Source: Pedobacter sp. ASV28
GTDB lineage: Bacteria > Bacteroidota > Bacteroidia > Sphingobacteriales > Sphingobacteriaceae
Assembly: GCF_016428855.1 (NCBI RefSeq)
Contig: NZ_JAELTN010000020.1
Location: forward strand, 1 to 64,000
Reading direction: 5' to 3'
Length of the DNA: 64,000 nucleotides
Positions 1 through 64,000 of the stretch are shown one piece after another (within the stretch, counting starts at the first letter, position 1; every line of letters starts with the position of its first letter). The notes under the pieces are model-generated. The model had not been told where the DNA came from. It made no database searches and worked only from the letters and a program-made list of their open reading frames with translations. The position numbers and the translations under genes were made by a program.

Positions 1-1440
1 TCACAAACGATAAACCTATCCTTTGGGGATCTTCCTGTAAATTTACCTGTATCGATGGCTAAAGCTCCAGTATCGGCAAGCGTGCCTTCTCCGTTTTTTA
101 AGGCCTCTTCAACAAGTTCTGGCACACAATGGAAAAGTGCCAACTATGAGGTAAATACCGATGCTACAGATGTAGTTTCCTTTGATCTGATAGGCTATAA
201 CAAATCTGGTTCTATGCAGGTCTTACAAACTAATCTGCCCGCAAACACAATTGATTTAAGTAGCTATAATGCTGATTTATATCCAAAAATGGCTATTCGT
301 GCCAACTTTACAGATGCCACGAACAGAACACCTCCACAAATTGTAAAATGGAAATTTTTATATGATGAATATGCCGAAGCAACGATAAATCCTGAGCTTA
401 AAAACGACTTTCACAAAGATTTGATACAAGAAGGCGATAGTGTTAGATGGGATATAGCTTTTCAAAACCTGTCCAAATATCCTTCCGATTCTGTCCATGT
501 TTATTATACCTTGACCAAAGCAGATAGAAGTGTGACCAAGGTGAAAGTAGGGAAAATAGAAAGTTTAGCTGCGAATGCCAATACTTCTTTTAAGGTAAAG
601 CTACCTACATTGGGCCTTACGGGGAACAACATGTTAAAGCTAGATTTTACACCAATCAACGATAAAGACAGCTATAGCTTCAATAACTACCTACAACAGC
701 CCTTTACAGTAGTAAGGGATAGCAAGGAGCCGATAGTAGATATTGCTTTTGATGGGAAGCACATTATGAATGGAGAGATCGTATCTCCGCAGCCCAATAT
801 CTTGGTCAATCTTACAGATGACAATTCATTTGTCTTACTCAACGATACTACGGTCTTAGATATTTACCTAAAATCGGTAACGGGTAATTACAAAAGGGTA
901 TCTTACAAATCAGGGCTATTATCTTTTACGCCAGCCAATTCTGGCACTAATAACAGGGCTAGCGTGATCTACAAACCTTCAAAATTGGAAGATGGAATAT
1001 ATACGCTGATGGTAGAGGCCAGAGATGCCACAGGGAATATTAATAAATCGAACAACTATACGATAGATTTTGAAGTGATTAACGAATCTGCAATTACCCA
1101 TTTCTATCCATACCCCAATCCATTCACTACAGCCATGAAATTTGTCTTTACCTTAACAGGAGATAAGGTTCCCGATAAGATAAAAGTACAGATCATGACC
1201 GTGACCGGTAAGATCGTACGAGAAATCTTTAAGGAAGAGCTGGGTAATATCAGGATTGGCAATAATACTTCTGATTTTACATGGGATGGTACAGATATGT
1301 ATGGAGACAGGTTGGCAAATGGGGTATACTTTTATAAAGTGATTATAGAAAATAATGATCGATCTGAAATCAAACATAGAAGAACTAATGCCGATAATTT
1401 CTTTAAACAAAATACTGGGAAAATATATTTGATGAGATAA
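1..1440 (+). CDS. PorU2-like type IX secretion sortase, C-terminal part (5' end outside window)
   Basis: The reading frame is open from base 1, so the gene begins upstream and only about the last 479 residues are present; the ATG at 55 is just an internal Met. The visible part has no catalytic domain. It is a string of beta-rich modules ending in a CTD-like segment: a YPYPNPF motif near residue 369 of the partial frame, then [14 protein letters not shown] and a [20 protein letters not shown] block typical of type IX sorting or FlgD-like Ig domains. This ending resembles PorU2, a C25 (gingipain-like) peptidase paralogue of the sortase PorU that processes type IX cargo at the cell surface. The stop overlaps the asnB start by one base, so the two are probably co-transcribed. 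The PorU2 call rests on the C-terminal pattern only; another large type IX surface protein is possible. Confidence 0.72.
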
Positions 1441-3278
1441 TGTGCGGCATAACTGGATTTATTGATTATCAAAAATCAATAAGTGAAAAGGACTTACTTA
1501 ATGCTTCTACTGCCCTTCGTCATCGGGGAGGGGACGGAAATGGGCATGTATTCGAACAGCATGCAAACTATAGTATTGGATTAGCTAATGAGAGATTGGC
1601 TATCATTGACACATCTGCCAATGGCAAACAACCATTTACTTCCAGCTGTGGCAACTACACCATTACATTCAATGGAACAATATACAACTACCAGGATTTA
1701 CGACAATCCCTTATAAAATATGGCATAATCTTCAACACCCTTTCTGATACCGAGGTTTTATTAGAATGCTACAAGAAATGGGGCTTTGATCTTTTTGATA
1801 AAATTGATGGTGTTTTTGCATTTGCCATACTGGACAGAAAGCAAAAACAGCTTTTTTTGGCCAGAGATACCATGGGAGTTAAACCATTATATTACTTTAA
1901 AACAGAAAGTTCTTTTATCTTTTCTTCTGAAATAAAGAGTTTACTTCAATATCCTACCATCAAAAAAAGCATAGATAAGGGTTCCTTACAGGAATACCTG
2001 CGCCATGGATATTTTCTGGGTCATGAAACCTTATTCGAAGGCATTAAGAATTTCAAAAGAAAAAATGCCGTTATCATAGACCTGAACAGTGGCAATAGTT
2101 TGGAAAGGGAATTTTCAAATACCGATAACCAGCTCATCGATATACCCAACGATGAAAATAAAATTTTGTCCTGTATAGAAGAACTGATAACCGATTCCAT
2201 CTTAAAAAGAAATATAGCAGATGTTAATGTAGGCGTATTATTAAGCGGAGGCTATGATAGTGCAACCGTTACAGCAATACTTCAAAAAAACCAGGCCAAA
2301 AAACTGAAGACTTTTACCCTTGGTTTTAAAGGGAAAAAATTTGACGAAGCCCCCCATGCCCGTCAAATTGCTTCTTATTTAAATACTAATCATCAAGAAT
2401 ACTATATAGATAATAAAGGGGCAACGGAAATACTGGAAAGTCTACCTGATATTTTCGATGAGCCTATGGGAGATAGCGGGGCCATTCCATTGGCATTCAT
2501 AGCCAAACAGGTATCCAAGGAAAAAATTAAAGTGCTACTTGGTGCCGAAGGCGGAGATGAGCTTTTTGCCGGATACACCAATTATAAAAAGGCCATATGG
2601 CTTTATGAAAGAGCTCAAAAAATCCCCAACTTTTTAAAACCGGTTCTGACCAATGTATCGAGGAGCAAGAAGAATAAATTAGAGGAAATATTTAATTCTG
2701 CTAGTGCTCTTGGCAGCTATGAGGCATTAACCGCTTTTTTTTCCAAAAAAGAATTAAGTTCACTGTTAAACCAAGATTTTAATGAAGATAATCTATTTAA
2801 AGAAAAAGGTGATACCTTAAAATCTTTGCTCAATTATGATCTTAACAACTACTTACCAAATGACCTGCTGTTAAAGTCTGACCGAATATCGATGCACTAT
2901 GGCATAGATAATAGAGATGCCCTGCTAAAAACAGATCTGGTTAATTTCATGCAACAATTAGATGATAAGTGGTTCCTAAAGAATGATCAGCTGAAATACC
3001 TACTAAAAAAAATAACACATCAATACATTCCTCAAAAATTGTTGGATAGACCTAAAAAAGGCTTCAGCATTCCCATTGAAGATTGGATGGGTACCATTTA
3101 CAAACCCTACATTGAGGAGTATCTCTCCCCTACACAATTGTACAAACATCAACTCTTTAATATTATCGAGGTGTTTAAGCTGAAAAATAGATTTTACACC
3201 CATCGTAAAGGCAGTGATGCCCGAAAGCTATGGCTGCTTTTGCAATTTCAGATGTGGTACAATAAATACTTCGATTAA
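1440..3278 (+). CDS. asnB: Asparagine synthetase (glutamine-hydrolysing), class B
   Basis: Converts aspartate, glutamine and ATP to asparagine, glutamate and AMP; relatives amidate sugars or peptides in surface-polymer clusters. The protein starts MCGITGF, so removal of Met exposes the Cys2 nucleophile of the N-terminal glutaminase domain (about residues 2-190). The C-terminal synthetase domain carries the PPi-loop LLSGGYDS near residue 267 and GDELFAGY near 373. Length (612) is normal for the family. The start is fixed by Cys2 and overlaps the stop of the upstream PorU2-like gene by one base (TAATG), implying translational coupling. Pairing with a surface sortase and a FemAB-like acyltransferase makes a role in modifying a surface glycan or protein possible, besides free asparagine synthesis. 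The PPi-loop reads SGGYDS where SGGLDS is commoner. Confidence 0.93.
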   Translation: MCGITGFIDYQKSISEKDLLNASTALRHRGGDGNGHVFEQHANYSIGLANERLAIIDTSANGKQPFTSSCGNYTITFNGTIYNYQDLRQSLIKYGIIFNTLSDTEVLLECYKKWGFDLFDKIDGVFAFAILDRKQKQLFLARDTMGVKPLYYFKTESSFIFSSEIKSLLQYPTIKKSIDKGSLQEYLRHGYFLGHETLFEGIKNFKRKNAVIIDLNSGNSLEREFSNTDNQLIDIPNDENKILSCIEELITDSILKRNIADVNVGVLLSGGYDSATVTAILQKNQAKKLKTFTLGFKGKKFDEAPHARQIASYLNTNHQEYYIDNKGATEILESLPDIFDEPMGDSGAIPLAFIAKQVSKEKIKVLLGAEGGDELFAGYTNYKKAIWLYERAQKIPNFLKPVLTNVSRSKKNKLEEIFNSASALGSYEALTAFFSKKELSSLLNQDFNEDNLFKEKGDTLKSLLNYDLNNYLPNDLLLKSDRISMHYGIDNRDALLKTDLVNFMQQLDDKWFLKNDQLKYLLKKITHQYIPQKLLDRPKKGFSIPIEDWMGTIYKPYIEEYLSPTQLYKHQLFNIIEVFKLKNRFYTHRKGSDARKLWLLLQFQMWYNKYFD

Positions 3279-4231
3279 AACTTGGCCATAATAGCCCTGG
3301 CCATTTTTTTGACGACAAGCTTCAACTTTTTCAAAAAGACCTCATTCTTTGAGTAAGTAACTACAAAGTGTGGGGTTAATTGAGGTCTAAATCTTGATTT
3401 AAACGCTGCAATATATTGCATGTCACCTCCCATTAAATCGAGATGCGCATAACCCATGCGATTAAGGTATTTGAAAAGCTGATCATAAGAAACGGTATGT
3501 ACATTACCTTTATCCTGCCTATCTTCTTTATTTTTCATGATCTCGAAGGCGATACCGTATTCAAAATCCAAAAAGAGAATATGGGAAACCATTAACTGAT
3601 CTGACAAATACACATTAAAACAGCTAAGATACCTGGTATCTGCCATGGCATTTAGAAGCTTGCCAAGCAGCTTTATTTTGGAAGGGGTAAACCCCAGTTC
3701 CTTAAACAAGCTCAGGTTCAGATCGGCGCTAAGGACATTCAATTTTTCCTCTTTAAAAACATAGGGAAGATCACTTACTTTATTGAGGTTCTTTACAACG
3801 TTTCTATCATAGTGGTAGTCAGCTGTATCTTTTATATAGGTAAACCAATTTTGTATAGAAAAAAAATTCCATATAAAAGGCCTAATGTCCTTAACCAATG
3901 GCGGCAGTGAAATTTCAATACGGGTATATCTTTTCTTTAGTTCTAGCAGAAAATCGTTCAGATATTCTGAATATGCCCTATCACTCCATTCAACATCAAT
4001 CCAAAAGGCCGAATAAAAAAAATGGACAGGTTGATAAATCTTTTGTCCTTTGGTAAGGGCTATAAAACTAATAACCAATTTGTTTTTTCTTTCGAAAAGA
4101 AGATAAATTGGCTTAAATCCATAAATACTGCATAATATATCTACAACTTGAGATTGTTCGTTAAATTGTAATTTCCTAGACTTCTCAATTTCAAGCACCC
4201 ATTCTTCTCGTTGTATAATCTTTAACATCAA
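3275..4231 (-). CDS. FemAB/GNAT-fold acyltransferase-like protein
   Basis: A 318-residue soluble protein with no signal peptide or membrane segment. Its arrangement (an N-terminal half with SIYGFKPIYLLFERK and a hydrophobic VISFIAL strand, and a C-terminal half with the ligand-binding signature VSYDQLFKYLNRMGYAHLDLMGGD) resembles the FemAB or BioF2-like N-acyltransferases that move amino-acid or acyl groups onto peptidoglycan or exopolysaccharide precursors. The last bases overlap the asnB stop tail-to-tail by 4 nt. The start is MM; the first ATG is used here, the second codon is equally possible. Function is inferred from fold-like pattern only; substrate unknown. Confidence 0.55.
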   Translation of the reverse strand: MMLKIIQREEWVLEIEKSRKLQFNEQSQVVDILCSIYGFKPIYLLFERKNKLVISFIALTKGQKIYQPVHFFYSAFWIDVEWSDRAYSEYLNDFLLELKKRYTRIEISLPPLVKDIRPFIWNFFSIQNWFTYIKDTADYHYDRNVVKNLNKVSDLPYVFKEEKLNVLSADLNLSLFKELGFTPSKIKLLGKLLNAMADTRYLSCFNVYLSDQLMVSHILFLDFEYGIAFEIMKNKEDRQDKGNVHTVSYDQLFKYLNRMGYAHLDLMGGDMQYIAAFKSRFRPQLTPHFVVTYSKNEVFLKKLKLVVKKMARAIMAKF

Positions 4232-4300
4232 TAACCTATTAAAACAGCATAAAGAGATTTTTTTTAAAACTACGTTAATTGTATCATTTAGAAAATAAAA

Positions 4301-4328
4301 AAAGCGATGAAATCAGTTTCATCGCTTT
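4301..4328 (-). terminator. Intrinsic terminator of the tonB-like gene
   Basis: A perfect 12-bp stem AAAGCGATGAAA / TTTCATCGCTTT with a 4-nt loop (4313-4316). Read on the minus strand it is followed by a T-rich run (4300-4291). It lies about 25 bp past the minus-strand stop at 4354. Confidence 0.85.
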
Positions 4329-4353
4329 CACAGATCTACTATTAAGTCAAAAA

Positions 4354-5226
4354 CTAGTTATTCATCATATAACTAATGGGCATCTGATACCTTACCCTAA
4401 CCGGAAGGTTATTTTGCATACCCGCTTTCCAACGTGGCGATTTCTTAATTACCCGAATAGCTTCGTCATCACAGCCATATCCAATTCCTTTAATGATTTT
4501 AACATCGGTAATTGAACCATCTTTTTCCACCACAAAACTTAAAAACACTTTTCCCTGTATCCCTTCATCTTGCGCCATGCTTGGGTATCTTAAATTTCTC
4601 TGGATATATTTCGCCCAGGCGTTCATCCCTCCTGGAAATTCTGGATAAACATCTACACCACGAGCTTCATAGATTTCGGTACCATTGCCATTTGCAACTC
4701 CACCTTCATTACCGCCTGGGCCCACAACCGTAGCATTACCTACCGGGGCGGTTGCATTACCCTGAACCAAAGCCCCTTCTTGCTTGGTACTGGCAATAAC
4801 GGCACTTTGCAGTTCCTCCATGGTGGGCGGCGACGTAGTCGTTAAATTATCCTTCACCACCTTTATGTTGGCACTAAAATTTTCAGTCTTCACCTTTTGG
4901 GTAATTGGGGCAGCCTTAGGTGCCTCTATTTGAGGTTTAGCCTGTTCAGCCTTGGGCTGCTCTTTCTTCAATTCATGTATAGGAGCGGCAATGTCGAGTT
5001 CAATCCTCTTATTTTCAATTTCTATTATGGCCGTCTTGGTGAAATGGGCATAAATGATGGGGCCAACAAAAAACATAACAAAAACAGGTACGACAATTAG
5101 AAATGCCTTTAGCAACATACCTGAAGATTGTCTCCTTAGTTCGTAGGCACCATATTGTTGGTTCCTGTTTGCAAATACGAGAGCAAGCCACTCACTACCG
5201 TATAAATTTGATGAATTGTTAAACAT
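4354..5226 (-). CDS. TonB-like energy transducer
   Basis: Couples the inner-membrane proton motive force (ExbB/ExbD) to outer-membrane TonB-dependent receptors. The N-terminus FANRNQQYGAYELRRQ is the segment typical of Bacteroidota TonB homologues, followed by one membrane helix (about residues 37-60), a periplasmic Pro/Ala/Lys-rich spacer (60-130) and the C-terminal TonB domain (about 200-290) with YPEFPGG, RYP, GKVFLSFVVEKDGSI and a PVRVRYQMPISY end. The frame can be extended 10 codons upstream to 5256, but MFNNSSNLYGSEWLAL is where family homology begins, so 5226 is preferred. No exbB/exbD gene is nearby. A strong terminator follows the gene. Confidence 0.85.
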   Translation of the reverse strand: MFNNSSNLYGSEWLALVFANRNQQYGAYELRRQSSGMLLKAFLIVVPVFVMFFVGPIIYAHFTKTAIIEIENKRIELDIAAPIHELKKEQPKAEQAKPQIEAPKAAPITQKVKTENFSANIKVVKDNLTTTSPPTMEELQSAVIASTKQEGALVQGNATAPVGNATVVGPGGNEGGVANGNGTEIYEARGVDVYPEFPGGMNAWAKYIQRNLRYPSMAQDEGIQGKVFLSFVVEKDGSITDVKIIKGIGYGCDDEAIRVIKKSPRWKAGMQNNLPVRVRYQMPISYMMNN

Positions 5227-5375
5227 AGCTTTAAGGTTTTTAGCTATGATGACCAATTTGTTAAAATTCCATAAAAAATAATTCAGGACAAAAAAGCATA
5301 CAAAAAAGATAAAAACCCATATAAAAATTAAAAAATCGCATCAAAAAAAATATTTTATCATATTTTTTATAAAAT

Positions 5376-5408
5376 TTTGATTAAAAATCATAAAAAATCA
5401 TATTTTTG
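5376..5408 (+). promoter_or_regulatory. Bacteroidota-type promoter of glutamine synthetase
   Basis: TTTG at 5376-5379, a 21-nt spacer, then the exact -7 box TATTTTTG at 5401-5408. The upstream 100 bp is very A/T-rich. The TTG inside the -7 box (5406) opens the reading frame and could be mistaken for a start codon; the true ATG lies at 5430. Confidence 0.8.
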
Positions 5409-5429
5409 GATAAAATTTTAAACAAATCA

Positions 5430-7613
5430 ATGAAAAGCTTAAGAACCATAGCATTAAAAGAAGCACAAAACAGAGAAATTCCTGAAATAAAGGCTCCATC
5501 TACTAAAATTTCGGAATTCTACGGCTTGAATGTTTTCGACAAAAAGAAGATGAAAGAATATCTTTCAAAAGATGTTTTTGAAAAACTAATTTCTTCGATT
5601 AACCAAGGCGAATTAATCAATCATGACGATGCAAATCAAATTGCAGCAGCCATGAAAGCTTGGGCAATGAGCAGAGGTGTTACTCACTATACGCACTGGT
5701 TTCAACCACTAACCGGTACAACTGCAGAGAAACACGACTCTTTCTTTGAGCCAAGTGGCGATGGTGCCATCGAGAAATTTGCAGGTAGTGCTTTAGTTCA
5801 GCAAGAACCAGATGCTTCAAGCTTCCCTAACGGCGGTATCCGTAACACTTTCGAAGCTCGTGGTTATACTGCATGGGATCCTTCCTCTCCAGCTTTCATT
5901 ATGGAAAATAAAGCAGGTAAAACACTTTGTATTCCAACCGTATTTGTTTCTTACACTGGTGAAGCTTTAGATTATAAAGCACCATTGCTAAAAGCAGTAG
6001 CCGCTATCGACAAAGCTGCTGTTGAGGTTTGCCAATATTTTGACAAAAGTGTATCTAAAGTAAATGCATCTTTAGGTATCGAACAAGAATATTTCCTGGT
6101 AGACAGAGCTTTATTCAACGCCCGCCCAGATTTAGTCATGACCGGCCGTGCTTTATTTGGCCACATGTCTGCAAAAGGACAACAATTAGAAGACCACTAT
6201 TTTGGTTCTATTCCAGAGCGCGTATTCGCTTACATGGTCGATTTCGAGAATGAAGCCATCAAATTGGGCATTCCTTTGAAAACTCGCCACAATGAAGTTG
6301 CTCCTTCTCAATTCGAATGTGCTCCTATTTACGAAGAAATCAACTTAGCTATCGACCATAACCAATTGTTAATGGACGTAATGGAGAAAGTTGCTTTACG
6401 CCACAACTTCAAAGTCTTATTGCACGAGAAACCCTATGCAGGCATTAACGGTTCTGGTAAACACAACAACTGGTCGTTAATTACCGATACGGGTAAAAAC
6501 TTGTTGGCACCAGGCAAAACACCTAAAAACAACTTAATGTTCCTAACCTTCTTTGTAAATACCATTAAAGCGGTTTACGAACATGCAGATTTATTAAGAG
6601 CAAGTATTGCATCGGTAAGCAACGACCACCGTTTAGGTGCCAACGAAGCCCCTCCTGCAATTATCTCTATCTTCTTAGGTCAACAATTAGACGAGATCTT
6701 AGACGAAATTGAGCACTCTCGCTTAAGCAAAAAACTAAAAGAAGATAACTCACTATGGTTAGGTATTCCTAAAATCCCTCAAATTTTATTAGACAACACC
6801 GACCGTAACCGTACTTCTCCATTTGCTTTCACGGGGAACAAGTTCGAGTTGAGAGCAGTAGGTTCTTCGGCCAACTCTTCGGCACCAATGACCGTTTTAA
6901 ATGCTATTGTTGCTGACCAATTAAATAAATTCAAAGTAGACGTAGATAAATTGATCAAAAAAGGCGATAAAAAAGACGTTGCCTTAATGACCGTGATCAA
7001 ACGTTACATCAAAGAATCTAAAGCGATCCGTTTCGAAGGTAATGGTTATAGCGATGAGTGGGCTGCAGAAGCTGAAAAACGTGGCTTATCGAACATCAAA
7101 ACTACGCCAAAGGCACTTGATGCTTACGTAAGCGAAAAATCTACAGAATTATTCTCTAAAGCAAATATCTTCAGCAAACGCGAATTGCATGCCCGTCACG
7201 AGATTTTATTAGAGAACTTCTATAAGAAATTACAAATCGAAGCTCGTGTAATGGGCGATGTAACCAATAGCCAAATTATCCCAGCGGTTATTGCTTACCA
7301 AAATGCATTAATCGAAAATGCTAAAGGCTTAAAAGAGCTTGGCTTGAGCAAAGAAGCATTGGCTACGCCATTGGCCATTATCGATAAGCTTTCTAGCCAC
7401 CTATCTATCGTTAAAACTAGCATAGACGCTATGCTTGAAGAACGTAAAGTGGTAAACAAAGAAGAAGATACTCGTAAAAAAGCAATCGGTTACGATGAAA
7501 AAGTAAAAGTTTACTTCGACACCATCCGTTACAACGTTGACAAATTAGAGCAAATTGTTGACGATAGCGTATGGCCATTGCCTAAATTCAGAGAATTACT
7601 GTTCTTAAAATAA
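5430..7613 (+). CDS. glnN: Glutamine synthetase type III
   Basis: ATP-dependent ligation of ammonia to glutamate, the main ammonia assimilation step. The 727-residue length is the hallmark of type III (GSIII), far longer than the 450-residue type I enzyme. Visible features: the GSIII N-terminal segment with THWFQPLTGTTAEKHDSF (about residues 88-105), the catalytic core with SLGIEQEYFLVD, RHNEVAPSQFE and HEKPYAGINGSGKHNNWS, HRLGANEAPPAII for nucleotide and glutamate binding, and the C-terminal GSIII helices. ATG 5430 is chosen because the upstream in-frame TTG at 5406 lies inside a promoter -7 box. The gene is monocistronic, with its own promoter and a terminator at 7636. No glnB or regulator is adjacent. 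Confidence 0.95.
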   Translation: MKSLRTIALKEAQNREIPEIKAPSTKISEFYGLNVFDKKKMKEYLSKDVFEKLISSINQGELINHDDANQIAAAMKAWAMSRGVTHYTHWFQPLTGTTAEKHDSFFEPSGDGAIEKFAGSALVQQEPDASSFPNGGIRNTFEARGYTAWDPSSPAFIMENKAGKTLCIPTVFVSYTGEALDYKAPLLKAVAAIDKAAVEVCQYFDKSVSKVNASLGIEQEYFLVDRALFNARPDLVMTGRALFGHMSAKGQQLEDHYFGSIPERVFAYMVDFENEAIKLGIPLKTRHNEVAPSQFECAPIYEEINLAIDHNQLLMDVMEKVALRHNFKVLLHEKPYAGINGSGKHNNWSLITDTGKNLLAPGKTPKNNLMFLTFFVNTIKAVYEHADLLRASIASVSNDHRLGANEAPPAIISIFLGQQLDEILDEIEHSRLSKKLKEDNSLWLGIPKIPQILLDNTDRNRTSPFAFTGNKFELRAVGSSANSSAPMTVLNAIVADQLNKFKVDVDKLIKKGDKKDVALMTVIKRYIKESKAIRFEGNGYSDEWAAEAEKRGLSNIKTTPKALDAYVSEKSTELFSKANIFSKRELHARHEILLENFYKKLQIEARVMGDVTNSQIIPAVIAYQNALIENAKGLKELGLSKEALATPLAIIDKLSSHLSIVKTSIDAMLEERKVVNKEEDTRKKAIGYDEKVKVYFDTIRYNVDKLEQIVDDSVWPLPKFRELLFLK

Positions 7614-7635
7614 GAAGCAAATTTTTCCTTAATAT

Positions 7636-7666
7636 AAAGGTGCAGAGCTTACTTTGCGCCTTTTTT
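7636..7666 (+). terminator. Intrinsic terminator of glutamine synthetase
   Basis: Stem AAAGGTGCA (7636-7644) with TGCGCCTTT (7655-7663), one G-U pair, 10-nt loop, followed by a T run. It sits 22 bp after the GSIII stop. Confidence 0.75.
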
Positions 7667-7680
7667 GTTGCACTGATTTT

Positions 7681-7706
7681 GTCATGCTGAGCTTGTCGAA
7701 GCATCT
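7681..7706 (+). repeat. Short interspersed intergenic repeat (GTCATGCTGA type)
   Basis: GTCATGCTGAGCTTGTCGAA followed by GCATCT. Related GTCAT(T/G)CTGA or GTCATTGC elements occur between genes at 10088, 22502, 52616 and 53315 in this window. Non-coding. Confidence 0.6.
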
Positions 7707-7770
7707 GTAGATTTTTGAAACGATAATAAAACTTATTTTTAGAAAAGCAAATCTCTACACCAAACAAAGC

Positions 7771-7836
7771 CAGTCCCGCTTTACGCTACAATTCCCGATA
7801 AAATCGGGATATTTTTGCTGCAATCGGGTTTATTTT
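7771..7836 (-). repeat. Intergenic repeat with CCCGAT/ATCGGG hairpin, copy 1
   Basis: Contains CAGTCCCGCTTTACGC, then a 7-bp inverted repeat TCCCGAT (7793-7799) / ATCGGGA (7803-7809), then CAATCGGGTTTA. Its reverse complement runs parallel to the sequence at 34032-34088: AAACCCGATTG, hairpin, then AAGCGGGACT in the same order. Part of the 560-bp gene-free stretch 7614-8173. Confidence 0.7.
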
Positions 7837-7934
7837 ACATAAACCTATACTACAATCTCGGTCTAAATAGCAATAACTCTAATTATATTAAACGGGATTG
7901 AAGTGGAAATACTTTTTGATGTTTCAATCATTTG

Positions 7935-7966
7935 AAACTTCGTAAGTTTTTAAACTTACGAAGTTT
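7935..7966. repeat. Nested palindrome, 15-bp perfect inverted repeat
   Basis: AAACTTCGTAAGTTT (7935-7949), 2-nt centre, AAACTTACGAAGTTT (7952-7966). Each arm is itself nearly palindromic (AAACTT CGT AAGTTT), so the element can fold as one long hairpin or as two small ones. No T run and no gene end close by, so probably not a simple terminator. Confidence 0.75.
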
Positions 7967-8118
7967 ATTGTTAACCTTGCTTTCACAAAAAGATTCTAAC
8001 GAAAAGCCCGACTAACAATAAAAATTGCTTGTCCCTTTGCTTTTGAAAAACTAAAACCTTACCACACCCAAACCTTCCAACAATTTAGCAATTAAACGAT
8101 AGCTTCATTTGTTAAAAA

Positions 8119-8150
8119 CCTTTTACCTTTTACCTTCCACCTTTTACCTT
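8119..8150. repeat. Low-complexity CCTTTTA repeats upstream of purM
   Basis: Three to four imperfect tandem copies of CCTTTTA / CCTTCCA immediately upstream of the purM -7 box. The other bases of 7614-8173 show only the terminator and repeats listed; no ORF is convincing there. Confidence 0.5.
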
Positions 8151-8157
8151 AATAAAC

Positions 8158-8165
8158 TATCTTTG
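8158..8165 (+). promoter_or_regulatory. -7 promoter box of purM
   Basis: Exact TATCTTTG, followed by CAGC, 8 nt before the purM ATG. No good TTTG lies at the expected upstream spacing. The mRNA would have an extremely short 5' leader. Confidence 0.6.
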
Positions 8166-8173
8166 CAGCAATT

Positions 8174-9352
8174 ATGAGCGACAATAGGTATAACCAACGT
8201 GGCGTGTCTGCATCTAAGGAAGATGTGCATGCAGCCATCAAAAATATCGACAAAGGAATATTCCCTAAAGCATTCTGCAAAATCATCCCAGACATACTGG
8301 GCAACGATCCAGATTATTGCAATATCATGCATGCCGATGGTGCGGGTACCAAGTCCTCATTAGCCTATACCTACTGGAAAGAAACTGGCGATCTATCGGT
8401 CTGGAAAGGCATTGCACAAGACGCTATTATCATGAACATTGATGATTTAATCTGTGTAGGTGCTACCGATCAAATTCTACTGTCTTCTACCATTGGCCGT
8501 AATAAGAACTTAATTCCAGGCGAAGTAATTGCTGCCATTATTAACGGCACCGAAGAAATTTTAGCAGAATTAAGGGAGTTGGGCATTTCCATTTATTCTA
8601 CAGGTGGTGAAACTGCTGATGTGGGCGATTTGGTTCGTACCATTATTGTAGATTCTACCGTAACCTGTCGTATGAAACGTGATGAAGTAATCAGTAACGA
8701 CAACATCAAGGCAGGCAATGTGGTGGTAGGCTTGGCATCTTACGGAAAAGCAACTTACGAAAGCGAATATAACGGCGGCATGGGCTCTAATGGCCTAACC
8801 TCTGCCCGTCATGATGTTTTTGAAAAAGCTATTGCTACAAAATACCCAGAAAGCTTTGATCCGGGCGTGCCTTTTGATTTGGTATTCTCCGGAGACAAAC
8901 AATTAACAGACAAGGTTCAAATTAGCGATACGGAAAGTGTAACTGCCGGAAAACTGGTATTATCCCCTACCCGTACTTATGCTCCTGTAATTAAACAGAT
9001 TTTAGATAAATACCGTCGCCAAATTAATGGCATTGTGCACTGCAGCGGCGGCGCACAAACCAAAGTACTACATTTTGTTAACGACGACATACACGTTATT
9101 AAAGATAACTTGTTTCCAATTCCTCCATTGTTTAAATTGATACAAGAACAATCTGGTACTGACTGGAAAGAAATGTACAAAGTATTTAACATGGGGCACC
9201 GCATGGAGCTTTATGTGCCCGCAGAAATTGCTGAAGATATTATGGCCATCTCAAAAAGCTTTAATATTGAGGCACAAATTATTGGAAGAGTTGAAAATGC
9301 ACCTAAACAAGTGACCATTAAAAGCGAATTTGGCGAGTTTATCTATCATTAA
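8174..9352 (+). CDS. purM: Phosphoribosylformylglycinamidine cyclo-ligase (AIR synthetase)
   Basis: Fifth step of de novo purine synthesis: ATP-dependent ring closure of FGAM to 5-aminoimidazole ribotide in the cytosol. The protein begins with the PurM-type segment RYNQRGVSASKEDVHAAIK, has HADGAGTKSSLAY, the metal- and nucleotide-binding MNIDDLICVGA, the glycine-rich STGGETADVGD, and VVVGLASYGKATYESEYNGGMGSNGLTSARH split between the N- and C-terminal halves, then VHCSGGAQTKVLHF. Length is 392, slightly longer than the 345-residue Proteobacterial enzyme, as usual for the Bacteroidota form. The ATG follows a -7 box by 8 nt. No other pur gene is adjacent. Confidence 0.92.
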   Translation: MSDNRYNQRGVSASKEDVHAAIKNIDKGIFPKAFCKIIPDILGNDPDYCNIMHADGAGTKSSLAYTYWKETGDLSVWKGIAQDAIIMNIDDLICVGATDQILLSSTIGRNKNLIPGEVIAAIINGTEEILAELRELGISIYSTGGETADVGDLVRTIIVDSTVTCRMKRDEVISNDNIKAGNVVVGLASYGKATYESEYNGGMGSNGLTSARHDVFEKAIATKYPESFDPGVPFDLVFSGDKQLTDKVQISDTESVTAGKLVLSPTRTYAPVIKQILDKYRRQINGIVHCSGGAQTKVLHFVNDDIHVIKDNLFPIPPLFKLIQEQSGTDWKEMYKVFNMGHRMELYVPAEIAEDIMAISKSFNIEAQIIGRVENAPKQVTIKSEFGEFIYH

Positions 9353-9416
9353 ACATCCTCTTTTAGTTTATCCATAAAATACAGCAGAAATAGACTACCT
9401 TCAGCAAAATTCATCT

Positions 9417-10028
9417 TTGCTGAAACCAATTCTATTGGAAAAAATATTTGATGAGCTCATTGATAGCTTCATAAAAAACAAAGTTGGTATTGCAGAGAAT
9501 TTTCTGACTATCGAACTTTCTAATCACCTTAAAGAAAATCTGCTCAGACTTTTCAAAAACAAAAAGCTAACAGCAGCTGGTATTGGCAATCAAAAACTAG
9601 TAGACCACGATAAATTTATTAGGAGCGATCAAATTTATTGGCTCGACCGAAAAAACGATAACCCACATGAAAATGCCTTTTTCGATCTCATGGATCTATT
9701 TGTCGCCTATCTTAATGAAACCTGTTATACTGGCATTACTGGCTACGAATTTCATTATACATTATATGAAAAAGGAGCCTTTTACCTTAAGCACCTAGAC
9801 CAGTTCAGAAATAATGACAGCAGGAAATATTCTATAGTTATGTATCTAAATACCTCATGGAATATTAACGACGGTGGCGAGTTATGCATACATCACCCAA
9901 AGCGATTGCAATTGATTAGTCCTAATGAAGGTAAAAGCGTATTCTTTAAGAGCGATGAATTAGTTCACGAAGTATTGTTAACCCATCAACAAAGATTGAG
10001 CATTACAGGCTGGCTAAAAGTCGATTAA
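9417..10028 (+). CDS. 2-oxoglutarate/Fe(II)-dependent oxygenase, prolyl-4-hydroxylase-like
   Basis: Likely a cytosolic hydroxylase of the SM-20/P4H type using O2, Fe(II) and 2-oxoglutarate; substrate unknown (family members hydroxylate proline in proteins). The metal triad can be read as H and D in YLKHLDQF (about residues 121-128) and the distal His in DELVHEVLL; the Arg in QRLSITGW would bind 2-oxoglutarate. The double-stranded beta-helix core is preceded by an all-helical 60-residue N-terminus. Length is 203. There is no ATG until deep in the protein, so TTG 9417 is taken as start; this TTG belongs to a CATCTTTG sequence that also resembles a -7 box, so the exact start (perhaps CTG 9420) is uncertain. 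Confidence 0.8.
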   Translation: MLKPILLEKIFDELIDSFIKNKVGIAENFLTIELSNHLKENLLRLFKNKKLTAAGIGNQKLVDHDKFIRSDQIYWLDRKNDNPHENAFFDLMDLFVAYLNETCYTGITGYEFHYTLYEKGAFYLKHLDQFRNNDSRKYSIVMYLNTSWNINDGGELCIHHPKRLQLISPNEGKSVFFKSDELVHEVLLTHQQRLSITGWLKVD

Positions 10029-10087
10029 AGTTGTCCTTAAAAGAAACCATTACCCATACATTTCGTCATAACTAAGCATTAAATGTA

Positions 10088-10149
10088 GTCATGCTGATTT
10101 TATTTGAGCATCAGCAGAAAGAAAGCCCTAAAATAAATTCAGGGTAACG
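10088..10149. repeat. Intergenic repeat, GTCATGCTGA type
   Basis: Starts GTCATGCTGATTTTATTTGA and ends AAATAAATTCAGGGTAACG; the internal halves GCTGATTTTATTTGAGCATCAGC can fold. Same class as 7681 and 53315. It fills the convergent gap between the oxygenase and the dienelactone hydrolase. Confidence 0.55.
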
Positions 10150-10163
10150 GCACTATTGATTGG

Positions 10164-11018
10164 CTACCCCAATTTCTTCTTAAATAAATCTATGGTACGT
10201 TGCCAAGCCAATTTAGCTGCAGCCTCATTATATCTGGTTGGCGAAGTATCATTATTAAAGGCATGGTTTACCCCGTCATATACATATAATTGATAATCAA
10301 TTTTGTTGGCTTTTAAAGCTTGCTCATAGGCAGGTATCCCAGCATTAATACGTTCGTCCAAGCCACCATAATGCAACAACAAACTTGCCTTAATTTTAGG
10401 TACGTCTTCCGCTTTGCCTTGCGCCCCATAATAAGCTACGGCCACGTTTAAAAGCGGATCACTTGCTGCCAGTTTATTGGCTATCCCTCCACCCCAACAA
10501 AAGCCCACACAACCCGTTTTACCATTGCCATTTTTATGGGTCCTCAAAAACTCCAAGGCCTTCAGATAATTTTGCAGATTTTTGTCGGCATCCAGTTTCC
10601 CAATTAATTCTCTCCCTTTATTTTCATCTTCTGGCGTACCGCCAAAAGGGGAAAGGGCATCAACACCCAAGGCCAAAAAACCGGCCAGCGCCACTCTTTT
10701 AGTCACATCTTTAATATGTGGGGTCAATCCCCTATTTTCATGGATAACCACTACCGCACCCAATTTCTTCTTGTTACCTTTCGGCATGGCCAATAAACCT
10801 TTCATATCACCTTCTGCTCCAGGAAAAGTAATTTCTTCACTAAACACTTCATTGTCACTTACCGTTGCAGCAGCGGCATAATTACTTTCCAAAGCAGGCA
10901 ATATGGTTAAGGCCAATGCTGTGCTGCCTGTTAAAATAGCCAACTTTTTCATAAACTCTTTCCTGCTAAGTTGACTATGTGTATAAGAATCGTAAAGGTT
11001 AATAATTTTCTGATCCAT
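10164..11018 (-). CDS. Dienelactone hydrolase family protein, exported
   Basis: Alpha/beta hydrolase of the carboxymethylenebutenolidase family, expected to hydrolyse a lactone or ester in the periplasm. The mature domain shows GAVVVIHENRGL, the nucleophile elbow GFCWGGG (Cys as in DLH), the acid in GGLDERIN, and the catalytic His in GVNHAFNND. The N-terminus SRKEFMKKLAILTGSTALAL looks like a Tat-type signal (RK in place of RR) or a Sec signal, with a hydrophobic core near residues 25-38. The frame runs 21 codons further up to 11081, but MDQKIINLYDSYTHSQLSRKEF is the conserved beginning, so 11018 is used. Convergent with the upstream oxygenase; monocistronic. Confidence 0.87.
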   Translation of the reverse strand: MDQKIINLYDSYTHSQLSRKEFMKKLAILTGSTALALTILPALESNYAAAATVSDNEVFSEEITFPGAEGDMKGLLAMPKGNKKKLGAVVVIHENRGLTPHIKDVTKRVALAGFLALGVDALSPFGGTPEDENKGRELIGKLDADKNLQNYLKALEFLRTHKNGNGKTGCVGFCWGGGIANKLAASDPLLNVAVAYYGAQGKAEDVPKIKASLLLHYGGLDERINAGIPAYEQALKANKIDYQLYVYDGVNHAFNNDTSPTRYNEAAAKLAWQRTIDLFKKKLG

Positions 11019-11122
11019 GGTTTTGGGCTTAAGGTTTTGCTGATCTAATTTACGGATATTGACATTACCTTCAAAACCCATTTCTACCTCACTAAAATCA
11101 AGCAGAAATGACTTAAACGAAG

Positions 11123-11150
11123 AAAGGCCTTTTAAAAATAAAAGGCCTTT
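11123..11150 (-). terminator. Intrinsic terminator after the receptor-lipoprotein pair
   Basis: 12-bp perfect stem AAAGGCCTTTTA (11123-11134) / TAAAAGGCCTTT (11139-11150) with an AAAA loop, 28 bp beyond the minus-strand stop at 11179. Confidence 0.8.
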
Positions 11151-11178
11151 CTTTAGAATTGTATTAATTTTACTTCAA

Positions 11179-11715
11179 TTACAATGTTTTAATAAATGAA
11201 GTTTGTGTAAAAACTGAAGTTTTTGTTCCATCGGCACTAATAGCTGTAGCTCTTACCGAATAAGTGCTTGCTGCAGATAATCCCAAAGAACTCAACTTCA
11301 ACAAAATTACCCCAGCAAAAACCTTAGTATTAGGATAAGTGGTTGGCAGTAAGGTATAGCTGATACTTTGAGGACCATTTGGAGTGGTATTTGGAGCAGT
11401 TCCTGATAATACGCTGTCATCCTTACCGTTCCAACTTGGGAAATTTACTGTCTTGATCACTGGCGAAGTGGCAGATGTACCATTCAAAATTTCAAGTTTA
11501 AATGCTCCTTGATCTATGTTTGTTGCAGTAGCTCCAAAGTTGATTTGGAGTACAGTACTTGCAATGATAAAAGGACCCGTTTGCTGATACCCTAAGCTGC
11601 TCAACTGCAACGCAGGTAATTTGCTCTCACTTGCCAAAATGTCTGGATCTTTAGTACAAGATGTTATTGAAAATGTTAAAAGTCCAATAAACATTAATGC
11701 GATATATTTTTTCAT
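11179..11715 (-). CDS. Small lipoprotein paired with the TonB-dependent receptor
   Basis: 178 residues with a lipoprotein signal (MKKYIALMFIGLLTFSITSC, Cys20), so a lipid-anchored envelope protein. After the Cys the sequence is Thr/Ser-rich and predicted all-beta, with no catalytic motif I recognise. It starts 21 bp after the stop of the large receptor gene and shares its terminator, so the two form an operon. It occupies the position of a SusD-like or surface substrate-binding lipoprotein but is far too short for SusD. Function unknown; a small accessory ligand-binding protein is the simplest guess. Confidence 0.75.
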   Translation of the reverse strand: MKKYIALMFIGLLTFSITSCTKDPDILASESKLPALQLSSLGYQQTGPFIIASTVLQINFGATATNIDQGAFKLEILNGTSATSPVIKTVNFPSWNGKDDSVLSGTAPNTTPNGPQSISYTLLPTTYPNTKVFAGVILLKLSSLGLSAASTYSVRATAISADGTKTSVFTQTSFIKTL

Positions 11716-11736
11716 ACTATGATTAATTTTAAAATT

Positions 11737-14700
11737 TTAGAAGATATATTTAGCTCCGATCAATAAGCTCCAAGTAGTAGAAGCAGTTGTAGCATCTCTA
11801 AATGGTTGCGTTACCAATTTACCATCCAAGTTACGCATGTTATAAGAAGGAACGCCATTTGCATCAGTACTCAAGTAAGTAATAGGATTGTTATAGGTCG
11901 CAATCTTTTGGATACCCCAATATTTACTCAACAAATTCGGTAAATTAACCACAACAGCGCTAAGTTGCAAAGTGTGTTTAGTATTTCCTGTCTTAATATA
12001 GAAATCTTGAAGAATATTCGCATCAATACGATTATACCAAGGTAAAAATGCAGCATTTCTTTGCGCATATTTTCCTCTATTCTTTTTCAAATAAGGGGTA
12101 TTATTGATAAACTGCTCAAATGCTGCTGCTTGTTGTTCTTTTGTATAAGTATAACCAACACCATTTACTGTAGCAGTATATTGAGTGAAATTCATTTCGC
12201 TAGCATTTCTTGGAATGTACATTAGATCAGAAGAGTTAGCATCACCATTTAGGTCACCGTTAACGGTATAGCTGATTGGCGTGGTTCCTCCAGCCTGGCC
12301 TTGAAAGAACAAACCGAAAGTAGTAGCTCCATGATTTAAATAATCAATTTTGTACGAAAAATTAGCTACCACACGGTGAGGTACATAGAACTGGGTATAA
12401 CCTAATTCCACATCGTTTGTAGTTCCTACGTTATTTGTAGTAGCCCATACACTTCCTGCTGTTGAACCTGCTGTAGCAAAAGCTTCTTTCGCTTGTGTGT
12501 AAGTATAAGCTAGTGAAGCATTAAATCCTCCAGAAAAAGCCTTATTAATTTGACCAGTTAAAGAAGTCGCATAACCTTTATTAGTATTCTCTAATGCAAT
12601 TACAGAATTCAAGTTAGGATAGAATGCCCTGTCATTAGCTGTTACTGCACCGTTTGTTCCGGTACCAACATATCTAACTCTAGTTAAATCACCTTCCTTC
12701 AACACACCGGTTGGCGCTTTCAAGTTGGCATTACGCATTCTCGTAGCATTAATATCTTTGGTAAATAAGCCTTCGAAACTAGCACTAAATCCATCTCCCA
12801 AATTTTTATCCAATGCTAAATTAGCCCTGAAAATTTGAGGAAATTTGAAGTTTTCGTCAATTACTACTGTGGCAGACTGAACTGCTGTACCAGCAATTTG
12901 AGGGAATAAATTAGCATAAACACTTGGATCTTTTACTAATTTAATATTTTGCAATTGAGCTGCTGTAGCTACACCTCCAAAGTTATACATCGCTGTATTA
13001 CTAGGGCTGTTTGTTAAATAAACATATGGTATTCTTCCAGTAAAGATACCCATACCACCACGGAAAACCAACGACTTATCATCTAATAAGTTTGCTCTGA
13101 AACCAAATCTAGGAGATAATAAGATTCTTGATTTTGGCCAAGCTCCTGAATTGTAGCTTTTCAAATTTCCATTAGCATCAGGCAACATTAGGGCAGTCAT
13201 TTGAGGGTTTTCTAGAGGATTCTCTAGGTAAATACCTTTATCAGCGCGCAAACCAAAAGTCATTTTGAAATTTTCGTTTACTGCGAACTCATCTTGAGCA
13301 TATAGGCTCAAAGTTCCTACCTTTAAATTTGCAGAAAATACTTTATCAACTCCAGGTACCAATGAGTAATTATAGGTAAACTGAATTGGTGCTCTATCGT
13401 TCAAGAAATCATCCAATGAGTTGTAGATATAAGAACCAGCAGCACCAGGCATATAAGCATTTCCTACCCTTTGGAATTCATAATTTATACCTGCAGTAAG
13501 GGTGTGCTTTCCTGCATAATAGGTTAAGTTGTTATAAATACTAGTGGTATTATCAATTACTTCGTTATTTTTTGTATAAGGATCAGAACCAGCAGTGATA
13601 TAGTTATTTCCTAAGCCATTATAAATATCAATGGTAGGGAATAAATCTCCTTTAGTAGTACGAGGATTATCATACTTTTTCATGGTAAATAACAACTGAT
13701 TTGAAAGCTTTGAATTTATTTTTGAATTCAATTCGGCTGTTACGGTAGTCACCTTGTTCAAGAAACCATAGTTAGAATTTTCGAATGCAATAGAATTTAT
13801 GCTGTAACGACCATTCACTAAGTTTGTACGAGATCCGGTAACATTGGTAACCGTATTTACCCAAGTATGAGAGGCATTATTAGGTGTGCTTTGAGAATTA
13901 ACAGTTTGATCATTTGTTGCATTTAAGTAACTATACTTTACCGTTAATTTATTTTTGTCGTTAATATTCCAATCTACCTTTGCCAAGATTTTGTAGTTCT
14001 TTTCCTGAAACGCTGGAAAATTGTCATATCTACCTGTTTCATATCCGTAGTTATTTCGTAGATAATCTGATACTTTTATTAAGTCTGTAACAGTTGTTGC
14101 CGACTGTGTTCCAGTTCCTGTACCTCCGGTTGGAAAAAAAGCTATACCAGGAGAAGTTGATTCTTCTCTTTCGTAGTTTCCAAAAAAGAACAATTTATTC
14201 TTAATGATTGGACCACCAACAGTAAAACCATATGTTTTTGTACTTGCTTTAGAAACGCTGCTACTAATATCATAATCACCAATCATTGTTCCATTAAAAG
14301 ATTGGTCTTTATAATAGGTATAAGCTGATCCATGGAAAGTGTTCGTTCCGCTTTTTGTAGTTGCATAGATACCTGCTCCTGTAAAGCCCGATTGCCTTAC
14401 ATCAAAAGGAGCTATGTTTATGGAAAGCTCGTCATAAGTTTCAATTGAAATCGGCTGCGCAGTTCCTCCTGGCAATAAAGCAGCTGAAGTACCAAAGGTG
14501 TTGTTCAAATTAGCTCCATCAACCGTTACGCTATTTAACCTGGCATCTCTACCTGCAAAACTTGTACCTGTAGATTGCGGGGTTAAACGGGTAAAGTCAG
14601 TAATGCTCCTTGAAAAAGAAGGCAAGGTAGCTAAGGCTGTTCTATTCACGTTTGTACTAGCACCTTGTTTTTGGGTTACGATACTTTTTGTTCCAACACC

Positions 14701-15072
14701 ACTTATATTTACGGTTTGTAGTACGGTACCTGCACTTGACAATACTACATTTAGTGTATAGGGTTGCCCCAATGACAATACAATATCTGTTTGGGTAGAC
14801 TTCTCGTACCCCATATAGGTCACCTCTACAGTGTAAGGCCCTCCCACACGCATACCAGTAATGTTAAACAAACCATCTTTGTTAGAAACAGAGGTATATA
14901 CTGTTCCAGATGGCACATGCGTAGCTTTTATACTTGCGCCAGGTAGGGTTTCCTTAGAATCCCTGATTGTACCTGAAATTGTAGATGAGGTTACCTGTGC
15001 ATTCGCTACACCGATAAAACCTACAAAAACAAAAACAATCGATACAATTTTTAATAGTAAAGATTTTTTCAT
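11737..15072 (-). CDS. Oar-like TonB-dependent outer-membrane receptor
   Basis: 1111-residue outer-membrane beta-barrel. Order: signal peptide (1-25, cleaved near ANAQ), a CarboxypepD_reg beta-sandwich (about 30-115, TISGTIRDSKETLPGASI), a plug domain (about 120-240), then the barrel to a terminal aromatic (GAKYIF). The carboxypeptidase-regulatory domain plus a barrel with no SusD partner is the Oar/OmpA-related TonB receptor type rather than a SusC. Substrate cannot be read from the sequence; proteins or peptides are suspected for Oar relatives. It is the first gene of a two-gene operon with the lipoprotein at 11179; a TAGATTTG box lies 54-61 bp upstream. The start MKKSLLLKIVSIVFVF gives a proper signal peptide. 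Confidence 0.9.
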   Translation of the reverse strand: MKKSLLLKIVSIVFVFVGFIGVANAQVTSSTISGTIRDSKETLPGASIKATHVPSGTVYTSVSNKDGLFNITGMRVGGPYTVEVTYMGYEKSTQTDIVLSLGQPYTLNVVLSSAGTVLQTVNISGVGTKSIVTQKQGASTNVNRTALATLPSFSRSITDFTRLTPQSTGTSFAGRDARLNSVTVDGANLNNTFGTSAALLPGGTAQPISIETYDELSINIAPFDVRQSGFTGAGIYATTKSGTNTFHGSAYTYYKDQSFNGTMIGDYDISSSVSKASTKTYGFTVGGPIIKNKLFFFGNYEREESTSPGIAFFPTGGTGTGTQSATTVTDLIKVSDYLRNNYGYETGRYDNFPAFQEKNYKILAKVDWNINDKNKLTVKYSYLNATNDQTVNSQSTPNNASHTWVNTVTNVTGSRTNLVNGRYSINSIAFENSNYGFLNKVTTVTAELNSKINSKLSNQLLFTMKKYDNPRTTKGDLFPTIDIYNGLGNNYITAGSDPYTKNNEVIDNTTSIYNNLTYYAGKHTLTAGINYEFQRVGNAYMPGAAGSYIYNSLDDFLNDRAPIQFTYNYSLVPGVDKVFSANLKVGTLSLYAQDEFAVNENFKMTFGLRADKGIYLENPLENPQMTALMLPDANGNLKSYNSGAWPKSRILLSPRFGFRANLLDDKSLVFRGGMGIFTGRIPYVYLTNSPSNTAMYNFGGVATAAQLQNIKLVKDPSVYANLFPQIAGTAVQSATVVIDENFKFPQIFRANLALDKNLGDGFSASFEGLFTKDINATRMRNANLKAPTGVLKEGDLTRVRYVGTGTNGAVTANDRAFYPNLNSVIALENTNKGYATSLTGQINKAFSGGFNASLAYTYTQAKEAFATAGSTAGSVWATTNNVGTTNDVELGYTQFYVPHRVVANFSYKIDYLNHGATTFGLFFQGQAGGTTPISYTVNGDLNGDANSSDLMYIPRNASEMNFTQYTATVNGVGYTYTKEQQAAAFEQFINNTPYLKKNRGKYAQRNAAFLPWYNRIDANILQDFYIKTGNTKHTLQLSAVVVNLPNLLSKYWGIQKIATYNNPITYLSTDANGVPSYNMRNLDGKLVTQPFRDATTASTTWSLLIGAKYIF

Positions 15073-15125
15073 GCTCTTTTTTAATGAATTAAATTGTTTT
15101 GTTAAGATATGTTAAAATAACGCCA

Positions 15126-15133
15126 CAAATCTA
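15126..15133 (-). promoter_or_regulatory. -7 promoter box of the Oar-like receptor operon
   Basis: TAGATTTG on the minus strand, giving a leader of about 45 nt before the ATG at 15072. No clear TTTG at the usual spacing. The divergent region 15073-15405 (333 bp) otherwise holds only AT-rich DNA and the lpdA-side boxes. Confidence 0.55.
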
Positions 15134-15360
15134 GGTATTAATTTGATCATGGTCTTTATTCCAATGTTAAATAATTATTAATTATGCCAAAACTTTTCCA
15201 CAGTTAACACTTGCATTAAACAGCATAAAATACAATAACACAAGACCTTAAATAAAGATTTTATATTTTTGGCGTCTTACATTTATTAATCTTTCATTCA
15301 TACAGCCATTTTATTACAATAGCCACACAGCAGGTCATATGGTTTAACCAACATTTTTTT

Positions 15361-15368
15361 TAATTTTG
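15361..15368 (+). promoter_or_regulatory. -7 promoter box of lpdA
   Basis: Exact TAATTTTG about 38 nt before the lpdA ATG. A second exact match, TATTTTTG, lies at 15264-15271 and could give a longer leader. Confidence 0.5.
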
Positions 15369-15405
15369 GCAACATATTACTAAGTTAATTTCCCTTTAAA
15401 AAGAT

Positions 15406-16794
15406 ATGAACTACGATTTAATTGTTATAGGTAGCGGTCCAGGTGGATATGTTACTGCCATACGAGCTTCGCAATTGGGCTTAAAAACCGCAATTGTAGA
15501 ACGCGAATCTTTAGGTGGAATATGCCTTAACTGGGGCTGTATACCTACTAAAGCGTTATTAAAGAGTGCACAAGTATTCGATTATATCAACCATGCGGCT
15601 GATTACGGTATCACAACCTCAGCGGCCAAGGTGGATTTTGATGCCGTGATCAAGCGTAGTCGCGGTGTAGCCGATGGCATGAGCAAAGGTGTTCAGTTCT
15701 TAATGAAAAAGAACAAAATAGACGTGATTATGGGTTCTGGCAAAGTAAAACCAGGAAACAAAGTTGAAGTTAAAGGTGCTGATGGTTCACAAAAAGAACT
15801 AACAGCTAAAAATATTGTAATTGCTACTGGTGCTCGCTCTAGAGAATTACCCAATTTAAAGCAAGATGGCAAAAAAGTGATTGGCTATCGTCAAGCCATG
15901 GTATTACCTCAACAACCAAAATCGATGGTGGTGGTAGGCTCTGGCGCTATTGGTGTTGAGTTTGCGTACTTCTATGCAACCATGGGTACCAAAGTTACCA
16001 TTGTAGAATTTATGGAAAACGTTGTCCCGGTAGAAGATGAAGACGTATCAAAACAATTGCTACGTAGCTTGAAGAAAACTGGCATAGAAATCATGACTTC
16101 TTCTAGCGTTGAGTCTGTGGATACGAGTGGTACAGGTTGCAAAGTACAGGTTAAAACTGCCAGTGGTATACAAACTATCGAATGTGACATTGTACTTTCT
16201 GCTGCTGGTGTTGTGGCTAACATCGAAAATATTGGCCTTGAAGAAGTAGGCATTAAAACTGATAAAGGCAAAATTGTTGTCGACGAATATTATAATACCT
16301 CAGTAAAAGGATATTACGCTATCGGCGATGTGGTGCCTGGTCAATCCCTAGCTCACGTTGCTTCTGCAGAAGGTATCATTTGCGTTGAAAAGATTGCAGG
16401 CTTACACGTAGAACCTTTAGACTATAATAACATTCCGGGTTGTACTTACTGCTCTCCAGAAATTGCCTCCGTAGGTTATACCGAAAAAGCGGCCAAAGCG
16501 GCTGGTTACGAACTGAAGATCGGAAAATTCCCATTCTCTGCCTCTGGTAAAGCAAGTGCTGCTGGTGCCAAAGATGGTTTCGTAAAACTGATTTTCGATG
16601 CTAAATATGGAGAGCTGCTTGGCGCACATATGATTGGTGCCAATGTAACCGAAATGATTGCCGAGATTGTAGTGGCCCGCAAACTGGAAACCACTGGCCA
16701 TGAAATGATCAAGTCTGTACACCCGCATCCAACCATGAGCGAAGCGATTATGGAGGCTGCAGCTGATGCATACGGAGAAGTCATACACTTATAA
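15406..16794 (+). CDS. lpdA: Dihydrolipoyl dehydrogenase (E3)
   Basis: FAD flavoprotein that reoxidises dihydrolipoamide with NAD+ in the pyruvate, 2-oxoglutarate and branched-chain dehydrogenase complexes and in glycine cleavage. Shows the FAD-binding GSGPGGYVTAIRASQLG at the N-terminus, the redox disulfide in GGICLNWGCIPTK (about residues 40-52), the NAD-binding VVVGSGAIGVEFAYF, a second FAD motif YAIGDV, and the C-terminal active-site HPHPTMSEA. Length 462 is typical. No E1 or E2 gene is adjacent, so the E3 is probably shared among complexes. A perfect 14-bp stem terminator follows. Confidence 0.95.
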   Translation: MNYDLIVIGSGPGGYVTAIRASQLGLKTAIVERESLGGICLNWGCIPTKALLKSAQVFDYINHAADYGITTSAAKVDFDAVIKRSRGVADGMSKGVQFLMKKNKIDVIMGSGKVKPGNKVEVKGADGSQKELTAKNIVIATGARSRELPNLKQDGKKVIGYRQAMVLPQQPKSMVVVGSGAIGVEFAYFYATMGTKVTIVEFMENVVPVEDEDVSKQLLRSLKKTGIEIMTSSSVESVDTSGTGCKVQVKTASGIQTIECDIVLSAAGVVANIENIGLEEVGIKTDKGKIVVDEYYNTSVKGYYAIGDVVPGQSLAHVASAEGIICVEKIAGLHVEPLDYNNIPGCTYCSPEIASVGYTEKAAKAAGYELKIGKFPFSASGKASAAGAKDGFVKLIFDAKYGELLGAHMIGANVTEMIAEIVVARKLETTGHEMIKSVHPHPTMSEAIMEAAADAYGEVIHL

Positions 16795-16813
16795 GTTAAT
16801 TGTTAAACTGTTT

Positions 16814-16850
16814 AAATTGGTTAATTGTTGATAATGCAATTAACCAATTT
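16814..16850 (+). terminator. Intrinsic terminator of lpdA
   Basis: 14-bp perfect stem AAATTGGTTAATTG (16814-16827) / CAATTAACCAATTT (16837-16850), 9-nt loop, with a short T run after it. Confidence 0.75.
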
Positions 16851-16938
16851 TTGTTTAGCATAAATTTCGATTAAACAACTAAGCAAGTCAGCGATTAACC
16901 AGTAAATCGTAATTCGTCAATCTAAAATTGTAAATCAA

Positions 16939-17781
16939 ATGAAACTCTACACCATCAATACAGGAAATTTTAAATTAGATGGCGGTGCTATGTTTGGCGT
17001 AGTTCCAAAATCAATTTGGCAAAAAAGCAATCCGGCAGACGAAAACAATATGTGTTCATGGGCCATGAGATGTTTATTGATTGAAGATGGCAGCCGTTTG
17101 ATACTGGTAGATAATGGTCTGGGCAACAAGCAAGATGAAAAGTTTTTCGGTCATTATTACCTACATGGCGATGATACTCTAGATCAGTCTCTAGCTGCCC
17201 ATGGTTTCCATAGGGATGACATTACCGATGTTTTTCTCACACACCTGCATTTCGACCATTGTGGCGGTTCAATTGAAAGATTCGGGGATCAGCTCCGTCC
17301 GGCTTTTAAAAACGCCATCTATTGGAGCAACCAACAGCATTGGGAATGGGCCATAAAACCAAATGCCAGAGAAAAGGCTTCTTTCTTAAGCGAAAACATT
17401 CTTCCCATACAAGAAAGTGGTCAGTTGAGATTTATTCCAACCCAAAACCATACCCATTTCCATGATGGCATCCATATTCGCTTTGCCTATGGGCATACCG
17501 ATGCTATGATGCTACCACAATTGAGCTATAAAGATAAAACCATTGTTTATATGGCCGATCTTCTGCCTTCTGTCGGGCATATTCCCTTACCTTATGTAAT
17601 GGCCTATGATATGTTCCCTTTGCAGACCTTGAAAGAAAAAGCCGAATTCCTGTCCGAGGCAGCCACAAATGAATACATCCTGTACCTCGAACATGATCCT
17701 ATACATGAATGCTGCACCTTGCAACATACCGAAAGGGGAGTTAGGTTGAAAGATACTTTCTCGCTGAACAACATCCTTTAA
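16939..17781 (+). CDS. Metallo-beta-lactamase-fold hydrolase
   Basis: 280-residue cytosolic metallo-hydrolase with the zinc-binding signature LTHLHFDHCGG (HxHxDH), a second-site His in YGHTDAM, and metal ligands in MADLLPS and LEHDPIHE. The N-terminus MKLYTINTGNFKLDGGAMFGVVPKSIW matches the lactonase-like branch of the superfamily (N-acyl homoserine lactonase AttM/AiiA relatives), but lactonase activity is only a family-level guess. No signal peptide. It stands alone between lpdA and a decayed gene. Confidence 0.85.
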   Translation: MKLYTINTGNFKLDGGAMFGVVPKSIWQKSNPADENNMCSWAMRCLLIEDGSRLILVDNGLGNKQDEKFFGHYYLHGDDTLDQSLAAHGFHRDDITDVFLTHLHFDHCGGSIERFGDQLRPAFKNAIYWSNQQHWEWAIKPNAREKASFLSENILPIQESGQLRFIPTQNHTHFHDGIHIRFAYGHTDAMMLPQLSYKDKTIVYMADLLPSVGHIPLPYVMAYDMFPLQTLKEKAEFLSEAATNEYILYLEHDPIHECCTLQHTERGVRLKDTFSLNNIL

Positions 17782-17857
17782 TGCCTCAAAACATTTGCAG
17801 ATTTATTCGGTTATAGATTAAACAGGCCCCATATAATTAAAATAAGCCATTTAAGCC

Positions 17858-17874
17858 CATCCTTTGTAAGGATG
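17858..17874. repeat. Small perfect hairpin downstream of the metallo-hydrolase gene
   Basis: CATCCTT (17858-17864), 3-nt loop, AAGGATG (17868-17874). It is followed by the related TCCTTTAAGGA at 17881. Possibly a weak terminator of the hydrolase gene at 16939. Confidence 0.4.
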
Positions 17875-17964
17875 ATTTAATCCTTTAAGGAGGATAATAT
17901 TTATTTTAATGTTTCAGGCACAGCCTGATCATGAAAACAATAAAAAGGCTACGTAGGTGAATAA

Positions 17965-18315
17965 ACTATTATTTTATTTATCCGTATTATTAAGATTGGA
18001 AATAGTTTGATTTTTCACCCCATCAATCTAGGAACTTTCGTATCTTATACACTAGGCAGAAATTTTGATAAGAAATTTGATCCCAATCAGTATCCCGATG
18101 GTTATTATTGGTGGTCTACTGCCATGAAAATACATTTAAGCTTCGGTACCTAATTAAAAATACTGGGAGATCGCAGCTCAAAGATAAAGCCGGTAAGCCT
18201 ATATGCAAAAACAAACAACAACAACCTTCACGCCATCAGCTGGTTTGAAAATAGAACTACTATACCTATAAATAGATTTTTTTTCATGGGCCATGGCCTA
18301 AGTATTTATTTTTAG
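17965..18315 (+). pseudogene. Decayed C-terminal part of an outer-membrane-type protein
   Basis: Between the stop at 17962 and the TAG at 18313 one frame reads as a good protein broken by a single TAA at 18151. Before it: INLGTFVSYTLGRNFDKKF and YPDGYYWWSTAMKIHLSFGT. After it: DRSSKIKPVSLYAKTNNNNL, then AISWFENRTTIPINRFFFMG ending GLSIYF. Alternating hydrophobic strands and a terminal aromatic are typical of outer-membrane barrels. No start codon or signal peptide is left. I do not recognise the family. The rest of 17782-18321 holds only small hairpins. Strand and frame are clear; the pseudogene call is an inference from the stops and missing 5' half. Confidence 0.5.
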
Positions 18316-18321
18316 CAACAG

Positions 18322-18885
18322 ATGATCAGACCTGCCAAACCAGAAGATGCAAGATTTATTGCCGAGTTAATGATCCATGCCATGAAGGAACTGGCCATGC
18401 AATTCAGGAATTCGGATAAAACCGAAGATTGCATTGCTCTTTTCCAACATTTTTGTACGCTTGAGCACAACCAATATAGCTACCAGAATACCTTGGTTTA
18501 CGTAGAAAACAACGAAATTATAGGTTCTATTACCGCATATGATGGTGCTTTATTAAAAGCATTACGCCTGCCATTTTTCAATTACATTAAAAAATATCAT
18601 GACAATGCCGATTTTATAATGGAAGAAGAAAGCGCTGCAGGAGAATTCTATTTAGACACCATCAGTATAAAACCAGGTCACAGAGGTAAGGGCTTAGGTC
18701 AACTTCTAATTAAGGCAGCAATAGCATGGGCCGAACAACTTGGGCATCAAAAAGTAGGATTATTGGTAGACAAAGAAAATCCTGCGGCTAAAAGGCTATA
18801 TGAAAGGCTCGGTTTTGTTCCCGAGGGAGAGAGAATTTTATTGGGCAAACCTCACGAACATTTAGTTTATAGTCTACCCATCTGA
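18322..18885 (+). CDS. GNAT-family N-acetyltransferase
   Basis: 187-residue acetyltransferase using acetyl-CoA; substrate unknown. The acetyl-CoA loop is seen in GHRGKGLGQLLIKAAIAWA (about residues 114-132), preceded by the beta strand FYLDTISIKP and followed by VGLLVDKENPAAKRLYERLGF, the usual motif B region. The start IRPAKPEDARFI is standard for GNATs. The gene begins 6 bp after the stop of the decayed frame upstream, so it may once have been in that transcript; no promoter box of its own is obvious. Confidence 0.87.
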   Translation: MIRPAKPEDARFIAELMIHAMKELAMQFRNSDKTEDCIALFQHFCTLEHNQYSYQNTLVYVENNEIIGSITAYDGALLKALRLPFFNYIKKYHDNADFIMEEESAAGEFYLDTISIKPGHRGKGLGQLLIKAAIAWAEQLGHQKVGLLVDKENPAAKRLYERLGFVPEGERILLGKPHEHLVYSLPI

Positions 18886-19059
18886 ACCTCATAAAAAATC
18901 AGATCATTTCTTATCCCAACCCCACTTTTCAAATTGTCGAATTCATTTCCGATTAAATCCAATGGTCAAACATTCACATACCATGATAAAATAACACCTA
19001 ACCTTCTCATATTTAACAAGATTATACTTATTTTAGTTGAAATCAAAAACCTTTAGATT

Positions 19060-19389
19060 ATGGGAAAATTTGAAATTACAAAAAGGAAAAACGGTGATTA
19101 CCAGTTTAACCTTAAAGCAGGCAATGGTCAGGTTATTTTAACCAGCCAGGGCTATAGCACCAAATCAGGTTGTGAAAACGGTATCGAATCCGTTCGTAAA
19201 AATTCACAGGATGATAAGCACTTCGATCGTTTAGAATCTTCGAGTGGCAAGCCTTATTTTAACCTCACCTCTACAAATGGACAGATTATAGGCACTAGTG
19301 AAATGTATGAAAGCACTTCTAGTCGCGATAACGGGATAGAATCTGTAAAAAAAAATGCACCCGATGCCAGTTTAGATGACCAATCTTAA
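19060..19389 (+). CDS. YegP/DUF1508 protein with two repeats
   Basis: 109 residues built of two DUF1508 modules: KFEITKRKNGDYQFNLKAGN at about 3-50 and HFDRLESSSGKPYFNL at about 54-100, each ending in a SxxxxxNGIESVKKN motif. YegP-type proteins are small cytosolic alpha/beta proteins of unknown role, sometimes stress-linked. Monocistronic, with a 15-bp stem-loop downstream. Confidence 0.85.
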   Translation: MGKFEITKRKNGDYQFNLKAGNGQVILTSQGYSTKSGCENGIESVRKNSQDDKHFDRLESSSGKPYFNLTSTNGQIIGTSEMYESTSSRDNGIESVKKNAPDASLDDQS

Positions 19390-19420
19390 TTTATAGCAGA
19401 TACATTTATTAATCAACGAA

Positions 19421-19462
19421 GTGAAAAATCTGTAAAATCATATTTCATTACAGGTTTTTCAC
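19421..19462 (+). terminator. Stem-loop terminator after the yegP-like gene
   Basis: GTGAAAAATCTGTAA (19421-19435) pairs with TTACAGGTTTTTCAC (19448-19462); 15 bp with one T-G pair and a 12-nt loop. No long T run, so termination efficiency is uncertain. Confidence 0.55.
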
Positions 19463-19982
19463 TCCATCATACTATTTCTTAAAAGCCTTTAAAGCGCATT
19501 TCGATATTCTACAACTCCCAAATATACCGCATACTTTGCCAAATACTACCTCGCCGATAACATCTTCATTATTGTCATTTTAAATGGTATTTCATAATTA
19601 ACCACCTAACACACTGCCCATCAACTCAAACCTTACATCTTAAAAGTCAGATTGGTTTGACATCTAAACGCTACTTTATGTCATATTTTCCCCATCTTGT
19701 TTATTTTATGTACTAAAATAACAAACCAAAACAAACAATTTGCCCTGATTTTTGCTTATTTCTACATACTTCTCAGAAGATGTAAGTACTGTTTTTTTTA
19801 AACAAAAAAAAACAAGGAATAAAATAAATTAAACTTTAATAAAATATTATTGAATTACAATAAATTATAACCTTAAATCAAAAAATAGTGACATTTTAGC
19901 AAAATTTAATTTGGAATGATTTTTGCTATAAAGTAATCATTGAAAAATTCAATATAATATATAACATTTTCAGTAATTTAAC
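19463..19982. other. Gene-free AT-rich stretch upstream of rpoD
   Basis: About 520 bp with no supported gene. A 34-codon open frame ending at 19597 looks vaguely protein-like but has no start context. The last 200 bp is extremely AT-rich. Confidence 0.5.
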
Positions 19983-20014
19983 TTTCCATTCTGCATAAAA
20001 AATTCCTATTTTTG
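19983..20014 (+). promoter_or_regulatory. Promoter of rpoD
   Basis: TTTC at 19983-19986 (one mismatch to TTTG), a 20-nt spacer, and an exact -7 box TATTTTTG at 20007-20014; the ATG is 36 nt further on. Confidence 0.65.
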
Positions 20015-20050
20015 CAAAATCGAAATTATAACGAGGACCAAAACATATAA

Positions 20051-20911
20051 ATGAGACAACTCAAAATAACCCAATCCATTACCAACCGCGAAAGTCAATC
20101 ATTAGACAAATACTTGCACGAGATTGGAAAAGTAGATTTAATCACAGCTGAAGAAGAAGTAATTCTAGCTCGTAAGATACGTGAAGGTGATCAGGCTGCT
20201 CTCGAAAGATTAACAAAAACGAACCTTCGTTTTGTGGTTTCCGTAGCAAAGCAATATCAAAATCAAGGTTTGACCTTAGGCGATTTGATCAATGAAGGCA
20301 ACTTAGGCTTGATCAAGGCGGCTAGACGATTTGACGAAACAAAAGGCTTCAAGTTCATTTCTTATGCTGTTTGGTGGATTCGTCAATCTATTTTACAGGC
20401 TATTGCCGAGCAGAGCCGTATTGTACGTTTGCCGCTAAACCAGGTAGGTTCCCTAAGCAAAATTAGCAAGGCCTTCTCTAAATTAGAGCAGGAATATGAA
20501 CGCGAACCTTCTCCTGAAGAATTGGCAGACATATTGGAAACCACAGTGGATAAAATTTCTGATACATTAAGTAATTCTGGTCGTCACGTATCAATGGATG
20601 CCCCATTTGTACAGGGAGAAGAGAATACCCTATTAGATGTATTGGAAAATCACGAACCTAATACAGATAGTAACTTAATTAACGAATCGCTGTCTGAAGA
20701 AATTAAGCGTTCGTTATCTACACTTACCGAAAGAGAACGTGAAATTATCGTATTGTTTTTTGGGCTGAGTACCAACCACCCACTTTCATTAGAAGAAATT
20801 GGTGAGAAATTTAACTTAACTCGTGAACGTGTCCGTCAGATTAAAGACAAAGCACTACAACGTTTACGCCATACTTCGCGTAGCAAAATCTTGAAATCCT
20901 ATCTAGGATAG
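20051..20911 (+). CDS. rpoD: Primary RNA polymerase sigma factor, RpoD (sigma-70)
   Basis: Housekeeping sigma factor of Bacteroidota, which recognises the TTTG / TAnnTTTG promoters seen across this window. The 286-residue length is the normal short form, lacking region 1.1 and the non-conserved insert of Proteobacterial RpoD. Region 1.2 at about 17-50 ([20 protein letters not shown]), region 2 with [20 protein letters not shown] and [17 protein letters not shown] (about 60-120), region 3 about 125-205, region 4 with the helix-turn-helix [20 protein letters not shown] (about 242-262). Followed by a 12-bp stem terminator that directly abuts the gapdh promoter. Confidence 0.96.
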
Positions 20912-20981
20912 CAGCAAAGAAAAGCTACTTAGTGTAATTTCAACACACTATAACACAATATTTTACAGGAAAATAAAATAG

Positions 20982-21011
20982 AAAAAGATTGGGTACTCTC
21001 CCAATCTTTTT
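20982..21011 (+). terminator. Intrinsic terminator of rpoD
   Basis: Perfect 12-bp stem AAAAAGATTGGG (20982-20993) / CCCAATCTTTTT (21000-21011), 6-nt loop. An in-frame TTG at 20989 lies inside the left arm, so the GAPDH frame should not be started there. Confidence 0.9.
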
Positions 21012-21019
21012 TACTTTTG
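21012..21019 (+). promoter_or_regulatory. -7 promoter box of gapdh
   Basis: TACTTTTG followed by CGGC. It begins at the first base after the rpoD terminator stem, so the terminator hairpin occupies the promoter spacer. Confidence 0.6.
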
Positions 21020-21048
21020 CGGCATTTCTAACCCAAATAATTTCTTGT

Positions 21049-22497
21049 ATGCCTAATAAATATCAATCGGAATTTCAAAACTGGATTGAAAAAGAAAAAA
21101 AAGCACTTGAGCTCATTAAATGCGTTGGCCATTTATGGTTCGACAGATCGATTGAACTCGTACTTTTCCGAAAGCCTTTGTTTGATGTGGGCAGTAGTGA
21201 AATTTTGGCCTATCACCAATATGCCAAAGAGGTCAGTGGAAAGGATATTTCCATTTACGAAACATTAGAACTTGCCAATACAATTGCCCAGTCAAGTCTA
21301 GCTCCCTCCCGTATCGACATTGGTAGGCTAGCTTCTGAATGGCTCGACGAAAGCAATACCCAATCTTCACTACATGATTTTATCATTAGTAAATTGGGAG
21401 CACACATCGGTAAGGACAAAATCAATTTAAAACCCAAAGATGTAATCTTGTACGGCTTTGGTCGTATTGGTCGTATTGCCGCCAGAGAGCTTATTGTGCA
21501 GGCCGGAAAAGGGGAGCAATTACGTTTGCGGGCCATTGTAACCCGCAGCTATAGCGATGAAGAGCTGACCAAACGGGCCGAACTATTGCGTACCGATTCT
21601 ATACATGGCCCTTTCAATGGTACAATTATAGAGGATTTTGAAAGTAAGGCACTGATTATTAATGGACAGACCATTTACCTTATTGCCGTTAAAAATGCAG
21701 AAGAGGCCGACTATACCCAATATGGCATCCATGATGCCCTCTTAATAGATAATACGGGAGTTTATCGTGATCGAGAAGGTTTGGGCAAACATTTATTGGC
21801 CAAAGGAGTAAGCAAGGTATTGCTAACGGCTCCCGCCAAAGGCGATATTCCAAATATCGTCACTGGAATTAACGATAGCGATTTCAACTTTAAAGAAGAG
21901 CACATTTTCTCCAATGCTTCCTGTACCACCAACGCCATTATTCCGGTACTTAAGATCATGGAAGATAGCTTTAGTATAGAAAAAGGACATATTGAAACCG
22001 TACATTCTTATACCAATGATCAAAACTTATTGGATAATTACCATAAAAAATACCGTAGGGGCCGCTCTGCTGCCCTAAATTTGGTCATTACCGAAACTGG
22101 TGCAGACAAAGCAGTTGCCAAGGTGCTACCGCAACTAGCTGGCAAATTAACGGGCAATGCGGTACGTGTGCCTACTCCTAATGTTTCCTTAGCTATCCTA
22201 AATCTTTCTTTGAACAAGCCTACCACAAAAGAGGAAGTAGAAAACGTGCTCAAACAGGCTTCCCTCTTTGGTGATCTTTCAGAACAACTAGAATATTCTG
22301 TCTCCAACGAATTGGTAAGCACTGATCTAATAGGCAATAGTCACGCTTCTATTGTTGATGGCCCGGCCACCATTCTCTCAAGAGATGGCAAATCGGTAAT
22401 ACTATATGCTTGGTACGACAACGAATATGGCTATACGCGTCAGGTCATCCGTTTGGCAAAGAAAATTGCTGGTGTGGTGAGGTTGACCTATTATTAA
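21049..22497 (+). CDS. gapdh: Glyceraldehyde-3-phosphate dehydrogenase, long form
   Basis: Oxidises glyceraldehyde 3-phosphate to 1,3-bisphosphoglycerate with NAD(P)+. The core starts near residue 128 with the nucleotide-binding VILYGFGRIGRIAARELIVQ; the catalytic Cys is in SNASCTTNAIIPVLKIM (about 287-303), with the catalytic His in VHSYTNDQNLLD. The protein is 482 residues, about 125 longer than ordinary GAPDH because of an N-terminal helical extension starting MPNKYQSEFQNWIEKEKKAL; a comparable long form is found in other Bacteroidota. The frame can be extended to TTG 20989, but that codon is in the rpoD terminator and upstream of the -7 box, so ATG 21049 is the start. Role of the extension is unknown. 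Confidence 0.9.
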   Translation: MPNKYQSEFQNWIEKEKKALELIKCVGHLWFDRSIELVLFRKPLFDVGSSEILAYHQYAKEVSGKDISIYETLELANTIAQSSLAPSRIDIGRLASEWLDESNTQSSLHDFIISKLGAHIGKDKINLKPKDVILYGFGRIGRIAARELIVQAGKGEQLRLRAIVTRSYSDEELTKRAELLRTDSIHGPFNGTIIEDFESKALIINGQTIYLIAVKNAEEADYTQYGIHDALLIDNTGVYRDREGLGKHLLAKGVSKVLLTAPAKGDIPNIVTGINDSDFNFKEEHIFSNASCTTNAIIPVLKIMEDSFSIEKGHIETVHSYTNDQNLLDNYHKKYRRGRSAALNLVITETGADKAVAKVLPQLAGKLTGNAVRVPTPNVSLAILNLSLNKPTTKEEVENVLKQASLFGDLSEQLEYSVSNELVSTDLIGNSHASIVDGPATILSRDGKSVILYAWYDNEYGYTRQVIRLAKKIAGVVRLTYY

Positions 22498-22501
22498 CCA
22501 A

Positions 22502-22532
22502 CCGTCATTCTGAACGGGAAGAAGCGCTCATG
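22502..22532. repeat. Intergenic repeat fragment, GTCATTCTGA type
   Basis: CCGTCATTCTGAACGGGAAG followed by AAGCGCTCA between gapdh and the PhzF gene; a short relative of the elements at 7681 and 53315. Confidence 0.45.
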
Positions 22533-22591
22533 GTTGGAATTTTCTGACAATGTAAACACTTCTTCCTGTTCCAAATCACAAATACGATATG

Positions 22592-22599
22592 TAAATTTG
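22592..22599 (+). promoter_or_regulatory. -7 promoter box of the PhzF-like gene
   Basis: Exact TAAATTTG 16 nt before the ATG at 22616. Confidence 0.55.
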
Positions 22600-22615
22600 T
22601 TATAAACCTATTTAC

Positions 22616-23401
22616 ATGAAACTTTCCATCTATCAGGCCGACGCTTTTACCGATAAGCTATTTGGAGGCAATCCAGCAGCAGTTGTTCCATTGTCCGAAT
22701 GGCTCTCCAATAATGAAATGCAAAAAATCGCAGCTGAAAATAACGTATCGGAAACTGCTTTTTTCATTCCCCAAGGCGAAAATTTTGAACTACGTTGGTT
22801 TACCCCCACATTTGAGATAGACCTATGTGGTCACGCCACGTTGGCCACTGCCCATATTTTATTTACCGAACTGAGCTATGGAAAAGATGAAATCCATTTC
22901 CATACCTTAAAAGCCGGCACCTTAACAGTTAAACGCGAAGGAGATTTATATGTTTTGGACTTTCCCTCCAGACCTGCCGTTAAATCGCAGGTTCCAGACG
23001 AACTCCTCACTGCCATTGGTGATAAAAAACCAATTGAAGTACTAAGGGCCAGAGATATTATGTTGGTATACGAACATGAGACAGACATACATGAGCTTAA
23101 GCCAGACTTCTCTGCCTTAGCTAAGATAGATAAAGATGGAGTTATTGTAACTGCCAAAGGCGATCATAGCGATTTCGTTTCCCGATTTTTTATTCCTGCA
23201 GCAGGCATAAACGAAGATCCCGTTACAGGCTCGGCCCACTGCAACCTTATACCCTACTGGGCAGAAAAATTAGGCAAAAATGAACTACATGCTTATCAAA
23301 TTTCGGAAAGAAGGGGTGAGCTTTGGTGCGAACTAAAAGCAGATCGTGTTTTAATGAAGGGAAAAGCTATCACCTACCTAAAAGGCAGTATCTATATTTA
23401 A
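22616..23401 (+). CDS. PhzF-family isomerase/epimerase
   Basis: 261-residue member of the PhzF/DapF-like fold, a two-lobed cytosolic enzyme related to the phenazine-synthesis isomerase. The N-terminus YQADAFTDKLFGGNPAAVVPL is the family signature, followed by the acid of the active site in AAENNVSETAFFIP (about residues 40-53), DLCGHATLATAHILF, and the C-terminal lobe motif EDPVTGSAHCNLIPYWAEKLG. No phenazine genes are present, so this is one of the widespread homologues with unknown substrate. Convergent with the aldo/keto reductase gene. Confidence 0.9.
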   Translation: MKLSIYQADAFTDKLFGGNPAAVVPLSEWLSNNEMQKIAAENNVSETAFFIPQGENFELRWFTPTFEIDLCGHATLATAHILFTELSYGKDEIHFHTLKAGTLTVKREGDLYVLDFPSRPAVKSQVPDELLTAIGDKKPIEVLRARDIMLVYEHETDIHELKPDFSALAKIDKDGVIVTAKGDHSDFVSRFFIPAAGINEDPVTGSAHCNLIPYWAEKLGKNELHAYQISERRGELWCELKADRVLMKGKAITYLKGSIYI

Positions 23402-23402
23402 A

Positions 23403-23436
23403 ATATTGGCGAGCGTAAGATGATGCCCGCCAATAT
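23403..23436. terminator. Shared stem-loop between convergent genes
   Basis: ATATTGGCG (23403-23411) pairs with CGCCAATAT (23428-23436), 16-nt loop, in the 44-bp gap between two converging genes. It can act in both directions; T runs are short. Confidence 0.55.
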
Positions 23437-23445
23437 AATAAAGAT

Positions 23446-24429
23446 TTAAAAATCTGCTAGCTTAGGCTTGGTACCTACTATATTTTCTATATCCTCTATT
23501 ACTTTGTCCGTTAACAAAGGCAAGACTTCCAAAACTTTTAAATTTTCCTGAAGTTGAACAGTTTTTGATGCTCCCAAAATAACCGTACTAACATTAGGAT
23601 TTTTTAAGCACCAGGCGATAGATAATTTGGCCAAAGGAATACCCAACTCATTTGCCAACACCTGTAATGCCGATGCCTTTTCCATCCTATCTGCTGCTAG
23701 CGTCCTATCTTTAAGCCACTCTAAACCCTTCATTCCCAATCGAGTTCCTTCTACCCCGCTATTGGTATATTTTCCCGAGAGGATACCCGAAGCCAATGGC
23801 GACCAAATGGTGGTACCCAATCCATATTCCTTAAACAAATGGAGATATTCATTTTCCAGTTTGTTGCGCTCAAAAAGGTTGTATTGTGGCTGCTCCATTG
23901 TAGGACCTATCAGGTTATATTGTTTAGCTACTACGATAGCTTCCATAATTTCTGAAGCGCTCCACTCTGAGGTACCCCAATACAAAATCTTGCCCTGTTG
24001 TAACAAAGTATTCATTGCCCAAACTGTTTCTTCTATAGGCGTACTTTTATCAGGCCGATGACAGAAGTACAAATCCAAGTAATCTACCTGTAGGCGTTTT
24101 AAAGCGGAATTGCAAGCTTCGATCACATGCTTACGTGACAAGCCTACCCTATTTGGGCCTTTGTTCTCCGTACCAAAAAATACCTTGCTCGACACTACAA
24201 ACGATTCCCTTTCCCACTTTTGGTTTTTAATAATATTGCCCATTACAATTTCCGATTTTCCCTCGGCATAACCTTCGGCATTATCGAAAAAATTAACCCC
24301 GGCATCATAGGCCAAGCCCATAAGCTCATCGGCCACTTTATCGCTGATCTGGTTCCCAAAAGTAAGCCAGCTTCCAAATGAAAGCGCACTCACCTGTAAA
24401 CCTGATTTTCCTAATTTTCTATATTCCAT
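23446..24429 (-). CDS. Aldo/keto reductase (potassium-channel beta-subunit type)
   Basis: 327-residue NADPH-dependent oxidoreductase with an (alpha/beta)8 barrel. Starts MEYRKLGKSGLQVSALSFGS; catalytic tetrad Asp and Tyr in FFDNAEGYAEGKSE (about residues 50-63), Lys in VVSSKVFFG, His in YLDLYFCHRPD. C-terminal cofactor-binding segment contains VILGASKTVQLQENLK. The pattern matches the Kv-beta/YghZ-like branch rather than sugar reductases; the substrate is unknown but is usually a reactive aldehyde or ketone. Monocistronic. Confidence 0.9.
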   Translation of the reverse strand: MEYRKLGKSGLQVSALSFGSWLTFGNQISDKVADELMGLAYDAGVNFFDNAEGYAEGKSEIVMGNIIKNQKWERESFVVSSKVFFGTENKGPNRVGLSRKHVIEACNSALKRLQVDYLDLYFCHRPDKSTPIEETVWAMNTLLQQGKILYWGTSEWSASEIMEAIVVAKQYNLIGPTMEQPQYNLFERNKLENEYLHLFKEYGLGTTIWSPLASGILSGKYTNSGVEGTRLGMKGLEWLKDRTLAADRMEKASALQVLANELGIPLAKLSIAWCLKNPNVSTVILGASKTVQLQENLKVLEVLPLLTDKVIEDIENIVGTKPKLADF

Positions 24430-24557
24430 ACTTCATATATTTTTCAGTAGCAATTTAGAAAGGAATCCATAAAAGTCATGATCAATATTCAAGATTTTAC
24501 AAAAAGAAAACCTTTTTAACTGAATATTCATACCTTTAAATTTCAATATTTATAGAA

Positions 24558-25499
24558 ATGAAACGATTATTATTTATCATCCCATTGGCATTACAATTAG
24601 GTTGCGGTTCAGTCAAAGAAAAATCAACGACCATGAGCAGCAACCAATTATTAAAAGATGTTGAAGTTTTGTCATCTGATGAGTACGAGGGAAGAAAATC
24701 GGGTACCAGAGGAGGGGAATTGGCAAGAGCTTATCTGATAAAGAGACTAAAAGAAATGGGCATTAAACCGCTTCCATCTCTCCATGCATACGAGCAGAAT
24801 TTCGAGATCAAAGGTCGAAACAGTGTGACCAAGGGTGTTAATCTGTTATCTTATGTAAAGGGAAAATCTGATGACGTCATTGTAATTTCCGCACATTACG
24901 ACCACATTGGTATCATTAACAATGAAATATACAATGGCGCAGACGACAACGCTTCTGGCGTGGCTGCTTTATTGAGTTTTGCTAAGTACTTTAACGAACA
25001 CCAACCAAATAACACACTCATTTTTGCGCTTTTTGATGCCGAAGAAATGGGTCTTCAGGGAGCCAAGTCGTTTGTGGCCAATCCGCCGGTAGCCTTAGAT
25101 AAAATAAAGTTAAACATCAATATGGACATGATCAGCCATAATGATAAAGGCGAGCTCTATGCCTGTGGTACATTTAAGTATCCTCAACTAAAGGGATATC
25201 TTACGACCACCAACCCAAACATCAAACTTTTGCTGGGTCATGACGATCCTAAATTAGGCCATGATGACTGGACTAACCAAAGTGACCAGGGCGCTTTTAA
25301 CGCTAAAAACATTCCTTTCTTATATTTTGGTGTAGAAGATCATAAAGATTACCACAAAGCTACAGATGAGTTTAAAAACATTAACCAAACATTTTATACC
25401 AATGCCGTGGCGGTAATACAGGAAGTGATTATCAATATAGATAAGCAGCGCGATATACAAGCTATATTCAGAGAAAACCTGCAAATGAAAAAACAGTAG
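24558..25499 (+). CDS. M28-family zinc aminopeptidase, lipoprotein
   Basis: 313 residues with a lipoprotein signal (MKRLLFIIPLALQLGCGS, Cys16), so anchored in the envelope and acting in the periplasm or at the cell surface. Metal ligands of an M28 di-zinc peptidase are visible: His/Asp in ISAHYDHIG, Asp in NGADDNASGVAAL, the Glu pair in FALFDAEEMGLQGA, Asp in NINMDMIS, and a last His in VEDHKDYHKATD. No protease-associated domain. Expected to cleave N-terminal residues from peptides for nutrition. A near -7 box TACCTTTA lies at 24531. Followed by a strong bidirectional hairpin. Confidence 0.9.
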   Translation: MKRLLFIIPLALQLGCGSVKEKSTTMSSNQLLKDVEVLSSDEYEGRKSGTRGGELARAYLIKRLKEMGIKPLPSLHAYEQNFEIKGRNSVTKGVNLLSYVKGKSDDVIVISAHYDHIGIINNEIYNGADDNASGVAALLSFAKYFNEHQPNNTLIFALFDAEEMGLQGAKSFVANPPVALDKIKLNINMDMISHNDKGELYACGTFKYPQLKGYLTTTNPNIKLLLGHDDPKLGHDDWTNQSDQGAFNAKNIPFLYFGVEDHKDYHKATDEFKNINQTFYTNAVAVIQEVIINIDKQRDIQAIFRENLQMKKQ

Positions 25500-25503
25500 A
25501 AAC

Positions 25504-25535
25504 AAAAATCCCAACTTTAAAAAGTTGGGATTTTT
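25504..25535. terminator. Bidirectional intrinsic terminator
   Basis: 15-bp stem AAAAATCCCAACTTT (25504-25518) / AAAGTTGGGATTTTT (25521-25535) with T runs on both strands. It serves the M28 gene (plus) and the small gene ending at 25540 (minus). Confidence 0.88.
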
Positions 25536-25539
25536 TGTT

Positions 25540-25806
25540 TTAGAAATCTATGTCAACAATTGACTTTATAGGTACATGCACATTATTCTTTAACTGTAGA
25601 TATTTCTCGGTGACCGACCATACGGTTGTACTTACCTTTTTAACACCTTGCCTGGTATTAAATGCGATGTATGCTTTAGATTTAAACTCGTTGCCCAACC
25701 TTTGCGCAGATGAAAGCTTGGATAACATCTCTTCAGACAATTGCACATCTGCAGGCAAAAATTCGTGTACGTTTATTTCTTCCTTTTCAATTAATTCCCC
25801 AATCAT
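25540..25806 (-). CDS. Small conserved-looking protein of unknown function
   Basis: 88 residues, acidic N-terminal half, no signal peptide, no membrane segment, no motif I recognise. The C-terminal half (KAYIAFNTRQGVKKVSTTVW, then SVTEKYLQLKNNVHVPIKSI) looks like a small beta-barrel with alternating polar/apolar residues. A near -7 box TAAGCTTG on the minus strand at 25837-25830 lies 24 bp upstream, and the strong hairpin at 25504 lies just downstream, which supports a real, separately transcribed gene. Confidence 0.65.
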   Translation of the reverse strand: MIGELIEKEEINVHEFLPADVQLSEEMLSKLSSAQRLGNEFKSKAYIAFNTRQGVKKVSTTVWSVTEKYLQLKNNVHVPIKSIVDIDF

Positions 25807-25908
25807 AAGTATTATATTTTTTGTTTGAACAAGCTTACCATTTTTTTATAAGAATGCCAATATTGTATCTTAATTTTTAGACAGTTTACTGTAAAAATTT
25901 AATCATAA

Positions 25909-25934
25909 AAAAAGACTGCTAATGCAGTCTTTTT
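25909..25934 (-). terminator. Intrinsic terminator of the lolD-to-S41 operon
   Basis: 11-bp perfect stem AAAAAGACTGC (25909-25919) / GCAGTCTTTTT (25924-25934) with a TAAT loop and runs of A/T on both sides, 20 bp beyond the minus-strand stop at 25955. Confidence 0.87.
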
Positions 25935-25954
25935 ACATAAATGCATTGATTTTT

Positions 25955-27541
25955 TTAGTTCTTTAATTTAAAACGGTTTTCTATCATTCCCTTAAACTCA
26001 CGACCTACAAAATCTGCATTGATCATATTAGAAGAAGAAACCGTGTTCGATGAAGTCTGTTTTGCAGCCATTACCGTTTTATCATTTGTAACGGTAGTGC
26101 CAGGTGCCAATACATCTAAAGCTTTTTTAAGATAGACATCATTTACATTACCAAAATCGTACATGATCGTTCCAGAAGGAACCTCAAACAAATCATAATC
26201 AGGTACCATGCCTGAATAGTAGCCACCTTGGCCTAAAGAATTTTTAGTTTCAAAAAGTGAGAAATATACATCATACCTATTCTCAATAGTAACAGGGAAA
26301 AAGCCTATCGGTTTACCATACGTTGTCTTGCCCACTAATTTAACATTCATGTGCGGTTTTAAGCTGTTAATTACCAATTCACTTGCAGATGCAGTATTAC
26401 CAGATACAATAAAAACGATATTGCTCACATTCGCAAGCGCACCTTTTTTTGCAAAATTTACTGTATTTGAGGCTACCGAATAATTAACATTGGCATAGGT
26501 CAACATTGTTCCATTTGAATACCTGATTTTTCCATTGGCATCAAGCAAAGGCTGATTAGCCAATATTTTGGCATTTCCAGCTTGCATGGTGGCGTTGTAA
26601 TATTCGCTAAACATCACCCCGCTTGCTGTTGAAGGGGCAATAAGATTGATCAGATGCTCGGCGGTACTTACATAACCTCCTCCATTGTACCTTAAGTCAA
26701 CTACCAAATCAGTTACTCCACTGGTCGAAAACCCATCAAATATCGTATTCAGTTCATTTACAGAATTATCGGCATTTGAAAACCTGGCATAAGCTACATA
26801 ACCAACTTTCTTTGTCCCTGCAGTAATCACCTTAGACTTATAGATCGGACTACTCTTAAAGACTGCTTTAGTTAAGGTAAGATTAAATGCAGTTCCCCCA
26901 GCTTTAATCCCCTCTAACGTAACTGTGGTACCAGATAGGGCTGTATTCAATGCTCCTACTTCCGAGTTATAGTCTGTACCATAACTTACGCCATTAATTT
27001 TCTTGATCACGTCTCCTCTTACAAACCCAGATTTTTCGGCAGGAGAATTCTGATAAACAGCTGTTACATAGACAATATAGTCAGAAGTAGATCCATATAA
27101 TCCAAACCTGATGCCAAGATCATTACCATTTCCTTCTAAATCTACCGAAGAAACTTCATTTATCGAGGCTGTAGGGTTTTTATTGGTCTTATCAAAAATA
27201 TAAGAGTATTTAGGTGACGTAGCACCAGTGGTCCATTCATAAGGGCTAGAATATTTTGTAATTTCCAGCAGTTCCTTATCATAATTTGCCTTATCTGTAG
27301 ACAATCCACTATATTGCCTAGGGTTAAAGGCATCATATGTTGGCAATTTATCATTCCAATAATAGATTTCCTTGGCATAAAGAAAAATCGAATCTAAAGA
27401 TAGTTGTTGTCTAGTGGCCGTACCTGTAGTTGGTGGCGTAACTACTGGAGGAGTGGTAACAGGGTCTACCTTGCTCTTTTTACAAGCTCCAATGGCCAAA
27501 ACTGACATTATGGAGAATATTAAAAAATATCTTTTATTCAT
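25955..27541 (-). CDS. S41-family C-terminal processing peptidase, lipoprotein
   Basis: 528 residues. Lipoprotein signal with Cys20 in VLAIGACKKS, a Pro/Thr-rich linker, an N-terminal helical region, a PDZ-like domain around 135-215 (GLYGSTSDYIVYVTAVYQNSPAEKSGFVRGDVIKKING), then the S41 protease core with TDLVVDLRYNGGGYVSTAEHL and the catalytic Ser/Lys pair in GNTASASELVINS and VGKTTYGKPIG. Such proteins degrade or process periplasmic proteins with exposed C-termini. Last gene of a probable minus-strand operon (39 bp after the HAD-like gene). Confidence 0.9.
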   Translation of the reverse strand: MNKRYFLIFSIMSVLAIGACKKSKVDPVTTPPVVTPPTTGTATRQQLSLDSIFLYAKEIYYWNDKLPTYDAFNPRQYSGLSTDKANYDKELLEITKYSSPYEWTTGATSPKYSYIFDKTNKNPTASINEVSSVDLEGNGNDLGIRFGLYGSTSDYIVYVTAVYQNSPAEKSGFVRGDVIKKINGVSYGTDYNSEVGALNTALSGTTVTLEGIKAGGTAFNLTLTKAVFKSSPIYKSKVITAGTKKVGYVAYARFSNADNSVNELNTIFDGFSTSGVTDLVVDLRYNGGGYVSTAEHLINLIAPSTASGVMFSEYYNATMQAGNAKILANQPLLDANGKIRYSNGTMLTYANVNYSVASNTVNFAKKGALANVSNIVFIVSGNTASASELVINSLKPHMNVKLVGKTTYGKPIGFFPVTIENRYDVYFSLFETKNSLGQGGYYSGMVPDYDLFEVPSGTIMYDFGNVNDVYLKKALDVLAPGTTVTNDKTVMAAKQTSSNTVSSSNMINADFVGREFKGMIENRFKLKN

Positions 27542-27580
27542 TTTATAAATTAATAAGCGTACTAATTAACGATTTTTTTT

Positions 27581-28186
27581 TCACAATATTTCTGTTACAG
27601 GAAAACAATCTATACCTAAATTTACGCTTTTTTCTTTAATTTGGTTTGGAGCAGTAACCATTGTGATGTCCTTTAAATCAACACCTTGCTCTTCTATCAG
27701 TTCTTCAATGAAACTTTTTGACGAGTTACCGTATTCTACCACAAAATGAACTTTCAGGTATTGTTCTAAACCATTCCATTCTATCTGTTTTATTTTATTC
27801 AGTTCTTCTGCCGGGTTTCCTTCCAACAAAAGGAGCAATTGCTTTCTATCGACTACTATTTCCTGCATGAGGGATAACAATTCCTTATAGAGCAATAGCT
27901 TCAATGGCAACCTAGCATTCTCATGTAAGAGGTTAAAGTTTCGCTCATATTTTTCAGCTATTCCAAATTGCTTCGCTGTCCTGGCATATATTCCATCTGC
28001 ACCATGCTCTTCATATTCATTGCTCATAAATTCAATGATCTTTTTGGCATCAATCTGTTCTGAATAGGCCATAAATTCTGCAAAAAGATAGTAGACCTGC
28101 AATAGATAATCCTTCTTGGGATACAAAACATCGTCTAGGGTAAAAATGATTATTTTTTTGTTTTCTAGGTATTTATCAAATGACAT
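27581..28186 (-). CDS. HAD-superfamily-like protein with a missing nucleophile
   Basis: 201 residues. The N-terminus NKKIIIFTLDDVLYP aligns with HAD motif I (normally FDLDDTLYP); the phosphorylated nucleophile Asp is Thr and the motif Thr is Val, so phosphatase activity is unlikely. A helical cap-like region (about 30-130) follows, and the end contains GVDLKDITMVTAPNQIKEKSVNLGIDCF, in the place of HAD motifs III/IV (normally a GDxxxD pattern), which is also not conserved. It therefore reads as a degenerate HAD or pseudo-phosphatase. It lies 32 bp after the Rossmann-like gene in a probable lolD operon. Whole frame is intact, so it is not a recent pseudogene. Confidence 0.65.
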   Translation of the reverse strand: MSFDKYLENKKIIIFTLDDVLYPKKDYLLQVYYLFAEFMAYSEQIDAKKIIEFMSNEYEEHGADGIYARTAKQFGIAEKYERNFNLLHENARLPLKLLLYKELLSLMQEIVVDRKQLLLLLEGNPAEELNKIKQIEWNGLEQYLKVHFVVEYGNSSKSFIEELIEEQGVDLKDITMVTAPNQIKEKSVNLGIDCFPVTEIL

Positions 28187-28218
28187 AGAATAATTAAATT
28201 AAGGTACAAAACGGTAGA

Positions 28219-28698
28219 TTAAATGACCATTGGCTCCAATACCTTCGTCTCAGGATCAAAGTAATAGGCCCCACTCCAGTAAAGCATTTTTCCTTTAGCC
28301 ATCAATTCTTGGTCTGCCAAAGTATAAAAAATAGTTTCACCTCGGTCAAATACCATCCAATTTTGTCTAGATATTCCATTGGTCAAAAAATCGTCTGTTA
28401 TTGTTGGAAGCAATAAACGTACCGCAAATTCTTCAAATAGTACCTTGGCCTTCGCAAGGGCGATTATTTCGAATTTATATAGAGGCAAAAGCAAAGATAT
28501 GTTCTGATCTAGGCAAGTAGTTAATAAATTATGGGCAATAACTTCCCCATTTAGATCTCCAAGCCCAACAAAAGAATACAATTTGCTCTTGATCAGGGGC
28601 ATTTCGCCATAATCGGCCATCAGAAGTTCATTGCCTTCAACCGCCCTACTTAATTTTAATGCTATTGACGATTTACCCCCGGTAATTAGAATTTTCAA
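28219..28698 (-). CDS. Rossmann/pre-ATP-grasp-like protein of unknown function
   Basis: 159 residues beginning MKILITGGKSSIALKLSRAVEGNELLMADYG, a nucleotide-binding beta-alpha-beta start seen in Rossmann folds and in the pre-ATP-grasp domain of carboligases. No ATP-grasp domain follows, and the ORF is not truncated by a frameshift. Probably partners with the neighbouring HAD-like protein. Function not recognised. Confidence 0.55.
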   Translation of the reverse strand: MKILITGGKSSIALKLSRAVEGNELLMADYGEMPLIKSKLYSFVGLGDLNGEVIAHNLLTTCLDQNISLLLPLYKFEIIALAKAKVLFEEFAVRLLLPTITDDFLTNGISRQNWMVFDRGETIFYTLADQELMAKGKMLYWSGAYYFDPETKVLEPMVI

Positions 28699-28736
28699 TA
28701 TAATATAAATGATTTTTAATAGTTAAACAGACAAAC

Positions 28737-29387
28737 CTAACCTATTAACCCATCTTTCATGGTAACTACCCTATTACTAATCTGTGCCAGTTCGTTATTG
28801 TGGGTTACGATGACAAAGGTTTGCTTAAAGTTGTCCCTTAAGTCGATAAACAATTGATGCAGGGCAAGGGCATTGGCCGAATCGAGATTACCCGACGGCT
28901 CGTCGGCCAATACAACAGCAGGCTTATTGATCAAAGCTCTTGCTACAGAAATGCGTTGTTGCTCTCCTCCTGAAAGTTGGTTAGGTTTGTGGTGTGCCCT
29001 ATCTCTTAAACCGAACAGATCAAGTAGTTCAAAAGCTCTTTTTTCCGCTTCTTTTTTGCTTTTTTTAGCAATAAAGGCCGGAATACAAATATTTTCAATT
29101 GCAGAGAATTCTGGAAGAAGATGATGAAACTGAAAAACAAAACCAATATGCTGATTTCTGAACACGCTTAACAGTTCGCCAGAAAGCTTGCCAAGCTCCA
29201 CTCCTTTCAAGCTTACACTCCCTTCATCAGCTTTGTCCAAGGAGCCCAAGATATGCAGCAAAGTACTTTTTCCCGCTCCCGAAGCACCTATAATGCTAAC
29301 AATTTCAGCTTCGCCCACTTCAAAATCTACGCCCTTTAAAATGGGAAGGTTTCCATAAGCTTTTTTAATTCCTTTAGCAGTTAGCAT
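28737..29387 (-). CDS. lolD: ABC transporter ATPase, LolD/MacB type
   Basis: 216-residue ATPase that powers release of lipoproteins from the inner membrane (LolCDE) or a related exporter. Walker [10 protein letters not shown] (about residues 35-43), Q-loop in [12 protein letters not shown], signature [15 protein letters not shown], Walker [13 protein letters not shown], switch His in VIVTHNN. The permease (lolCE) is not adjacent here, as is common in Bacteroidota. First gene of a probable operon with the Rossmann-like, HAD-like and S41 genes (38, 32 and 39 bp gaps). The -7 box TAACTTTG ends only 4 nt before the ATG. Confidence 0.88.
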
Positions 29388-29391
29388 GCCG

Positions 29392-29399
29392 CAAAGTTA
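29392..29399 (-). promoter_or_regulatory. -7 promoter box of lolD
   Basis: TAACTTTG on the minus strand followed by CGGC and then ATG. Transcription would start at or just before the start codon, giving a nearly leaderless mRNA. Confidence 0.55.
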
Positions 29400-29460
29400 C
29401 GTAATTGTTAAATTGTTTTGAATAATCCCAAAAAAAATTTGGAAGTCGCTAATTCTTTAA

Positions 29461-29485
29461 TAACTTTGAAATACAAAGCACTTTA
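29461..29485 (+). promoter_or_regulatory. Operator/promoter copy 1 (CTTTGAAATACAAAG)
   Basis: CTTTGAAATACAAAG at 29464-29478 followed by CACTTTA. The left half belongs to an exact -7 box, TAACTTTG at 29461-29468, so a bound repressor would cover the promoter. 10-nt distance to the ATG at 29489. Identical 15-mers occur at 30506 and 30882. Confidence 0.75.
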
Positions 29486-29488
29486 AAA

Positions 29489-30118
29489 ATGAACAATCAG
29501 CAAGAACATTTAAATGCATTGAAAGACATCAGAAATATGATGGACCGATCTTCTAGGTTTATATCCTTAAGTGGTCTTTCGGGTATTTTTGCTGGAGTAA
29601 CAGCTCTGATAGGTGCTTACTTTGCACATGAAGAATTGAACAGGTACTTCAAGGGAGGATACGGCTATGGTATCGATCCGGAAATGGATATTGAATTTCA
29701 ATTGCTAAAAATCGGATTGCTGGTACTGGTAGTTGCCATAGGTGGAGGTTTATTGTTCACCTATCGCCAAGGCAGAAAGCGGAAACTTCCCCTTTGGGAC
29801 AAGACCAGCAGAAATTTATTGATCAATCTGTTTATTCCTTTGTTTAGCGGAGGCATTTTTATTATTGCCCTCTTACTCAACCACGAAAATTCAGGTGGCC
29901 TTATAGCACCTACTTCCTTGATATTTTATGGCCTTGCACTGATTAACGCCAGCAAGTATACTTATTCAGACATTAGGTTCCTTGGCCTATGCGAAATTGT
30001 GTTAGGCATAATTGCTCTTTTTAACATCGGTTATGGGCTATATTTCTGGGCCATAGGTTTTGGCCTGCTACATATATTATATGGTACCATCATGTACTTT
30101 AAATACGAGAAAAAGTAA
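29489..30118 (+). CDS. Integral membrane protein of unknown function
   Basis: 209 residues with about six membrane helices (near 24-44, 72-92, 110-128, 134-152, 163-181, 184-203). It has an N-terminal cytosolic helix (MNNQQEHLNALKDIRNMMDRSS) and a short loop containing GGYGYGIDPEMD. No catalytic motif recognised. It is the first gene of a module with a winged-helix regulator and is preceded by a copy of the palindromic operator. Homologues next to such regulators are typical of Bacteroidota genomes. Confidence 0.75.
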   Translation: MNNQQEHLNALKDIRNMMDRSSRFISLSGLSGIFAGVTALIGAYFAHEELNRYFKGGYGYGIDPEMDIEFQLLKIGLLVLVVAIGGGLLFTYRQGRKRKLPLWDKTSRNLLINLFIPLFSGGIFIIALLLNHENSGGLIAPTSLIFYGLALINASKYTYSDIRFLGLCEIVLGIIALFNIGYGLYFWAIGFGLLHILYGTIMYFKYEKK

Positions 30119-30191
30119 TACGTTTTAAGTTGTAAGTGATACGTAGTTCTTCCAAAAAACTAAAAAACAACAATAAAACTAAAGTTAACAA

Positions 30192-30488
30192 ATGAAAAAC
30201 CCAATAGGTTCACTAAATAAGATATTTGACAGCAGGATCAGGCTGGGGGTAATGTCTGTGCTTATTGTTAACGACAGCATGAGCTTCAATGAGCTTAAAC
30301 AGTTATTGGAATTGACAGATGGCAACCTTGCCTCCCATTTAAACACACTTGAACAGGCGGCATACATAAAAATTCACAAAGCATTTATTGGCCGCAAGAC
30401 CAACACCACCTATCATATTACCGAATTAGGAAAACAAGCTTTCAAGCAGCACTTAGATGCCCTGGAAAAAATGATAAAAGGCATTTAA
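30192..30488 (+). CDS. Winged-helix transcriptional regulator
   Basis: 98-residue DNA-binding protein of the MarR/ArsR-like winged-helix class without a ligand domain. Helix-turn-helix at about 32-55 (FNELKQLLELTDGNLASHLN), then the wing with HKAFIGRKTNTTYHITELGK and a C-terminal dimerisation helix. The gene lies 73 bp after the first membrane protein and just upstream of the second operator copy, so it is the obvious binder of CTTTGAAATACAAAG; that link is an inference. Probably autoregulated as part of the operon starting at 29489. Confidence 0.85.
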   Translation: MKNPIGSLNKIFDSRIRLGVMSVLIVNDSMSFNELKQLLELTDGNLASHLNTLEQAAYIKIHKAFIGRKTNTTYHITELGKQAFKQHLDALEKMIKGI

Positions 30489-30504
30489 TTTTTTTTGCAT
30501 TTAA

Positions 30505-30526
30505 ACTTTGAAATACAAAGTACTTT
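30505..30526 (+). promoter_or_regulatory. Operator/promoter copy 2 (CTTTGAAATACAAAG)
   Basis: ACTTTG AAATA CAAAGT at 30505-30521, overlapped by a second palindrome AAAGTACTTT at 30517-30526. A -7-like AAACTTTG (one mismatch) ends at 30510. The TTG at 30508 is inside the operator, so the downstream ATG 30550 is the real start. Confidence 0.75.
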
Positions 30527-30549
30527 ATATTAATTTTAAACAACAAATC

Positions 30550-30861
30550 ATGAAAACAGAAACAATGTTGGTCAATACCAGAAAACAAAAATCACCTAAC
30601 ACTTTTGCTATCATAGCCTTCCTATTAGCGATACCCTTAGTGGCCATGCAATTCTCCAATGAAGTAAATTGGAATGGCTTTGATTTTCTGGTAATGGGTA
30701 CCCTTCTTCTTAGTACCAGCTTGTCGATAGCATTTATAAGCCGAAAAGTAAAATCAATCAAGTGGAGAATTGGTATTTCCATCGCCATGCTTATCCTATT
30801 ATTTCTAATATGGGCGGAACTTGCCGTTGGCATTTTTGGCTTTCCAATAACCGGGAGCTAA
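30550..30861 (+). CDS. Small membrane protein of unknown function
   Basis: 103 residues, about three membrane helices (near 17-36, 44-63, 72-97). No family recognised. The frame runs on up to a TTG at 30508, but that codon belongs to the operator sequence, and MKTETMLVNTRKQKSP at 30550 is the sensible start. Part of the regulator-linked membrane gene set. Confidence 0.7.
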   Translation: MKTETMLVNTRKQKSPNTFAIIAFLLAIPLVAMQFSNEVNWNGFDFLVMGTLLLSTSLSIAFISRKVKSIKWRIGISIAMLILLFLIWAELAVGIFGFPITGS

Positions 30862-30880
30862 GGTTTTTTTTTGAATTTAA

Positions 30881-30901
30881 ACTTTGAAATACAAAGCACT
30901 T
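30881..30901 (+). promoter_or_regulatory. Operator/promoter copy 3 (CTTTGAAATACAAAG)
   Basis: CTTTGAAATACAAAG at 30882-30896 followed by CACTTT, with a -7-like AAACTTTG ending at 30886 and the ATG at 30909. Same relative placement as copy 1. Confidence 0.75.
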
Positions 30902-30908
30902 TAATAAA

Positions 30909-31235
30909 ATGAAAGATATTAATGATGAACTGCTAATTGTTACTGTGGCAAAACAATGCGCCAGAATATCATTGTTTATTGGCACTAGCATTTTCTTACT
31001 ATTTGCCATAAGTGGTGTTGGCGAAGTCATGATTTTAGGTGCTTTCTTTATTGGCCTGGCTATTTTTGCCAATGGACTGATTTTATTCATCTTATCGCTC
31101 CATCTGATTAACCACCGTGCTGCCTGGAGAAAAATTCTTCTGGCAGCAGTTCTCATGCTCAGCAACATTCCAATAGCCCTCTTTTTTGTGTGGCTATCTG
31201 TCCAAATATCCGATTTAAACCATATAAAATTATGA
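30909..31235 (+). CDS. Small membrane protein of unknown function
   Basis: 108 residues, three predicted membrane helices (near 22-38, 41-62, 74-96). Start ATG follows operator copy 3 by 8 nt. Its stop overlaps the start of the next gene in an ATGA arrangement, so the two are translationally coupled. Function unknown. Confidence 0.72.
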   Translation: MKDINDELLIVTVAKQCARISLFIGTSIFLLFAISGVGEVMILGAFFIGLAIFANGLILFILSLHLINHRAAWRKILLAAVLMLSNIPIALFFVWLSVQISDLNHIKL

Positions 31236-32881
31236 AACAACAAATTGATTATCGGCTGATCCTCATGGCAGTTGGTGGATTGATCTTCAATCTTCTATTT
31301 TGGAACGAGACCATCGGCTGCAACTTCGCCGTATTCTCCGTATTGGTGATGATTGTCACTTTTACAGACCGAGACATCCCCTACCATAACAACAAACTGA
31401 TTACCGCCATAGGACATCTGGCCATTGCTTTCTATCTGATCTACGACAATTCAACTCTGGCCATTGTCACTTGGTTCATCACGATGCTGATATATTTGGG
31501 AAACGCCCATTTCGAGCTGCTAAAATCTACAGAAACAGCACTCATACTTGGCATACTACAAGCCATCAGTGGTCCTTATGGCATCATCAAAAAACTACAG
31601 CATACCAAGCTGGGGAAAGTAAATATAAGGCCTGTGATTAGACCAGTAAAGTATATTTTATTGCCATTTGTAATGGGAACCATTTTCTGTTTCCTATACA
31701 GCATTGCCAACCCCATTTTTGCAAAATACATCAACACTATCGCCAATAGCATCAGAGATTTATTTACGAGCATATTCAGTTTCTTTTTTATTGATATCAG
31801 TATTGAAAAATTGCTATTCATCCTGTTTGGATGTACGGTTACTGCCGGGATTATTGTAGGTATCAAAAGTAAATCCCTAACCGAGATAGAACTTGGCAAC
31901 GAAGATCAGCTAAAGCGTAAACGTAGAGATTTAAAAAGGCCTTCTTTTGGTTACGAATTCCGTACACTATTGGCGGGTGGTTTAATCAAACGAAAAATGG
32001 CTTTGAAAACGGAAAACATCATTGGTGTGATTTCATTTGCCGCTTTAAACCTGCTGTTATTATTGCTAAACGGTATAGATGTAGCTACACTATGGCTCAA
32101 CAAAACCATTGAAACCAATAAAAACTTTTCGGCAGAACTGCATGATGGCACTTACACCTTGATTTTCAGTATCGTTATTGCTATGCTCATCATTATTTTC
32201 TTTTTCAGCGGCAACCTTAATTTCTATCGAAAAAACAAATGGATTAAGCTGTTGGCCTATATATGGATGGCACAAAATATATTTTTGGTTGCTTCGGTAT
32301 TCCACAGAGATTACGATTACATTTTTAACCATGGCCTTACCTACAAACGTATTGGTGTGTTGGTATTTGCTACACTTAGCTTAATTGGGCTCGTTACGGT
32401 ATATCTGAAAGTGGCCAAACACAAAACTGCTTTTTACCTCTATCGTGTAAATTCAAAAATATGGTATGTGCTTTTAATCTTGTTAAGTTTTGTGAATTGG
32501 GACGTACTCATTGTAAGCTACAACATCAACCAATTAGATAAAATTGGAGTTGATGTAGACCATTTGATGGGTTTTTCTGATAAAACGCTTCCGCTATTAG
32601 CGCAAAATCGCACTGAGCTTGAACAACATGTAATGCAAACTGCAAAACATGAAATAATAGACAAACATGCTGTAGTGCCTGAACCCAACACCACTTTAGC
32701 CACAAAAAAAATAAGCAATGCCGAACTTGAGGCATTGTTGCTAAAGAAGGCCAAAGATGGTTTTAACCAGAGACTCGACCATAGAATTTCTTGGTTTTTA
32801 GAAAGGAAAGAAAATGTTCCATGGCTATCTTTTAGCTATCTGGAGTGGGAGGCTGTGCAATCCCTAAAAAGTAAACTTTAA
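31232..32881 (+). CDS. DUF4153/DUF4173-type multi-spanning membrane protein
   Basis: 549 residues with about twelve membrane helices and a soluble C-terminal tail (from about 440). The motif-like blocks NKWIKLLAYIWMAQNIFLVASVFHRDYDYIF and YLYRVNSKIWYVLLILLSFVNWDVLIVSYNI are typical of this Bacteroidota membrane family of unknown function. The frame can be read back to a GTG at 31190, inside the previous gene; the ATG at 31232 overlaps the previous stop as ATGA and is preferred. Part of the operator-controlled module, suggesting an envelope-related role; no enzymatic motif seen. Confidence 0.78.
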   Translation: MKQQIDYRLILMAVGGLIFNLLFWNETIGCNFAVFSVLVMIVTFTDRDIPYHNNKLITAIGHLAIAFYLIYDNSTLAIVTWFITMLIYLGNAHFELLKSTETALILGILQAISGPYGIIKKLQHTKLGKVNIRPVIRPVKYILLPFVMGTIFCFLYSIANPIFAKYINTIANSIRDLFTSIFSFFFIDISIEKLLFILFGCTVTAGIIVGIKSKSLTEIELGNEDQLKRKRRDLKRPSFGYEFRTLLAGGLIKRKMALKTENIIGVISFAALNLLLLLLNGIDVATLWLNKTIETNKNFSAELHDGTYTLIFSIVIAMLIIIFFFSGNLNFYRKNKWIKLLAYIWMAQNIFLVASVFHRDYDYIFNHGLTYKRIGVLVFATLSLIGLVTVYLKVAKHKTAFYLYRVNSKIWYVLLILLSFVNWDVLIVSYNINQLDKIGVDVDHLMGFSDKTLPLLAQNRTELEQHVMQTAKHEIIDKHAVVPEPNTTLATKKISNAELEALLLKKAKDGFNQRLDHRISWFLERKENVPWLSFSYLEWEAVQSLKSKL

Positions 32882-32917
32882 CCGATCCGCTCACCTCTTA
32901 AATTTTAGACAGCACAA

Positions 32918-33199
32918 ATGAAAGACCTTACCGAAATAAAAATGGGCAGGATGTTAACCATTGGCTCTTTTGCTCTTGGCACAATCTTATTCTTGGCATA
33001 CAGCCTCACCCAAAATGGAATTTTTGCCATCTTAGGACTTTACTACCTCATGGCCGTCATTCCAGCCAACCTTATTATACCGTTGGCTGTAATAGTCGGT
33101 GCATTCATAAATCGGGATAGATTTCCTGAATATGTACAAACTATAATATTGATGCTTTTAAATATACCTATTGCCCTATTCTATTTACGGCTTATTTAA
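32918..33199 (+). CDS. Small membrane protein of unknown function
   Basis: 93 residues with three membrane helices (near 13-32, 36-60, 70-92); the last helix LMLLNIPIALFYLRLI resembles the end of the protein at 30909 (LMLSNIPIALFFVWL), so the two are probably paralogues. Starts 36 bp after the large membrane protein; no operator copy precedes it. Confidence 0.7.
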   Translation: MKDLTEIKMGRMLTIGSFALGTILFLAYSLTQNGIFAILGLYYLMAVIPANLIIPLAVIVGAFINRDRFPEYVQTIILMLLNIPIALFYLRLI

Positions 33200-33230
33200 T
33201 TAAGACTGCCCATAATTTAAAACTAACTAT

Positions 33231-33980
33231 ATGCATAATTCTAAATACTGGGTGAACTATTTTTCACTTAACCTAAAGCAAAAACGCATAAATTGGGAGA
33301 TTAAACCCGAACTGAACCCAACGGAAAGAAAAAGCATCCTAAGGTCTTTACAAGCTTGGCAACTTGGAGAGACTTCTGAAGGTTCGAATTTAATTAAAGC
33401 GGCTACAAAGTTTTCAAAAAAACTGCACGATGAACATTATGTTGAGGCGATAAAGCTATTTATCAAGGAAGAACAAAAACACGGAAACAATCTTGGGAAC
33501 TATCTTGATTTAATTGGGGAGGAACGAATTAAGAAAAACTGGGGAGATAGCTTATTCAGAAAATTTCGGGGACTTTATACCGATATGGAGTTTTGGACCA
33601 TAGCCGTAATTACCGTGGAAAGTGCAGCGCAAATATTTTATCAATGCTTAAAAGATGCCACCAATTGTAAGCTCCTAAAACAGATATGCACCGATATTTT
33701 AATAGATGAAGCCCCCCATATCTCTTTTCAAATTGAACGTCTGCATACCATTTTCAACCAGAAAAACAAATTAATGAAATATCTCACCTATAAATATTAC
33801 CACGCTTTTTATTTCGCCACGGCCTTAGTGGTTTGGCAGGCACACCAAAAACTCTTTAAAGCGGGCGGGGTGAATTTCCAGAAGTATTGGAAAAAAATGA
33901 GTTTGAAATTTGAGAAAACGATCGAAAAATTAAAAGATCCTTCAGTTTCAGGTACTGCCAGCAAGCTTTGCCAATCTTAA
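33231..33980 (+). CDS. Ferritin-like di-iron-type protein of unknown function
   Basis: 249-residue all-helical protein. Candidate metal ligands: EEQKH in helix 2 (about residues 83-87), E in VESAAQIFYQ and the ExxH of IDEAPHISFQIERLH (about 160-174). This spacing matches ferritin-like/AurF- or rubrerythrin-related four-helix bundles that bind two irons. No signal peptide; one hydrophobic stretch (YYHAFYFATALVVW). Possible roles include a hydroxylase or oxidase; substrate unknown. Lies 31 bp after the last small membrane gene and may be co-transcribed with that module. Confidence 0.65.
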   Translation: MHNSKYWVNYFSLNLKQKRINWEIKPELNPTERKSILRSLQAWQLGETSEGSNLIKAATKFSKKLHDEHYVEAIKLFIKEEQKHGNNLGNYLDLIGEERIKKNWGDSLFRKFRGLYTDMEFWTIAVITVESAAQIFYQCLKDATNCKLLKQICTDILIDEAPHISFQIERLHTIFNQKNKLMKYLTYKYYHAFYFATALVVWQAHQKLFKAGGVNFQKYWKKMSLKFEKTIEKLKDPSVSGTASKLCQS

Positions 33981-33990
33981 CTTATATGAT

Positions 33991-34009
33991 GTTTATCAAA
34001 TTGATAAAC
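33991..34009. repeat. Perfect palindrome after the ferritin-like gene
   Basis: GTTTATCAA / TTGATAAAC around a single central A, 10 bp past the stop at 33980. Could be a short terminator stem or a protein-binding site; no T run follows. Confidence 0.5.
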
Positions 34010-34031
34010 TAATGTAGTGTCCATTGTTAAA

Positions 34032-34088
34032 TAAACCCGATTGTGTGAATCCCGATTTTTCATCGGGAGAAGCAAAAGCGGGACTTGC
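34032..34088 (+). repeat. Intergenic repeat with CCCGAT/ATCGGG hairpin, copy 2
   Basis: AAACCCGATTG, then CCCGAT (34051-34056) / ATCGGG (34062-34067), then AAGCGGGACTTGC. Same block order as copy 1 (7771-7836) on the other strand. Confidence 0.7.
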
Positions 34089-34253
34089 ACTGCCAAGAAT
34101 CACTTCCTTGAGTTTTCAAAAAACATAAAAACAAATAGGATTAAGGGGATCAACAATTTAACAATTCGTCCATTTAACCTTAAGAAGAAGTTAACCTTAC
34201 GATTTCTTTACATTTAAATCTATTTTTCTATTGGCATAAAGCATTTGAAATTG

Positions 34254-34261
34254 TAGATTTG
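34254..34261 (+). promoter_or_regulatory. -7 promoter box of sucC
   Basis: Exact TAGATTTG, 17 nt before the ATG at 34279. Confidence 0.6.
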
Positions 34262-34278
34262 GGCAAATTTTTAATCAA

Positions 34279-35469
34279 ATGAATATCCACGAATATCAAG
34301 GTAAACAAATTCTAAAGAGTTTTGGCGTTGCTATACAAGAAGGCATTGTTGCTGATACGGTTGACCAAGCTGTTGAGGCCGCTAAAAAAATGAAAACTGA
34401 CTTTAACTCTGACTGGGTTGTGATTAAGGCACAAATCCACGCTGGTGGTAGAGGAAAAGGCGGCGGTGTGAAGTTGGCCAAAAATCTGGATGAAGTAAAG
34501 CAAAGAGCTACCGATATTTTGGGAATGCAGTTGGTTACACCACAAACTGGTGCTGAGGGTAAAAAGGTAAACAAAATTTTGGTTGCCCAAGATGTTTATT
34601 ACCCAGGTCCATCGGAAACTAAGGAATTCTATGTGAGTGTACTTCTAGATCGTGCTACTGGCCGTAATATCATCATGTACAGTACCGAAGGTGGTATGGA
34701 TATTGAGGAAGTGGCAGAACACACCCCACACTTGATTTTTAAAGAAGAAATTGACCCCAAAGTTGGCTTACAAGCTTTCCAAGCTCGCAAAATTGCTTTT
34801 AACTTAGGTTTAAGTGGTGCTGCACATAAAGAAATGGTGAAGTTTGTTTCTGCTCTATACAAAGCTTACGACCAAACCGACTCTGCAATGTTCGAGATTA
34901 ACCCCGTATTAAAAACTAGCGATGATAAAATTATTGCGGTTGATGCGAAGGTTGATTTAGACGAGAATGCATTATACCGTCACCCTGATTATGCCGCAAT
35001 GCGTGATAAACTGGAAGAAGACCCAACTGATGTTGAGGCTAGCGAAAGCAACCTAAACTACGTAAAGTTAGATGGTAACGTTGGCTGCATGGTTAATGGT
35101 GCTGGTTTAGCCATGGCCACCATGGATATCATTAAGCTTGCTGGTGGTGAGCCTGCCAACTTCTTAGACGTAGGCGGTACCGCTAACGCTACTACAGTTA
35201 AGGCTGGTTTCAATATCATTTTAAAAGACCCTAACGTTAAAGCTATCTTAATCAACATTTTTGGCGGTATTGTACGTTGCGACAGGGTTGCTCAAGGTGT
35301 AATTGATGCTTATCAAGAAATTGGCGACATCAGAGTACCAATTATTGTTCGTTTACAAGGAACCAATGCTGAAGAAGCTAAGAAATTAATAGACAATTCT
35401 GGTTTGAAAGTTTACTCTGCCATTCAGTTAAAAGAAGCGGCAGATCTAGTAACTGAAGTACTAGCTTAA
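34279..35469 (+). CDS. sucC: Succinyl-CoA synthetase (ADP-forming) beta subunit
   Basis: TCA-cycle enzyme converting succinyl-CoA, ADP and phosphate to succinate, CoA and ATP. 396 residues. ATP-grasp domain with the lysine/glycine-rich loop [14 protein letters not shown] (about residues 54-67), [10 protein letters not shown] (Mg-binding), then the C-terminal CoA-ligase domain with [18 protein letters not shown] and [10 protein letters not shown]. Start [17 protein letters not shown] is universal for SucC. The alpha subunit gene sucD is not next to it, as is common in Bacteroidota. Has its own -7 box and a downstream terminator. Confidence 0.96.
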
Positions 35470-35490
35470 GTCATCATTTTAAGGTATAGG

Positions 35491-35517
35491 AAAGCCAGCT
35501 TTTAAAAAGCTGGCTTT
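35491..35517 (+). terminator. Intrinsic terminator of sucC
   Basis: 12-bp stem AAAGCCAGCTTT (35491-35502) / AAAGCTGGCTTT (35506-35517) with a T run. Confidence 0.87.
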
Positions 35518-35710
35518 TCGTGTTTTTAGTCGTTTAGAGGCACACACAAGAAATCTATTTTAGGACACCAATTTTGTGGCCATTTGCTGCGATCTAGATG
35601 AAAAAGCGGCACATAGGTTGTAGTGAGATGGACAAAACCACCGACAGCCGATCATAATCAGAAAGATTTGCGTAGTTTTATTCTGTATACAAAATCTTAA
35701 AACCTCAAGT

Positions 35711-36196
35711 ATGACCTACAATACCTCATTAGATAGCACGGCTAAAGGAGTAACGATAGGTGTCACCATATTATTCGCCTCGATTATTATAGGTCAGTAT
35801 TCGATAATCAAAAATACAACACACACCACCCCGGTTTACACGAATATTTCACTACTCTTAATCTATTTCATTGCATTTGCATTTAGACCGATCAACTATA
35901 AGGTTTCAGCAGACCAACTTATTGTACACCGACTTTTTACAGATATAAAAATAGACCGAAATCATATTGAAAGTGTTGAACTACTGAACAAAGAAAAGCT
36001 TGGCTGGACCATCAGAACATTCGGGGTGGGTGGATTATTCGGCTATTATGGAAAATTTAACAGTTCGGCATATGGAAATATGACCTGGTATGCTACACGA
36101 AGGAACAAAACCGTCTTAATCAAAACAAGTAACAATAAGAACATTATTTTAACACCTGATGAGCCAGAAAAATTTGTAGAAAATCTTATCCCATAA
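35711..36196 (+). CDS. Membrane-anchored PH-domain-like protein
   Basis: 161 residues: two membrane helices in the first third (about 14-31 and 43-60), then a cytosolic beta-domain with YKVSADQLIVHRLFTDIKIDRNHIESVELL and VLIKTSNNKNIILTPDEPEKFVENL. This is the pattern of bacterial PH-like (bPH) proteins. Function unknown. Monocistronic, with two hairpins downstream. Confidence 0.72.
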   Translation: MTYNTSLDSTAKGVTIGVTILFASIIIGQYSIIKNTTHTTPVYTNISLLLIYFIAFAFRPINYKVSADQLIVHRLFTDIKIDRNHIESVELLNKEKLGWTIRTFGVGGLFGYYGKFNSSAYGNMTWYATRRNKTVLIKTSNNKNIILTPDEPEKFVENLIP

Positions 36197-36494
36197 AAAG
36201 CACTCTCACAGCATATGTATTTAACCTGATTTTAGATATATTTTCTATCTTTATTGGGTAAAAAATAGCCTTTTAGATCACACACGCCTGATTTCCCAAC
36301 CTCATGCTGGGCAGTGGCAGTCCATTTTTTCGTTTTGTTTATTTTTTCAGCGGTTCTCAAGAAATACTTCGCCCTTTTTGAACGACCAAAAAGGAAACTG
36401 ATACTTGCCGACTTCAAATTTTTACGGTAATAACAACAAGAGATGTATTGTCTACTATAAAATATAGTCGAAATAACCTAAGGCCCTGAATAAC

Positions 36495-36521
36495 AAAAGC
36501 CAATCAAAACTGACTGGCTTT
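36495..36521 (+). terminator. Stem-loop, possible terminator
   Basis: AAAGCCA / TGGCTTT outer stem with an inner TCA/TGA pair and a 4-nt loop, about 300 bp after the PH-domain gene. Confidence 0.5.
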
Positions 36522-36573
36522 CTATAGGTTGTTTAGGTTTAGTTTAAAATTTTTTCAAGTCATTTTTCATGAA

Positions 36574-36601
36574 AAAGCTCTGGCCATCCAACCAGAGCTT
36601 T
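36574..36601. terminator. Second stem-loop in the same intergenic region
   Basis: 10-bp perfect stem AAAGCTCTGG (36574-36583) / CCAGAGCTTT (36592-36601), 8-nt loop. An unannotated small transcript between 36200 and 36600 would explain two terminator-like stems, but no convincing ORF is present. Confidence 0.5.
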
Positions 36602-36652
36602 AATCAAACCAAATATAAATGTACTTTTTTGTATGAACACAACAAATATAAG

Positions 36653-36912
36653 ACATATTTTTTTAATAAAAAACATTTTTTATATATTTTTTATTAAAAA
36701 TTTACATTTAAAAACATAAATTCTACAAAAAACATAAAAAACAACAAAATAACAACACAAAAAACTTAAAAAAAATAAAAACTTAAAAAATTAAACACAA
36801 AAAACTTAAAAAAAACAAAAAATCAATAAATAAACATTAAAAAACCAAATAAAATATAAAATAACAAAAAAATATATCAAAAACACTTCAAAAACATAAA
36901 CATAAAACACAT
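36653..36912 (+). other. 260-nt tract with no G on the plus strand
   Basis: Every base from 36653 to 36912 is A, C or T on the plus strand, with 31 C and long A runs; motifs such as AAAAAACTTAAAAAA recur. It lies directly upstream of the -7 box of the histidine kinase gene. No gene is present. Confidence 0.9.
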
Positions 36913-36924
36913 GATTTATAATCT

Positions 36925-36932
36925 TATATTTG
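36925..36932 (+). promoter_or_regulatory. -7 promoter box of the GAF histidine kinase gene
   Basis: Exact TATATTTG, followed by AACCGC; its TTG (36930) opens the frame but the ATG at 36957 is the likely start. Confidence 0.65.
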
Positions 36933-36956
36933 AACCGCACTCAGACCGCCTCTTAC

Positions 36957-38153
36957 ATGAACAAAAATGACTTATCAAATATCATCAAACCTGAAAATGA
37001 ACGAGAAAGGATAAAAAAACTAAATTCATATGAAATTTTAGACACCCCTCCTGAAAACTCATTCGACAAAATAGCTCACTTGGCTTCAAAAATTTTCAAC
37101 ACACCTATCGCACAAGTCACATTTGTAGATGAGGACAGAACTTTTTTTAAGAGCAATATTAGTCCCCTAACAGCTTCAGAAATCAATAGAGCAGATAGCT
37201 TTTGCACAAAAACCATACTCAATAAGGAGATTACCTACTATAATGACCTCAAACTCGTACCAGAACTGGCAGAAAATCCCTTTGTAAAAATGCCAAATGG
37301 TGTAAGATTCTATGCTGGAGCACCTTTAAAAACCATAGAAGGGTACCAACTGGGAAGCGTATGCATTTTAGATACCGTACCCAGAGAAATTGACCCAAAG
37401 GAACTAAGGATGCTGGAAATTCTTTCTTCTATTGTTATTGATGAATTAGAGCTCAGGATCACTACCAGAAAGGCATTAAGAACACAAATTGATTTCATGA
37501 ACAGAGTGGTACATGACCTAAAAAATCCAAATACAGCTATTTCCGTTACCGCCGAACTACTCAAAAAAAAGGCCAACCAACCAGATATAGTGCATAAATT
37601 TGCCGATCGAATTAAAAACTCTGCCAATAACGTGCTCAACAGCCTGAACCATCTTTTAGACCTGTCTCAATTAGAAAATGAAGAATTTAGGTTAAGTTTA
37701 GAAGAAAGCGATTTATCGGAACTACTCCATACTGTTAAAACCAATTTTGAATTTATCGCACTTGAAAAGAAGCAAAAAATCCATATCGATTGTCAAATCC
37801 AACGATTGATATGGATAGACAAACAAAGGTTACAAGAAGCCATTACCAACCTGCTATCAAATGCACTCAAATATTCAAACCCATCATCCAGGGTGTATAT
37901 CGCAGCAAAAATAATCGATAATCAAGTGGTCATAGAAGTAAAAGATGAAGGCCAGGGATTAAGGGAGGATGAAATACCTAAACTATTTGTAAAGTTTGCC
38001 AAACTTAGCGCTATTCCTACCGGAAGAGAGTATTCTAATGGCCTTGGGCTTTCTATTGTAAAAATACTAGTGGAAATGCACAAGGGAAAAGTGTGGGCAA
38101 AAAGTTATGGCAAGAATAAAGGCTGCTCTTTTTTCATTGCTCTGCCCTTATAA
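36957..38153 (+). CDS. Cytosolic GAF-domain sensor histidine kinase
   Basis: 398 residues without membrane segments. A GAF domain (about residues 20-160; IAHLASKIFNTPIAQVTFVDEDRTFFKS and CILDTVP) is followed by the HisKA helix with the phospho-His in VVHDLKNPNTAIS (about 185) and a HATPase_c domain with N-box ITNLLSNALKYSNP, G1 DEGQGL and G2 SNGLGLSIVK. Signal unknown. No response regulator is adjacent, so it is an orphan. The start is moved from a TTG at 36930, which lies in a -7 box, to ATG 36957. Its end overlaps the next kinase by 6 bp on the opposite strand. Confidence 0.9.
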   Translation: MNKNDLSNIIKPENERERIKKLNSYEILDTPPENSFDKIAHLASKIFNTPIAQVTFVDEDRTFFKSNISPLTASEINRADSFCTKTILNKEITYYNDLKLVPELAENPFVKMPNGVRFYAGAPLKTIEGYQLGSVCILDTVPREIDPKELRMLEILSSIVIDELELRITTRKALRTQIDFMNRVVHDLKNPNTAISVTAELLKKKANQPDIVHKFADRIKNSANNVLNSLNHLLDLSQLENEEFRLSLEESDLSELLHTVKTNFEFIALEKKQKIHIDCQIQRLIWIDKQRLQEAITNLLSNALKYSNPSSRVYIAAKIIDNQVVIEVKDEGQGLREDEIPKLFVKFAKLSAIPTGREYSNGLGLSIVKILVEMHKGKVWAKSYGKNKGCSFFIALPL

Positions 38154-39515
38154 ATTCTTCTTGTTCAAATTGAAAGAAACCACAAATGTACTTCCCATAG
38201 CCTCATTTGCCTCGTACCATATCCTACCCCCTTGTAGTTCTACAAATTCTTTGCACAGCAGGAGCCCCAAGCCAACTCCTTTTTCATTATTGGTGCCAAA
38301 TGTAGACAAAGCCCTAAGTTTAAAAAGGCTATCTTGCTCTATCTTAGTAATACCTAACCCATTATCTTTAACTTTAATAAAACAGGTCTCCATATTTTTT
38401 TCTGTATAAATCCATACTTTCCCACCTTCTGGCGTAAACTTAATGGCATTGTTCACCAAGTTTCGAATTACAATTTGGAACATATTCAAATCGGCCTCTA
38501 TCAGCAGTTCATCTTCAGCATCTATCTGGATATCAATTTTCTTTTTTAGGGCAATATTTGTTTCCAGACTCAGACCTTTCATCAGCTCTCCTTTCACATT
38601 GACAGGCACCAGATCAACCCTGGCCCCATCCAACTGCGACTTAGACCAGGCCAGCACATTTGCCAACATTTCAGACGTATCTTTGGTCACTTGGAGCAAC
38701 CGATGTTTAATCTGTTTATTTTCCTGCTCTGTCATATCTGTTTCTGCCAACACTTCCAAATAACCAAGAATAGAACTTAATGGCGATCTAATATCATGCG
38801 CTACAATAGAAAATAACTTGGCTTTCTCCGAGTTTAGCTTTTCCAGCTCCCTATTTTGCTCCAAGATCTTAAAGCTCTGTTCCTGTATCTCCATATTTTT
38901 TTGGAACACAATCTTTCGCTCATGGTCATAATTACGCCTGATAAAACTGATGGTAAAATAAATCAGCAGCGCAGCTACAAAATAAGTTACGGCAAAATCT
39001 ATTGTTTTAGACAGGCTACTCGTGTAGGCATTTGGAATGACATTGGGATAAAGGTGCTCAAAGGTCAAAACACCAAACACAATAACCAGGTTAAAGGGAA
39101 TCCAGATTTTAAATTGCTCTTTGGGAACCACCACCACGGTAATGAGCAACACTAGGCAAAACAACACCAGATTAGGGCCAAAAATTCCCGAATTATAAAA
39201 ATAATTAAGAAGGAAGGTCAGGTTGGCCACAATTCCCAATGCGTAGATGGCAAGTGTGGTTTTTCTCTTATATCTTGACAAATAATAAAGCATAGCAGAG
39301 AAAGCTGTACCAAAAACACAAATCAAGGCCACGGTTTTTAATCCTATATAATAATTAAAGGGGATCTCTAAAAACAGTGCTACAATAGCAATGACACAAA
39401 AAGTATTAAAAATTCTTTCTTCTAATGAAAATTTTTGCGGATTGCCAATAATAAAATTACCACTTAACCACTTACTTAATTTTGCCACAAAATAATTCCG
39501 GATAATAATGAACAA
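38148..39515 (-). CDS. Membrane sensor histidine kinase
   Basis: 455 residues: about six membrane helices in residues 30-195, a coiled-coil linker (EIQEQSFKILEQNRELEKLN), HisKA with FSIVAHDIRSPLSSILGYLEVL (about 235), then HATPase_c with IRNLVNNAIKFTP, DNGLGI and GVGLGLLLCKEF. The sensor region is a bare multi-helix membrane domain (7TMR-like in appearance), so the signal is likely sensed in the membrane. Orphan; no response regulator nearby. Convergent with the GAF kinase and overlapping it by 6 bp. Confidence 0.9.
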   Translation of the reverse strand: MFIIIRNYFVAKLSKWLSGNFIIGNPQKFSLEERIFNTFCVIAIVALFLEIPFNYYIGLKTVALICVFGTAFSAMLYYLSRYKRKTTLAIYALGIVANLTFLLNYFYNSGIFGPNLVLFCLVLLITVVVVPKEQFKIWIPFNLVIVFGVLTFEHLYPNVIPNAYTSSLSKTIDFAVTYFVAALLIYFTISFIRRNYDHERKIVFQKNMEIQEQSFKILEQNRELEKLNSEKAKLFSIVAHDIRSPLSSILGYLEVLAETDMTEQENKQIKHRLLQVTKDTSEMLANVLAWSKSQLDGARVDLVPVNVKGELMKGLSLETNIALKKKIDIQIDAEDELLIEADLNMFQIVIRNLVNNAIKFTPEGGKVWIYTEKNMETCFIKVKDNGLGITKIEQDSLFKLRALSTFGTNNEKGVGLGLLLCKEFVELQGGRIWYEANEAMGSTFVVSFNLNKKNL

Positions 39516-39597
39516 ACATACTTATTTCATCTAAATTAAAGCATAGATAGTACAGATAATTTTATACCATTATAGCTATATTTATTTATTAAATCGT

Positions 39598-39605
39598 TAT
39601 TTTTG
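39598..39605 (+). promoter_or_regulatory. -7 promoter box of asnS
   Basis: TATTTTTG followed by CGGC, 22 nt before the ATG at 39628. Confidence 0.65.
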
Positions 39606-39627
39606 CGGCTTTTACATAACAACAATC

Positions 39628-41064
39628 ATGATAAAGAGACAACAAATTAAGGATTTATTAAAATCGACGGCATTTAACACCGAAGTATTGGTTATGGGAT
39701 GGGTAAGAACCTTCCGTAATAATCAATTTGTAGCATTAAATGATGGATCTTGCATGGGCAATATCCAAGTAGTGGTTGATTTTAATAATACGCCAGAGCA
39801 TTTGTTGAAAAGAATTACTACTGGAGCAGCCATTTCTGTAAAGGGCATCCTTATAGAATCCTTGGGTAAAGGCCAGACAGTTGAAATAAAAGCCATTGAA
39901 GTGCAGATTTTGGGTGATAGCGACCCTGAAAAATTTCCTTTACAGCCTAAAAAACATAGTTTAGAATTTTTGAGGGAAATTGCCCACCTACGTTTTAGAA
40001 CCAATACTTTTAATGCTGTTTTCAAAGTGCGTCATGCCTTAGCATTTGCTATCCATCAGTTTTATAACGAACGTGGCTTTGTTTACATGCATACGCCGGT
40101 GATTACGGCCAGCGATGCAGAAGGTGCCGGCGAAATGTTCAAGGTAACTACTTTAGATTTTGACCATACCCCTCGAACCGAAGATGGACAAGTTGACTTT
40201 AAGGAAGATTTCTTCGGTCGTGCAACTAACTTAACCGTTTCTGGTCAGTTAGAAGGCGAATTGGCCGCTATGGCTTTTGGCCAGATCTACACTTTCGGAC
40301 CTACTTTCAGGGCAGAAAACTCAAATACCACCCGACATTTGGCCGAATTTTGGATGATCGAACCAGAGGTCGCTTTTGCCGATTTGGAGAACAATATGCA
40401 ATTGGCCGAAGACATGATGAAGTACGTGATCAGCTATGCCAAGGAAAACTGTAAGGAAGAACTGGACTTTTTAAACAACAGACTAGCCGAGGAAGAGAAA
40501 CAAAAGCCCCAAAATGAGCGTAGCGAATTTTCTCTTTTAGAGAAGTTAGATTTCTGTTTGACCAACGAGTTTCAACGCTTAACCTACACAGAAGCCATCG
40601 ACATCTTAAGGGCCTCGAAGCCTAACCAAAAGAAACAGTTCAAATACTTGATTGATGGTTGGGGTGCAGATCTACAGTCGGAACATGAGCGCTACTTGGT
40701 AGAGAAGCACTTCAAAAAACCAGTTATTTTAACCGATTATCCTAAAGATATCAAATCGTTCTACATGCGATTGAATGACGATGGCAAAACTGTTGCAGCT
40801 ATGGATATCTTGTTTCCTGGTATTGGCGAGATGATAGGTGGCTCGCAGCGTGAGGAACGCTTAGATGTACTAAAACAACGCATGGATGAAATGAACGTAC
40901 CACAAGAGGAATTATGGTGGTACTTAGATACCCGCCGTTTTGGTTCTGCACCACATGCTGGCTTTGGCTTGGGTTTCGAACGGTTAGTGCTTTTTGTTAC
41001 CGGAATGACCAACATCCGTGATGTAATCGCCTTCCCTCGTTTCCCTAAAAGTGCAGAGTTTTAA
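39628..41064 (+). CDS. asnS: Asparaginyl-tRNA synthetase
   Basis: Charges tRNA-Asn with asparagine; class IIb synthetase. 478 residues: an N-terminal OB-fold anticodon-binding domain (about 17-100, VLVMGWVRTFRNNQFVALNDG), then the catalytic core with motif 2 FRAENSNTTRHLAEFWMIEPE and motif 3 GFGLGFERLVLFVTG near the C-terminus. A family insert is seen in the middle (about 280-330). Has its own promoter and a strong terminator; no leader peptide or T-box was found. Confidence 0.96.
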   Translation: MIKRQQIKDLLKSTAFNTEVLVMGWVRTFRNNQFVALNDGSCMGNIQVVVDFNNTPEHLLKRITTGAAISVKGILIESLGKGQTVEIKAIEVQILGDSDPEKFPLQPKKHSLEFLREIAHLRFRTNTFNAVFKVRHALAFAIHQFYNERGFVYMHTPVITASDAEGAGEMFKVTTLDFDHTPRTEDGQVDFKEDFFGRATNLTVSGQLEGELAAMAFGQIYTFGPTFRAENSNTTRHLAEFWMIEPEVAFADLENNMQLAEDMMKYVISYAKENCKEELDFLNNRLAEEEKQKPQNERSEFSLLEKLDFCLTNEFQRLTYTEAIDILRASKPNQKKQFKYLIDGWGADLQSEHERYLVEKHFKKPVILTDYPKDIKSFYMRLNDDGKTVAAMDILFPGIGEMIGGSQREERLDVLKQRMDEMNVPQEELWWYLDTRRFGSAPHAGFGLGFERLVLFVTGMTNIRDVIAFPRFPKSAEF

Positions 41065-41106
41065 TTTTGCAATAAGGACGAACAAGTAAGTAATAAAGAC
41101 CTTAAC

Positions 41107-41133
41107 AAAAGCCCCGAAAAATTCGGGGCTTTT
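41107..41133 (+). terminator. Intrinsic terminator of asnS
   Basis: 12-bp perfect stem AAAAGCCCCGAA (41107-41118) / TTCGGGGCTTTT (41122-41133) with a 3-nt loop. Confidence 0.92.
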
Positions 41134-41154
41134 GCTTTTTACTGCATAAAGTTC

Positions 41155-42284
41155 TTATTCCGTAGAGAAAATTTCCTCTAGTTTTCTCGTCAATTCTTTG
41201 CCTCTTAAATCTTTAGCAATGATTTTACCAGAAGGATCTATTAAAAAACTTGCAGGAATACCCCTAATACCATAAGATTTGGCCACTTCATTCTCCCATC
41301 CTTTTAGATCCGAAAGTAAGTTTGTCATCTTTAATGGCCTCTATCCACCTTGTTTGCTGTCCAGGCTGGTCTAGTGAAACTCCAAGAATTTCAAAACCTT
41401 TATTTTTATATTTATCATAAGCCTGCACCAAATTGGGATTTTCTTCCCCACAAGGTCCACACCAACTCGCCCAAAAATCAATAAAAACGTACTTGCCCCT
41501 AAAACTAGACAATTTAACAAGTTTTCCCTCTGGAGTATTTTGCTCAAAATCTAATGCCATTGCTCCTACCTGGGTATTTTTAGTAGCCGCTAAAAACGGG
41601 GGAATACCTTTGCCAATGGAACTGTTTTTTAAGTTTTCTGGCACTACAGCATACAATTTCCCAGCTTCTTTCACCATTTCTGGCTGTGCGGCAACATGGG
41701 CTAAACTTATTAAACCAATAATAAGAATTGATATACTTTTTCGCAAAGGCTAAATGCACTTGATAAGATTCCTTAGCAAGTTGTTCTTCCCTTACAATAA
41801 AACTGACGAGGACTAATGAGTCTTTCTGTTTTTCCTCGGGCAACACATCGTATTCTTTCTTTAAAGATGCTGATTTTTCATTGTTGTTTTTTAACATGGC
41901 TTTTAAATCAGCGTATGCAATATTGGCAGAAGATCCTTTTATTGAAATATTCTTTAGCGAATCTACAGCTTCCATCTTCATTTTTACAGGCTCCAAATAG
42001 AAAATCAAATAATCCATTTTTTCGCCTTTGGCCAACTTAACAACATAAGGGTTTTTATGTAAGAACATTCTAGCTATTACTGGATATTTGATTGCTCCCT
42101 TAAAAACTAAACTGTCCATTATTGACTACCGCAGAATCAGTAATTTGACGGCTACCATCTGGATATACAAGAAAAACCTTGTTGCCATCTTCAGTTGTTT
42201 AACAGTAGTATTTATAGCATATTGTTCTTGTGCCGTAGCAAATAGCGGACATAATATCACCATCAAATAAAATAGTTTCTTCAT
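41155..42284 (-). pseudogene. Frameshifted TlpA/DUF4369-type thiol-disulfide oxidoreductase
   Basis: Pieces of one periplasmic thioredoxin-like protein lie in order but in different frames. Signal peptide and N-terminus MKKLFYLMVILCPLFATAQ begin at 42284; a DUF4369-like part continues with DGNKVFLVYPDGSRQITDS in another frame (about 42190-42105); then FKGAIKYPVIARMFLHKNPY to KKYINSYY; then QPEMVKEAGKLYAVVPENL and the thioredoxin core FIDFWASWCGPCGEENPNL (redox CGPC) in a third piece; finally DLKGWENEVAKSYGIRGIPA and the stop at 41155. At least four frame changes are needed: near 42190, 42103, 41715 and 41310; the last also lost a few codons. Two of them touch short homopolymers. No other gene here is damaged, so decay is likelier than sequencing error. 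It starts 7 bp after the stop of the glutamate synthase-like gene. Confidence 0.82.
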
Positions 42285-42290
42285 TTTACT

Positions 42291-43931
42291 TTATTCATGA
42301 TAAGGATTAGCTGTTTGATAATCTACCTCTGTCACTTTATAATCTGTAGGCAGGAAACTAGCCGAAGTGCTCAATGCCATTCCCAGTTCAAAACGGGAAG
42401 GATATGGGGTCTTCAACAGACAACCTTCTGGAATATAAGGATAGGTTTCGCGATAATTTTGTATGACATTCGGACTAACCCTTCGGTTGATATAAGCTCT
42501 GGTAAGCTGGCCTGGCTCTTTTAAGCCTGCTGCCCCCAACAGCTCTACCGCACTAGCCACCGTTAAATTATGAAAATTCTTTACCCTAACCTTTTTATCT
42601 TCAACGACCAAGCCTTTCATCAAACTGGCATCTTGGGTTGCTACACCAGTTGGGCAGGTATTACTATTACATTCTAAAGCCTGAATACAGCCTAATGCAA
42701 ACATCATTCCACGGGCTGCATTACACATATCAGCACCCAAGGCTATATTTTTCACCAAGTCGAAACCAGTGGCCACTTTACCAGATGCGATAATTTTGAT
42801 ATGTTTTTTCAGATCAAAACCCACCAATACATCATATACAAATGCTACAGCGTCTCGCAAAGGCATCCCTACCGAATTGGAAAATTCCTGTGGGGCCGCT
42901 CCAGTGCCACCCTCTCCACCATCAACAGTGATAAAATCTGGATAGATGCCGGTCTCTATCATCGCTTTACAAATCGCAAAAAATTCGCTTTTACGACCTA
43001 TGCAAAGTTTAAATCCTACCGGTTTACCTCCCGACAAATCCCTCAGCTTCTGGATGAACCTCATCATCTCTATGGGGGTAGAGAAAGCAGAATGTGCTGG
43101 AGGAGATAATACATCCTTACCTTCTGGCACCAAACGAATGCGTGCTACTTCGGCAGTTACCTTCTTAGCAGGCAGCATTCCGCCATGTCCAGGCTTTGCC
43201 CCCTGCGAAAGTTTAACTTCGATCATTTTGACCTGATCGGTATGTGCTCTTTCTCCAAAAGCCTCACCATTAAAGGTTCCGTCTATATTTCTACAACCAA
43301 AGTAGCCAGTTCCAATTTGCCAGATCAAATCTCCTCCCATTTGACTATGGTAATCACTAATTCCTCCTTCTCCAGTATTATGGGCAAAACCACCTAGTTT
43401 GGCTCCAGCGTTCAAAGCCAATATGGCATTCTGGCTCAATGAACCAAAGCTCATTGCCGATATGTTATAAATGCTGGCCGAATATGGTTGTTTACACTCG
43501 GGGCCACCTACTAATACTCTTGGATGTAAATTTAAGTCATGATGGCTGATGGCCATAATACTATGGCTTAACCATTCGTAACCATTTTCGTAAACATTAA
43601 GCTGCGTTCCAAACGGAATGGTATCCAGCTCCTTTTTTGCCCTCTGATAAATCAAAGAACGATTTAAACGATTATAAGGTGTGCCATTGGTGTCGCTTTC
43701 TACAAAATACTGGTACACTTTTGGCCTAAGCTCTTCCATGAAATACCTTAACCTGCCAAAAACAGGATAATTTCTCACTATACTATGTTTAGGCTGGTAC
43801 AAGTCATAAATCCCTAATATTACAAATGGACCAGTAAAGATGAATGTCCACCATAAAAATGGATGATAAAGTCCTAACATTACCGTAAATGCAATCAAAA
43901 AAGCGGCAATTGCAACAAATGCTTTTCTCAT
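42291..43931 (-). CDS. FMN-binding glutamate synthase family protein
   Basis: 546 residues. Two N-terminal membrane helices (about 4-24 and 26-44), then a GltS-like FMN barrel: AMSFGSLSQNAILALNAGAKLGGF, NTGEGGISDYH, GAKPGHGGMLPAKK, TVDGGEGGTGAAP and FALGCIQALECNSNTCPTGVATQD. It is the synthase-domain module without the glutaminase and small-subunit parts of true glutamate synthase, and it carries Cys residues for an Fe-S cluster in the NSNTCPTG region. These membrane-tethered homologues are common in Bacteroidota; the substrate is not known, so I avoid calling it gltB. The decayed TlpA-like gene follows closely on the same strand. Confidence 0.87.
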   Translation of the reverse strand: MRKAFVAIAAFLIAFTVMLGLYHPFLWWTFIFTGPFVILGIYDLYQPKHSIVRNYPVFGRLRYFMEELRPKVYQYFVESDTNGTPYNRLNRSLIYQRAKKELDTIPFGTQLNVYENGYEWLSHSIMAISHHDLNLHPRVLVGGPECKQPYSASIYNISAMSFGSLSQNAILALNAGAKLGGFAHNTGEGGISDYHSQMGGDLIWQIGTGYFGCRNIDGTFNGEAFGERAHTDQVKMIEVKLSQGAKPGHGGMLPAKKVTAEVARIRLVPEGKDVLSPPAHSAFSTPIEMMRFIQKLRDLSGGKPVGFKLCIGRKSEFFAICKAMIETGIYPDFITVDGGEGGTGAAPQEFSNSVGMPLRDAVAFVYDVLVGFDLKKHIKIIASGKVATGFDLVKNIALGADMCNAARGMMFALGCIQALECNSNTCPTGVATQDASLMKGLVVEDKKVRVKNFHNLTVASAVELLGAAGLKEPGQLTRAYINRRVSPNVIQNYRETYPYIPEGCLLKTPYPSRFELGMALSTSASFLPTDYKVTEVDYQTANPYHE

Positions 43932-44031
43932 TTCAAATTATATTTTAACACCAAAATCTGTTTTTTGCTAATGTAGCAATTATAAATTATGATCCTAAAA
44001 CAACTCCCGTTACATTTTGTTATTTTTACAT

Positions 44032-44652
44032 ATGTTAATCAAAATATATCCCGAAAACCCTAACGAAAAAGCCATACAACAGGTAGTAGAAGTGCTCAAG
44101 AAAGGTGGATTGATCATTTACCCTACAGATACGATCTATGGGCTAGGCTGCGACATTACTAACCATAAAGCCATAGAAAAAATATGTAGGATTAGGGGCA
44201 TAAAACCGGAAAAGGCCAACTTTTCTTTCATCTGTTCCGATTTAAGAAACATTTCAGATTACGTTAAACCGATTGACACCATTGTTTTTAGGATATTAAA
44301 GAAAGCGCTTCCCGGTCCGTTTACCTTTATATTCAATGCCAACAACAATGTACCTAAACTTTTAAGCTCCAATAAAAAAACCGTAGGTATTAGGGTTCCC
44401 GATAACAACATTGCCAGAGAAATTGTGCTCGCTTTGGGCAATCCGATTATTTCTACCTCTATCAGGGATGACGATGAGTTGATCGAGTATTCTACCGATC
44501 CAGAACTGATCCACGAAAAATATGAAGACCTGGTAGATATCGTGATCGACGGTGGTTACGGAGATAACGAGGCCTCCACTGTTATAGATTGTACTACAGG
44601 TGATTTTGAGGTTATTCGTGAGGGCAAAGGCAAAATAGAAGATTTTCTGTAA
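44032..44652 (+). CDS. L-threonylcarbamoyladenylate synthase (Sua5/YrdC/YciO)
   Basis: 206 residues. Makes threonylcarbamoyl-AMP from threonine, bicarbonate and ATP for the t6A37 tRNA modification. Signature blocks: GGLIIYPTDTIYGLGCDITNH (about 27-47), RIRGIKPEKANFSFIC, PGPFTFIF and KTVGIRVPDN. The short form without the C-terminal Sua5 domain resembles YciO/YrdC; which one is essential here cannot be told. The frame extends to a TTG at 44017, but MLIKIYPENPNEKAIQ at ATG 44032 is the better start. Confidence 0.88.
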   Translation: MLIKIYPENPNEKAIQQVVEVLKKGGLIIYPTDTIYGLGCDITNHKAIEKICRIRGIKPEKANFSFICSDLRNISDYVKPIDTIVFRILKKALPGPFTFIFNANNNVPKLLSSNKKTVGIRVPDNNIAREIVLALGNPIISTSIRDDDELIEYSTDPELIHEKYEDLVDIVIDGGYGDNEASTVIDCTTGDFEVIREGKGKIEDFL

Positions 44653-44729
44653 CACTTTATTCTTTTGTTAATTAATTGTTATCCTTTCTACCTTAATACC
44701 AGATTAACAACTTCATAATAATCGAAGGG

Positions 44730-44737
44730 TAGTTTTG
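44730..44737 (+). promoter_or_regulatory. -7 promoter box of the secreted nuclease gene
   Basis: Exact TAGTTTTG, 39 nt before the ATG at 44777. Confidence 0.5.
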
Positions 44738-44776
44738 TACCGTCTAAAATAATTTGGACAACAAAGCTTATTATAT

Positions 44777-47700
44777 ATGAAAAGACATTTACAAAAAATC
44801 CTTTTACTGTTTGTGCTGGTTTTTCCGGTACTTGCTTTTTCGCAGAACAAAACTTACCTCTTACAAGAAGATTTTTCTAGCTTAACCGCTGGTGGAAATA
44901 CTGCCAGTACTGGATCTGATGGTCCTTCAAGTACTGTTTGGGCAGGAAACGCAAATTTCCCCACAATTGAAAGAGGCTATTCTGCCGGTGGTATGATTAA
45001 ATTAGGCACAAGCAGTGCTGCAGGTTCTCTAACCAGCAGAGCATTAAACCTTAGTGTAAACAGTGGAAATTTTAAGATTTCCTTTAAGGTAAAAGGATGG
45101 AGTGCAGGTGGAAGTGTGAAAGTAACCGTTGGTTCAACATCTCAAACAGTAAACTACAACGGTACCATGACTTCGGCATTAGAAGCGAATACGCTGACAT
45201 TTACTGGGGGTACACAAAATGCAACCGTAAAAATAGAAAGCGTAAGTCCGGTAAGGGCATTTATTGATGACGTGGAAGTTTATTATGAAACGGCTTCCAA
45301 CAGCCCGTCAATTACAGGTACGCCTGTAAGTTTTGGTGCCCAAAACTTACAGGCGACACCCATAGGAAAAACATTAACACTGACCTATGGAAATCTAAAT
45401 AATACTGATGTAACACTATCCACTGCGGCACCTTTTTCTATTTCAAAAACCATTAATGGTTCGTATAGCAGTAGCATTACTTACACCAGTACCGACTTAA
45501 CCGGAACCAGCAAAGATGTTTATGTTAAGTTTACTCCTAACGAAGCAGGGAATGCCAATGGCAACCTCTCAATTACCGGTGGTGGTCTAAATCCTCCAGT
45601 GTCCATAGCATTGAGTGGAACAGGTATCGATCCCAACATTACTTCCTTTAATTTTGAAAATTGTACCCCTGTTAATAGCACTACACTAGCTGATGGTTTT
45701 ACGCAATATAGTGCTGTTGGCGCACAAACCTGGGCCTGCACCAACTTTGGTCGCGATGCAAATGACGCAACAGGCAAGGCATCTTTAGGTAATGCCATCC
45801 AAATTAATGGCTATTCAGGTGGAAATATCGAAAATAGAGATTGGCTAATTTCTCCTCCCTTGAATCTTTCTAGCATGACCTATCCATTATTATCATTCTG
45901 GAGCAGGACAGCCTTCAATGGAGATCAGCTACAATTAAAATACTCTACCAATTATACTGGCTCAGGAAATCCGGAATCTGCTACTTGGGTTGATTTAGAT
46001 GGCAAATTTCCTTTGGCTACTTCTGATACATGGACCAAATCTCAAAACATAGATTTATCCAACGTTAAGAATCAGACCGTGTATATTGCATTCGTTTACA
46101 CTTCTACAACAACCAACGGCTCCAGATGGACGATTGATGATGTTGAGATTACCAATTCATCCACTCCAGCCCCTACAGCGCTAAACCTTCCTATAAATGC
46201 CTTAAGTTTCGGCTATCAAGCGGCAGGGTCTACCTCTACAGCAAAAACATTTACTTTCTCGGCAAGCAACATTAGCAGTAACGTTGTATTGAATGCACCT
46301 GCCAATTTTACCATTTCAAAAACAAGCGGTGGTACATTTGAATCTTCTTTAAGTTATACCGTTGCCGAAACCAATAATACTTCTACTACTGTATATGCAA
46401 AGTTCAGTCCTTCTGTAGCAAATACAAATTATAATCAGAATCTGATTATTTCTACCACAGGGGTAGCCGACCAAGCACTAAATCTTTCTGGAAATTCCTT
46501 CAATACCAGTAATACCTTAGAAGTGGTGAATTGGAATATTGAATGGTTTGGTGCCAGTGGAAATGGGCCGAGCAATAAAGCCCAACAGGCGGCTAATGTT
46601 AAAACCATATTCAACAACCTTAACGCTGATATTTATGGCTTATCGGAAGTAGTAGACACTACTTTATTTAGAAACAGCTCTTTACCTACAGGCTATAATG
46701 TCATTTTTAGCGACTTTGGCTCTTATGCAGATAGCAAAACCCATTCTGGATATGCAAGTGCCCAGAAACTAGCTTTTATGTACCGTACAGATATTATTAA
46801 ACCTGTACAATGGTATGGTGTTTTAAGGGATACTTATTACCCTGGCAACACATCGAACAACGGAACGGGATCTCCTTATAAAAACTGGTCATCTGGCCGT
46901 TTCCCTTTCTTAATGGAGGCTAAGGTATTGGTAAATGGCGTAGAAGAAACCGTTTATTTTATAGAAATCCATGCAAAAGCCAATACGGGCGATGTAGCGG
47001 CACAAAATGATTCGTACGACAGGAGAAAGGGTGGTTCCCAACAGTTAAAACAGTTTATAGATGCCAATCTTTCTGGCAAAAAAGTAATTATCCTCGGCGA
47101 TTTTAATGATGTGTTAGATCCAGATAAAACCATTGCCCCAAAACCTGCCGGTACTGGAACATCCTATAGTGATTTTACCTTAGACCAAGCTAATTATATC
47201 CCTATAACCTTACCTTTAAGCTTAGCGGGAAAAAGATCTACAGCCGGCTTCAACACGGTGATAGACAATGTGATCATTAATAAAAACTTAAACAATAACT
47301 ACCTAAACAATTCGGCAGAAGTATTAGACAATGTTACCTCATTGGTAAGCAGTTATAGCAGCACCACTACAGATCACTATCCTATACAGACCCGGTATTT
47401 TTTCGTACCAAGTGCCCTACCTATCGAACTGGGTTATTTTAGCCCTATGGTAAAGGGTAATATGGTAGCATTAGAATGGCAAACCAAATCGGAAACAAAC
47501 AATGATTATTTTACCGTTGAACGTTCTACAGATGGGAAAAAATTTATTGACATAGCCGATATCAAAAGTAAAGGTCCACAAGGAGCAACCTACCAGGCAA
47601 TTGATGAAAATCCCGTACAAGGCATTAACTATTACAGGTTAAAACAAACAGATATTGACGGAAAAATCAGCTTTTCCAACATTAAGAGCATTAAATTTTT

Positions 47701-47959
47701 AGGTGGCAGCAGCACTAGCTTGATCATCTATCCAAATCCTGTAAAAAATGACATTAGCATCAGCTTTACCAGTACTTCCAAACAGCTAAAACTAACCGTA
47801 GCCGGTACAGACGGGAAAATACAATTGGATAAAACAGGTCACATCAGCGATTTGAATGGACAGTTGAACCAAAAACTAAAAAACTTACCCATTGGAATTT
47901 ACTTGGTTAAAATTAACGACAATGGCATAATTTATCACAGTAGGTTTATTAAACAATAA
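44777..47959 (+). CDS. Secreted endonuclease/exonuclease/phosphatase protein with type IX sorting tail
   Basis: 1060 residues, exported. Signal peptide 1-22. A beta-sandwich follows (about 23-170), then a choice-of-anchor-like beta domain (175-280), a choice-of-anchor J/MAM-like jelly-roll (about 290-460, FWSRTAFNGDQLQLKYS and WTIDDVEI), another beta domain (470-575), the endonuclease/exonuclease/phosphatase domain (about 580-865) with catalytic-type motifs VVNWNIEWFGASG, GLSEVVD, IEIHAKAN, ILGDFNDVLD and TTDHYPIQ, and a C-terminal type IX secretion domain (about 980-1060, IYPNPVKNDISISF, ending YHSRFIKQ). Probably a cell-surface or secreted DNase for nutrient or phosphate acquisition. A strong terminator follows. 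The long multi-domain architecture is unusual. Confidence 0.87.
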   Translation: MKRHLQKILLLFVLVFPVLAFSQNKTYLLQEDFSSLTAGGNTASTGSDGPSSTVWAGNANFPTIERGYSAGGMIKLGTSSAAGSLTSRALNLSVNSGNFKISFKVKGWSAGGSVKVTVGSTSQTVNYNGTMTSALEANTLTFTGGTQNATVKIESVSPVRAFIDDVEVYYETASNSPSITGTPVSFGAQNLQATPIGKTLTLTYGNLNNTDVTLSTAAPFSISKTINGSYSSSITYTSTDLTGTSKDVYVKFTPNEAGNANGNLSITGGGLNPPVSIALSGTGIDPNITSFNFENCTPVNSTTLADGFTQYSAVGAQTWACTNFGRDANDATGKASLGNAIQINGYSGGNIENRDWLISPPLNLSSMTYPLLSFWSRTAFNGDQLQLKYSTNYTGSGNPESATWVDLDGKFPLATSDTWTKSQNIDLSNVKNQTVYIAFVYTSTTTNGSRWTIDDVEITNSSTPAPTALNLPINALSFGYQAAGSTSTAKTFTFSASNISSNVVLNAPANFTISKTSGGTFESSLSYTVAETNNTSTTVYAKFSPSVANTNYNQNLIISTTGVADQALNLSGNSFNTSNTLEVVNWNIEWFGASGNGPSNKAQQAANVKTIFNNLNADIYGLSEVVDTTLFRNSSLPTGYNVIFSDFGSYADSKTHSGYASAQKLAFMYRTDIIKPVQWYGVLRDTYYPGNTSNNGTGSPYKNWSSGRFPFLMEAKVLVNGVEETVYFIEIHAKANTGDVAAQNDSYDRRKGGSQQLKQFIDANLSGKKVIILGDFNDVLDPDKTIAPKPAGTGTSYSDFTLDQANYIPITLPLSLAGKRSTAGFNTVIDNVIINKNLNNNYLNNSAEVLDNVTSLVSSYSSTTTDHYPIQTRYFFVPSALPIELGYFSPMVKGNMVALEWQTKSETNNDYFTVERSTDGKKFIDIADIKSKGPQGATYQAIDENPVQGINYYRLKQTDIDGKISFSNIKSIKFLGGSSTSLIIYPNPVKNDISISFTSTSKQLKLTVAGTDGKIQLDKTGHISDLNGQLNQKLKNLPIGIYLVKINDNGIIYHSRFIKQ

Positions 47960-47976
47960 TTTTTAAATCTAATAAG

Positions 47977-48006
47977 AAAGCCCTTTAGACAATTCTAAAG
48001 GGCTTT
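47977..48006 (+). terminator. Intrinsic terminator of the nuclease gene
   Basis: 13-bp perfect stem AAAGCCCTTTAGA (47977-47989) / TCTAAAGGGCTTT (47994-48006) with a 4-nt loop, followed by T residues. Confidence 0.9.
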
Positions 48007-48055
48007 TGTTATTATTTTGGTATTTTAGCAGTCGGCCCCTATTATATACATACCA

Positions 48056-48085
48056 ACCCGCTTCGGATAGGTTATGGTAGCGGGT
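48056..48085 (+). promoter_or_regulatory. Short hairpin upstream of nhaA
   Basis: ACCCGCT (48056-48062) pairs with AGCGGGT (48079-48085), 16-nt loop, ending 35 nt before the nhaA ATG. It may be part of the 5' leader; no known RNA motif was recognised. Confidence 0.4.
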
Positions 48086-48119
48086 AAAAAATATTAAATA
48101 ACCAATCAATAGCTATATC

Positions 48120-49292
48120 ATGATAAAAAAAATAAACGCGACGATATTTGCCAGATTTTTCAACTCTGAAAAGATCGGTGGCATCTTGCTTCTTTTTTGT
48201 GTAGTTATTTCTTTAATTATTGCCAATACCGGTTTAAAAGATGGCTTTTCAAATTTATTAGCTTCAAACTTGGGTTTCACCATAGGAAATACAGCGGTAC
48301 GTTATAGTTTATCTGCCTGGATCAACGATGGCTTGATGGCCATATTTTTTCTGTTGGTGGGTTTAGAAATCAAAAGAGAGCTCATTGAAGGTGAGCTTTC
48401 CACTGTAAAAAAAGCTACCCTACCCGTTTTAGCTGCTGTTGGCGGAATGTTAATACCAGCTTTTATTTATTTTATATTTAACAAGGGAGAAAAAACAGCC
48501 AGTGGTTGGGGCATACCTATGGCTACCGATATTGCCTTTGCGCTAGCTATTATTGCCATGTTGGGCAAAAATGTGCCCTCTTCCTTAAAAATATTCTTGG
48601 CCGCATTAGCTATTGCTGATGATTTGGGCGCAATTCTGGTCATCGCGATTTTTTATACCGAACAGATACACTGGCAGGAACTATCAATAGCAGGAGGAAT
48701 ATTGGCCCTATTATTGGTATTTAATTATTTCAAGTTGAAACCGATCTGGCTTTATCTTGTTCCAGGTATTTTTTTATGGTACTTTGTACACCATTCTGGC
48801 ATACACGCTACCATAGCAGGGGTATTGCTTGCCTTCACTATTCCGACCAATGAAACAAACGTGTTATCACCTTTGGAAAAGCTAGAACATTGGTTAACTA
48901 AACCTGTCAACTTTTTAATCATGCCTATTTTTGCATTGGCCAATACCAACATTACTTTTGAAGGTGGAATGATCGAGGGATTAAACTCGCCTTTAGCGCT
49001 AGGTATTATATTAGGATTATTTTTGGGAAAAACCATTGGTGTAACTTTATTTTCATTTATAGCTGTAAAACTAAAATTGGCAAAATTACCCACCGCTGCC
49101 AGTTGGAAACATGTATTAGGTGTTGGGATGCTGGCGGGCATTGGGTTTACCATGTCTATTTTTATTGCCATGCTCTCCTTTACCGATCCACTACATATCA
49201 CAGAAGCTAAGTTTGCTATTCTTTGTGCTTCTATATTTTCTGGCTTAGCAGGTTTTATTTTCTTAAAATCCCTAAAGAAACAAAATGGATAA
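48120..49292 (+). CDS. nhaA: Na+/H+ antiporter NhaA
   Basis: Expels Na+ (or Li+) in exchange for protons at the inner membrane, controlling salt and alkaline stress. 390 residues, about 12 helices, the normal length. The key Asp residues are visible: IPMATDIAFALAI (equivalent to D133 of the E. coli protein) and ALAIADDLGAILVIAIFY (the D163/D164 pair). Start MIKKINATIFARFFNSEKIGG is family-typical. The stop overlaps the next gene by 8 nt, so it is coupled to a GNAT gene. Confidence 0.95.
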   Translation: MIKKINATIFARFFNSEKIGGILLLFCVVISLIIANTGLKDGFSNLLASNLGFTIGNTAVRYSLSAWINDGLMAIFFLLVGLEIKRELIEGELSTVKKATLPVLAAVGGMLIPAFIYFIFNKGEKTASGWGIPMATDIAFALAIIAMLGKNVPSSLKIFLAALAIADDLGAILVIAIFYTEQIHWQELSIAGGILALLLVFNYFKLKPIWLYLVPGIFLWYFVHHSGIHATIAGVLLAFTIPTNETNVLSPLEKLEHWLTKPVNFLIMPIFALANTNITFEGGMIEGLNSPLALGIILGLFLGKTIGVTLFSFIAVKLKLAKLPTAASWKHVLGVGMLAGIGFTMSIFIAMLSFTDPLHITEAKFAILCASIFSGLAGFIFLKSLKKQNG

Positions 49293-49833
49293 TCTTATGA
49301 TAGAAACCGATCGTTTTTTGATCAGGCCTTTAATTGCTGAAGATGCCACTGGGATATTTGAACTTGATAGCAACCCAAAAGTACATGTCCATTTAGGAAA
49401 AAAACCAATCCAAACTTTGGAAGAAGCTGAAAACACGGTCAAATTTATCCAAAAGCAATACGAAGATTTAGGAATTGGACGATGGGCCATTATTGACAAG
49501 GAAACTAATGATTTTATAGGCTGGACAGGATTTAAATATATTACCTCACCCGTAAATGGCCATGTTAATTATTATGATATAGGCTATCGACTGATAGAAA
49601 GGTATTGGGGAAAGGGTATCGCTACCGAAACAGCACTTGCCAGTTTAAAATATGCTTTTGAAGTCTTAAATTTAAATATAGTTTATGGCATTTGCGATGT
49701 TAAAAATACAGCATCTAAAAATACATTACTAAAATGTGGACTGAAGTTAAAAGAAACCTTCAATTATGAAGGCAGTCCTCATTATTGGTTCTATATAACT
49801 GGAGAAGAATGGGTAGCCAATAAATTAGCATAA
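49285..49833 (+). CDS. GNAT acetyltransferase, RimJ/RimL type
   Basis: 182 residues. Begins ETDRFLIRPLIAEDATGIFEL (typical of RimJ/RimL-related enzymes that acetylate N-termini or small molecules); acetyl-CoA loop in ERYWGKGIATETALASLKYAF; end of domain NIVYGICDVKNTASKNTLLKCGLK. Overlaps nhaA by 8 nt, which suggests co-translation, though functional connection is unclear. An alternative start is the Met at codon 5 (49297), past the overlap. Confidence 0.87.
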   Translation: MDNLMIETDRFLIRPLIAEDATGIFELDSNPKVHVHLGKKPIQTLEEAENTVKFIQKQYEDLGIGRWAIIDKETNDFIGWTGFKYITSPVNGHVNYYDIGYRLIERYWGKGIATETALASLKYAFEVLNLNIVYGICDVKNTASKNTLLKCGLKLKETFNYEGSPHYWFYITGEEWVANKLA

Positions 49834-49907
49834 ATTTTCTTTCGAAGAAAATAGTATTTTAGGCAAACTTTATATCAACTTTCAAAAAATAAAATCTATT
49901 AAAAAAG

Positions 49908-50444
49908 ATGTCTCTTAGTTCCATTCCTAGGCCTTTAGTCATTACAATGGCTATTGTAATTCCACTTTGCATTATAATTGCGGGCGGATTTTTTGTTTTC
50001 AAAAAGGTTCAGCAAGAAATTAGTTCATCCCTAAAAAAAACTAAAAAACATATCCCCATTACCAGAATATCAGATGGTTCACCTGAAGAGAACAGGTTCA
50101 ATGAAATAATGATTGACTTTTATTCTATGGCAGACATGGCACAGGGAATCATGCCTGTTGACACTACTTTAACTGGCAGAGAAAAATCCCTGGAAAAAAT
50201 ACAAAACATAGGTATATACTATTGGAATAGAAACCTGGAATTATTGGATAGTGTAAATAGTTTAAATCTTAATGAACAGGTAAAACAAAAAATTGGATTA
50301 TATAAAGAATACTGCAGCCTGAACAAAGAATGTTATCAACTTATATACCAAGCAGTAGACAAACATACTAGAGCGTACGATGCCCAGATTGACCATTACT
50401 TTATAGACATCGCCAAAAAATCTGAAGAAATCATGGGTAAATAA
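49908..50444 (+). CDS. Membrane-anchored protein of unknown function
   Basis: 178 residues: one membrane helix (about 9-31), a basic stretch (KKTKKHIPITR), then an all-helical domain of about 130 residues with LTGREKSLEKIQNIGIYYWNRN and repeated Tyr/Cys residues (EYCSLNKECYQLIYQ). Probably oriented with the helical domain outside. No family recognised. Monocistronic, 74 bp after the GNAT gene. Confidence 0.65.
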   Translation: MSLSSIPRPLVITMAIVIPLCIIIAGGFFVFKKVQQEISSSLKKTKKHIPITRISDGSPEENRFNEIMIDFYSMADMAQGIMPVDTTLTGREKSLEKIQNIGIYYWNRNLELLDSVNSLNLNEQVKQKIGLYKEYCSLNKECYQLIYQAVDKHTRAYDAQIDHYFIDIAKKSEEIMGK

Positions 50445-50571
50445 AAAGGGCTTACGTTTATTTCTTAATTATCTATTCACCATAAAACATCATTAGAATA
50501 GCCTTTCAAAGGTCACAAGAAAATTATTTCTTAGCGCGTTAATACCAATAAACCTTTTTGGATAGCCCTAT

Positions 50572-51342
50572 TTAAACGCTAAATTGTACCATAAATTCCT
50601 TAATACTTCCCTCTAAATCATCTTGCTTCAAATTCTTTACAAAGGCACTCCCAATAATGGCACCGCTAGCATATTTATTGGCCGAATCATAGGTAGCTTT
50701 ATCAGAAATACCAAAGCCAATCATGAAAGGATTTTTCAGTTCCATGTCTGCGATACGCTTAAAGTAGTCGCTAGATTGGGTGGAAAGGGCCAAATTGCTC
50801 CCAGTGGTAGCCGAAGAAGATACCAGATAGATGAATGCATTACTTAGCGCATCGATTTTTCGAATGCGTTCTTCGGAAGTTTGCGGTGTGACCAAGAAAA
50901 TATTGCTCAGCTCATATTTTTCGAAGACAGGTTGATACAGCTCTTCATATTCATACATGGGCAAATCTGGGATGATGCAACCGTCTACACCTACTTCCCT
51001 ACATTTTTTGCAGAACTCTTCTACACCATACTGTAGCACCACATTCACATAGCCCATTAATAAAATTGGGATGGTGACCTTTTGGCGCAGGTCTTTTAAT
51101 TGTTCGAATAACAAGTGTAAAGTCATTCCACCATCTAAAGCTTGTTTGCTACTCGCCTGTATCACCGGCCCATCTGCCACTGGATCTGAGTAAGGAAACC
51201 CAATTTCTAGGAAATTAGCACCGTTTTGCTCTAAAGTTTCGGCAATCTTTAAAGTATCACCTAAATTCGGATAACCTGCCGTGTAATATATAGAAAGTAA
51301 ATCTTTCTGTTGTTTTTGAAATAATTGTTGAAGTCTGTTCAT
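50572..51342 (-). CDS. trpA: Tryptophan synthase alpha subunit
   Basis: Cleaves indole-3-glycerol phosphate to indole, handed to the beta subunit. 256 residues, TIM barrel. Catalytic Glu and Asp in FLEIGFPYSDPVADGPVIQAS (about 46-66), substrate loop and phosphate site in GFGISDK and SGAIIGSAFVK. Last gene of the trpDFBA operon on the minus strand; gap of 77 bp after trpB. Confidence 0.96.
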   Translation of the reverse strand: MNRLQQLFQKQQKDLLSIYYTAGYPNLGDTLKIAETLEQNGANFLEIGFPYSDPVADGPVIQASSKQALDGGMTLHLLFEQLKDLRQKVTIPILLMGYVNVVLQYGVEEFCKKCREVGVDGCIIPDLPMYEYEELYQPVFEKYELSNIFLVTPQTSEERIRKIDALSNAFIYLVSSSATTGSNLALSTQSSDYFKRIADMELKNPFMIGFGISDKATYDSANKYASGAIIGSAFVKNLKQDDLEGSIKEFMVQFSV

Positions 51343-51419
51343 TTTGTAAGTATTGCATTTGTCGTGTAGCGCTTGGCATATTTATTCTAATTACCAAATG
51401 CTATACGCGTATCTCTTAA

Positions 51420-52601
51420 CTAAAGATTAAAATATTTCATATAAGTTTCCATGTCCTTATCGCCTCTTCCCGAAAGACAAACTACTACATTTTCACCACC
51501 TTTAAATTCCATTTTTTCAAGGTAAGCCAGAGCATGGGCACTTTCTATAGCAGGAATAATCCCTTCATATTGTGTCAGCAATAAACCAGCATTTAAAGAT
51601 TCATCGTCAGTAATAGACACATATTTCCCTCGCCCAGTTTTAAACAAATGTGCATGTTGTGGACCAATACCTGGATAATCTAAACCTGCAGAAACAGAAT
51701 GTGGCTCTACTACTTGGCCGTCTTCTGTCTGCATTAAGATACTTCTGCTACCATGCAACACCCCTTCTTTGCCCAAAGTTGTAGTAGCGGCAGAAAACCC
51801 ACTGTCAACGCCCCTGCCGGCTGCTTCCACAGCAATCAGTCTTACACTTTGATCATCAATAAAATGGTAAAACATCCCCATGGCATTGCTTCCCCCACCT
51901 ACACAGGCCAAGACATAATCGGGCAGTTCGTTCCCGGTTTGTTCTTTCAATTGCTTCTTGGTTTCAAAGGAAATGATAGATTGAAACTGTGCCACCATAT
52001 CTGGATAGGGATGGGGACCAACTACCGAGCCTATAATATAATGTGTATCTACGGGATTATTAATCCAGTCTCTCATGGCCTCATTAGTGGCATCTTTTAA
52101 AGTCTTACTACCAGAAGTAGCTGCAACTACTTTAGCGCCCAACATTTTCATACGAGCTACGTTGGGTGCCTGACGTTTAATATCCACCTCTCCCATATAT
52201 ACTACACATTCTAAACCACGCAAAGCGCAAACCGTAGCGGTTGCCACACCATGTTGGCCAGCACCAGTTTCTGCGATGATGCGCTTTTTACCTAGTTTTT
52301 CTGCCAATAAAATTTGCCCAATGGTATTATTGATTTTATGTGCGCCAGTATGGTTAAGGTCTTCTCTTTTCAGAAAGATATTTGCCCCGTATTTTTCCGA
52401 TAGCCGTTTGGCCAAATATAGGGGCGAAGGTCTGCCCACATAATCTTTTAATAAGGCCTTAAACTCTTTTTTAAATTGCTCATCATCAATGATACGCTGA
52501 TATTGTTGTCTAAGTTCTTCTACATTTGGATACAGCATTTCGGGGATGTAAGCACCTCCAAAATCACCATAATAACCTCTTTCGTCTACAAAGTAATTCA
52601 T
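51420..52601 (-). CDS. trpB: Tryptophan synthase beta subunit
   Basis: PLP-dependent condensation of indole with serine to tryptophan. 393 residues. PLP-binding Lys in [16 protein letters not shown] (about residues 80-95), substrate loop [18 protein letters not shown], phosphate-binding [13 protein letters not shown], and a Na/K site region [13 protein letters not shown]. Length and start [21 protein letters not shown] are standard. Located between trpF and trpA. Confidence 0.97.
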
Positions 52602-52615
52602 ATTTATACCTTTTT

Positions 52616-52673
52616 GTTATACTGAGGGTAGCGAAGTATCTATTTAGATTCCCCGTTTCTCTCGAAATGACAG
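52616..52673. repeat. Intergenic repeat between trpF and trpB, GTCAT-type
   Basis: GTTATACTGAGGGTAGCGAA ... GAAATGACAG, related to the Bacteroidota TGTCATACTGAGCGAAG-type element. It fills the entire gap up to the trpF stop. Confidence 0.5.
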
Positions 52674-53300
52674 TTAATTATTTAAATCATCAAAAAAAAA
52701 TTTCAATTTCTCTACATCTTTCAAGCCAGGCTCAAGTTCAAACTTGCTGTTAACATCTACCGCATAAAGTCTATCGTCTTTTATCTCTTTAATTTGTTCT
52801 GTGTGATTTAAATCTATTCCGCCACTTAAGAAATAAGGCTTAGCCAGCTCGTACTTTTCAAGTAAATTCCAATCGAATACCTTACCCGAACCACCGTGCA
52901 CTGGAGTTTGCGTATCGAACAAGAAATAATCTACCACTGGCAAATAAACCTCCAATTGGTTAAAATCAAAATCGGTGGAAATACCGAAAGCTTTGATCAC
53001 TTCTACACCTAAACCTTTTACTTCTCGACAATAATCCACATCTTCTGAACCATGTAACTGCACTGCCTTTAAGTGATTTTTTGAAACCGTGACCTTTACA
53101 TTTTCTAAGGTATCGTTAACAAAAACGCCCACTGTCTTAATATCTTGGGGTACGTATTTGATCAGTTCGGCAGCAACTTCACTGATATATCGAGGTGATT
53201 TCACATAAAAAATAAAGCCCATGTAGTCTGGACGTAAATTTGCCACCACAGCAATATTGGCTGCATGTTTCATTCCGCAAACTTTTATTTTTAATTTCAT
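52674..53300 (-). CDS. trpF: Phosphoribosylanthranilate isomerase
   Basis: Third dedicated step of tryptophan synthesis: Amadori rearrangement of PRA to CdRP. 208 residues, TIM barrel. Starts KIKVCGMKHAANIAVVANL with the catalytic Cys; catalytic Asp in VDYFLFDTQTPVHGGSGKVFDW; end LYAVDVNSKFELEPGLKDVEKL contains the usual VDVNSxFE. The frame runs to 53333, but the extra codons (MFLAMTTEKKV) are made from a repeat element, so ATG 53300 is the start. Lies between trpD and trpB; trpC is absent from its usual place. Confidence 0.93.
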   Translation of the reverse strand: MKLKIKVCGMKHAANIAVVANLRPDYMGFIFYVKSPRYISEVAAELIKYVPQDIKTVGVFVNDTLENVKVTVSKNHLKAVQLHGSEDVDYCREVKGLGVEVIKAFGISTDFDFNQLEVYLPVVDYFLFDTQTPVHGGSGKVFDWNLLEKYELAKPYFLSGGIDLNHTEQIKEIKDDRLYAVDVNSKFELEPGLKDVEKLKFFFDDLNN

Positions 53301-53314
53301 TACTTTTTTTTCGG

Positions 53315-53467
53315 TCGTCATTGCAAGGAACAAAACAATCTTACCACACTTTGTCCTTCCTAAGTTAGGAGGAATCTGTAAGTTTAATAATTGCTACTTA
53401 CCGATTCTTCACTCTGCTCAGAACGACAGAAAGAAAGATTGCTTCGTCGTTCCTCCTCGCAATGACG
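53315..53467. repeat. Long imperfect palindromic repeat between trpD and trpF
   Basis: Left arm at 53315-53342 (CGTCATTGCAAGGAAC ... ACAATCTT), right arm at 53435-53467 (AAGATTGCTTCGTCGTTCCT ... CGCAATGACG): matching but inverted, with a CACTCTGCTCAGAACGACAG block in the middle. REP/MITE-like, non-coding, inside the trp operon. Confidence 0.7.
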
Positions 53468-53469
53468 AA

Positions 53470-54459
53470 TTAACTGCCTACCAAACTCTTAAAACTATTT
53501 AATGCCTTTTTACTCACCAGCGACTCTTCTGCTTCATAATAACAATCTGCAAAGCTTGCCTCTTGCTTGATCGTTTGGATAGCCAAAGCCGCATTACACA
53601 ATACCACATTAGCTTGCGCATAAGTTGCACGACCATTTAAAACATCCATAAATATCTTTGCCGATGACTCTACGGTATCACCTCCCTGAATTTGCCTCTC
53701 TTCCAATTCTTCAAAACCCAGATCGGAAATATTCACTAAAGCTTCCCCTTTTTTACTGAAAGTTTTAAAGCTACAGGTGAGCGAAACTTCATCAAAGCCA
53801 TCTACTGCATGTACAATAGTATAATTCTTATCCGTTTGCTGATACAGATAAGCATAAATACGGGCCAATTCTAAACTAAAGACACCCACCATCTGGTTCT
53901 TTGGTCTTGCGGGGTTACACATTGGCCCCAACATGTTAAAAAAGGTTTTCACGCCCAGTTCCCTACGTATGGGCGCCACTGTTTTCATGGCAGGATTAAA
54001 CAAAGGGGCATGGATAAAACAAATACCCGCATGTTCCAAACTTTGTTTCAATTTGCTTTCATCATTGGTAAAAGTATAGCCCAGGTATTCTATTACATTA
54101 CTCGAACCACAGCCAGAAGAAACCCCATAATTACCATGTTTTGCCACTTTATAGCCTGCTCCGGCTACTACAAAAGAGGCCAAGGTTGAAATGTTAAAAG
54201 TGTCTTTTCCATCGCCACCGGTACCACAAAGATCTACCAGTTCAAAATCGGAAAAATCAACTTTCAGGCACAAATCCAGCATGGCGTCGCGAAAACCCTG
54301 CAACTCCTCTACAGTGATATTACGCATACCATAGGCCGTAATAAATGCGGCTATTTGCGAATGGTTAAATTCTCCCAGAGCGATAGCGGTCAATATCTTC
54401 TGTGCTTCTACACGACTAAAAGTTTTGTTTTCAAAAAGGTGGTTAAGTATCTTCTTCAT
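53470..54459 (-). CDS. trpD: Anthranilate phosphoribosyltransferase
   Basis: Transfers phosphoribosyl from PRPP to anthranilate. 329 residues, helical N-domain plus alpha/beta domain. PRPP motif DLCGTGGDGKDTFNIST (about 80-96), KHGNYGVSSGCGSSNVIEYLG, and the anthranilate-site HAPLFNPAMK. First gene of the operon after a trp-type attenuator: the terminator T-tract ends 5 nt before the ATG. trpE, trpG and trpC are not in this operon. Confidence 0.95.
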   Translation of the reverse strand: MKKILNHLFENKTFSRVEAQKILTAIALGEFNHSQIAAFITAYGMRNITVEELQGFRDAMLDLCLKVDFSDFELVDLCGTGGDGKDTFNISTLASFVVAGAGYKVAKHGNYGVSSGCGSSNVIEYLGYTFTNDESKLKQSLEHAGICFIHAPLFNPAMKTVAPIRRELGVKTFFNMLGPMCNPARPKNQMVGVFSLELARIYAYLYQQTDKNYTIVHAVDGFDEVSLTCSFKTFSKKGEALVNISDLGFEELEERQIQGGDTVESSAKIFMDVLNGRATYAQANVVLCNAALAIQTIKQEASFADCYYEAEESLVSKKALNSFKSLVGS

Positions 54460-54463
54460 GGGG

Positions 54464-54497
54464 TTAAAATAAAAAAGGTTGCCTCATCAGCAACCTT
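54464..54497 (-). terminator. Attenuator terminator in front of trpD
   Basis: Minus-strand stem AAGGTTGC (54497-54490), 7-nt loop, GCAACCTT (54482-54475), then a T-rich run to 54464. It is upstream of trpD rather than after a gene, so it must be a conditional leader terminator. Confidence 0.88.
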
Positions 54498-54584
54498 CTA
54501 AAATATTCTTATTAAAAAAATAAACGTACAAAAGGTCACATCACGCTATTGCGTTATGCCACCACCAAATTGTATTTACGTTTA
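54490..54584 (-). promoter_or_regulatory. trp leader alternative structures (antiterminator and its competitor)
   Basis: Segment 1 TAAACGTA (54584-54577, inside leader codons 4-6) is the exact reverse complement of segment 2b TACGTTTA (54528-54521). Segment 2a GTGACCTTTT (54539-54530) can pair over 10 nt (3 wobbles) with segment 3 AGAAGGTTGC (54499-54490), which is the left arm of the terminator. 1:2b encloses 2a, so 2a:3 and 1:2b would cross and exclude each other. A ribosome stalled at the Trp codons covers segment 1, freeing 2a to form the antiterminator. Logic inferred from base pairing. Confidence 0.7.
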
Positions 54585-54594
54585 CTTGTCTCAT
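54541..54594 (-). CDS. trpL: Trp leader peptide with three consecutive Trp codons
   Basis: 17-residue ORF MRQVNVNTIWWWHNAIA, stop TGA. Codons 10-12 are TGG TGG TGG. It starts about 9 nt after a promoter -7 box and ends about 45 nt before the attenuator stem. Trp is normally rare, so three in a row in a leader ORF before trpD is strong evidence for ribosome-mediated attenuation: low Trp-tRNA stalls the ribosome and lets transcription into trpDFBA continue. No clear Shine-Dalgarno, as usual in Bacteroidota. Confidence 0.88.
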   Translation of the reverse strand: MRQVNVNTIWWWHNAIA

Positions 54595-54602
54595 TCTGTA
54601 GG

Positions 54603-54634
54603 CAAATATGGAATTGTTTTTGCTTAAATGCAAA
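54603..54634 (-). promoter_or_regulatory. Promoter of the trpL-trpDFBA operon
   Basis: Minus strand TTTG (54634-54631), 20-nt spacer, CATATTTG (54610-54603; one mismatch to TAnnTTTG). The leader ATG is 8 nt downstream, so the leader transcript is about 138 nt to the trpD ATG. Confidence 0.75.
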
Positions 54635-54694
54635 ATTTGTTTGAAAATAATTATAAACCGCTTAATTTTTTTTAACCAGCCTCTTATTTTAACG

Positions 54695-56719
54695 CTAATT
54701 TGATAAGCTTTGAAAGCCTTTTAGGGTAAACATGAATTTTGTACCTACCCCTACTTCACTTTCTACTTTCAATTCGCCATGGTTGGCCTGTATAAATTCC
54801 TTACAGATTACCAGTCCCAAACTGGTTCCCTGTTCTTGAGAAGTGCCATTTGTACTTGTTCCCGATAGTTCAAATATCTGCCTTATTCTGTTGGTACTTA
54901 TACCCACTCCATTATCAATTACACTAAAACGAACCATATTCCTATCTATCGGTTCGACATTCAAATGTACGAGGCCATTTATCTCGGTAAACTTAATGGC
55001 ATTGGCCAATAGGTTCCTTATTACAAAATCAAAATGATCACCATCTGCTTTGACCAGAATATTATCAGGCACCTCAACTTTCAGGGCAATATGTTTTTTT
55101 TCTGCTGCCTGTCTTAGCAAAGCTATATTTCTATTTATATTCCTTTTTGGGTTGAATTCGGTAATGTTTAAACGAACTCCCTTTATTTGCATCTGTCCCC
55201 ATTTCAACAATTTATCTAATATTTCCAAACTGCTTCTACAGTGCAATGTCAGTTTTCCAACCATTTCCCTTCTGGTGGCATTATCTATCTCGTCATCATT
55301 AATCAACTGAAGAATGCCTATGGTAGACACCAATGGCGACCTGATATCGTGCGCTATAATAGAGAAGAATTTATCTTTAACATTATTACTTTCTTCAAGC
55401 TGATAATTTGCTTTTTTCAATAGTTTGTTCAGGTACTTGGAGCGGAAATAATAAGTCAGGATAATCAATAGCAGCAGAAATGTGCCTATGGCAATAGAAA
55501 GAATTACGTTTTTTGCCATTTTTTCTCGGCTATTCTTCAGGGTCAGCTCTCTCAACTGCGCGTTTGATTTCTCCAGGTCATAATCCGCTTCCAAGCTAGA
55601 GATCTGTTTCATCATATCCTTATAGTAGACTTGATCTGCCAGCTCATAGCTCTGCTCCCGCAAAGCGAGTGCTTCCGCCAAATTTCCCTTCTTTTTGTAC
55701 AGCTCGCTCATTGCATTTAAAATGGTGATCTGCTGACGGGACATTTTATGTTTATCGACAATTTCGAGGGCTTGTTTAAGGTATTTTAAGGCCGTATTGG
55801 GCGCATCATTTACATATATATTTGATAATTCGATTAGGATTTCCTGTTCTCTTAACGCATTTTTAATCTTTCTAGAAAACTGTAATGCCTGCTTAAAAGC
55901 AGTAATGGCCTTATCCTTATCACCTTGTTTCCCATAAGCCATGCCCAATAACTTTAACAGACTTACCCTTAAACCATTATATTCTACCTTATTACTTTTC
56001 CCAAGTCCTATTTTCGTGTAATAGATGGCCTTATCGTATTCCTTCATCTTAATATATACGTAGCCGTAGCTGATGTACATATTGAGGGAAAAGCTGGACA
56101 GTGGGATTTCCTTATCTATGGCTCTTGCCATATCCAAGTTTTTTAGCGCATTTTCATATTCGCCCAAGCTATAATAAGTTTCAGAAAATACCACCCGTCC
56201 CTCTAACATGCCCAACTTGTCCTTGTTTTTCTCACTTATCTTTAGGGCATCAATAAAATAGGACAGCGATTTATCATAATTACCTTTTCTTTTTTCCACC
56301 ACACCCAGCCTAACCAATGTCGAAGCTAGACCTGCTTCATTTTTTTCTTTTCTATAAATGGCTTCTGCCTGAAGATATTTTTCTCTGGACTCTTTATATC
56401 TCGTTGCATTATCTTCAATCATTCCATACTGATTGAGCAATGCAGCCTCTCCCAGTTTATCTTTATCCTGCTGCGCCTTTTTCAATCCCTCTTTAACAAA
56501 AAACAAGGCAGAATCTGGATCCAGATAACGATAGTGTTTTACAATACCGATATAGTCTTTGCTATTCTTTAATTCTCGGGTATTTTTTTGTCCATAAACA
56601 AACGTACCTATAAGATTAAAGTAGAATATGATCAGTGCTAAAAGGAAATATATCTTACGTAAAAATGAGTAACTATTACTTTTTCTATACAACGTTTTGC
56701 TTAAACTAAAAATCATCAA
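54695..56719 (-). CDS. TPR-containing membrane sensor histidine kinase
   Basis: 674 residues. An N-terminal hydrophobic segment (about 21-42), then a periplasmic solenoid of about seven TPR-like repeats (60-370), a membrane helix near 405-427, a coiled-coil, HisKA with FFSIIAHDIRSPLVSTIGILQL (His about 457) and HATPase_c with IRNLLANAIKFTE, DNGVGIS and GTSLGLVICKEF. Output half closely resembles the kinase at 38148. The TPR sensor type is widespread in Bacteroidota; signal unknown and no partner regulator adjacent. Separated from trpD by the trp leader region. Confidence 0.9.
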   Translation of the reverse strand: MMIFSLSKTLYRKSNSYSFLRKIYFLLALIIFYFNLIGTFVYGQKNTRELKNSKDYIGIVKHYRYLDPDSALFFVKEGLKKAQQDKDKLGEAALLNQYGMIEDNATRYKESREKYLQAEAIYRKEKNEAGLASTLVRLGVVEKRKGNYDKSLSYFIDALKISEKNKDKLGMLEGRVVFSETYYSLGEYENALKNLDMARAIDKEIPLSSFSLNMYISYGYVYIKMKEYDKAIYYTKIGLGKSNKVEYNGLRVSLLKLLGMAYGKQGDKDKAITAFKQALQFSRKIKNALREQEILIELSNIYVNDAPNTALKYLKQALEIVDKHKMSRQQITILNAMSELYKKKGNLAEALALREQSYELADQVYYKDMMKQISSLEADYDLEKSNAQLRELTLKNSREKMAKNVILSIAIGTFLLLLIILTYYFRSKYLNKLLKKANYQLEESNNVKDKFFSIIAHDIRSPLVSTIGILQLINDDEIDNATRREMVGKLTLHCRSSLEILDKLLKWGQMQIKGVRLNITEFNPKRNINRNIALLRQAAEKKHIALKVEVPDNILVKADGDHFDFVIRNLLANAIKFTEINGLVHLNVEPIDRNMVRFSVIDNGVGISTNRIRQIFELSGTSTNGTSQEQGTSLGLVICKEFIQANHGELKVESEVGVGTKFMFTLKGFQSLSN

Positions 56720-56751
56720 AATAAGAATTATGCCTAGAGCGCATAAGATGA

Positions 56752-57567
56752 TTATTTTATCAATGGATTTTTTTCCTTAGTAAATACCTCAAAAACTTTT
56801 TTATCGGCAAATGCAGGGAATAACTTATTTATCCAAACGGCCAACTTTCCCTGTCTGGTCATGATAAGTGTACGTTTCCTCTGGTCAATGCCATTGCAAA
56901 TACGGACAGCCACCTCTTCAGCGCTCATCATTTTGCCCTCTTCCATACTGGTTTCGCCATGTGCAACTCCATCTTTTGCCAAGGCAGCTACCCTAATATT
57001 AGATGTGGTAAAACCTGGACAGGCTACCATCACATGCACATTCGTTTTCAAGAGTTCGGTACGCAAGCATTCCATGAAGCCATTCATGGCAAACTTAGAC
57101 GACGAATAACCGGTACGTCCTGGTAGGCCCCTGTAACCTGCTATCGAAGATACGCCTACAATACTACCTTCCGTTTTTAATATTTCCGGCAAAGCATATT
57201 TAGTGCAATAGACCGTACCCCAAAAATTCACATCCATCAAATGTTTGAGCACCGATAAGTCTAAATCTTTAAATAGCGCCCGCATGGATAAACCTGCATT
57301 GTTGATCAACACATCTATTTTACCAAAGGTAAGGATAGCTTGTTTGATCAACATTTCACAATCCTCTTCTTTTGTAACATCGGTCTGTACGGCCAAGGCA
57401 CGGATCGGGTATCTTGCTTCCAAATCTGCCGTAATTTCACAAAGTGTTACATATTGACGAGCCCCCAGAATTATATTTGCGCCTCTTTTGGCAAGTTCCT
57501 CGGCCAAGGCCTTTCCTATGCCAGATGATGCACCTGTAACGACAACAATCTTATCTTTTAAACTCAT
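56752..57567 (-). CDS. Short-chain dehydrogenase/reductase
   Basis: 271 residues, classical SDR. Cofactor motif VTGASSGIGKALAEEL (about 10-25), NNAG in VLINNAGLSMRALF, catalytic Ser in VGVSSIAGYRGLPGRT and YxxxK in TGYSSSKFAMN. The C-terminal half has PGFTTSNIRV and a hydrophobic WINKLFPAFADKKVFEVF end, resembling ketone/steroid-type SDRs (DltE/DHRS7-like). Substrate unknown. Only 2 bp after recR on the minus strand, so likely co-transcribed. Confidence 0.87.
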   Translation of the reverse strand: MSLKDKIVVVTGASSGIGKALAEELAKRGANIILGARQYVTLCEITADLEARYPIRALAVQTDVTKEEDCEMLIKQAILTFGKIDVLINNAGLSMRALFKDLDLSVLKHLMDVNFWGTVYCTKYALPEILKTEGSIVGVSSIAGYRGLPGRTGYSSSKFAMNGFMECLRTELLKTNVHVMVACPGFTTSNIRVAALAKDGVAHGETSMEEGKMMSAEEVAVRICNGIDQRKRTLIMTRQGKLAVWINKLFPAFADKKVFEVFTKEKNPLIK

Positions 57568-57569
57568 AC

Positions 57570-58187
57570 TTATTTGATTAAGGTATTTTCATAGGGTACA
57601 CGGGTAACGATAGATCGTCCCAAGGTTACTTCATCTGCATATTCCAATTCTCCACCAAAGGCTATTCCCCTAGCAATGGTGGTAATAGGAATGTTAAAAT
57701 CTTTTAATTTTTTATGAAGGTAGAACAAGGTGGTATCACCTTCCATATTGGCGCTCAGGGCCAATATAATCTCTTTTACTTCTGATGTTCTTACCCTTTC
57801 TACCAACTTTTCTATATTCAGATCTGAGGGGCCTATACCATCCATAGGCGATATTAAACCACCCAACACATGGTAAACACCATAATATTGGTTGGTATTT
57901 TCAATGGCCATTACATCTCTGGTATCTTCCACTACACAAATGACATCTTTTTCCCTCTTTAGGGCCGTACAGATACTGCAAATCTCCTCATCTGCTATAT
58001 TATGGCAGATGGAACAGTTTTTTATCTCGTTTTTTAGCTTGATAAGGGTATTTCCAAATTGTGAAACCTCTGCCTGATCCTTATTTAATAAATGTAATAC
58101 TAAGCGTAATGCGGTTTTTTGCCCAATTCCCGGCAATTTACCAAACTCGTTTACAGCATCTTCGAGTAACTTGGAAGAAAAATTCAT
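57570..58187 (-). CDS. recR: Recombination mediator protein RecR
   Basis: 205 residues. Works with RecO/RecF to load RecA on gapped DNA. Helix-hairpin-helix LPGIGQKTALRLVLHLL (about 18-34), C4 zinc site in CSICHNIADEEICSIC (about 56-71), Toprim domain with VVEDTRDVMAIENTNQY and LALSANMEGDTT, and a Walker-B-like C-terminal region. The -7 box TAATTTTG ends just 4 nt before the ATG. It is followed by an SDR gene 2 bp away. Confidence 0.95.
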   Translation of the reverse strand: MNFSSKLLEDAVNEFGKLPGIGQKTALRLVLHLLNKDQAEVSQFGNTLIKLKNEIKNCSICHNIADEEICSICTALKREKDVICVVEDTRDVMAIENTNQYYGVYHVLGGLISPMDGIGPSDLNIEKLVERVRTSEVKEIILALSANMEGDTTLFYLHKKLKDFNIPITTIARGIAFGGELEYADEVTLGRSIVTRVPYENTLIK

Positions 58188-58191
58188 ATTA

Positions 58192-58199
58192 CAAAATTA
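58192..58199 (-). promoter_or_regulatory. -7 promoter box of recR
   Basis: TAATTTTG on the minus strand, followed by TAATATG, so the transcript is expected to be nearly leaderless. Confidence 0.5.
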
Positions 58200-58483
58200 G
58201 GTATTTAGGTGCAGAGGGCAAAGCGTTAGCTGCTCTCTATCCATAATTAAAATCGTTAATTCTATCGTCAACATATTAAGCCCGTCAGTATTTCTATTTG
58301 CTGTAGTATATAATAGCTAATCTTTCGGTCTACTTTCCTCCATATTTAAAGATTCATTCTAACTATATCACCTATGTATGCATATGGTTTATCATACTAA
58401 AAGATATATCTTTATTTTTTAGATAAGCACTTTTGCAAGTTTTAGCAAGTTTTTGCTACTTTTAGCCACTAATCAAATTATAT

Positions 58484-59992
58484 ATGAGTCCTACAATACT
58501 ATTGTGTTTTTTAATTGGCTATTTTGGCCTTTTAATTATTATCGCCTTTGCAACGTCAAAGAAATCTTCCGACAACTCTACCTTCTTTCTGGCTAATAAA
58601 AACTCTAAATGGTATTTAGTTGCTTTTGGCATGATCGGTACAGCCTTATCTGGAGTAACCTTTATCTCGGTACCTGGCGAAGTTGGTGCGCCTGCGGGCA
58701 ATCAATTTCAATATTTCCAATTCGTTTTAGGTAACGCCGTTGGCTTTATTATTATCGCCACTGTACTTTTACCTTTATACTATAGGATGAATTTAACATC
58801 CATCTATAGTTATATAGAAAAACGATTAGGCTATTATAGCTACAAAACCGCAGCTTCTATTTTTCTGATCAGTAGAACCTTAGGTTCTGCAACCAGGCTA
58901 TATCTTGTTGTTATTGTACTGCAACGATTTATATTCGACAGTTATGGTGTTCCTTTTTGGATTACGGTTTTAATTTCGTTAGGACTAATATGGTCATATA
59001 CTTTTAAAGGCGGTCTAAAAACCATCATTATCACAGACACATTACAAACTTTTTTCTTGGTCTTATCTGTTTTTTTAACCATTTATTTTGTTTGTAGCAG
59101 CCTCAACCTCAACATTCCGCAGGCTTTTGAAACCATCAAGAACAGCAGTTATTCGAAGGTATTCTTTTTAGATGATTTCCTGGCGAATAAATTCCATTTG
59201 GGCAAACAGTTTATCGGAGGGATTTTTGTAACCATTGCCATGACGGGTTTAGATCAAGATCTGATGCAAAAAAACCTGAGCATGAAAACCATTGGAGAAG
59301 CCAAAAAAAATATGTTCAGCTTTACTGTGGTATTCGTAGTCTTAAATATCTTCTTCTTAAGCGTAGGGGCATTACTCTATATTTTTGCCACAAAAAACGG
59401 CATAGATATTCCTTTGGACCATGTTTCCGGAAAGCCCAGAACGGACCTATTGTTTCCTGAAATTGCTTTAAACCATCTTAGCACCATACCTGCCATTGTA
59501 TTTATGCTAGGCTTAACGGCCGCAACATTTGCAACTACCGACAGTGCGCTAACAGCTTTAACCACCTCATTTTGTGTAGATTTCCTGGGCATGAACAAAA
59601 AGGAAAATCTAGAAAAAAGCGATGCCGTAAGAAAAAGACATATGGTACATATCGCCTTTTCGATCCTGATGTTTTTGGTGATCATCGTCATCAATGCCTT
59701 AAACAGTTCATCGGTGGTCAGTTTGATTTTCCTTATCGCATCATATACCTATGGGCCTTTGCTGGGCTTATATTCTTTTGGCCTATTTGTAAAAAACCGT
59801 GGCCTGCATGACAAATTAGTACCTTTAGTTTGTATCTTATCTCCTATTTTGTGCTATTTCTTTGCCACAAATTCCAAAGAGCTGTTAGGTGGATATGTTT
59901 TTAGCGTAGAACTTATTTTAATAAATGGATTCATTACATTTATAGGTTTGCTGCTGATTAGTAAAAAAACAGACCAGCAGACTAGGTTTTAA
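58484..59992 (+). CDS. Sodium:solute symporter
   Basis: 502 residues, about 13 membrane helices (SSS family; PutP, SGLT relatives). Family landmarks: GMIGTALSGVTFISVPGEVGAPAGNQFQYFQFVLG, the helix with RTLGSATRLYLVVIVLQRFIFD, and the later ATFATTDSALTALTTSFCVDFLG. It couples Na+ entry to uptake of a small solute which cannot be told from sequence. A near -7 box TACTTTTA lies in the TTTGCTACTTTTAGCC region upstream. Precedes the LOG gene by 15 bp, so they are probably co-transcribed. Confidence 0.9.
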   Translation: MSPTILLCFLIGYFGLLIIIAFATSKKSSDNSTFFLANKNSKWYLVAFGMIGTALSGVTFISVPGEVGAPAGNQFQYFQFVLGNAVGFIIIATVLLPLYYRMNLTSIYSYIEKRLGYYSYKTAASIFLISRTLGSATRLYLVVIVLQRFIFDSYGVPFWITVLISLGLIWSYTFKGGLKTIIITDTLQTFFLVLSVFLTIYFVCSSLNLNIPQAFETIKNSSYSKVFFLDDFLANKFHLGKQFIGGIFVTIAMTGLDQDLMQKNLSMKTIGEAKKNMFSFTVVFVVLNIFFLSVGALLYIFATKNGIDIPLDHVSGKPRTDLLFPEIALNHLSTIPAIVFMLGLTAATFATTDSALTALTTSFCVDFLGMNKKENLEKSDAVRKRHMVHIAFSILMFLVIIVINALNSSSVVSLIFLIASYTYGPLLGLYSFGLFVKNRGLHDKLVPLVCILSPILCYFFATNSKELLGGYVFSVELILINGFITFIGLLLISKKTDQQTRF

Positions 59993-60007
59993 TTTAAATT
60001 TTAATGT

Positions 60008-60715
60008 ATGAACAGTGAAGAGAAGATAAGAAGTGCGTTTGCCAACAAGGATTGGCAGGAAATAAAAGTAACCGACAGCTGGCAAATCTTCAAGATCATG
60101 GCCGAATTTGTAGATGGTTTTGAAAAACTATCTAAAATTGGCCCTTGTGTAAGTATTTTTGGTTCGGCCAGAACTGCCGAAACTAATCCTTATTATCAAA
60201 TTGCGGTTGATTGTGGACGTTTGTTAACCGAACGTGGTTATGGTGTAATTACAGGCGGTGGGCCAGGTATTATGGAGGCGGGAAATAAGGGAGCCCATCT
60301 AAACGGAGGCAAATCGGTAGGCTTAAATATAGACCTGCCTTTTGAACAGTTCCACAATAAATATATTGAGCCCAGTAAGCTTTTAGAGTTCGATTATTTC
60401 TTTGTAAGAAAAGTCATGTTTATGAAATATTCCCAAGGTTTTATTGTACTACCTGGAGGCATGGGCACCATGGATGAGCTTTTTGAGGCCCTGACATTAA
60501 TACAAACCGGCAAAATTGCCCGTTTCCCTATTGTTTTGGTAGGTTCTGCCTATTGGGGTGGTTTGGTAGATTGGCTAAAATCGACCATGCTAGAAAAAGA
60601 ACATAATATCCATGCAGAAGATTTAAATCTTTTTAGATTGGTGGATACTGCCGAAGAGGCAGCAGAACATATTTTCAGGTTCTATGATAAATATGTATTG
60701 AAACCAAACTTCTAA
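60008..60715 (+). CDS. LOG-family protein (TIGR00730 Rossmann fold)
   Basis: 235 residues. Signature GVITGGGPGIMEAGNKGA (about 79-96) and the PGGxGTxxE motif LPGGMGTMDELFEALTLIQTG (about 154-174). Homologues are nucleotide 5'-monophosphate phosphoribohydrolases (cytokinin-activating LOG/YgdH-like). Often called a lysine decarboxylase in old annotations, which is wrong. N-terminal 60 residues carry an extra helix, WQEIKVTDSWQIFKIMAEF. Strong terminator follows. Confidence 0.9.
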   Translation: MNSEEKIRSAFANKDWQEIKVTDSWQIFKIMAEFVDGFEKLSKIGPCVSIFGSARTAETNPYYQIAVDCGRLLTERGYGVITGGGPGIMEAGNKGAHLNGGKSVGLNIDLPFEQFHNKYIEPSKLLEFDYFFVRKVMFMKYSQGFIVLPGGMGTMDELFEALTLIQTGKIARFPIVLVGSAYWGGLVDWLKSTMLEKEHNIHAEDLNLFRLVDTAEEAAEHIFRFYDKYVLKPNF

Positions 60716-60729
60716 TTTATTGAGGTACG

Positions 60730-60755
60730 GGCTACCATTAGCTGTAATGGTAGCC
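60730..60755 (+). terminator. Intrinsic terminator of the LOG-family gene
   Basis: 11-bp perfect stem GGCTACCATTA (60730-60740) / TAATGGTAGCC (60745-60755), 4-nt loop, then TCTCTTTTT. The 338-bp gap to 61054 also holds the repeat at 60861. Confidence 0.9.
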
Positions 60756-60860
60756 TCTCTTTTTACTTCCCTCTCTGCCATTTCCACTTTATAGCGCCTG
60801 TTACTGGATTTAGAGGTTTTCTTGAGCACTTTGTACGATCCACAGCATTAGCTTGACTAA

Positions 60861-60935
60861 ACCGGGTTGTCGTGGAAAGCCCGCAATGAAGCGCAGCAAA
60901 ATGAGGACTTGCAACAAAAACGGGACTGACGCCAC
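60861..60935 (+). repeat. Intergenic repeat of the CGGGACT class, copy 3
   Basis: ACCGGGTTGTCGTGGAAAGC, then CCCGCAATGAAGCGCAGC and ACGGGACTGACG. It resembles the outer blocks of the elements at 7771 and 34032 but lacks their CCCGAT/ATCGGG hairpin, so it is a diverged relative at best. Confidence 0.4.
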
Positions 60936-61053
60936 CATAGCATACTACAATTGCTTTTCTAACCTATAAGACTATAAAACAAGTCCCTGTTTTATTTCGT
61001 TATTTTCAGCAATATTGAAATGGGATGTAACGTATTGTTCGATACTTCATCTA

Positions 61054-61566
61054 ATGAACAAAAACCTATCAATGGAAAAAATAGTTACATGGACAAAGGG
61101 GGTGTTTGATAGTTCGTATCAAATTTTCTGCGATGGCCAAATTTGCGGCAACCTGATTTTTGAAACTTGGAATAATCATGCATTGGGCATTATGTCAAAA
61201 AAAAACTATCATTTTAGATCGAACGGTTTTTCCAATGTAACAACGACCATTTACGGGGATCATAATGAGCAGCTTGGCGTAATCACCTATCACCCTTGGC
61301 AATTAAAGGCTACGGTAGTACTGAAAGACCAAACGCCTTTTTCTTGGGGCTATACCAATGGCTGGCTAAGCCAATGGGACATTAGCAATTACCAGGATAC
61401 CCAACTCCATTATAAAGCCTCAACTGGTGCTGGTACAGTTCACGGACAGAATTTAGATCATGAACTGGCATTACTTGCGGGGATTTATATCAAAGAATTC
61501 TTTTCACGTATTCTTGTTAGCCTTATCTTCTTTATCGTTATTACGGTAACCATTAGGCAAATTTAA
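61054..61566 (+). CDS. Tail-anchored protein of unknown function
   Basis: 170 residues. A soluble beta-rich part (IVTWTKGVFDSSYQIFCDGQ, YHFRSNGFSNVTTTIYGDHN; LQURP/Tub-like in feel with repeated Trp and aromatic residues) followed by one C-terminal membrane helix (about 148-168, RILVSLIFFIVITVTI). No motif recognised. The frame can be read back to a TTG at 61015; ATG 61054 or ATG 61072 (MEKIVTWTKG) are better candidates. Overlaps the DUF502 gene tail-to-tail by 4 bp. Confidence 0.65.
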   Translation: MNKNLSMEKIVTWTKGVFDSSYQIFCDGQICGNLIFETWNNHALGIMSKKNYHFRSNGFSNVTTTIYGDHNEQLGVITYHPWQLKATVVLKDQTPFSWGYTNGWLSQWDISNYQDTQLHYKASTGAGTVHGQNLDHELALLAGIYIKEFFSRILVSLIFFIVITVTIRQI

Positions 61567-62153
61567 ATATGGGTTACCCCTCCACTTACCACTAGCTTCA
61601 TGGCATCGGCAGCACTCATGTTCAGCGGCTTGATCTTTTCTTTTTTCACCACATAAACCTGTCCCGCAAAAGAATAGGAAAAAGGAAAATAGACAATTGC
61701 CTCGCCGGGAAGGCCCAACTTGCTCAGATCGTTCTGGGTCAGAAAGCCTATACGCTTCATTTCGCCTTCTGCTTCTACCAATACCGGGTGGTTAAACTTT
61801 TTCTCATCGCCCACAAAAGCTTCCGTAAGGTCCTTTATAGAACTATAGATAAAATTGAACAATGGCAATTTATTTAACCAACGCCTAAACCAATTGTACA
61901 TGGGTTCGGTCACAAAATAGGTCACAAAAATACCGGCGATAAGAATAATGACCAACACCAACACCAAACCCAGACCCGGTATATTACGACTTTCACCTGT
62001 CTTAGGATCAACGCCAAGAATATTGTTGATATTGAGCCAACTGTCTACAGTAGTAACAGCCCACACCACAATAAAAATACTGAGGGCTATGGGCACCACG
62101 ATCAACAATCCCTTAATAAGGTAATTTAACAATACCTTTCCTATCTTATTCAT
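61563..62153 (-). CDS. DUF502 family membrane protein
   Basis: 196 residues, two membrane helices (about 13-33 and 56-78), followed by a soluble C-terminal domain with KLPLFNFIYSSIKDLTEAFVGDEKKFNHPVLVE and GEAIVYFPFSYSFAGQVYVVKKEKI. This is the DUF502 arrangement, of unknown function; plant homologues (LCV/COV) act in vascular patterning. Lies upstream of the murF-alr fusion, 126 bp away on the same strand, possibly in one transcript. Confidence 0.87.
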   Translation of the reverse strand: MNKIGKVLLNYLIKGLLIVVPIALSIFIVVWAVTTVDSWLNINNILGVDPKTGESRNIPGLGLVLVLVIILIAGIFVTYFVTEPMYNWFRRWLNKLPLFNFIYSSIKDLTEAFVGDEKKFNHPVLVEAEGEMKRIGFLTQNDLSKLGLPGEAIVYFPFSYSFAGQVYVVKKEKIKPLNMSAADAMKLVVSGGVTHI

Positions 62154-62279
62154 GTGGTAAAATTAGTTATTTTTTAGTTGATTTAGTGGTTAGATGGTTG
62201 GTTGTTTAGGTGATTAGCGATTGGCGCATAGCGAAGTCCAGCCAACAAGTAAACAAACAAACCCGCAAAAACCCGCAAA

Positions 62280-64000
62280 TCATTCATAATAATAAACCCG
62301 CTTCACCCTTTGCGACACATTGGTCAAAATTTCATAGGGAATAGTATGAATGGCCTTGGCCACGTCGGCTATGGTATGTTCTTCATTAAATACCATTACT
62401 TCGTCCCCTACTTTAACATGGAGGCCCGTGACCTCCAACATGCACATATCCATGCATATTGCGCCTACGGTGGGCACAAGTTTCCCTGCTACCAACATTT
62501 TGCCTACCCCACTGCCCAATGCCCTGCTATAACCATCGGCATAGCCTATTTTTACCGTAGCAATTTTACCTCCGTTTGGCAATACACCTTTTCTCCCATA
62601 ACCAACCGTTTCATTTGGAGCAATGAGCTTAATCTGTGAAATGGTCGTTTTGAGCACCGCCACTGTTTGGAGACCACGACCATTAGGCAACGCGGTATCA
62701 AAACCATACAAGCCAATGCCAATCCTCACCATATCAAACTGCATATTGGGCCAACGTGTAATACCTGAAGTATTCAGTACATGCCGAATGGGCTTATCAT
62801 TTAATATTTCCACAATGCTAGTGTACATGGTCTGATAGGTGGAGACTTGATATTCTGTAAACTCATCGTGCTGGCTATCGTCACTGGCTACTAAATGAGT
62901 AAATATAGAGACTACCTTTAACTTTTGATTTTCCTTCAGCAAAGGCAATAGCAAAGATAAATCTACCAATTCTATACCTAACCTGTGCATGCCTGTATCT
63001 AACTTTAAATGAATGGGAAAATCTTTTACATCTGTCGGTAAAAAATGAAGGAAGTTCTGCAATAATTCAATGCTATATATTTCTGGCTCCAATTTAAACC
63101 TCACCATGGCATCAAAAGCCGAGGGTTCGGGACTCATGACCATGATAGGCAAGCCAATACCTGCCTTACGTAGTGCTATACCTTCATCTACATAGGCTAC
63201 AGCCAAATAATCTACCTTATGGTACTGCAATAGGTTAGCAATTTCAAACGTACCGCTACCATAGGAAAAAGCCTTCACCATGGCCATGGTCTTCACGCCT
63301 GAAGATAGCTTGGATCTATAAAACTGAAGATTACCAAGCAATGCATTGAGGTTTATTTCTAAAACCGTATCGTGGATTTTCTGTGTTAATCTTTTAATGA
63401 TCTTTTCAAACTCAAACTTACGGGCGCCTTTCACCAAAATGGTTTCATTAGCAAAATGTTCGTTCAACAATTGTTCGATAAAATCGGTAGTATCTTTATA
63501 GAATGATTTTTCTTTTAGGGCAAATAAATGCTGATGAGCCGAAATATGTTCTCCAATACCGATCAAACGATCAATTTTCTTTTCCTGAAGCAAAGATGAA
63601 ATCTCCCTGTACAATACTTCATCTAACTTTCCTGTCTCTACTAGATCAGATAAGATCAATGTTTTTTTGACATGTTGGTTTTGCTGGTTCAAAAAATCGA
63701 GGGCAATGGAGAGCGATGATAGATCTGCACTGTAGGAATCATCAATGATGGAGCAGTTGTCTATACCGTTTATCAACTGCAATCTCATCCCTACTCTCGC
63801 CAGTTTGCCCAACCTGTCTCCAATATCATGTACTGGATAGCCTATGGCCAGCATTGTGGCCCAACAAATAATCGCATTTTCTATCGAAGCTGCATCGGTA
63901 AAAGGAATTACACAACTTATCTCCTCGTTTTTGTATAGTGCTTTAAGTACAGTATTGGATGGGCCATGCTCTATTGCGATCACTCGTAGATCGGCCGCTT
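62280..64000 (-). CDS. MurF-Alr fusion: tripeptide-D-Ala-D-Ala ligase/alanine racemase (5' end outside window)
   Basis: The minus-strand frame is open to base 64000 (it reads AADLRVIAIEHGPSN upstream of the GTG at 63983), so the N-terminal MurF catalytic part lies outside. Present: the C-terminal MurF domain (SIIDDSYSADLSSLSIALDF) and a complete alanine racemase: PLP-Lys in MAMVKAFSYGSG, LKLDTGMHRLG, VRIGIGLYG and the catalytic Tyr in VGYGRKGVLPNGGK, PTVGAICMDMCML. In Bacteroidota the two enzymes that make and add D-Ala-D-Ala are commonly fused. Alanine racemase supplies D-alanine; MurF adds the dipeptide to UDP-MurNAc-tripeptide. Confidence 0.94.
   Translation of the reverse strand, partial: AADLRVIAIEHGPSNTVLKALYKNEEISCVIPFTDAASIENAIICWATMLAIGYPVHDIGDRLGKLARVGMRLQLINGIDNCSIIDDSYSADLSSLSIALDFLNQQNQHVKKTLILSDLVETGKLDEVLYREISSLLQEKKIDRLIGIGEHISAHQHLFALKEKSFYKDTTDFIEQLLNEHFANETILVKGARKFEFEKIIKRLTQKIHDTVLEINLNALLGNLQFYRSKLSSGVKTMAMVKAFSYGSGTFEIANLLQYHKVDYLAVAYVDEGIALRKAGIGLPIMVMSPEPSAFDAMVRFKLEPEIYSIELLQNFLHFLPTDVKDFPIHLKLDTGMHRLGIELVDLSLLLPLLKENQKLKVVSIFTHLVASDDSQHDEFTEYQVSTYQTMYTSIVEILNDKPIRHVLNTSGITRWPNMQFDMVRIGIGLYGFDTALPNGRGLQTVAVLKTTISQIKLIAPNETVGYGRKGVLPNGGKIATVKIGYADGYSRALGSGVGKMLVAGKLVPTVGAICMDMCMLEVTGLHVKVGDEVMVFNEEHTIADVAKAIHTIPYEILTNVSQRVKRVYYYE

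Follow-up and report, generated by a model that had tools for sequence, protein, structure and literature searches.

The window analysed here, a stretch of 64,000 nt from Pedobacter sp. ASV28, carries a tryptophan biosynthesis operon on its minus strand in the order trpD-F-B-A. Its first gene, trpD (53470..54459), encodes anthranilate phosphoribosyltransferase (PF00591 and PF02885) and is the sole PF00591 gene found in this genome. It is followed on the same strand by trpF (52674..53333; PF00697), trpB (51420..52601) and trpA (50572..51342; PF00290). The trpB gene matches PF00291, which is a broader family, and was named by sequence recognition together with its place between trpF and trpA. 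The spacer between trpD and trpF (53334-53469) contains a repeat-like frame (AQNDR...VVPPRNDE). Another contig of the genome holds a cluster of trpE, trpC and a glutamine amidotransferase gene regarded as trpG; hence, the trp pathway is split in two. A trp pathway distributed over several operons is likewise described for Sinorhizobium meliloti with its trpLE(G) operon (PMC7298713). The closest named relatives of the locus are mostly Pedobacter, with TrpD identities of up to 90%.

Positions 54634 to 54460 of the minus strand, immediately before trpD, very probably form a tryptophan-sensing switch. The original prediction had read this region as a trp attenuator with a Bacteroidota promoter, a leader peptide, two competing helices and a terminator, and these parts were recovered with one small correction. 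The promoter (54603..54634, minus strand) has the form TTTG-N20-CATATTTG, with the TTTG at 54634-54631 and the -7 box at 54610-54603. The leader ORF (54541..54594, minus strand) encodes the 17 aa peptide MRQVNVNTIWWWHNAIA, ends with TGA and has TGG TGG TGG as codons 10-12 (54559..54567). Segment 1 (54578..54587) is located inside leader codons 3-6 and is paired in the minimum-energy fold with segment 2b (54518..54527), the 3′ side of the protector helix; the perfect 8 bp described earlier are contained in a 10-pair helix with one wobble. Segment 2a (54530..54539), the 5′ side of the antiterminator, follows immediately 3′ of the leader stop codon and forms 10 pairs, 3 of them wobbles, with segment 3 (54490..54499; row L002), as originally described. 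Segment 3 is at the same time the 3′ side of the antiterminator and the 5′ arm of the intrinsic terminator, which is completed by segment 4 (54483-54471) and a T tract (together 54466..54483, minus strand). The terminator was correctly placed before the trpD ATG (54459), but the spacing from the last T (54466) is 6 nt and not 5.

The motif TGGTGGTGG was observed at 3 sites in the window versus 0.33 expected and is, on its own, weak evidence. Its two further sites are at 15926-15934 (plus strand) and 39128-39136 (minus strand).

The -7 box deviates at its first base from the consensus TAnnTTTG (PMC9723704), and the same CATATTTG is present in all 12 loci L002-L013. As noted in the original prediction, the leader ATG lies 8 nt from this box. 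In Flavobacterium psychrophilum, the -7 box is reported at positions -12 to -5 and leaderless mRNAs amount to 5.5% (PMC9723704). If this placement applies here, the 8 nt gap predicts a start site at about 54598 and a 5′ untranslated leader of 4 nt (54595..54598, minus strand). The gap is 5-8 nt in the 49 loci resembling the window leader (from here: own-like loci) that have a recognised box, predicting untranslated leaders of 1-4 nt; in a second group of relatives it is mostly 12-13 nt. Translation of the leader peptide from an almost leaderless transcript is therefore plausible, with a start site predicted from the promoter, and appears to be common to the relatives. The trpL ORF of S. meliloti is similarly located at the very 5′ end of its transcript, where it was mapped, whereas its counterpart here is predicted (PMC7298713). 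In four members of the Bacteroid-trp family (RF01692) from outside the Sphingobacteriaceae (L077, L079, L090 and L099), no more than 4-5 nt separate the leader ATG from the -7 box, so that these members would be leaderless or nearly so.

Conservation and covariation of the trpD leader

Conservation of the Trp codons and of the pairing segments had been proposed as a check, and the comparative data bear the claim out. A leader was found upstream of trpD, on the same strand and within 700 nt, in 36 of 36 genomes in the genus part of the draw from the family. In a separate named collection, mostly Pedobacter, trpD is preceded by a WWW leader ORF in all 80 loci. In 79 of these a T run follows the leader ORF, while the ORF and hairpin of L162 are accompanied by an interrupted T tract. 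Moreover, TGGTGGTGGCAYAAC occurs upstream of trpD in each of the 30 trpD loci retrieved by searching the family; the Trp runs of L020, L028 and L031 sit 475-492 nt upstream.

For wider searches, a model termed R1 was built on 30 trpD leaders, all of them from this genus. At E ≤ 0.001 it matches 177 of the 201 genomes of the family draw. Twenty of the 24 R1-negative genomes were examined, and 15 of them are without a TrpD match; the other five (G002, G008, G027, G032 and G044) have a TrpD match, weak in the case of G032, but yielded no leader.

As the terminator arms are displaced between subgroups in the MAFFT alignment of the own-like loci, base pairs were counted with anchored segments in 40 distinct own-like sequences, a set that leaves out L011 as well as L155, L166, L179 and L180, which did not fit the search patterns. 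Because most nucleotides of antiterminator pairs 1-6 are dictated by these patterns, the informative pairs are 7-10. Pair 7 of the antiterminator (2a:3) covaries, being C-G in 28 sequences, U-A in 12 and broken in none, while pairs 8, 9 and 10 are intact in 25, 23 and 19 of the 40. In the 1:2b helix, changes on both sides were seen in L008, L128 and L157; in some sequences of the set this helix is irregular, and segment 2b was chosen by best complementarity, a procedure biased towards pairing that leaves the register doubtful in several rows.

In many second-group relatives (L015-L018, L023-L025, L028 and L031), several hundred bases separate the terminator from trpD. These second-group spacers contain apparent inverted repeats of the type GGTTCGTG..CACGAACC.

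Relation to Bacteroid-trp RNA

Bacteroid-trp was listed as a Bacteroidetes motif, RF01692, by Weinberg et al. in 2010 (PMC2864571), and its Rfam entry reads 'Bacteroidete tryptophan peptide leader RNA'. A 2019 paper placed Bacteroid-trp upstream of the F. psychrophilum trp operon and noted its similarity to the E. coli leader (PMC6414381), and a transcriptome study of 2021 reported strong hints of attenuation by leader peptides upstream of amino-acid operons in the same species (PMC9723704). Given the 2010 and 2019 publications, the novelty for Bacteroidota that the original prediction implied is not supported. Being a divergent member of a family of leader RNAs known since 2010, the trpD leader is well supported rather than surprising, and its novelty is modest. 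Our search found no paper joining tryptophan attenuation, leader peptide and Pedobacter; the survey of Lopatovskaya et al. 2010 may list such cases.

The window leader shares with RF01692 the phylum, a short leader ORF containing a run of Trp codons, a terminator and the location upstream of trp genes. It differs in the gene that follows, trpD here versus trpE (27) or trpB (3) in the 30 fetched RF01692 loci, in the sequences of its segments and in the gap between ATG and -7 box, 8 nt compared to mostly 16-23 nt. A different gene order, with the RF01692 leader followed by trpB and then trpE, was seen in L070, L075 and L096.

When scored with the Rfam model, the window copy aligns over the full length (1-131) at 23.7 bits, below the gathering cut-off of 49, with an E value of 1.8 in 301 bases and of 7.5 in the whole genome. 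In a scan of 13 loci, the sister leaders of 5 were matched over their full length, with scores (38.2-47.6 bits) that are likewise below the cut-off. Further RF01692 matches in the same genome, on contigs C91, C108 and C126 (23.4-25.7 bits), were taken as chance, as no Trp-run leader was present in the stretch inspected.

The low score of the window copy would also fit an independently arisen ribosome-dependent attenuator that works in the same way and resembles Bacteroid-trp RNA in build only. The trpE leader of these bacteria, despite its different build, also weakly matches R1 (29 bits in L040), which indicates that a shared promoter, Trp codons and a terminator can raise scores by themselves. 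Convergence is nevertheless improbable in view of the reciprocal search, since R1 matches all 30 fetched RF01692 loci over the full length (E 9.9e-10 to 1.3e-4), yet in its own genome detects at E ≤ 0.001 the trpD leader only and neither the trpE nor the pheA leader. There are also intermediates such as L011 (MRTLMLNTNWWWHNNFC; 47.6 bits with RF01692), which resembles both L005 (MRTLNVNTIWWWHNAIA) and L070 (MRTILVNTYWWWHSVQLTRS). Homology to RF01692 is thus indicated by the reciprocal profile matches, on which the window leader was filed as a divergent member of that family in spite of its score below the curated cut-off.

Of 395 Bacteroidota genomes searched blind (the phylum draw), R1 matched 47, and in 25 of these the match coincides in place with an RF01692 match; 21 of the 46 RF01692 genomes were missed by R1, and 22 R1 genomes were not found by RF01692. 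Among the 11 Sphingobacteriaceae genomes in this draw, RF01692 (E ≤ 0.01) matched 5 and R1 (E ≤ 0.001) all 11, hence the Rfam Bacteroid-trp model falls short in this family.

In its 1:2, 2:3 and 3:4 logic and in the presence of Trp codons in the leader, the window leader is like the trp leader of E. coli (RF00513); this arrangement has been described (PMC6414381, PMC7298713). It is set apart by the other phylum and promoter, by its three Trp codons and by a start for which no Shine-Dalgarno-type sequence is expected. With the Trp_leader model RF00513 the window copy reached 27.2 bits at a cut-off of 41 (E 0.0011 in 301 bases) and is not a member.

In other phyla, trp genes use T-box, riboswitch or RNA-binding-protein elements. 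That such a Trp- or tRNA-binding element or an RNA-binding protein, and not a translating ribosome, controls the window operon is extremely improbable. This analysis yielded no evidence in its favour: no T-box or riboswitch reached the gathering score in the window, none is among the 18 matches to Rfam with E ≤ 10 between 54400 and 54700, the conservation is centred on the in-frame run of Trp codons, and the modelled switch described below requires a ribosome at or near these codons.

Folding and the modelled switch

The leader folds with an energy z score of -4.68, and none of 200 shuffles was equally stable. Its antiterminator and terminator are mutually exclusive, and its protector helix includes leader codons, as in the functional class of ribosome-dependent attenuators. 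In folding with ribosome masks, the switch was seen in folds ending before segment 4, but hardly at full-length equilibrium. In the full-length folds the terminator won nearly always, even with a ribosome on the Trp codons, and its clearest dip was to 0.34 in L013. Since equilibrium folding does not discriminate in this situation, folds were stopped at the end of segment 3; the same dominance of the terminator means that the switch must be kinetic, acting during transcription.

In this truncated-fold model, the ribosome footprint was barred from pairing, and the calculation was repeated with four footprints and three transcript ends. The probability of the antiterminator was 0.09-0.20 without a ribosome or with a ribosome at the stop codon. 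With Trp codons 10-12 in the A site it rose to 0.98-1.00 for the default footprint and was 0.89-1.00 over all four. A ribosome at codons 4-6 gave intermediate values of 0.52-0.73 and, with the smallest footprint, a ribosome at codon 16 also gave 0.97-0.99, so the model does not sharply single out the Trp codons, and the exact edge of the modelled switch depends on the footprint assumed. Another definition of the arms yielded 0.26 without ribosome, 0.26 at the stop codon and 0.89-0.91 at the Trp codons.

Shuffling of the upstream part served as control. The contrast between ribosome positions observed for the window copy (L002), 0.64, was matched by none of 200 shuffles; the same holds for L012 and L017, while for L078 a single shuffle of 200 matched it. 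Taken by itself, the occupancy with a ribosome on the Trp codons was attained in 3 to 8 of 200 shuffles, hence only the contrast is distinctive.

The direction of the switch in the group means was the same in all three sets of loci. Mean occupancies without ribosome, at the stop codon and at the Trp codons were 0.42, 0.39 and 0.86-0.88 for 12 own-like loci, 0.32, 0.14 and 0.77 for 18 second-group loci, and 0.37, 0.39 and 0.64-0.71 for RF01692 loci (28 of 30, two not being callable). No clear contrast appeared in the truncated-fold model for L014, in which the terminator was mis-called, and for L070, L096 and L099.

Pairing of segment 2 with segment 3 was also compared between groups. For the own-like loci the mean was -12.0 kcal/mol with the cognate segment 3 versus -7.6 and -7.1 with those of the other groups, and for the second group -9.3 versus -8.1 and -5.9. 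In the RF01692 loci, the cognate combination (-6.8) compares with -9.2 and -7.0, their segment 2 pairing better with the own-like segment 3 than with their own. This argues against specificity, and a preference that is not cognate in RF01692 is a further point on the side of convergence.

Comparative and folding evidence together support the mechanism originally proposed for trpD. With a probability of about 0.93, the element is a ribosome-mediated transcription attenuator through which expression of trpD-F-B-A depends on charged tRNA-Trp and, at the same time, a divergent member of RF01692. We infer that ribosome and RNA polymerase are coupled and that read-through depends on tryptophan as follows. 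The ribosome would start on the leader ORF nearly at the 5′ end of the transcript. When charged Trp-tRNA is scarce, it would stall at codons 10-12 and cover segment 1, leaving segment 2a free for pairing with segment 3 ahead of the synthesis of segment 4, and RNA polymerase would enter trpD. With plentiful Trp-tRNA the ribosome would reach the stop codon and cover 2a, and the 3:4 terminator would form. It would form as well without translation, with segment 2 held in the 1:2 protector hairpin. The trpD leader offers a clean, testable attenuator in Pedobacter.

Leaders before trpE and pheA

The same genome contains a second Trp leader, located outside the window before trpE (L032, C75:70897-71072, minus strand), with the peptide MINKINTWHWRGNSKKSFVNVLCTL. 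Its peptide is of the type TWHWR/TWQWR and is followed by a terminator; between stop codon and terminator lies a strongly conserved, near-invariant unpaired stretch. A W-x-W leader precedes trpE in 30 of 30 fetched genus loci, L059 included. No Rfam family matched L032 at E ≤ 1. The model R2, built from 29 trpE leaders without that of L059, matches 135 of the 201 genomes of the family draw and 10 of the 395 in the phylum draw, all of them Sphingobacteriaceae. This leader is the less expected part of the system compared to the trpD leader. Its modelled switch is weaker than that of the trpD leader, with mean values (26 of 30 loci) of 0.50-0.52 at the W-x-W codons versus 0.11 without ribosome; the copy from this genome gave 0.45 at these codons, 0.07 without ribosome and 0.38 at the stop codon.

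A Phe/Tyr-rich leader, MNFNTTYWFGYFYYFSKSQD, and a terminator are found before pheA (L035, C33:101812-101946, minus strand), also in this genome and outside the window; it scores 36.8 bits with RF01692. Its modelled behaviour is unlike that of the trp leaders, with 0.99 without ribosome, 0.03-0.26 at codons 16-20 and 0.38 at the stop codon. The 3′ end of this leader ORF repeats the sequence of the terminator 3′ arm and can therefore act as an antiterminator. Judging from these three leaders, leader-peptide control appears to be a general feature of the aromatic amino acid genes here.

Whereas only one of three trp operons is attenuated in S. meliloti (PMC7298713), both trp operons found here carry a Trp leader. 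We tentatively suggest, at somewhat less than even odds, that in this lineage of Sphingobacteriaceae the split pathway is governed by two attenuators of different build, WWWH before trpD-F-B-A and an unnamed TWHWR/TWQWR family before trpE-G-C, both being near-leaderless and thereby keeping the ribosome close to RNA polymerase in a phylum without reliance on Shine-Dalgarno pairing; each of the two may have its own Trp-tRNA level of response. The presence of two distinct Trp leaders in a single genome provides a useful case for studying leader-peptide control where mRNAs lack Shine-Dalgarno sequences.

Elsewhere in the window, two matches to Flavo-1 RNA (RF01705) lie close to each other on opposite strands, at 7768-7835 (minus strand) and 7886-8017 (plus strand).
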